In this document: positions 1 to 24,242 of the stretch, in pieces
How the letters are laid out: each line of letters opens with the position of its first letter
Numbering within the stretch: position 1 is the stretch's first letter
From: Candidatus Hydrogenedentota bacterium
GTDB lineage: Bacteria > Hydrogenedentota > Hydrogenedentia > Hydrogenedentales > JAGMZX01
Assembly (NCBI GenBank): GCA_029556545.1
Contig: JAKQEQ010000117.1
Location: 1 to 24,242 of the forward strand
Length of the DNA stretch: 24,242 bases
Direction: 5' to 3'
Notes under the pieces: generated by a model
Databases searched by the model: none
What the model saw: the letters and a program-made list of their open reading frames with translations, nothing else
What the model was told of the DNA's origin: nothing
Made by a program: the position numbers and the translations under genes

Positions 1-39
1 CTCGCCTTCCCCCTCACCTTCCCCCTCACCCTCCCCCTC
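1..39 (-). repeat. Gly-Glu coding tandem repeat
   Basis: A six-base degenerate tandem repeat (GAG GGN / GAA GGN on the minus strand) encodes alternating Glu and Gly directly after the lipidated cysteine region of the partial lipoprotein. The array is cut by the window edge, so its full length is unknown. Such tracts vary in copy number by replication slippage. Confidence 0.8.
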
Positions 40-120
40 GCCGCAGGGCGGGCAGCCGTGAAGGACCAGCAGGAGGCAGAGTGCCACCCATAGCCATGGG
101 AGCCTTCGGAAGTGTTGCAT
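1..120 (-). CDS. Partial lipoprotein with Gly-Glu repeat linker (5' end only)
   Basis: Reading the minus strand from ATG at 118-120 gives an unbroken 40-codon frame that leaves the window at base 1. It starts MQHFRRLPWLWV, with basic residues, then a Leu/Val-rich hydrophobic stretch ending in the lipobox-like LHGC (Cys23). This is a typical signal peptidase II lipoprotein start. After PPCG the chain becomes alternating Gly-Glu to the window edge, an acidic flexible tether of a kind seen on surface lipoproteins of uncultivated PVC-like and Hydrogenedentota-like bacteria. The functional domain lies outside the window, so no function can be given. No good Shine-Dalgarno sequence precedes the ATG, so the start rests on the signal peptide. 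It lies downstream of the lipoprotein gene at 249-1376, separated by a hairpin, so it is probably a separate transcription unit. Confidence 0.72.
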   Translation of the reverse strand, partial: MQHFRRLPWLWVALCLLLVLHGCPPCGEGEGEGEGEGEGE

Positions 121-193
121 GGAATCGTGCTCGCTACATCCAGGACCTGTTCGAGACGGGACCCATGAATGCGTGTTATGGCCGCTAACACAA

Positions 194-228
194 CGCGGCC
201 GCCGTCTCACAATACAACGGCGGCCGCG
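194..228 (-). terminator. GC-rich hairpin, likely terminator of the lipoprotein gene
   Basis: Bases 194-205 and 217-228 form a perfect 12-bp inverted repeat (arm CGCGGCCGCCGT) with an 11-base loop. It begins 21 bases beyond the stop of the minus-strand lipoprotein gene. In that direction the hairpin is followed by TTGTGTTAG, which is T-rich but not a clean T-run. It is probably an intrinsic or bidirectional terminator separating the two lipoprotein genes. A binding site is an alternative. Confidence 0.55.
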
Positions 229-248
229 CACTTGTTAACATCAACGGT

Positions 249-1376
249 CTAGTAAGCGGCGCTCCATGTGTACAATTGCGCCGACGGACCGGCCCAGTCA
301 TACGAATAACCCCACACCCGGAAGTCCAACACGCTCAGGTCGAACGAAACGCCCGCATTCAACCCGCCCGTCAGGACCACCGTCATGGGCGACGGATAAA
401 CGTCGATATCCGCGCGCAGGTACGGCATGACGTACCCGGACAGGGTCGCCGCACTATACAGCGTCACCGCGGGAACGACTTTCACATACACAACGATGTC
501 CGCCCCGATCTCGATGACCCATACCGGCTCATGCCCCGTGAACACCGGCGTACCCGCCTGGAAGTCGCTGCTCCAATTTCCGCCTTCGAACAGCCCGCTG
601 AAGTCGAAGTCATCCACAATGTCGAATCCGGCGGTCACCGCCGTGTCGCCGTCGAAGCGGCCCGTAATGCCGATCGGGAACCGCAGGCTTGCCACGCCAA
701 CGACGGGGATGGGGCCGATGCTCGTGGCGAACGGCTGCGTAATCGGCGGGATCAGGTCCGTCTCAAAGCGCAGCGTCGTCTGGTCATCCACGCCGACCTG
801 CACGTCAAAGTTCAGTATGGCCGTGCCGCTGGTCTGCATGTTGAACCGCGACAGACGGAACCCGTTCCACGACGCCGCGAGATAGATTTCCGGCACGCAT
901 TCGAGCGTCCCCCGCGCCACAGTGACTGCAATCCCGTAATCGCGGTAAATGTCTTTGCCGCTCAGGTCAACGATCGTCGCAACGCCGTCCACGCCGATTA
1001 AGCCCGCGTTGATGAAGTCCTGCGTCGTGAACTCGATATCCTGGAACAGCATGCCGAAGTCAATCGCCTCGGCCAGCGACGCCTTCGAGGTCTGTGTCAA
1101 CACGCCGCCCTTGGTCTCCGATACGGCCTCCACGCGCCGCAGGAACCCGCCCTTGTCCGATCCCACGATGATGTCCCCAACCTGAATCGGAGACGCCCCG
1201 CTCGTCGTGAAGGCTACGGCGTCCTCCTCAACGGCCGCGACATTAAGCTGCGGCACATCATCCACAACGACCAATCCGTCCTTGACCACCCCCGTTTCCG
1301 GGCAACCCAGCAGCGTCACCGACGCAAGAGCGACTACACAGAAGCTCCACTTCATCGAAGAATACACATCTACCAT
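249..1376 (-). CDS. Predicted outer-membrane or periplasmic lipoprotein, 375 aa, function unknown
   Basis: The chosen start is ATG 1376, with the Shine-Dalgarno GGAGGG about 8 bases upstream. A longer frame opening at 1430 is excluded because that ATG sits inside the promoter -10 box. The N-terminus (MVDVYSSMKW, then a hydrophobic stretch, then TLLGC with Cys25) is a lipoprotein signal. Residues about 64-105 (IQVGDIIVGSDKGGFLRRVE onward) resemble a short beta-rich module that recurs in secreted proteins of environmental bacteria. The rest is beta-strand-rich, with alternating hydrophobic residues and many Gly, Asp and Thr, and contains no Cys cluster or catalytic motif I can recognise. The C-terminus ends in aromatic residues (WSAAY), but a beta-barrel is not clear. 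It has its own strong promoter and a hairpin after the stop, so it is probably monocistronic. Probably structural or surface-exposed; I do not recognise a named family. Confidence 0.8.
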   Translation of the reverse strand: MVDVYSSMKWSFCVVALASVTLLGCPETGVVKDGLVVVDDVPQLNVAAVEEDAVAFTTSGASPIQVGDIIVGSDKGGFLRRVEAVSETKGGVLTQTSKASLAEAIDFGMLFQDIEFTTQDFINAGLIGVDGVATIVDLSGKDIYRDYGIAVTVARGTLECVPEIYLAASWNGFRLSRFNMQTSGTAILNFDVQVGVDDQTTLRFETDLIPPITQPFATSIGPIPVVGVASLRFPIGITGRFDGDTAVTAGFDIVDDFDFSGLFEGGNWSSDFQAGTPVFTGHEPVWVIEIGADIVVYVKVVPAVTLYSAATLSGYVMPYLRADIDVYPSPMTVVLTGGLNAGVSFDLSVLDFRVWGYSYDWAGPSAQLYTWSAAY

Positions 1377-1425
1377 CTCGGTTCCCTCCATCCCAGGGAC
1401 TACCCAGCCCCGGGCTCTTGATGTT

Positions 1426-1455
1426 GTCATAGCACATCGCTCTACACTTTGTCAA
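1426..1455 (-). promoter_or_regulatory. Sigma70-type promoter for the lipoprotein gene
   Basis: On the minus strand, TTGACA (1450-1455) and TATGAC (1426-1431) are separated by 18 bases. Just upstream of the -35 box lies an A/T-rich stretch (AAAATCCAGAAAAATATT) that could be an UP element. Transcription would start near 1419, giving a leader of about 40 bases that includes the Shine-Dalgarno site of the gene starting at 1376. Confidence 0.75.
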
Positions 1456-1605
1456 GCAATATTTTTCTGGATTTTCGCAATGAACGCATGGGGCGATCTC
1501 CCACCGCGTCTCCAGACGCGCAGACGTCTGTAAATAATTGTCGGACAGGCGGTTGCGTTCGGCTGGAGCCGCGCCGCGCATGGCATGCCACAAGCGCGTT
1601 ATCAC

Positions 1606-2595
1606 TCATCCCTTCTGGGCGGCCCAAAGCCGGGTCTTGGGGGTGAGACTCTTCAACTCACCGGGGAGAAATCCGGCGTCATCCGTCCAACGTCTGACCT
1701 CTTCGATCGAGTACGTGCCGCCCGCCTCCGTGTGCAGCAGCATGTGCAGCGCGAAGATAAGACTGAACGCGGGGCCCGACCGGTCCGGATCCGTCAGGAA
1801 ATCTTTGATAATGAGCGTCCCGCCTGATTCGAGCGCGTCATGGCACTTCCGGACAAGCCGCGCGTTCTGGTCCGCGCTCAGGATATGCACGATGTTCGAG
1901 ACGAGGATAAGGTCGTAGCCCGAGCCCAGGTCGTCCGCCGTGCAGTCGCCGGGCCGGTATGCCACCCGTTCCTCGAGTCCGGCGACGGCAACCTGATCCC
2001 GGGCGATCTCGATGACGGGCGGCAGGTCCATAATTGTCGCGCGGAGCCGCGGGTTCGCCTTGAGGAAGGTGATCGTGTACGTACCCGGACCGCCTCCGAC
2101 ATCGAGCAGGTGCTTGAAGGGCGCGATGTCGATGTGTTCGAGCAGGTCGGGCGCGCTCAGAAACGCAATGTTGCTCATGCCAAGAATGAAGTCGCGCAAT
2201 TCGCCGGTCGCCGGTCTGTGGCTGCCCTGCTTGACGCCCGTACCGGTGCGGACCGCCTCCGACAACCGGGACCAGGCGTCCCAACTGCGCTGCGTGTGCC
2301 GGAGAATCGCCCCTTGGTACGCGGGCTTTCCCGGCACGAGACATGTCGTGGCGACCGGCCCATTGCGGTAGCGTCCGCCATGCTTCGTCACGAGGTCCAG
2401 CGCCACCAGCCCGTCCAGCAGCATCGTTGTGCCGCGAACGCTGCACCCGATCCGTTGCGCGACGTCGTCCGCGCCGCGGTCCTCTTCAAGAAACGCGAAC
2501 ACGTTGTGGTCGTGTGCGGCGAACAGAATCCGCGATTGGCGAAAGGCGTTTGCCATTTCGCTGATCTTGCCCGTAAATTCGTGCAGTTCGCTCAT
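1606..2595 (-). CDS. SAM-dependent O-methyltransferase (plant OMT / acetylserotonin OMT-like), 329 aa
   Basis: Two-domain methyltransferase. Residues about 10-90 form the N-terminal winged-helix dimerisation domain (VFAFLEEDRGADDVAQRIGC, then LLDGLVALDLV). The Rossmann domain carries motif I DVGGGPGTY (165-173), the acidic residue after beta 2 at Asp190 (IMDLPPV), PGDC near 215, and SNIVHILS with His237 where this family often has its catalytic base. The length is normal. Families with this architecture methylate hydroxyls of small aromatic or polyketide-like acceptors, and bacterial members also occur in pigment and surface-glycan loci; the acceptor cannot be told here. The start lies 6 bases after the stop of the DUF5696-like gene, and its Shine-Dalgarno GAGG overlaps that TGA stop, so the two are translationally coupled. 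Last gene of the 1.6-9.6 kb block; no clear terminator follows. Confidence 0.9.
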   Translation of the reverse strand: MSELHEFTGKISEMANAFRQSRILFAAHDHNVFAFLEEDRGADDVAQRIGCSVRGTTMLLDGLVALDLVTKHGGRYRNGPVATTCLVPGKPAYQGAILRHTQRSWDAWSRLSEAVRTGTGVKQGSHRPATGELRDFILGMSNIAFLSAPDLLEHIDIAPFKHLLDVGGGPGTYTITFLKANPRLRATIMDLPPVIEIARDQVAVAGLEERVAYRPGDCTADDLGSGYDLILVSNIVHILSADQNARLVRKCHDALESGGTLIIKDFLTDPDRSGPAFSLIFALHMLLHTEAGGTYSIEEVRRWTDDAGFLPGELKSLTPKTRLWAAQKG

Positions 2596-2601
2596 AGTGC
2601 C

Positions 2602-4716
2602 TCAAGGATACGCGATGGTGTAGGTCTTCGCGTCGAAATCGACCGTGACTTGCGTGCCGTCCGCGAAGGTCGCGCGCTGTTTGCGCCGGCTGGCGTCCAG
2701 AAACTCGTGGTTCAGCATCTCGAACGCCGCGCACCGCCGCGACAGCGCCGACGCCTCGTTCACGCGCTCGATCTGGGCCTCCGTCGCGCCGGGGCCGATG
2801 TACGGCATGCCCGCGTTTAGCAGACAATGCAGCCGGCCCGCATCGCCCTTCGGGATGCCCCAGCCGCCCTCCCCGTCGTCCATGGACCAGGGCAGAAGGA
2901 TGGAATCGTGATAGACGAGGTTGAACAGCGGCGCGGGCACGCCGATGCGGCCCTCGTCGTTGAACGTGAAGTACGGACCGTGATGGACGAGGTCGAGGTC
3001 GGGCACGAAGCGGTCGACGGGCTCTTCCGAACTCATGACGTAGCCGCGCGCGCGCAGCAGGTCGAAACACTGCTTGCGATAGGCGGCGCATTCGGTCCGC
3101 GTCATCGGGTGCGTGGTCTGGAAACTCTCCTCGAGCGGCACAATCGCGAACACGTCGAGGTACGCGCCGCGCACCTTGACGCCATGCGCGGCGAAGAGAT
3201 CGTGGTTGCGGCGGACGTAGCCGGGCGCGTGTACGGCGCTGAGGATCGTCTGCGGTCCGCCGCACCACGTCGTGTGTTCCTCGAACGTGCCGTCCTCGTG
3301 TTCGAGCGCGAGGCGCCGGTCGAACGATGCGGCGTTAAAGTAGAAGTCGCGATACTGGTCATGCGTCGCGAAGATCCAGCCGAGTTCGTCGCACGTGTCC
3401 GCGAACAGGCGCAGGCCGTCCCAGCCGCCCTGTTCCTCGCCCGGCGGCAGCACGTCCGGGTGTCCGTTGTCGTAGCCGAAGAAGCCCCACCCGTCGAGGT
3501 GGACGTAGGCTTTGGCGATCCCCTTGGCGTTCAAGTCGCGCAATTGTTCCGCGAGCGTCGCGAAAGTTACGAGTTGGTGATTGGCCTCGAGGCGCTCCTT
3601 GTTGTAATAGTGCGACTGCCAGACATAGTGGTAAAGCGCGCCGACGTGGACGACCGGACGGCCCATGACCTTCCCGAGGTTCGGCGTCCGCGCCTGCTTC
3701 TCCGCGAGCGAGACGAAGCGGCCGGTCTCGACGACGTAGCGCCGGTATCGCTTGGCCAGCGAGACGTGGCTTGCTCCGGCGTCGAAGGCGTAAAGGGCCC
3801 AGCGCGGATGGCGCAGGCGCCGCAGACTCGAATACCAGAGCGGCTGCACCGTGGTAGGACCGCCGGGCGCGTGGCGGTAATGGACGCCGCCATCGTCGCT
3901 GGTCTCCAGAATCGTGATCACGCCGTGCCCGTCTTCGATCTGCCCCCACCACGGCATGTAGAGCGTGCGCGAGTTGGTCTGGTCCCGCCGGTCGATGCGC
4001 TCGTTCCAGTCGCCGGGCACGATCATGCCCTGCATGCACGGAATGACGCTCAGCGTGTCGGGACCGTTACCCACGACCAGCGGCTTGGGCCATTCGATGA
4101 CCTGGAAATCCATCACGTCTTCCGGCGAGGTGATCGAGAAGCGGATTTCCGCGCCGCTGAGGTGGATGCCCAGGATGAGGCTCTGATCGGGATGGTCCGG
4201 AAACCCGCGGATCGTCAGCAGCAGGGCGATGCTGTAACTCGTCCGTAGGACCTCGGCGCTGCGCGCGGCGGCGTCCAGGAAGCTCATGTCCCGGCCTGCA
4301 AGACGGATGTCCTGACGGTCGCAAGGCGCGAATTGCCAGGTCTTGTCCCGGAACGTGACCGCCAAGGCGAGATCGGCCTTGGCAAGCGTCGCGGTGAGGA
4401 CCTCATTGCGTAGCGTCCAGGACTCAACGGTCTCGATGAACTCGCCGGGGTCCACGCCGGGGCGATTCGCGGCGTGGTCCCACAGCCATGCGCGGACCTC
4501 GTCCATCCGCGCGTAGAGATCGTTCACCTGCTGCGCCTCTGCAGCGCCCCCGACGATCAGCGCCTCGATCCTCGCGATTTTCTCGCGCTTTTGGTCCTCC
4601 AGGGTCTCCGGAACGCTGATAGCCGCGAGACGTTCCAGGTGCTTTTCGAGCACCGCCATACGCGCGGCTACGTCGTCCGCCGCGAAGCACGCCGTCAGAA
4701 GCAACATCGTAATCAT
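2602..4716 (-). CDS. Secreted DUF5696-like glycoside hydrolase, 704 aa
   Basis: The N-terminus MITMLLLTACFA followed by Ala-Asp-Asp is a short signal peptide without the usual basic n-region. A predicted coiled-coil stretch follows (about 15-75, ARMAVLEKHLERL and similar). Residues about 170-310 are a beta-sandwich-like region, and about 340-660 a TIM-barrel-like domain with AYVHLDGWGFFGYDNGH (near 400), THDQYRDFYF, GAYLDVFAIVP (Asp near 519) and MSSEEPVDRF. This order resembles DUF5696 proteins, distant relatives of GH101/GH129 alpha-N-acetylgalactosaminidases; there the Asp in the GAYLD-like strand is the candidate nucleophile, and a Glu in SSEEP would be a candidate acid/base. Substrate and catalysis are inference. 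The C-terminus (TFADGTQVTVDFDAKTYTI) is a small beta domain. The start is supported by GGGGAGAG about 7 bases upstream. It lies 53 bases after a GT39-like membrane protein gene and just before the methyltransferase. Confidence 0.75.
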   Translation of the reverse strand: MITMLLLTACFAADDVAARMAVLEKHLERLAAISVPETLEDQKREKIARIEALIVGGAAEAQQVNDLYARMDEVRAWLWDHAANRPGVDPGEFIETVESWTLRNEVLTATLAKADLALAVTFRDKTWQFAPCDRQDIRLAGRDMSFLDAAARSAEVLRTSYSIALLLTIRGFPDHPDQSLILGIHLSGAEIRFSITSPEDVMDFQVIEWPKPLVVGNGPDTLSVIPCMQGMIVPGDWNERIDRRDQTNSRTLYMPWWGQIEDGHGVITILETSDDGGVHYRHAPGGPTTVQPLWYSSLRRLRHPRWALYAFDAGASHVSLAKRYRRYVVETGRFVSLAEKQARTPNLGKVMGRPVVHVGALYHYVWQSHYYNKERLEANHQLVTFATLAEQLRDLNAKGIAKAYVHLDGWGFFGYDNGHPDVLPPGEEQGGWDGLRLFADTCDELGWIFATHDQYRDFYFNAASFDRRLALEHEDGTFEEHTTWCGGPQTILSAVHAPGYVRRNHDLFAAHGVKVRGAYLDVFAIVPLEESFQTTHPMTRTECAAYRKQCFDLLRARGYVMSSEEPVDRFVPDLDLVHHGPYFTFNDEGRIGVPAPLFNLVYHDSILLPWSMDDGEGGWGIPKGDAGRLHCLLNAGMPYIGPGATEAQIERVNEASALSRRCAAFEMLNHEFLDASRRKQRATFADGTQVTVDFDAKTYTIAYP

Positions 4717-4769
4717 CGACTGCTCTCCCCTTCACGCAGCACCCAGCTCCAGCCAGGACCCGCGTCCAT

Positions 4770-6554
4770 TTATTCCACACGGTCCACCTGATCCCGACAT
4801 ACCCACGTGTCGTACGCCGCCGCGAAATCGTTTTGTCCGATCTTGCACAAGTGCAAGTCGCCCGCATCATAGCGGGCAAACGCCCGCGCGGCAAGCGGAG
4901 CAAGACCGGACTCCGGCGGATACGCCTCCGGCCCGACGGATAGCAGGTTGAGGACCCAAGGGCCTTCGACGCCGCTCAGCGTCTCCGCGACTTCTTCCAG
5001 CGACGCGACGGTATGCAGGGGCTTCATCGCGTAGACGAGGTAATGCGGCGCGAGAAGGCCGATATCGAGGTTCGCGGAGAACAACACATCCTCGTAGGCC
5101 GTGTGCCGCCCGACAAAACGCCCGATGCGTTCGTACTCGGGCCGCAGCGGATCGAAGATGCCCGCCTGGCGCGGGTCGCCCATCCACGCGAGATAGCCGC
5201 CCGCCGCGAATAACGCGAGCAGCGCCGCGACCGCGGAAGCGCGGCGGCGCGTGTCCCGGCTTCGACGGGACAGCGCGGCAAGGACCGCGCCTACCAGGAT
5301 CAGCGGAAGCAACGCGAACGACACTGCAAATTTCAGCGTGGTGAAGAAATGGACAAAAATCGAGCAGTGGGTCTGAAAGACCTGGTAGTAGATCAGGCAC
5401 GGCGCGAGGGTAATCAAGGCCAGCGCGGCCGGCCATTTGATCGTGTCTGGCGCGGCCCGTCCCCGGACGCGCAACGCGAGCAGCGCAAGACCTGCGGCGA
5501 TCAGGATCGCCGCGCACCCGAGTATTGCCGCCTTGGCGAACGGCCCGAACGCCATCGGCAGGAATTCGCCCCAGAATCGGCTGTTCAACGAGGGCAACAA
5601 GAATCGCGACCACTCGAGTTGACGCGGATTGAGCCCCGGCGTGTCGGGGTTGCCGCCCTGCTCGACGCCCGCGCCGTAGACAAAGCGCTCGACCGGCACG
5701 CCGAACCCGCCGTGATACGCCAGTTGCATCATGAAGAGCAGCACGGCCGCCAGCGCGGGGCTCCAGAACAACAGCGTGCGCTGGGCCCTCTGTTTCCAGG
5801 AGGCGCCGAGTTCGCCGCGCAGGAGCCGTGACGCAAACGCGCACGCCAGCACAAAGCCGAAAAACCAGTCCGTGAACATCCCCCAGAACACCACGGCAGC
5901 CTCGGAAACGGCCATGATCGCGCGTGTCTTCGGGGGGATTCCCGTCATGTGAAGCGTCTCTATCAGGAGAAGCAACGCGAAAGGCAACATGACGGCCTGG
6001 TCCGAGAAGTAGCCCATCTGATGCTCGTAGAAGGAGCCGCGCAGGAACAAATAGAGCGTGGGAGGGACCGCCGCGAGCAACACGGCGACCTTGAACCGAC
6101 GCAGTACGAAGAGGCAGACCAAGCCCAGCACGCAGGCGATCAGGAACTGCATGCACAGGTTGTAGACCATGGTCAACGTGGGCGTCGGTTCGACGCCGCG
6201 CGCCTTGCCGAGGATATAGATCGGCAGTATCGCGCCGGGCGGGAACGACAGATACGGCGTGCGCAGGCCGGCGTTCTCAATCGAGGCCGGCTCGCGATAC
6301 AGGGTGAAGCGGAGGTTCCAGGCCCCTTCGCGATGCCAGTTCTTCGCGCAGATGGTCGATCCGGTGGTCATCCAACTTGATACGCCGGTCGGCAGCCGCC
6401 CGAAGCCGTCCGCCCGCAAGTACACGCTGAACGCGAACAGCGCCGCGGTGTACACGCATACCGCCGCCGCGAGGACAAGTCGGCGCGCCCCGGCGTCTGC
6501 CGGCAGAGTCGTATGACCCTCACCGCTATCGTCCACTCTGTCCATCCCGTCCAT
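4770..6554 (-). CDS. Polytopic membrane protein, GT39/ArnT-like glycosyltransferase, 594 aa
   Basis: Roughly 10-12 hydrophobic segments occupy the first three quarters, followed by a soluble C-terminal part of about 120 residues (from DPRQAGIFDPLRPEYERIG). The large first loop between TM1 and TM2, with YLSFPPGAILPIY before the next segment, matches the layout of GT-C enzymes of the PMT/ArnT type, which transfer sugars from polyprenyl phosphate on the outer face of the inner membrane. The acidic Asp-Glu pair expected early in that loop is not evident, so activity is uncertain. The frame extends up to 6599, but those extra residues (MIKTWARCPCH) are encoded by a palindromic repeat element, so I start at ATG 6554; ATG 6545 is an alternative and neither has a strong Shine-Dalgarno. 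It lies between lpxK and the DUF5696-like gene on the same strand. Confidence 0.75.
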   Translation of the reverse strand: MDGMDRVDDSGEGHTTLPADAGARRLVLAAAVCVYTAALFAFSVYLRADGFGRLPTGVSSWMTTGSTICAKNWHREGAWNLRFTLYREPASIENAGLRTPYLSFPPGAILPIYILGKARGVEPTPTLTMVYNLCMQFLIACVLGLVCLFVLRRFKVAVLLAAVPPTLYLFLRGSFYEHQMGYFSDQAVMLPFALLLLIETLHMTGIPPKTRAIMAVSEAAVVFWGMFTDWFFGFVLACAFASRLLRGELGASWKQRAQRTLLFWSPALAAVLLFMMQLAYHGGFGVPVERFVYGAGVEQGGNPDTPGLNPRQLEWSRFLLPSLNSRFWGEFLPMAFGPFAKAAILGCAAILIAAGLALLALRVRGRAAPDTIKWPAALALITLAPCLIYYQVFQTHCSIFVHFFTTLKFAVSFALLPLILVGAVLAALSRRSRDTRRRASAVAALLALFAAGGYLAWMGDPRQAGIFDPLRPEYERIGRFVGRHTAYEDVLFSANLDIGLLAPHYLVYAMKPLHTVASLEEVAETLSGVEGPWVLNLLSVGPEAYPPESGLAPLAARAFARYDAGDLHLCKIGQNDFAAAYDTWVCRDQVDRVE

Positions 6555-6565
6555 ATCATTGCACG

Positions 6566-6620
6566 CGTGGCATGGGCATCTTGCCCATGTCTTAATCACG
6601 GGCGGGACGCCCGAGCCACG
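6566..6620. repeat. Composite palindromic repeat (two nested hairpins with closing arms)
   Basis: Outer arms CGTGG (6566-6570) and CCACG (6616-6620) enclose two hairpins: CATGGGC-ATCTT-GCCCATG (6571-6589) and GGGC-GGGAC-GCCC (6600-6612). The element fills the gap between the lpxK stop and the GT39-like start. A related hairpin with the same 7-base arms occurs at 12825-12843, which points to a dispersed family of REP/BIME-like elements. It could act as a transcript-stabilising or attenuating structure after lpxK. Confidence 0.75.
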
Positions 6621-6624
6621 TCAT

Positions 6625-7620
6625 CTACTCCATGTCTTCCAGCGCGATGCCCAATGCGTATACCGCCGCGCTTGGCGCGCGCACGCGGACCGCGTCCTTT
6701 TCCGTGAGTACGGTCCAGCGGTCCGCGCAGCCTGCCTGCAAATCGATGCCCGCATGGTCGCGATAGGACCGGCGAGACACCAGCACCGCGCCGAGCCCCT
6801 CGAGCGTGCGGAAGAACGCGTCCGGATTGCCGATGGCGCACGCGGCCTCGATCTCGCGACCGCGCAGGGACTCCAGCGACACGGCTTCGCCGTCGGCGAC
6901 GCGCCGGAGGCTATCGGGCGCGTGGCGCGTCAGGCGCAACGGCGTCTCGGGACATATCCGGCGGATCGCCGCCACGGTCCGGGCGCGATCATCCGCCTGA
7001 TCGCAGCGGGTAAGCGTGATCGCCGTGGCGCGGACCATCGCGTCCACCGGCTCGCGCAGGATGCCGCGCGGCAGCAGCCGCCCATTGCCGAAAGGGTTCG
7101 TCGCGTCGATGACCAGGATGTTCTCGTTCCGTTCGAGGGCAAGATACTGGAAACCGTCATCGAGAATGATCGTGTCGCATCCGAGTTGATCGGTGGCGTA
7201 CCGCGCGCCCGCCACGCGGTCCGCGGCCTTGACGACGTGTATCCCCGGAACCCGCCGCGCGATCAAGACGGCCTCGTCGCCGAAGCGATCGCAGGCTTCG
7301 TGCGGCGGCATACCGGGATCAAGCCGCGTCGGCTCGGGAATCCGGCGGCTGCCGTAACCGCGCGTCACCACGGCGACCCGGCGCCCGGCCTCGTGTTCCG
7401 CCCGTGCGCGCTCGATGACCGCCGGGGTCTTGCCCGTGCCGCCGACGGTGAGGTTCCCGAAACTGATGACGCGGGCGTTCACGCGGACGCGCGGCTGTCG
7501 CTTGCGCCGCCACATGCCGATGCGCACGATTGGCGTCGCCGCGCTCAGCAGCGCCGCCACCGGCATCGGGAGGGGATCGCCGCGGCGGACGCGTTCGGCG
7601 ATGGAGGGCAGGCGGCTCAT
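6625..7620 (-). CDS. lpxK: Tetraacyldisaccharide 4'-kinase (lipid A biosynthesis)
   Basis: Phosphorylates the 4' position of tetraacyldisaccharide 1-phosphate to give lipid IVA at the inner face of the cytoplasmic membrane. Diagnostic motifs are the Walker A type GNLTVGGTGKTP (55-66), VTRGYG (86-91), GDEAVLIARR (114-123), LDDGFQ (153-158) and PFGNGRLLPRG (176-186). Length 331 aa is normal. The hydrophobic N-terminal stretch (MPVAALLSAATPIVRIGMW) fits the membrane anchor of the family. The ATG overlaps the dprA stop (ATGA, 7617-7620), so the two are translationally coupled. Its presence shows that the organism makes lipid A. It is not next to other lpx genes here; pairing with dprA may simply be a housekeeping operon. 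Confidence 0.96.
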   Translation of the reverse strand: MSRLPSIAERVRRGDPLPMPVAALLSAATPIVRIGMWRRKRQPRVRVNARVISFGNLTVGGTGKTPAVIERARAEHEAGRRVAVVTRGYGSRRIPEPTRLDPGMPPHEACDRFGDEAVLIARRVPGIHVVKAADRVAGARYATDQLGCDTIILDDGFQYLALERNENILVIDATNPFGNGRLLPRGILREPVDAMVRATAITLTRCDQADDRARTVAAIRRICPETPLRLTRHAPDSLRRVADGEAVSLESLRGREIEAACAIGNPDAFFRTLEGLGAVLVSRRSYRDHAGIDLQAGCADRWTVLTEKDAVRVRAPSAAVYALGIALEDME

Positions 7621-8846
7621 CGCGGCGCGAACCGCTTCCCGCTGAACTGGCGGACCAAGCCCTTGAGTTCCAGGATCGTGAGCGAACTCAGCGCCTCCGC
7701 CACGGACAAGCGGCTCGCCATCGCGATCTCGTCCACGAACGATCCATCCGGCGATAGCACTTCGAGTATGGCCTGCTCCGACGGCGTGACGCTCGGTTTC
7801 GGCACGGGCGACTGCGGTTTCGTTACCGCCGGCACGGGCGCGCTGCGCCCCGCGGCCGCGCCCCCGCCTTCAGGGCGCAGGTTCGTAGTACGCGCTTCAG
7901 CGTGCAGGTTCGTAGTACACGCTTCAGCGTGTCCTTCGCGCGCGGGGCGCACCCGCATCTCGGGCGGCACATCGAGTTCCGCAAGGATGTCCTCGATCGA
8001 CTCGACGAGTTTCGCGCCTTCGCGAATCAATGCGTGCGGGCCCTGGCTGTTTTCGTAGCCGACCTGGCCCGGCACGGCGAAGACCTCGCGGCCCTGTTCC
8101 GCGGCCTGACGCGCCGTAATCAGCGCGCCGCTCCGCAGCGGGGCCTCGACGATGCACGTGCCCATGCTCAGGCCGCTGATGATGCGGTTGCGATACGGGA
8201 ACAGCCCCTTCGACGGCTTGGTTCCCATAGGAAACTGGGACAATACGCAGCCGTGCCGGATGATCCGGTGCATGAGGTCCGCGTTTTCCTCGGGGTACAC
8301 CACGTCCACGCCGCACCCCAGCACCGCGATGGTCCGCCCGCCGCCTTCGATCGCGCCCCGGTGCGCCGCCGCGTCAATGCCGTGCGCCATCCCGCTGACG
8401 ACCGTGATGCCGCGCGACGCGAGTTCGCGCCCGAGCGTCTCCGCCGTGCGTACGCCGTAGGGCGACGCCTTGCGCGTGCCGACGATGGCGACGCAATACT
8501 CGTCACGATCGAGGAGTTCGCCCCGGTGGAAGAGCACAAGCGGCGGGTCGTAAATCTCGGCCAGGCGCGGCGGATAGGCCGGGTCCTCCATCGTGATGAG
8601 CCCGGCCTCGTACTTTGCCATGAGCCGCTCCTGCTCGGCCTCGTTCGTCGCCTCGCGGTATTGGCGGATGCGCTGCGCGAGGGTCCTGCCGACCACTTCG
8701 GCGAGTTCCGCCTCGCTGGCGGACAGCACGCGGCCCGGCGTGCGGAAGCGGGCCAGCAAGCGGATGAAATGCGTCGTGCCGATGCCCGGCACGAGCACCA
8801 GGGTCAACCAGTCGCGCTGTTCGGCGGTGATGCGCGTCACGCTCAT
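7617..8846 (-). CDS. dprA: DNA processing protein DprA
   Basis: DprA binds incoming single-stranded DNA during natural transformation and loads RecA; it is conserved also in non-competent bacteria. The N-terminal helical/HhH part (LVLVPGIGTTHFIRLLARF) is followed by the Rossmann-like core: YCVAIVGTRKASPYG, VSGMAHGIDAAAHRGAI, TIAVLGCGVDVVYPEEN, LFPYRNRIISGLS, VVEAPLRSGALITARQAAEQGREVF-type residues and PGQVGYENSQGPHALIREGA. A C-terminal winged helix of about 60 residues (PSEQAILEVL onward) ends the protein. I start at ATG 8846 (409 aa), which has GGGAG with 8-base spacing; the in-frame GTG at 8861 overlaps that site and has none of its own. The linker between core and winged helix carries a 27-base tandem duplication of palindromic repeat DNA (residues about 306-323). 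Starts 28 bases after the DUF1080 gene and overlaps lpxK. Confidence 0.96.
   Translation of the reverse strand: MSVTRITAEQRDWLTLVLVPGIGTTHFIRLLARFRTPGRVLSASEAELAEVVGRTLAQRIRQYREATNEAEQERLMAKYEAGLITMEDPAYPPRLAEIYDPPLVLFHRGELLDRDEYCVAIVGTRKASPYGVRTAETLGRELASRGITVVSGMAHGIDAAAHRGAIEGGGRTIAVLGCGVDVVYPEENADLMHRIIRHGCVLSQFPMGTKPSKGLFPYRNRIISGLSMGTCIVEAPLRSGALITARQAAEQGREVFAVPGQVGYENSQGPHALIREGAKLVESIEDILAELDVPPEMRVRPAREGHAEACTTNLHAEARTTNLRPEGGGAAAGRSAPVPAVTKPQSPVPKPSVTPSEQAILEVLSPDGSFVDEIAMASRLSVAEALSSLTILELKGLVRQFSGKRFAPR
7878..7931. repeat. 27-bp in-frame tandem duplication with internal palindrome, inside dprA
   Basis: Two abutting 27-base copies (7878-7904 and 7905-7931) differ at one base (GCGCTT versus ACGCTT). 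Each contains GTAGTAC and a hairpin of the form ACGC-TTCA-GCGT. On the coding (minus) strand they give HAEACTTNL and HAEARTTNL. The palindromic core suggests a mobile or dispersed extragenic repeat captured as coding sequence in a flexible linker. Confidence 0.85.
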
Positions 8847-8874
8847 CGGCGGTGCTCCCACGAGAAGCGCCCGA

Positions 8875-9579
8875 TCACAGACGCTTAATCACGAGATTCT
8901 TGTACCACACCTCGGCCCCGTGATCCTGGAGGATGATGTGTCCGGTGCGCGGCAGTTCCGCCAACGGCGTGTTGAACTTGCCAATCGGCTTGGTCATGAG
9001 CGAGAGGTCCGTGTGGATGACGCGCCAGCCGTTCATCACCACCTCGACCTCCGCGCCGCGGCATGTGATGTCATACGAATTCCATTCCCCCCCGGGCCGC
9101 GCCATATTGAACATCGGCGTGGCCACGTCGTAGATCGCGCCGCTGCCGTGCCGGTTCGGCACGACGCCGTGGTCGTCGAACACCTGCACCTCTATGCCGC
9201 CCTGAACCGGGTCTTTCGGGTCCGACCGGAAAAACACGCCGCTGTTCGCCCCCTTCGTTACCTTGAATTCAATGTGCAGTGTGAAGTCGCCGAACGCCTC
9301 CGGCTCGTATGCCATGTACGAACCGCTCTTCCCGAAGATGTGGAAGACGCCGTCCTTCAACTCGAAGACGTCCGGGTTGCCGTCCGTGACGTTCCGCCAG
9401 CCCGCCGCGTGGGCCGCATCGAACAGGTCCGTCCAACCTTCGCCCTCCGGACGCGGCGTCGGCGCGCCCTCCGGGAACCGCCCCGCCGGCAACATGCCCA
9501 GACCGCCTCCGCGACACGCCGCCAGAAACCCGAAGACTAACATCGCAATTGCGCCTGCATACAACGATGACCGTTTCAT
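8875..9579 (-). CDS. DUF1080 (3-keto-disaccharide hydrolase domain) lipoprotein, 234 aa
   Basis: The start is ATG 9579, preceded by GAGGGAG with 6-base spacing; the in-frame ATG at 9618 is less likely because it would push 13 hydrophilic residues ahead of the signal peptide. The N-terminus MKRSSLYAGAI plus a hydrophobic stretch ends in the lipobox LAAC (Cys22). The rest is one DUF1080 jelly-roll: GWRNVTDGNPDVFELKDG, GDFTLHIEFKVTKGANSGVF, GIEVQVFDDHG, GEWNSYDITCRGAEVEVVMN, and GHIILQDHGAEVWYKNLVIK near the end. Some members of this concanavalin-like family hydrolyse 3-keto-glycosides; many are only known as carbohydrate-binding lipoproteins of PVC bacteria. Probably outer-membrane or periplasmic and acting on sugars. 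It precedes dprA by 28 bases and may drive it in part. Confidence 0.92.
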   Translation of the reverse strand: MKRSSLYAGAIAMLVFGFLAACRGGGLGMLPAGRFPEGAPTPRPEGEGWTDLFDAAHAAGWRNVTDGNPDVFELKDGVFHIFGKSGSYMAYEPEAFGDFTLHIEFKVTKGANSGVFFRSDPKDPVQGGIEVQVFDDHGVVPNRHGSGAIYDVATPMFNMARPGGEWNSYDITCRGAEVEVVMNGWRVIHTDLSLMTKPIGKFNTPLAELPRTGHIILQDHGAEVWYKNLVIKRL

Positions 9580-9632
9580 GGATCGCTCCCTCACTCGTTT
9601 TCCCTTGATAAAGCCCATGAACTCCGCTGCGC

Positions 9633-9641
9633 ATCATAACA
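9633..9641 (-). promoter_or_regulatory. Possible extended -10 promoter for the DUF1080 gene
   Basis: On the minus strand TGTTATGAT (9633-9641) matches an extended -10 element (TGn plus TATAAT-like). No good -35 box lies 16-18 bases upstream. Transcription would start about 50 bases before ATG 9579. Confidence 0.35.
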
Positions 9642-9788
9642 CAAGCGAGCAAAACCGCGCGCGGTCTCCGATTGTGTTCACCGCAAAGGCACAGCTTCCA
9701 CAGAGGCGATACCGCGAGCGCGCCGCGTGAGAGCGAGGGTTGGCGTGATCTTACGCCCAATGTGCCGCGTGCCGCTCCACCTCCCCGC

Positions 9789-9851
9789 GTCATCGCACTC
9801 GCACTCGTCCTCGTGCTCGTGCTCGTGGTCGTAATCGTAATCGTAATCGGA
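9789..9851. repeat. Degenerate hexanucleotide tandem tract
   Basis: A period-6 tract built from units GCACTC, GTCCTC, GTGCTC (two copies), GTGGTC and GTAATC (three copies). The unit changes gradually along the tract, as expected of slippage plus mutation. No gene uses it. Confidence 0.75.
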
Positions 9852-9939
9852 TCCTCCCTCCCCGACAAATACCGTCAGGGCGAGCGTTCTCCTGGACACC
9901 CCCTGCGGCGCGTGGTCGGCGCGGTGGCGGGCATAGGAG

Positions 9940-9981
9940 GTGGGGCGTCTCGCCCCACATTCTCGGGGGCAGGATGTCCCC
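9940..9981. repeat. Paired hairpin element after the HEAT-repeat gene
   Basis: Two hairpins sit 6 bases apart. The first is GTGGGGCG-TCT-CGCCCCAC (9940-9958), a perfect 8-base stem. The second is GGGG/CCCC around GCAGGATGT (9965-9981). They lie 37-78 bases beyond the HEAT gene stop on its downstream side, so they may stabilise or end that transcript. The layout (two stems, one with a GGAT- or GGAC-type loop) resembles the element at 6566-6620. Confidence 0.6.
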
Positions 9982-10017
9982 GCTCCCATCCGCCTCGTCA
10001 GACCGGCCACAACACCC

Positions 10018-11136
10018 TCACTGTGGCCAGGGCGCGAATTCGTACAAGGGCGGCGACGGGGCCGTTTCGGGCAGCACAGGTCGCGGCGGGGGAAGGCGTC
10101 CGCCGGTCTGCTCGTACCACTGCCGCCATTCGACGGGGTTCTCGCCGAATTCGAGCCCGGTAAGTCGCGCGAGTTGGCGCGCGGCTTCGTGCCGGGCGGG
10201 AAGGTGGTTTGCCAGCACGTGAATCAGGATGGGGAGCGACGTGTCCCCGGGCAATTCCGCGATGCGGCGCACGGCGTGTTCCTTCAGCCACAGTTCCTGT
10301 TCCGTCTCGCCGAGGGCGGCCCGGTGGAGCGCCTCGACGGCCTCGCGCGTTCCCAGCGTCGCCAAGGCGTCGAGCGCGACGCGGCGGACCTCGGGCGCGG
10401 GGTGGGACGCCACGCCGATCCAGAATCCCACATCTTGGGGCGCACGGCTTTTCACCAGCGCCTCGGCGCAGACCCGCGCAAGCACGAAGTCCGGGGACGC
10501 GGTCAGGCGCGCCAAGGTTGGGGCCGCTCTTGCGCTGCCCATGCCGCCGAGGGCGTATCCGGCGGCCCAACGCCGCTCGGAGGGGGCGGCGTCATCCTCG
10601 AGTACCTCGATAAGGGGACGTTCTATTACGTCCTGCATCTCGGGCAGGACCTGGTGGATCGTCTGCGCGCCCGGCGACAACGGATCGCGCAGCGCGTCCA
10701 GCACTTGTTCCGTAAGCGTCGCCACGTCAAGCCGGCCCAGGGCGCGCGCCGCCGCGGCGCGCACCGTGCGGTCCGGGTCTTCGAGCGCGGCCAGCAGGAG
10801 GTCGGGCGGGCCCGGCTCTGGCGTAGTAACCCACAACTCGACCGCCCGAACCCGCGTGGACGGCTCCGGGGCCGCGAACATGGCCCGGATCACGGCGTTG
10901 TCCGGCCCCGCGCCGCCGCGCAAATCGGATCCAGCAGCGGCGGCCTCGCCTCGCGGCCAGTGGATGCCGGATGGGCCGCTCAGTTCGTGAATGCGGGCAA
11001 CGGCCCCGCCAACGGCCCGCTGTTTCCAGGTGGCTGCGGGCGACTCGGTCTCCGGTGGCCCGGTCGGGGGCGTGTCGGCGAGTTCCGCCGGGAATTCGGC
11101 GAGCAGGCACAGCAGCAGGGGGGCGACACACGTCAT
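10018..11136 (-). CDS. Secreted HEAT-repeat protein, 372 aa
   Basis: ATG 11136 has a Shine-Dalgarno GGAGG with 10-base spacing. The N-terminus MTCVAPLLLCLLAEFPAELA is a probable Sec signal peptide without a basic n-region; the Cys at position 10 is not in a clear lipobox. From about residue 85 to 300 the chain is helical repeats of about 30 residues (DPDRTVRAAAARALGRLDV, SERRWAAGYALGGMG, APEVRRVALDALATLG, EHAVRRIAELPGD), which are HEAT/PBS-lyase-type. These build superhelical scaffolds for protein binding. The end (LTGLEFGENPVEWRQWYEQTGG) is the type that closes many HEAT-repeat proteins of environmental bacteria. It ends in a Pro-rich tail. No catalytic motif is visible. It stands alone between two non-coding stretches, so context gives no partner. 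Periplasmic location is inferred from the signal peptide. Confidence 0.85.
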   Translation of the reverse strand: MTCVAPLLLCLLAEFPAELADTPPTGPPETESPAATWKQRAVGGAVARIHELSGPSGIHWPRGEAAAAGSDLRGGAGPDNAVIRAMFAAPEPSTRVRAVELWVTTPEPGPPDLLLAALEDPDRTVRAAAARALGRLDVATLTEQVLDALRDPLSPGAQTIHQVLPEMQDVIERPLIEVLEDDAAPSERRWAAGYALGGMGSARAAPTLARLTASPDFVLARVCAEALVKSRAPQDVGFWIGVASHPAPEVRRVALDALATLGTREAVEALHRAALGETEQELWLKEHAVRRIAELPGDTSLPILIHVLANHLPARHEAARQLARLTGLEFGENPVEWRQWYEQTGGRLPPPRPVLPETAPSPPLYEFAPWPQ

Positions 11137-11399
11137 TCGAGTCGTCCTCCATATTCCCGAGTGCCCTGCTGTTCAAGCTTGTGGCAACGCATCGAAACTG
11201 TCCCGTTCATCCTTGTCTCGCGATGCTCATTCTCAGGCTTTCCGGGCCGGTTTTCAACATCGGGACCCCGCAGACGTGCGTGTTTCGACGCCCGAGGGCC
11301 TTCCCGTCGATGGAGATGTACCAGACCGTGAAACGAGTTTCGTCGTGTAACCTATTGTGGCTTAAGTGCTTACAATTGCTCCAAATTTTTTGCTGATGA

Positions 11400-11564
11400 C
11401 ACGGATATCTGGGAATAAGACTCCGAGAGGACATGTTTACTTTATTGCCGTCGGGTTGGTTACTCCCCCTAGCTGGCCCACGGTGCAGTCAGCAATGACT
11501 GGTTCCCACCACCGGCGAGTGCAAGAGGTAGTTCCCCCGCTACCTGCACTCGCCCCTCTTTTTT
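11400..11564 (+). ncRNA. Candidate small structured RNA ending at an intrinsic terminator
   Basis: The terminator at 11514-11564 works only on the plus strand, and no plus-strand gene lies upstream within the window. Just before it is a stem CAGTCA-GCAA-TGACTG (11486-11501) with a GNRA tetraloop, extended by GGTG (11482-11485) with CACC (11507-11510). This suggests a short transcript with at least two hairpins. The 5' end is uncertain; no convincing promoter was found, with TTGCTG (11390-11395) only a weak -35 candidate. I do not recognise SRP RNA, 6S RNA, tmRNA, RNase P RNA or a known riboswitch core here. Confidence 0.4.
11514..11564 (+). terminator. Strong Rho-independent terminator, plus strand
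   Basis: Stem GGCGAGTGCA (11514-11523) pairs with TGCACTCGCC (11545-11554). After a 3-base bulge it continues as GGTAG (11527-11531) with CTACC (11540-11544) around an 8-base loop. The stem is followed by CCTC and six T (11559-11564). On the opposite strand no T-run follows, so it is directional. It also insulates the promoter at 11644 from upstream transcription. Confidence 0.85.
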
Positions 11565-11643
11565 CAGGGGGCGTTAGCTGGTCGAATCCGCCTGCGGGAT
11601 GCCGTCCGTCCGCCCGGAAAATCGCTGTAAGAACAAGAGCCTA

Positions 11644-11672
11644 TTGACTTTCTACGCCTTGCACGCTATAAT
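11644..11672 (+). promoter_or_regulatory. Near-consensus sigma70 promoter for the isomerase-like gene
   Basis: TTGACT (11644-11649) and TATAAT (11667-11672) are separated by exactly 17 bases, one mismatch from consensus overall. Transcription would start near 11679, leaving about 150 bases of leader before ATG 11829. It may also serve hflX and the TPR gene downstream, since no terminator is visible between them. Confidence 0.85.
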
Positions 11673-11712
11673 CCGCCCTGCGATGTCGGGAATGATTCGT
11701 TCTCGTAGGTTT

Positions 11713-11736
11713 GGCCCAAGTCTCGGGCCGCCGAGA
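11713..11736 (+). promoter_or_regulatory. Mutually exclusive hairpins in the 5' leader
   Basis: Two stems compete for the same bases: GGCCC (11713-11717) with GGGCC (11725-11729), or TCTCGG (11721-11726) with CCGAGA (11731-11736) closed by a GCCG tetraloop. Both lie within about 60 bases of the predicted transcription start. Alternative pairing may be regulatory or accidental in GC-rich sequence; no T-run or anti-Shine-Dalgarno pairing is evident. Confidence 0.3.
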
Positions 11737-11828
11737 GCCGTTACGCGTCATAAGAGCCTGCCTCGGGCGTGCGGATACGGGGTAATTCTTCAGTCTCGCG
11801 CCGTGAATGGTCTGGAAGGAGAAGATGC

Positions 11829-12809
11829 ATGATGCCGAGATTTTCCGTTGGATTATGGATGTTTTCGGATACACCTGACCGTTATTGTTGGGAAGGGTAC
11901 CGGGACACGCCCAAATTGCAGGAACGCCTTGCGGCCGTCGCGAAGACCAAGGGCGTCCGGGCGGTCGAGATCGCGCAAACGGATGTGTCGCAAGAGTATC
12001 CGGTGAAAGAGATTAAGCGGTTACTCAAGGAATACAACCTCGCGTGCTCCGGGGTAAGCGCGACCTTGGTCCATGATCGCCGGTTCGCGCTTGGGGGGTT
12101 CGGCCATCAGCATCAGAAGACGCGCAACGCCGCCATAGACGAAGGACGGAAGGCGGTCGATATCGCGCGGCAGCTGGGCGCGACGGAGATCACGCTGCGC
12201 CTTTATACCGACGGCTTTGATTACTCGTTCCACGTGGACTACACAGCCCAGTGGAATACGGTGATTTCGAGCATTAAGACAATTGCGAAGTACGCCTCGC
12301 CGGACATCAACGTGGCGATAACCTATAAGCCGCGGGAGCCGCGGCAGTACCAGACGGTCGCGACGGTCGGCAAGGCGCTTTCCATGTGCCAGGAAATTGC
12401 CATGAAGAACGTGGGCGTGGCGCTGGATTTCAGCCACGCGATCATGTCTGGCGAGAATCCGGCCGAATCAATCGCGTTTCTGACGCGGGCGAGCAAGTTG
12501 TTTCAGGTCTATTTTAACGACAGTTACGCGGTGACTGACGACGCGCTGTTGCCCGCGAGCGTGCACATGTGGGAGGCGATGGAGGCGCTTTTCTATCTGA
12601 AAGCATCGAAATACAAGGGCTTCATCACCATCGATGTGCTGCCGCAGCGCATCGAGCCGATGCAGGCGATTCAGATCGCCCTCGGCAACTTGAGCATCTT
12701 ATGGAAGAAACTCGAGAAGCTCGATATCAACGAACTGCGCAAGGCGCAGCGGACGCTGGACGCGGTCGAAAGTCAGCGCATCATTCGCCGCGTCATGATG
12801 CAGGCGTAA
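11829..12809 (+). CDS. Xylose isomerase-like TIM-barrel protein with altered metal site, 326 aa
   Basis: Start at ATG 11829 (ATG 11832 is next to it), 7 bases after AAGGAG (11816-11821). The fold assignment to the sugar phosphate isomerase/epimerase family (AP_endonuc_2 barrel) rests on GATEITLRL, ITYKPREPRQYQTVATVGKA, VGVALDFSHAIMSGENPAES, VYFND and GFITIDVLP. Relatives as I recall them read IEYKxxEPR, LDxxHA, HLHFND and LDxxP, where Glu, Asp, His and a final acidic residue bind the divalent metal. Here Glu is Thr165, and the two His of HLH are Gln226 and Tyr228. Asp200, His203 and Asp269 remain. It may therefore be a non-metal or non-catalytic relative, or use other ligands. Promoter at 11644. 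The next gene, hflX, starts about 55 bases on, past a palindromic repeat. No sugar-pathway neighbour gives a substrate. Confidence 0.88.
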   Translation: MMPRFSVGLWMFSDTPDRYCWEGYRDTPKLQERLAAVAKTKGVRAVEIAQTDVSQEYPVKEIKRLLKEYNLACSGVSATLVHDRRFALGGFGHQHQKTRNAAIDEGRKAVDIARQLGATEITLRLYTDGFDYSFHVDYTAQWNTVISSIKTIAKYASPDINVAITYKPREPRQYQTVATVGKALSMCQEIAMKNVGVALDFSHAIMSGENPAESIAFLTRASKLFQVYFNDSYAVTDDALLPASVHMWEAMEALFYLKASKYKGFITIDVLPQRIEPMQAIQIALGNLSILWKKLEKLDINELRKAQRTLDAVESQRIIRRVMMQA

Positions 12810-12824
12810 CGTGTCGGCACGGGA

Positions 12825-12843
12825 CATGGGCGGGATGCCCATG
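12825..12843. repeat. Palindromic repeat before hflX
   Basis: CATGGGC (12825-12831) and GCCCATG (12837-12843) surround a GGGAT loop. The arms are identical to those of the first hairpin at 6571-6589. The element ends 4 bases before the GAGGAG that probably serves hflX, so it may modulate its translation. Confidence 0.7.
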
Positions 12844-12863
12844 CGACGAGGAGATGAGCGACC

Positions 12864-14531
12864 CTGCTTAGCGGCAATCTGAGCGGTCTGAAGGCGTCGC
12901 AGTTGCGGGCGCTCGGGCGACTGGGGCGGCGTCGTGCGCGCTCCGACTGCGTCATCACACCGGAGCTCGCGCGATCCCTGACGGAAATCTCGGGGGAAAT
13001 CCAGCGCCAAGTCGGCCTCCTGCTCGAACGCGGCGGGGGCGTGGCGGCGGTGATTGTCGGCGACGCGCGCGGGTTGTTTCTGCCGGATTTGGGACGTCGG
13101 GACCGGGACCGGCTGGCGGGGGTCCGGCTCGTGCACACCCACCTGAATCACGAACCGCTCACGGACGACGACCTCACGGACCTTGCGCTGCTCCGGCTCG
13201 ATCTGGTGGCGTGCGTCGAGGTGACGGAGGGTGGATTGCCGGGCCGGCTGTGCATGGCGCACCTGCTCCCGGACAACGAGAACGATCGGCCCTGGGCGGT
13301 GCTGCCGCCGACGACCGTCTTCCAACTCGCCGCCGACTTCCCCGCCATGATCGAGGCGCTCGAGGAGGAATTCGAGCGACACCGCAAGCCGCGCCGCGCA
13401 TGCGACCGGCGCGACCGGGCCATTCTCGCGCATGTATCGACGGCGGCTGCGACGTTCGCGGAGGACTCGCTTGCCGAATTAAGGGAACTGGCGCGGAGCG
13501 CGGGCATCGACGTGGTGCACGCATTCATCCAGCATCGCGCGCCGGATCCGCGCTTCGTGCTGGGGCAGGGCAAGCTCAAGCACGCGATCATCAAGGCGAT
13601 GCAGGTTGGCGCGGAGGTGATAGTCTTCGATCTGAATCTGTCGCCGTCGCAGGTGAAGACCCTGGCCGATTATACGGACCTCAAAATTCTGGATCGCACC
13701 CAGGTGATCCTGGATATCTTCGCGCAGCACGCCGTGACGCGCGAAGGCAAGATTCAGGTCGAACTCGCGCAACTGCGGTATATGCTGCCGAAACTGGGCG
13801 CGAAGCACACCGCGTTCTCGCGGCTGACCGGCGGCATCGGCGGGCGCGGCCCCGGCGAGACGAAACTCGAGGTGGACCGGCGCCGCGCGCGCGACCGCAT
13901 CGCCCAACTCGAACGGGAGGTCCGCAAGCTGGGCGAGCGCCGCGAACTGCGCCGGGGCAACCGGCGGCGTCACGGGCTGCCGGTGGTGGCCATAATCGGC
14001 TACACGAACGCGGGGAAGTCGACGCTGCTGAACGCGCTTACCAGGAGCGCGGTTATCGCGGAGGACGCGCTGTTCGCCACGCTCAACCCGGTGTCGCGGC
14101 GGCTGCGTTTTCCGCGCGATCGCGAAGTCATCGTGACGGATACCGTCGGCTTCATCCGCAATCTGCCGCCGGACCTGAAGGCCGCGTTCCGCACGACCTT
14201 CGAAGAATTGCATTACGCGGACCTCTTGGTGCACGTTATCGACGGGTCGTGCCCGGACATCGAGGACAAGTTGGAGGCGGTCCGCGAGTTGTTGACCGAG
14301 TTGGACCTGCAAACGAAGCGGACCCTGGTGGTCCTGAACAAGACGGACCGGTGCGCGCCGGACGAGGTCGCGGGATTGGCCCGACGACTGGGCGCGGCGC
14401 CGGTATGCGCGCTGGACCCGGCCTCGTTCGGGCCGCTCCTCGATGCGATGGAACAGAACCTGTGGGCGGCGCGGGTTCCCGATGAGGACGGCGCCACAAC
14501 CGCGGCAATGAGGCAATGGACGTGCGGTTGA
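12864..14531 (+). CDS. hflX: GTPase HflX (ribosome-associated), extended N-terminus
   Basis: HflX is a GTPase that binds the 50S subunit and splits stalled or heat-stressed ribosomes. From the TTG at 12903 the landmarks are an N-terminal extension of about 170 residues (typical of long HflX forms), the HflX domain with GQGKLKHAII and TGGIGGRGPGETKLEVDRRR (near 310), then the G domain with G1 GYTNAGKST (near 365), G3 DTVGFI (near 412) and G4 NKTD (near 478). The frame is open back to a TGA at 12855-12857. Residues upstream of the TTG (SGNLSGLKASQLRALGRLGRRR) match the family N-terminus (GNTxGLKxSQLxxLxRLxRR), so translation must begin earlier. No ATG or GTG is available. CTG 12864, 10 bases after GAGGAG, is my choice; a sequencing frameshift is the alternative. 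The last 16 bases overlap the TPR gene. Confidence 0.95.
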   Translation: MLSGNLSGLKASQLRALGRLGRRRARSDCVITPELARSLTEISGEIQRQVGLLLERGGGVAAVIVGDARGLFLPDLGRRDRDRLAGVRLVHTHLNHEPLTDDDLTDLALLRLDLVACVEVTEGGLPGRLCMAHLLPDNENDRPWAVLPPTTVFQLAADFPAMIEALEEEFERHRKPRRACDRRDRAILAHVSTAAATFAEDSLAELRELARSAGIDVVHAFIQHRAPDPRFVLGQGKLKHAIIKAMQVGAEVIVFDLNLSPSQVKTLADYTDLKILDRTQVILDIFAQHAVTREGKIQVELAQLRYMLPKLGAKHTAFSRLTGGIGGRGPGETKLEVDRRRARDRIAQLEREVRKLGERRELRRGNRRRHGLPVVAIIGYTNAGKSTLLNALTRSAVIAEDALFATLNPVSRRLRFPRDREVIVTDTVGFIRNLPPDLKAAFRTTFEELHYADLLVHVIDGSCPDIEDKLEAVRELLTELDLQTKRTLVVLNKTDRCAPDEVAGLARRLGAAPVCALDPASFGPLLDAMEQNLWAARVPDEDGATTAAMRQWTCG

Positions 14532-15547
14532 ATCGAAACGGACGGGATGGACGCGCCTCCCGCGTGAAGATGGTACTCGGCTGCGTCGTGGCGGTGGTAT
14601 TGCTTGCGAACGCGACGGAATCCGCCGAAGGCGGAGACGCGCGGCCATTCCTGGAACGCTACGGCGCGGCCATGACGGAGGCGTCGCAGGCGTGGCAACA
14701 GGGCGACGCCGCGGCGGCGCGCCGGCACCGCAACGATGCGGAGAAGGAACTGGCCGAGGCCATCCGAATTCTGGAAGCGGCGGGCGCGGCCACGTCCCGG
14801 GATGTGGAAGTGCTGAGAGCGTATGCCGGGCTGCGCAATCTGGCGGGGGACTATGACCTTGCGGCGGCGTCGCTGGAGCGGGCCACGGCGATGGCGCCGG
14901 AGAACGCCGCGTTGTGGGTGATGCTGGGGGAAAACCTGGCGCGGGTCGGTCCGGCAAAGCGGCGGGCGGCGTTTGACGCGCTGCATCGGGCGCTGGAACT
15001 GGCGGCTGAGGGTCCGGAAGCGGCGGTGGCGCACCGGGAACTGGGAATGATCTTTTTTGAGGAGGGATTGCCGGAATTCGCGCGCGAACACTACGCGCGG
15101 GCACGGCAACGCGAACCCGATGACATACGCCTCGGTCTGGCCCTCGCCGCGCTGGACGCCCGCGACGGTCGTGTCGCGGAGGCGTGGACCGCCATTAAAG
15201 CCCTCGGCCCGGCGGTCGTCGAACACGACGTCGAACTGCGCACGGTGCTGCGCATCGCGCTGGCGGATTTCGACGCGCTCCGCCGCACGTTCGCGGACAC
15301 GGCCGAAAACCACGCGGCCTTTGCGCGGCTGCTGTATCAGGCGGCGCGCATTCCCGAGGCGGTCACCGCCGCGCACCGGGCGACCCGCCTCGACCCGCAG
15401 GACGCGGACTCGTGGAAATTCCTTGGCGACGTGCAGGGCCAGCTGGGCAATGTGGGGCAGGCCCGCGCGGCGTACGAGAAATCACTGGAGGCGGACCCGG
15501 AGCAGCCGCTTGTGCGGCAGCGGATGGAGCGACTGGGGAAGCGGTGA
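14516..15547 (+). CDS. Exported TPR-repeat protein, 343 aa
   Basis: The N-terminus has a basic stretch (MDVRLNRNGRDGRASRVK) and a hydrophobic segment (MVLGCVVAVVLLANATESA), a Sec signal peptide or anchor. From about residue 45 the chain is helix pairs of the tetratricopeptide type: YAGLRNLAGDYDLAAASLERATAMAPENAALWVMLGENLARVG-like units, VAHRELGMIFFEEGLPEFAREHYARARQREPDD, and near the C-terminus ATRLDPQDADSWKFLGDVQGQLGNVGQARAAYEKSLEADPEQP. TPRs bind other proteins, often in envelope complexes. ATG 14516 overlaps the last 16 bases of hflX; its GAGG is only 2 bases upstream, so the true start could be GTG 14564 or ATG 14570, closer to the hydrophobic segment, though neither has a better site. 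Probably co-transcribed with hflX. No specific partner can be inferred. Confidence 0.85.
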   Translation: MDVRLNRNGRDGRASRVKMVLGCVVAVVLLANATESAEGGDARPFLERYGAAMTEASQAWQQGDAAAARRHRNDAEKELAEAIRILEAAGAATSRDVEVLRAYAGLRNLAGDYDLAAASLERATAMAPENAALWVMLGENLARVGPAKRRAAFDALHRALELAAEGPEAAVAHRELGMIFFEEGLPEFAREHYARARQREPDDIRLGLALAALDARDGRVAEAWTAIKALGPAVVEHDVELRTVLRIALADFDALRRTFADTAENHAAFARLLYQAARIPEAVTAAHRATRLDPQDADSWKFLGDVQGQLGNVGQARAAYEKSLEADPEQPLVRQRMERLGKR

Positions 15548-15638
15548 GGAGCGAAGGGGGGCGGTATCGGGCGCGTGTGTAAGAATGCGGTTCGGGCATG
15601 GTGTTGTGGGCGCGCGTTAGGTTGGCCGGTGGCGCGGG

Positions 15639-17390
15639 TCACTTGAATTCGAGGCCGAATAGTCGGGCGCGGTCCAGGCGAAACCGCAGGATTACGCCTT
15701 CGCCTTCGTAGTGGCCCAAGTCGGTTGTTCCCCGCCAGGATACGGGCGCCCAGAAGAGGTCTCCCCGGGCAACGTCACAGTCGGCGAAGGACCGACCGGG
15801 AATGACCTCCTCGTAAGGCTGGTAGGACCGGACCTTTGGCTGATCGACGAGGCGAACGACTTCAACGGAGACGCCGCCTGCCCGTTTCGTCACCGCGTTG
15901 ATCCGCAGGGTCCGGGCGGGCGGAAGGATGGCGACGGTGGCAAAATCGCCGATATCCCTTGCCTCGACGGCGACAATACGCCCCTTCGGCCATACGGCGT
16001 ATCCGGAATGGACCTCCATCGTGCCGCGCGGGTACTTGTGCGGCAGATTATAGCCCTTGTACGGCAGCGCGAAATCGCCGTTCGGAAGTTCGATGAGATA
16101 TGGAGTCGAGAAAATGCAGCCGCCGTCCCACTGGCCAAACGCGGTGGTTTCGAGCAGTCGCGGGCCCGGCACGCGGGCCCAGAGTTTGCCGTCATGGCTG
16201 GACCAGAGGCCGATACTGGAGGAGTCGTCGCGGGTGTCCCAGATTGCGGGGAACATGAGGTGGTGATCGGGTGCGCCGGGCGGCGGGCTCCAGATGCTCG
16301 TATAGAATACCTCGGAAGGGGACACGTCGGCGGGCGTCGGGACGATGACGTTTTCGGAGAGCGGGAAATCGCCGTAGGTATCGCTTTCCATACGGCCGAT
16401 TGCGCGGCGCCCTGACCCGCATTCCTCGCCGAGCCACGTGCGGATCTGAGGGTCGCCGTTCCAACGCGGGGACCTATCGCCGACAAGCCAGTTGCGAGTG
16501 TAAACGACATACTTCTTCAGTCGGCGGTCGTAGTACGCGACTTCCACGCCGTCGGAGTGCTCGACCGTGAACGGTTCCGGCAAAGGCTTCCAATGCAGTC
16601 CGTCCGGCGAAACGGAACCGGCCAGAGCGCGGAACTTCTGAGGCGATCGCCAATAGCCCTTAACGGCTTGAGAATCCCACTTGTCCGAGTGTTTCTCGGT
16701 GAATGCCTGGAATTCCTCGAAGCTGATAACCGGCCCCCGAATGCTCTTGTAGCGCTCCTCGGGAGGTCCTGAAGGATCGACGAACACGGAACCGTCCGGA
16801 CCGGGCTCGAGAAGATTATTCTCGAAGCTGCCGTTGAATTCCCGCTGCCTGAGTATGGGACGTTTCCACTCCAGACCATCGTCGGATTCAAGATAGCATT
16901 CGCCCCCGGGAATGCATTTCGCCCACGCCCGGTATTTGTCTCCGTCCTTCAACACCGTTCTGAAGATGATGGAATCGCGCTCCCATGGCTTCACACGTTT
17001 CAACACAGGACCGAGACGCTGAGCCGGTTGTGTGACGATGTCGATGCCAAACGGCGACGACGGCCGGCTCAATTGCGCGTCCCAGGGGCCGTGCGTCACG
17101 TGTTCCGCGTTTTCTTCAATAGTATTGACGAGTTCGCCGTCGTCGTTGAGCCAGTTCAGATTGCCAGGTCGGATGAAGTACCAGTTTGTGAAGAAGAGCC
17201 GATTCCCCTCCAGTTCGTAAGGCTCGCCTGCCGCGGGCTTGCGCGACATCAACTCCGCGATGAATGCCTCCATCTCGTGCGGGTCGGCGGCCCGCGCCGC
17301 TCCGATACAGCACGCCGCAATAACGATGGCTGTCGCGGCAGGCAGGTGGCGCTGAAAGCGCGTTGGATCGCCGAAGATTGCTTTTCTCAC
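15639..17390 (-). CDS. Secreted beta-propeller glycosidase-like protein, 583 aa
   Basis: GTG start 17390 with GGGAGG at 8-base spacing. Signal peptide MRKAIFGDPTRFQRHLPAAT plus a hydrophobic core, cleavage probably after ARAA near 34. The body carries repeated S/D-x-DG-x-x-W boxes at the ends of propeller blades: SDDGLEW (169-175), SPDGLHW (261-267) and SHDGKLW (398-404). Together with GYWRSPQKFRALAGSV, VAYYDRRLKKYVVYTRNW and DFALPYKGYNLPHKYPRG this fits a GH32/GH43- or sialidase-like propeller. A C-terminal beta-sandwich follows (about 480-583, TLRINAVTKRAGGVSVEVV). Such proteins are abundant in glycan-degrading PVC bacteria and often lack an assigned substrate; I cannot name the catalytic acids with confidence. 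Last gene of the symporter operon, 51 bases after the dehydratase-like gene, and convergent with the TPR gene; no clear terminator in 15548-15638. Confidence 0.78.
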   Translation of the reverse strand: MRKAIFGDPTRFQRHLPAATAIVIAACCIGAARAADPHEMEAFIAELMSRKPAAGEPYELEGNRLFFTNWYFIRPGNLNWLNDDGELVNTIEENAEHVTHGPWDAQLSRPSSPFGIDIVTQPAQRLGPVLKRVKPWERDSIIFRTVLKDGDKYRAWAKCIPGGECYLESDDGLEWKRPILRQREFNGSFENNLLEPGPDGSVFVDPSGPPEERYKSIRGPVISFEEFQAFTEKHSDKWDSQAVKGYWRSPQKFRALAGSVSPDGLHWKPLPEPFTVEHSDGVEVAYYDRRLKKYVVYTRNWLVGDRSPRWNGDPQIRTWLGEECGSGRRAIGRMESDTYGDFPLSENVIVPTPADVSPSEVFYTSIWSPPPGAPDHHLMFPAIWDTRDDSSSIGLWSSHDGKLWARVPGPRLLETTAFGQWDGGCIFSTPYLIELPNGDFALPYKGYNLPHKYPRGTMEVHSGYAVWPKGRIVAVEARDIGDFATVAILPPARTLRINAVTKRAGGVSVEVVRLVDQPKVRSYQPYEEVIPGRSFADCDVARGDLFWAPVSWRGTTDLGHYEGEGVILRFRLDRARLFGLEFK

Positions 17391-17441
17391 AGCGTTGTCC
17401 TCCCAGGATGCGGACTTCGTTCCCGCACGGGCATCGGTATA

Positions 17442-18617
17442 CTACCAGTTTGTATAGCTGCCGTCAGGCCGCTGCAAGTGCGGATGCTCGTGCATCCGCA
17501 TGGGATACTTCGCGGCGGCTGTCTCGTCGAACTCGATTCCGAGGCCCGGCCGGGTTGGAAGGGTGTAATAGGGCCCGCACCGCTCGACCGACACGGGAAA
17601 CACGTCGTTAGACGCGTCGTTGAACGCCGGCACGACTTCGACCCATGCGAGATTGTTGATGGATGCGGCAAGATGGATCGTGGCCGCGGTGCACACCGGT
17701 CCAATCGGGTTGTGCGGCATCAGGTCGATGTAGTGGGTCTCGCACCAACCGGCGACTTTCTTCGCCTCGGTCAAGCCCCCGATACAGCACACATCCACAC
17801 GCGCATAGTTGGTCAGGCCCCGCTCGATATACGGTACGGCGGCCCACTTGCTCGACCATTCTTCGCCAATCGCGAACGGCGCGTCGGTCATGCCGCGTAA
17901 CGCCGCGTATGCGTCGGGATTCTCGTTGCGAATGGGTTCTTCGAGGAATGCGAGGCTCCCCCTGGGAATCATTTGACAGAACTGCGCCGCCTCCGCCACG
18001 GAAAGCCGATGGTGGTAATCGATGCCGAGCGCGATGCGCTTGTCCGTCACATGATGAATCTCCGTAAACAGCTCCGCGGTCGCCGCGATAGACTCGCGGA
18101 CATCGAACACGCGGGTCGCGTCCTCTTGGGCGACGTCGGTTCGCAAGGCACGCGGGACAATGCGGTCCGCCGGTGAGAATCGCACCGTCGGCCAACCCTC
18201 GTCCACCGCCTCCTTCACTCGTTCCGCGCACTTGGGGTCATTCAGCGCGCCGACCGTGCGAAACCCAAACACGCGGTCGCGGCACGCGCCCCCCAGCAGT
18301 TGGTATACGGGTACGCGCAGCGCCTTGCCGACGATGTCGTAGAGCGCCATGTCAATGGCGGACATGGTCGCCGTGATGATGCGCCCCCCCTCGTAGTAGG
18401 CGCTGCGGTAGAGGACCTGCCAGATGTGCTCGATGTGCATCGGGTCCATGCCGACCAGGAATTCGCGGAAATGTCTCAGCACGCCCTCCTGCCCATACTC
18501 GCGCGTCGAACACCCGGCCTCTCCGACGCCGTAAATGCCCGCGTCCGTTTCGATTTTGATAATGTGGAGATCGCGCGGATAAGACATAAGGAAGCTCTTG
18601 ATTTCGGTGATTCTCAT
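17442..18617 (-). CDS. Mandelate racemase / galactonate dehydratase-like enolase-superfamily enzyme, 391 aa
   Basis: Enolase-superfamily acid-sugar dehydratase or racemase, cytoplasmic. The capping domain (1-125) includes AYYEGGRIITATMSAIDMALYDIVGKALRVPVYQLLGG. Metal-ligand positions in the barrel are Asp200 in GIDYHHRLS, Glu226/227 in FLEEPI and Glu252/253 in IGEEW. His302 in PHNPIGP matches the catalytic His of the galactonate dehydratase (DgoD) type, and DYHHR is also DgoD-like. That suggests dehydration of an aldonate to a 2-keto-3-deoxy sugar acid, but substrate cannot be read from sequence. Length is normal. ATG 18617 has GGAG at 9-base spacing, lying within the last codons of the aminotransferase gene, 6 bases upstream. 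It sits between an aminotransferase and a secreted hydrolase-like gene. Confidence 0.92.
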   Translation of the reverse strand: MRITEIKSFLMSYPRDLHIIKIETDAGIYGVGEAGCSTREYGQEGVLRHFREFLVGMDPMHIEHIWQVLYRSAYYEGGRIITATMSAIDMALYDIVGKALRVPVYQLLGGACRDRVFGFRTVGALNDPKCAERVKEAVDEGWPTVRFSPADRIVPRALRTDVAQEDATRVFDVRESIAATAELFTEIHHVTDKRIALGIDYHHRLSVAEAAQFCQMIPRGSLAFLEEPIRNENPDAYAALRGMTDAPFAIGEEWSSKWAAVPYIERGLTNYARVDVCCIGGLTEAKKVAGWCETHYIDLMPHNPIGPVCTAATIHLAASINNLAWVEVVPAFNDASNDVFPVSVERCGPYYTLPTRPGLGIEFDETAAAKYPMRMHEHPHLQRPDGSYTNW

Positions 18618-18623
18618 TTTCTG

Positions 18624-19742
18624 TTACTCCATGACACAACGCGTGACGAATTGTTCGAGACGATCGAGCCCTTCGATCAATGTATCCATGCCCACGGCAA
18701 ATGAAATGCGTATGTGCTTCGGGGCGCCGAAGCCGACGCCAGAGACCACCCTGACGCGGGCCTCACGCTGCAACCGTTCCGCGAAGACGTCGGCGTTCCC
18801 GATTGCGACCCCGTTCACGGCGCGCCCCAGAAGCGGACTTACGCTCACGAGGCAATAGAACGTGCCCAAACAAGGATATGTGGAAAGCGCCGTCATCCGG
18901 TCGATTCGCTCCAATACATAGCGCCTCCGTTCCGCGTAGGCTTGCGCCATGCGCGCCACGTGGTCCTGGTCTCCGTTGAACGCCGCGAGCGCGGCCCGCT
19001 GCGAAATCGCGGACGGCGCGGAAATAGTCACCGATTGCACGGCGGTAACACGGTCGGCGAGCGTGCCGGGCAGCGCGGCGTACCCGATTCGCCATCCGGT
19101 CATCGCGTGGGTCTTCGAAACGCTGTTCACGGTGACGGTCCGCGCGGCGATCCTTGAATCCAGACTGGCTATTGAAACGTGCTCGGCGCCGTCGAAAAGA
19201 ATCTTCTCGTACACCTCGTCCGCAAGCACGGCCAAGTCGCGCTCGACCGCGATTCCGGCCAGGTCCCGCAGAAGATCCCGGGGATACACGGCGCCCGTGG
19301 GGTTGTTGGGCGAGTTGATGATGAGTACGCGGCTCCTCGAAGTGACGGCGCCACGCACGGCGGCGGGGTCCGGGAGGTAGCCATTCTCTTCGCGGGCGAC
19401 CACCGGCACGGGAACGCCGCCGCAGAGCCTCACCTGCTCCGGATAGGCGAACCAGAAGGGCGAGACGATGAGCACCTCGTCTCCGGGCCGCACGAGTACG
19501 CGCAGCGCGTTGTCGACCGCATGTTTTCCGCCGCAACTGACAACGACCTGTTGCTGGGAAACGTGAATGCCGTTTTCAACCTCGAATTTCCACGCGATCG
19601 CCTCCCGCAGTTCGGGGATTCCCGGTTGCGGCGTGTATTTCGTGAAGTTCTGATCGATGGCGGCATGACCGGCGCGCTTGATATGTTCGGGCGTGTGGAA
19701 ATCCGGCTCGCCTTTTCCGATATCCACAACGTCGTTCGTCAT
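18624..19742 (-). CDS. PLP-dependent class I aminotransferase, 372 aa
   Basis: Fold-type I aminotransferase of the aspartate aminotransferase 1-beta type. Motifs: GKGEPDFHTP (9-18), KYTPQPGIPELREAI (35-49), SPNNPTG (144-150), ADEVYEK with Asp175, the PLP lysine Lys210 in SVSKTHAMTGWRIGY, and HIRISFAV with the C-terminal substrate Arg. The protein starts right at the strand before GEPDF and lacks the 20-30 residue N-terminal arm found in most relatives. An in-frame stop 8 codons upstream fixes this, so the short form is real unless the sequence has an error. Start ATG 19742 is preceded by AAGGA at 11 bases. It follows the symporter by 77 bases and abuts the dehydratase-like gene, so it may transaminate a keto acid from the imported compound; amino acid and keto acid specificity are unknown. 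Confidence 0.93.
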   Translation of the reverse strand: MTNDVVDIGKGEPDFHTPEHIKRAGHAAIDQNFTKYTPQPGIPELREAIAWKFEVENGIHVSQQQVVVSCGGKHAVDNALRVLVRPGDEVLIVSPFWFAYPEQVRLCGGVPVPVVAREENGYLPDPAAVRGAVTSRSRVLIINSPNNPTGAVYPRDLLRDLAGIAVERDLAVLADEVYEKILFDGAEHVSIASLDSRIAARTVTVNSVSKTHAMTGWRIGYAALPGTLADRVTAVQSVTISAPSAISQRAALAAFNGDQDHVARMAQAYAERRRYVLERIDRMTALSTYPCLGTFYCLVSVSPLLGRAVNGVAIGNADVFAERLQREARVRVVSGVGFGAPKHIRISFAVGMDTLIEGLDRLEQFVTRCVME

Positions 19743-19819
19743 TGGTGCAGGCGTCCTTTCGATTCAGTGTCACGCGACGTGAAAGTGCAAATTACCGCCT
19801 TCGCGTGTGTCGGGCGTCA

Positions 19820-21385
19820 TCAAGGTCGCGCCATGATGTCCTTCCAGCACCATGCAAGCTTATCACGGCCGGGAACCGGTTGCAGAAGACTGACGCCATA
19901 GGCGACCAAGACTGTCACGACGAACGCGACACACGCCGTCCAGCCGTAGCCGAGGCGTGTGTGAAATGCCCAGTAGTAGCCCGCGGCAAGGCCCAGGAGC
20001 GCGCCCAGTCCGACACCGGCGCTGCCCACGCGACGCGAAAACATGCCAAGGAGAAAGATGGGGATGATGAGTCCCGCGAAGCTGGCCACCATCTTGTTGA
20101 AGAGGCTGAAGAGTCCATCGTTGGCGTGCAGATGGCGGATGAGGCACGCAAAAAGCGTGACGCCAAGGCCAAGGCATAGGGCGCATATCCGGGAGATGCG
20201 TACCTGTTCCCGCTGGACCGCCTCGGAGACGTGTTCGTCCACCGAGACCTGATTCTTGAAAAGCCGCAGATAGAGGTCGGAGAAGATGGCGGCCGCCGTC
20301 GCCGTGATGCCGGAACTCACGCTCGACTGCGCGGCGGCGTAAATGGCGGCGATAATCAGGCCTTTCACGATCACGGGGACGTGGCGGTCTATGAAGTACG
20401 GAAACATGTATTCGTATCTTGTGCCTTCCGGCAGCGGATAAAGCTTGAAGTAGGTAAACAGCCCCATTCCCAGCAGTATGAAAAGCAGCGAGTAGATCAC
20501 GTACGCGATGGAATTCAGGAGAAAGCCCCGCCTGCTGTCGTCAATACTCTTCGCGGTCAGGTACCGCTGCACCATGACCTGGTCCGCGCCGTATGAGGTC
20601 AGCTTTGAGAGCGTGCCCATGATGAGGATGGACCAGAACGTGAGATTCGCGTGGAAGTAAAGACCGATCTTTTCGAACACGCCCGGCGCTTCCGCCATGC
20701 CGGGAATGCGCGCCGTGAAGTACATGAAGCCGGCCTCCCGAGACACGGTCCACACATGTCCCATCCCGCCGGGTACCTGCGCCGTGACCAGGATAATCGC
20801 CAGGATAAGCCCGGCGAACATGATGAAGGCCTGCGTGACGTCGGTCCAAATGGCGGCGCGTACGCCGCCGAGGGTTGTATAGACGGTTGTGATGGCGCCA
20901 AGCACGGCGATCGTCCAAAGGAGGTCCCAGCCCATGGCGACGTGGAGCACATAGGCCGGGAGATAGAGCGTGGTGCCCATCCAGGAAATTCGCCAGAGGA
21001 TGAAGATGAGCGTGACAATTATGCGAACCCGCACGTTAAATCGGTGCTCAAGATATTCGTAACAGTTGAAGAATCGAAGCCGCTGATAGAAGGGAAGGAA
21101 ATACCTGAAGATGATAGGAAAAGAGATGAACACCGGCAGTATCATCACGAGATTCATGAAGCCGTATTCGAGAATCTGCGCCGGCCCGATGACGTAGTCG
21201 ATGGCGCTGTTGAGCGTCGACAACAGGGACAGGCCGATGGCGAACCATCCGACGTTGCGGCTTGCCAGAAGGTACTCGGAGGCGGACTTCTGTCGGCGCG
21301 TGAAATACGCGCCCAAGGCGACCATCGAGACCATGTAGGTGACGATGACGCAGAGGTCCGCCCACTGGGTAGTTCCTGTCCCCAC
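19820..21385 (-). CDS. Sodium:solute symporter (SSS family), 521 aa
   Basis: About 13 predicted transmembrane segments, matching the usual SSS fold and length. Typical stretches are VALGAYFTRRQKSASEYLLA (TM1-loop), ASRNVGWFAIGLSLLSTLNS (TM2, sodium-site region), TTLGGVRAAIWTDVTQAFIM, GADQVMVQRYLTAKSIDDSR, AQSSVSSGITATAAAIFSDLY with the paired Ser of the Na2 site region, and NDGLFSLFNKMVASFAGLIIP. The family imports sugars, amino acids or carboxylates with sodium; substrate cannot be told. GTG start 21385 follows GGAAGG at 7 bases; no ATG closer fits. First gene of a leftward operon with aminotransferase, dehydratase-like and propeller genes, and divergent from the GH42-like gene, with 212 bases between them. 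Confidence 0.94.
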   Translation of the reverse strand: MGTGTTQWADLCVIVTYMVSMVALGAYFTRRQKSASEYLLASRNVGWFAIGLSLLSTLNSAIDYVIGPAQILEYGFMNLVMILPVFISFPIIFRYFLPFYQRLRFFNCYEYLEHRFNVRVRIIVTLIFILWRISWMGTTLYLPAYVLHVAMGWDLLWTIAVLGAITTVYTTLGGVRAAIWTDVTQAFIMFAGLILAIILVTAQVPGGMGHVWTVSREAGFMYFTARIPGMAEAPGVFEKIGLYFHANLTFWSILIMGTLSKLTSYGADQVMVQRYLTAKSIDDSRRGFLLNSIAYVIYSLLFILLGMGLFTYFKLYPLPEGTRYEYMFPYFIDRHVPVIVKGLIIAAIYAAAQSSVSSGITATAAAIFSDLYLRLFKNQVSVDEHVSEAVQREQVRISRICALCLGLGVTLFACLIRHLHANDGLFSLFNKMVASFAGLIIPIFLLGMFSRRVGSAGVGLGALLGLAAGYYWAFHTRLGYGWTACVAFVVTVLVAYGVSLLQPVPGRDKLAWCWKDIMARP

Positions 21386-21475
21386 GGCTCCACCTTCCGT
21401 TGACGCAAAAGCCGACTGTGCGCGACGGATTATGCCCGCGTTAACGATGGGAATTCCATTGGCGACGGCCCACGA

Positions 21476-21512
21476 TTATGATCGCAGCTTCGCGAATGGT
21501 TATGATTGCAGC
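21476..21512. promoter_or_regulatory. Direct-repeat operator candidate in the divergent promoter region
   Basis: TTATGATCGCAGC (21476-21488) and TTATGATTGCAGC (21500-21512) are 13-base direct repeats, 12 of 13 identical, with starts 24 bases apart, just over two helical turns. They lie in the 212-base region between the divergent symporter and GH42-like genes. A related GATTATG occurs at 21428-21434. On the minus strand the revcomp CATAAT (21429-21434) could be a -10 box, with only a weak -35. Two TATGAT sites on the plus strand also lie in the repeats. Promoter positions are uncertain; the spacing suggests a regulator binding on one helical face. Confidence 0.45.
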
Positions 21513-21597
21513 CGGTGTGAGGAGAGAGTGGTGGCAAGACGGTAATGCGGATAAGGGGACCGCGTCGGGCGGTTCCTGTGGATGAAAGGGGGAGACG

Positions 21598-24000
21598 ATG
21601 GATATTCGGGTCAGTAATTGCGCAAAGATGGTTGCGTGGGCCTTGGGCGCGATCGCGCTGTTGGCAAGGGGCGCGCATGCGGCCCCGCCGGTGACGCACG
21701 CGCCGTTTACGTACGAGATAGATTACACGGTCGGGCAAGCGGTGGATCCGGAGTTTCGAGGGCGGTTTGAGGCTTTCGCGCCGGACCTGTATCACGGGGG
21801 ATCGGACTTGCGGTATCTCGGGCGTTACGGTTTCGGGTCGACGGTGGTGGAGGGTCGGGACGAGCCGTATGAGCGGTTTCTGGAGAACAGCCGGGCGTAT
21901 GTAGGGTATCTGCGCGCGCGCGGCGTGCGGTGGGTTATCCCGTATCTGTGCAACCAGACGCTGAGCGGGAATCCGGCGACGGGGTATGGCGCGTGGGAAG
22001 TCTACGACCGTTGGGACACGTTGGCGGGTTCGCTGGGACTGGGGGAGCGTCCGTCTGATCCGCTGGAGTGGATGCAGCGGGAGCCGTTCGGGGCGCTGCA
22101 CTACAACTACAAGCGCATGGTCTTCCTCGAACGGGGCATGACAGCGGAGGACCTGCGCTTCGCGCCGTGTCCGAACAATCCGGACTGGCGGCGGGTCTGC
22201 AACGCGGAGGCGCGCAACGCCGCGCGGGCCGGTTACGACGGGCTCTTCATCGACAACTGCATTATCCGGTGCTACTGCCGCCATTGCGAGGAACGGTTCC
22301 AAGCCTATCTGCGGGATCGGTACACGCCGGACACGCTCGGAGAAGCGTTCGGGACCCGGGACTACGGGCAGGTCGTCCTGCACCGCGAGGGCGACGCGAT
22401 TCAATGGGCGCTTGCGCAGCCGGAGTTTATTCGCTGGCTGGAAGAGAAGTACCCGCCGGAGGCGCGGCGCATGCCGTTTGACACGACGGGCGCGTTGGAC
22501 CTGGAACACGTCGCGCACGCCGGGAGCGGCATGATCATCGGCGAGGTCTCCGCCTTTATCGCGGCGCAATGCCTGCCGCCGAGCGTCCGGCCGAGCTTCG
22601 ACGCGGTCCGCCTGGCTAATCCCGCGCTGCAAACACCCGCGGGGCGGCTGCGCTGGGCGGAGACGTGCATGTTCTGGGCGGCGAGCATCGCGGAAATGCT
22701 CGACGAGATGGGCCGGGCCGGGCGGGAGGTGTCGCCGGACTTCTTCCTCGTGCCGAATTGGGGCGTGATGCAACGGGTGAACGGTGCGGCGGGCCGCGCG
22801 GAGGAGGGGAAGAACACGCGGCTGTGGAAGGGCGGATCGACGTGGCATATGTTCGAGGAGGGGTACACGACGGGGCGGATAGCGCCGGGCGTGGTGATCG
22901 AATACGACGCGGAATTGCGCTTTGCCTTCGCCCACGGGGTGCGGGCCATGCTCCTGCCCTACACGCTGGCGGGACAGGACGTCGCGGAGGTCGGTCTGGC
23001 CGAGACCGCGGCCGCGGGCGGCCATGTTCTCGTCGCGATTCGGCAATACCCCGCGCTTTACAGGACCTACCGCGAATTCTTCCGCGACCACGCTTCCCTC
23101 TACGAAGGATTCCGGTCCGCTGCCCGCGTGGCGCTGGCCCATTGTTTCGACCAGACGCACTACCTCAACAACGAGCATTTGCGCTGTGTCGCGGCGATCA
23201 ACCGCTACCTCGCCGACCAGCAGATTCCCTTTGACCACGTGACGGAGCCCGACCTGCGCAATCCCGCGCGGCTGGCGGCCTATCGTGTCGTCGTGTTGCC
23301 CGCACTGGTATTCGTGGACGATGCGCAGCGGCGGGCGATCCGCGGCTACGTCGAAAGCGGCGGCACGGTGGTCCTCGTGGGCGACTTCGCCACGCACGAC
23401 GAACGCTGCCGGCCGACGCCGGGCGGGATCGACGTGGCGGCGGACGCCGCGAACCGCGTGCATGCGTTCGCGAGCCTCGATGCCGCATTGCCGCACGACG
23501 GCATCTACCTCGAACCGGCGTTGCAGGCCGCGGAATCCGGCGGCGGCCGCGCGGACGACGGCGAACTGCGCCCATACCGCTACCTGGCCGACATCGACCG
23601 GCAACTGTGGTTCAAGCGCTACCAAGAGGCGGGATCGTTGACGGCGATCATCGCCGACGCCCTCGGCGGGGAGCCGTCCGTGCTCGACCCGCGCGAGGGA
23701 AGCGGCGTGCGTTGCCACGTCTACGAGAAGCGTGACGGCGACGACACGAGCATGACCGTCCATCTCGTCAACAAGAATACTCCGCTGGCCGTGCCCGAGG
23801 ATGAACGGGTGCTGCAACCTGTGGAACGACTCACCGTCCGCTTGCCCTTGCCCGATGAAACGCGCATCCGTGCCGTGACGCTGCATCAGCCCGGCGAAAC
23901 ATCGCGCGACCTCACGCCCGACGACGATCGCTCCATCGCCATCGGCCCCCTGCGCGCCTATGCAATACTTGCTGTCGATTACGAGCGTTCCGGTCGATGA
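21598..24000 (+). CDS. Secreted GH42-like glycoside hydrolase-family protein, 800 aa
   Basis: ATG 21598 follows AGGGGG at 5 bases. Signal peptide MDIRVSNCAKMVAWALGAIA and a short Leu/Ala run, cleavage probably after AHA near 28. Residues about 40-500 form a TIM-barrel-like domain: YHGGSDLRYLGRYGFGSTVV, GVRWVIPYLCNQT, and RAGYDGLFIDNCIIRCYCRHC (near 210-230), where clustered Cys and His may hold a zinc as in GH42-like proteins. Residues about 529-605 (AINRYLADQQIPFDHVTEPD, then AYRVVVLPALVFVDDAQRRAIRGYVESGGTVVLVGDF) match the class I GATase-like trimerisation domain of beta-galactosidases. A C-terminal beta domain closes the protein (from MTVHLVNKNTPL). I cannot assign the two catalytic carboxylates. 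It is transcribed away from the symporter and shares its upstream region, so co-regulation is likely. Confidence 0.82.
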   Translation: MDIRVSNCAKMVAWALGAIALLARGAHAAPPVTHAPFTYEIDYTVGQAVDPEFRGRFEAFAPDLYHGGSDLRYLGRYGFGSTVVEGRDEPYERFLENSRAYVGYLRARGVRWVIPYLCNQTLSGNPATGYGAWEVYDRWDTLAGSLGLGERPSDPLEWMQREPFGALHYNYKRMVFLERGMTAEDLRFAPCPNNPDWRRVCNAEARNAARAGYDGLFIDNCIIRCYCRHCEERFQAYLRDRYTPDTLGEAFGTRDYGQVVLHREGDAIQWALAQPEFIRWLEEKYPPEARRMPFDTTGALDLEHVAHAGSGMIIGEVSAFIAAQCLPPSVRPSFDAVRLANPALQTPAGRLRWAETCMFWAASIAEMLDEMGRAGREVSPDFFLVPNWGVMQRVNGAAGRAEEGKNTRLWKGGSTWHMFEEGYTTGRIAPGVVIEYDAELRFAFAHGVRAMLLPYTLAGQDVAEVGLAETAAAGGHVLVAIRQYPALYRTYREFFRDHASLYEGFRSAARVALAHCFDQTHYLNNEHLRCVAAINRYLADQQIPFDHVTEPDLRNPARLAAYRVVVLPALVFVDDAQRRAIRGYVESGGTVVLVGDFATHDERCRPTPGGIDVAADAANRVHAFASLDAALPHDGIYLEPALQAAESGGGRADDGELRPYRYLADIDRQLWFKRYQEAGSLTAIIADALGGEPSVLDPREGSGVRCHVYEKRDGDDTSMTVHLVNKNTPLAVPEDERVLQPVERLTVRLPLPDETRIRAVTLHQPGETSRDLTPDDDRSIAIGPLRAYAILAVDYERSGR

Positions 24001-24242
24001 AGCGCCGTCCCGCCTTCGCCGAAGATACCGTGGACACGCGGGAGACGGGCCGCGACCGGTAAGGGGTAGCGTCAGGGCGATCGCATCAAAATCCGCACAT
24101 TATGTCCACTGCGGGAACCGCGCGGTTTGCGCGATTTGGCGAAGGGCACGGCCCTGAAAGGGCCGGAGAAGACAGCCCAGGGCAACGCCCTGGGAAGAGG
24201 GATGCCTGCTATAAAGAGAAGCCCTGAAAGGGCGAAACACGA
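24001..24242. other. Intergenic tail with palindromic elements, no supported gene
   Basis: After the stop of the GH42-like gene there is no convincing coding sequence to the window edge. The first 140 bases show no recognisable signal beyond GC-rich short stems; the last 95 hold three hairpins described as a repeat feature. The window ends within or just after the last one, so the array may continue. Confidence 0.7.
24150..24233. repeat. Cluster of three palindromic repeat elements
   Basis: GGCCC-TGAAA-GGGCC (24150-24164), CCCAGGGC-AAC-GCCCTGGG (24176-24194) and GCCC-TGAAA-GGGC (24221-24233). The first and third share the CCCTGAAAGGG core; the middle one has an 8-base perfect stem. I recall very similar modules as frequent intergenic repeats in uncultivated bacteria, which often produce spurious protein predictions. 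They may end the GH42-like transcript. Confidence 0.75.

Follow-up and report, generated by a model that had tools for sequence, protein, structure and literature searches.

Locus organisation and structure of the RNA

The window, that is the whole stretch of 24,242 nucleotides that was analysed, contains a divergent HEAT-repeat gene on the minus strand (10018-11136; PF13646, E 3.7e-22) and, on the plus strand, a gene encoding a xylose-isomerase-like TIM barrel (11832-12809; PF01261, Pfam E 8.7e-24). A preliminary description of this DNA had placed an orphan structured RNA at 11400-11564, with no plus-strand gene upstream. The latter point was confirmed, as every gene-sized open reading frame called between 249 and 11136 lies on the minus strand. 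The interval itself was only partly correct: a structured RNA is indeed present on the plus strand at about 11445-11564, while the first 35 bases or so correspond to a putative ECF-type promoter and a hairpin at 11447-11484 had been overlooked. The small RNA proper is about 120 nt long, with a predicted 5' end at approximately 11443-11447 and a 3' end in the U-tract.

Hairpin 1 (11447-11484) displays a CUCCCCC loop at 11463-11469 and is followed by hairpin 2 (11486-11501), whose sequence CAGUCA-GCAA-UGACUG corresponds to the GNRA-capped stem already described. The single-stranded linker GUUCCCACCACC (11502-11513) connects hairpin 2 to the intrinsic terminator hairpin (11514-11564), which bears an apical UCCCCC (UUCCCCC) loop and ends in a U-tract. 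The letters of the terminator were found exactly where the preliminary description had located them, with the 5' arm GGCGAGTGCA at 11514-11523, an AGA bulge at 11524-11526, the apical stem GGTAGT/GCTACC at 11527-11532/11539-11544 enclosing the TCCCCC loop (11533-11538), the 3' arm TGCACTCGCC at 11545-11554 and six T at 11559-11564. The RNA then exposes three C-rich motifs, i.e. the CUCCCCC loop, the linker and the UUCCCCC loop on the terminator hairpin.

Folding calculations on the 120-nt RNA (plus strand, 11446-11565) returned a minimum free energy of -53.8 kcal/mol, to be compared with a mean of -35.3 for dinucleotide shuffles, corresponding to a z value of -4.99 with none of 200 shuffles as good. 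When a slightly larger interval was considered, z was -3.2 on the plus strand and -1.2 on the minus strand.

The RNA had been matched by eye to no known class, and the Rfam searches agreed with this statement. No family was matched in the window at the Rfam 15 gathering scores, nothing meaningful emerged for the window at E<=10, and at E<=0.5 no family was found over the RNA part of eight homologous loci; moreover, ARAGORN returned no tRNA or tmRNA. Other candidates were examined and rejected. 6S RNA is, like the element under study, a conserved structured RNA across a phylum; however, the RF00013 match lies elsewhere in the same genome (G000:C39) and the structure differs too, 6S RNA being one long bulged hairpin and the Hydrogenedentota RNA three short ones. 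A hammerhead-like CUGAUGA at 11393-11399 was discarded because the relatives do not conserve it. A small protein was also rejected, the reading frame not being kept among homologs: the distance from linker to terminator arm varies so that all three frames are represented, and the single ATG in common disappears where hairpin 2 covaries, indicating that the RNA is not coding. We are almost certain that the locus holds a genuine, free-standing and undescribed RNA gene.

Conservation and distribution in Hydrogenedentota

When 60 related genomes were searched at the nucleotide level, the element was detected in 32, nearly always as a single copy. The alignment of 36 distinct homologs, window sequence included, was used to build a covariance model, R1, which matched the window at 11440-11567 with an E value of 4.9e-30, the window sequence itself being part of the model. 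Over 68 Hydrogenedentota genomes the model gave matches in 38, 36 of them strong and two weak; over half of the phylum's sequenced members possess the RNA gene. Truncated or diverged copies occur at the same place in three genomes; the copy in G054 is cut by the contig end, while those in G055 (one of the weak matches) and G047 are diverged and lie upstream of the same gene. The second weak match (G038) is located elsewhere than the usual place and may be due to chance. The element is missing from family f6 (4 genomes) and from most of family f10. As for copy number, three copies were counted in G060, two in G007 and one elsewhere.

An exact-pattern scan of 84,980 GTDB species genomes returned 30 stretches, 28 of which are titled Hydrogenedentota (or Hydrogenedentes); the remaining two, titled 'uncultured bacterium', correspond to Hydrogenedentota genomes, so that in this GTDB-wide scan the RNA pattern occurred only in Hydrogenedentota. 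The element defines a new RNA family, not represented in Rfam and retained across most families of its candidate phylum, which is known almost solely from metagenome assemblies.

The preliminary description had suggested a comparative search for compensatory changes, and these were clearly observed in the 36 distinct homologs. The 26 consensus pairs showed 96.5% of cells paired and two-sided changes at 12 pairs, values that none of the shuffled or slid versions of the alignment approached. A hairpin with a C-rich loop occurs at the hairpin 1 position in all 36 homologs, its own arms giving -19.8 kcal/mol against -9.3 kcal/mol for swapped arms, with none of 10,000 permutations coming near. In hairpin 2, 98.6% of cells are paired with two-sided changes at 3 pairs, and the loops GCAA, GAAA, GUAA or GCGA conform to GNRA in nearly all homologs. 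These data, together with the detection of the RNA by the covariance model in 38 of 68 genomes (two of the matches being weak), support the earlier idea of a small RNA lying between the HEAT-repeat gene and a promoter.

The least variable unpaired bases are C-rich: loop 1 contributes UCCCCC, the linker UUCCC-CCA and the terminator loop CCCCC, the UUCCC of the linker and the following CCA being invariant in 36/36 homologs. In the terminator, the apical stem covaries freely whereas eight of the ten basal pairs are identical across the 36 genomes, which indicates a constraint on the sequence and not on pairing alone.

Promoters and independence from the neighbouring genes

The putative promoter ahead of the RNA consists of a -35 element, GGGAAT, at 11411-11416 and a -10 element, GTT(T), at 11435-11438, located 18 nt after GGGAAT. 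GGAAT-N17-19-GTT was found upstream of the RNA in 30/35 homologs, with the length of the spacer kept at 17-19 and its sequence unconserved; the exact motif is missing in the other five. The motif matches the sigma-H promoter consensus of Corynebacterium, GGAAT-N18-19-GTT, and Streptomyces SigR is the ortholog of mycobacterial SigH (PMC10012870). In the same 30 homologs the distance between the motif and the predicted 5' end is the one expected for a member of a SigR/SigH regulon. As judged from sequence, the promoter is very probably of the ECF type, and we infer that transcription of the RNA depends on an ECF sigma factor. The position of the boxes (11411-11416 and 11435-11437, spacer 18) places the predicted start of the RNA near 11445 and not at 11400, and the segment 11411-11437 is more plausibly promoter than transcribed sequence. 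In three homologs (L010, L015, L047) the GTT box is fused with, or directly adjacent to, TATAAT/TATAGT preceded at about 16-17 nt by TAGACA or TAGACT, which suggests a shift to, or an overlap with, a housekeeping promoter.

In the genome to which the window belongs, GGAATA-N16-18-GTTT is enriched, with 27 sites where the reversed control gives 7; roughly half of the 27 are intergenic and ahead of a same-strand gene. A conserved co-regulon comprising mdh and NDH-2 was considered and rejected, since GGAAT-GTT boxes precede these genes in both species of the genus but the relatives mostly lack them; as the mdh boxes also overlap a TATAAT, no regulon is claimed beyond the RNA. The NDH-2-like gene (named by eye; L069 ~1501-1582, L232) has GGAATA-N18-GTTT upstream in both species, and its 5' leader holds a conserved TTCCGGGGGAA. 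This gene is a possible co-regulated target of the RNA.

The downstream gene has a promoter of its own. The sigma-70 promoter TTGACT-N17-TATAAT at 11644-11672 (plus strand) confirms the promoter mentioned in the preliminary description, is separate from the RNA, belongs to the next gene and is conserved: a TTGAC-TATAAT-type promoter was present in 28/28 gaps between RNA and gene, whereas 0.4 were expected from shuffles. The order RNA, TIM-barrel gene, HflX on the same strand is maintained in most homologs, in which the TIM-barrel gene lies next to the RNA, and the HEAT-repeat gene flanks the RNA in about half. Genomes devoid of the RNA retain the TIM-barrel gene together with its sigma-70 promoter and, conversely, at six loci (L031, L037, L041, L051, L053, L057) the RNA is present and the TIM-barrel gene is absent within several kb downstream. 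The separate promoter in every gap and the occurrence of the RNA without the gene indicate that the element is a free-standing small RNA and not a leader, the former observation being the reason for rejecting a leader of the TIM-barrel gene. On sequence grounds, we are dealing with a free-standing gene whose surroundings are conserved. At the sequence level, the analyses have shown the promoter, the three-hairpin RNA, the terminator and the independence from the downstream gene. A fluoride riboswitch (RF01734, 55 bits) was also detected at L020:197-256 on the minus strand, near the homologous locus of G015.

Proposed mode of action

We propose that this free-standing small-RNA gene is ancestral in Hydrogenedentota, or nearly so. 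It would be turned on, probably in response to redox or envelope stress, by an ECF sigma factor whose specificity resembles that of SigR/SigH. The RNA would act in trans without Hfq, its three C-rich single-stranded motifs pairing with G-rich sites on mRNAs and mostly blocking translation, as RoxS, RsaE, FsrA and LhrC do in Firmicutes. By analogy with these systems, C-rich base pairing in trans seems to us somewhat better than an even chance, and the complete picture of a stress-induced, Hfq-independent, trans-acting RNA that pairs through its C-rich motifs is likewise modestly favoured. The three exposed C runs are probably the means by which the RNA controls other genes.

This preference relies on the known small RNAs with C-rich motifs and on those known to be under ECF control. 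The working parts of RoxS and FsrA are C-rich motifs in loops and linkers (PMC8216469), LhrC is described as having UCCC-type motifs (PMC4132741), and RoxS has a role in central and redox metabolism (PMC8216469, PMC4409812). RoxS/RsaE, FsrA and LhrC are, like the Hydrogenedentota RNA, small free-standing RNAs with their own terminator and several exposed C-rich motifs in an Hfq-independent setting, and the conserved unpaired C-rich motifs typical of RoxS/RsaE were found here as well. However, the Hydrogenedentota RNA belongs to another phylum, shows no Rfam-level similarity to them, has an ECF-type promoter and differs in hairpin architecture and in its invariant terminator stem, and its pairing is putative. 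Small RNAs under direct ECF control include RybB and MicA (sigma-E, enterobacteria) and FoxJ (Fusobacterium) (PMC1804206, PMC11005410). The RNA described here resembles them in being placed directly under an ECF promoter, but this promoter is of the SigR/SigH type (GGAAT-GTT), Hfq was not found in the phylum, and they are not known to be related to it in sequence.

The Hfq model (PF17209) matched none of the 68 Hydrogenedentota genomes, while controls did match, suggesting that pairing would either need no helper or rely on a protein other than Hfq. Putative targets were searched as GGGGGAAC-N3-12-ATG against its control. The excess of GGGGGAAC ahead of ATG was no greater in genomes with the RNA (2.20x) than in genomes without it (2.02x in f10 and 1.83x in f6; p 0.32), and the C-rich motifs paired no more than expected with the start regions of both neighbouring genes. 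Neither approach brought up a target. Furthermore, simple loop pairing leaves unexplained the invariant sequence of the basal terminator stem.

It is chiefly this stem that makes protein binding the main rival explanation, according to which the RNA would behave like CsrB or 6S RNA, titrating or modulating a protein that recognises its C-rich loops or else the invariant stem of its terminator. The fixation of 8/10 basal pairs over 36 genomes next to a freely covarying apical stem, the occurrence of UUCCC or UCCCC three times in one RNA and the lack of both target enrichment and an Hfq match are in its favour; however, the conserved loop GGA motifs needed by CsrA sponges are not present, this genome and most of its relatives encode 6S RNA at another locus, and no candidate protein is linked to the RNA locus. 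We regard this explanation as unlikely, at roughly one chance in a few. More speculative still, and doubtful in our opinion, is a version in which the invariant terminator stem and its C-rich loop would form a recognition module for an RNA-binding protein replacing Hfq in Hydrogenedentota, making the element a phylum-specific riboregulator that acts by way of its terminator.

A different delimitation of the RNA, starting near 11410 and comprising GGAATA and GTTT, with GGGAAU/GUUCCC closing a multibranch structure, was drawn by RNAfold on the larger interval; it is very improbable, as the two boxes stay 17-19 apart around bases that are not conserved, UUCCC is invariant even where GGAAT is lost (L009, L016, L024), and GGAAT and UUCCC do not covary. 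Least probable of all is a leader acting in cis on the TIM-barrel/HflX genes as a riboswitch or attenuator, which would agree with the conserved same-strand order and with an RNA ending in a terminator but hardly with a sigma-70 promoter after that terminator in 28/28 cases, kept together with the gene where the RNA is missing, nor with an RNA persisting without the gene.

The new family would provide a concrete handle on stress regulation in Hydrogenedentota, where the Hfq model finds no homolog, since it combines a class of promoter with an RNA and with a C-rich pairing code that can be tested. COX1 was detected in 26/36 genomes with the RNA and in 10/32 without it (p 0.0014, uncorrected for phylogeny); the tendency of genomes without the RNA to lack the haem-copper oxidase hints at a role related to oxygen or redox.
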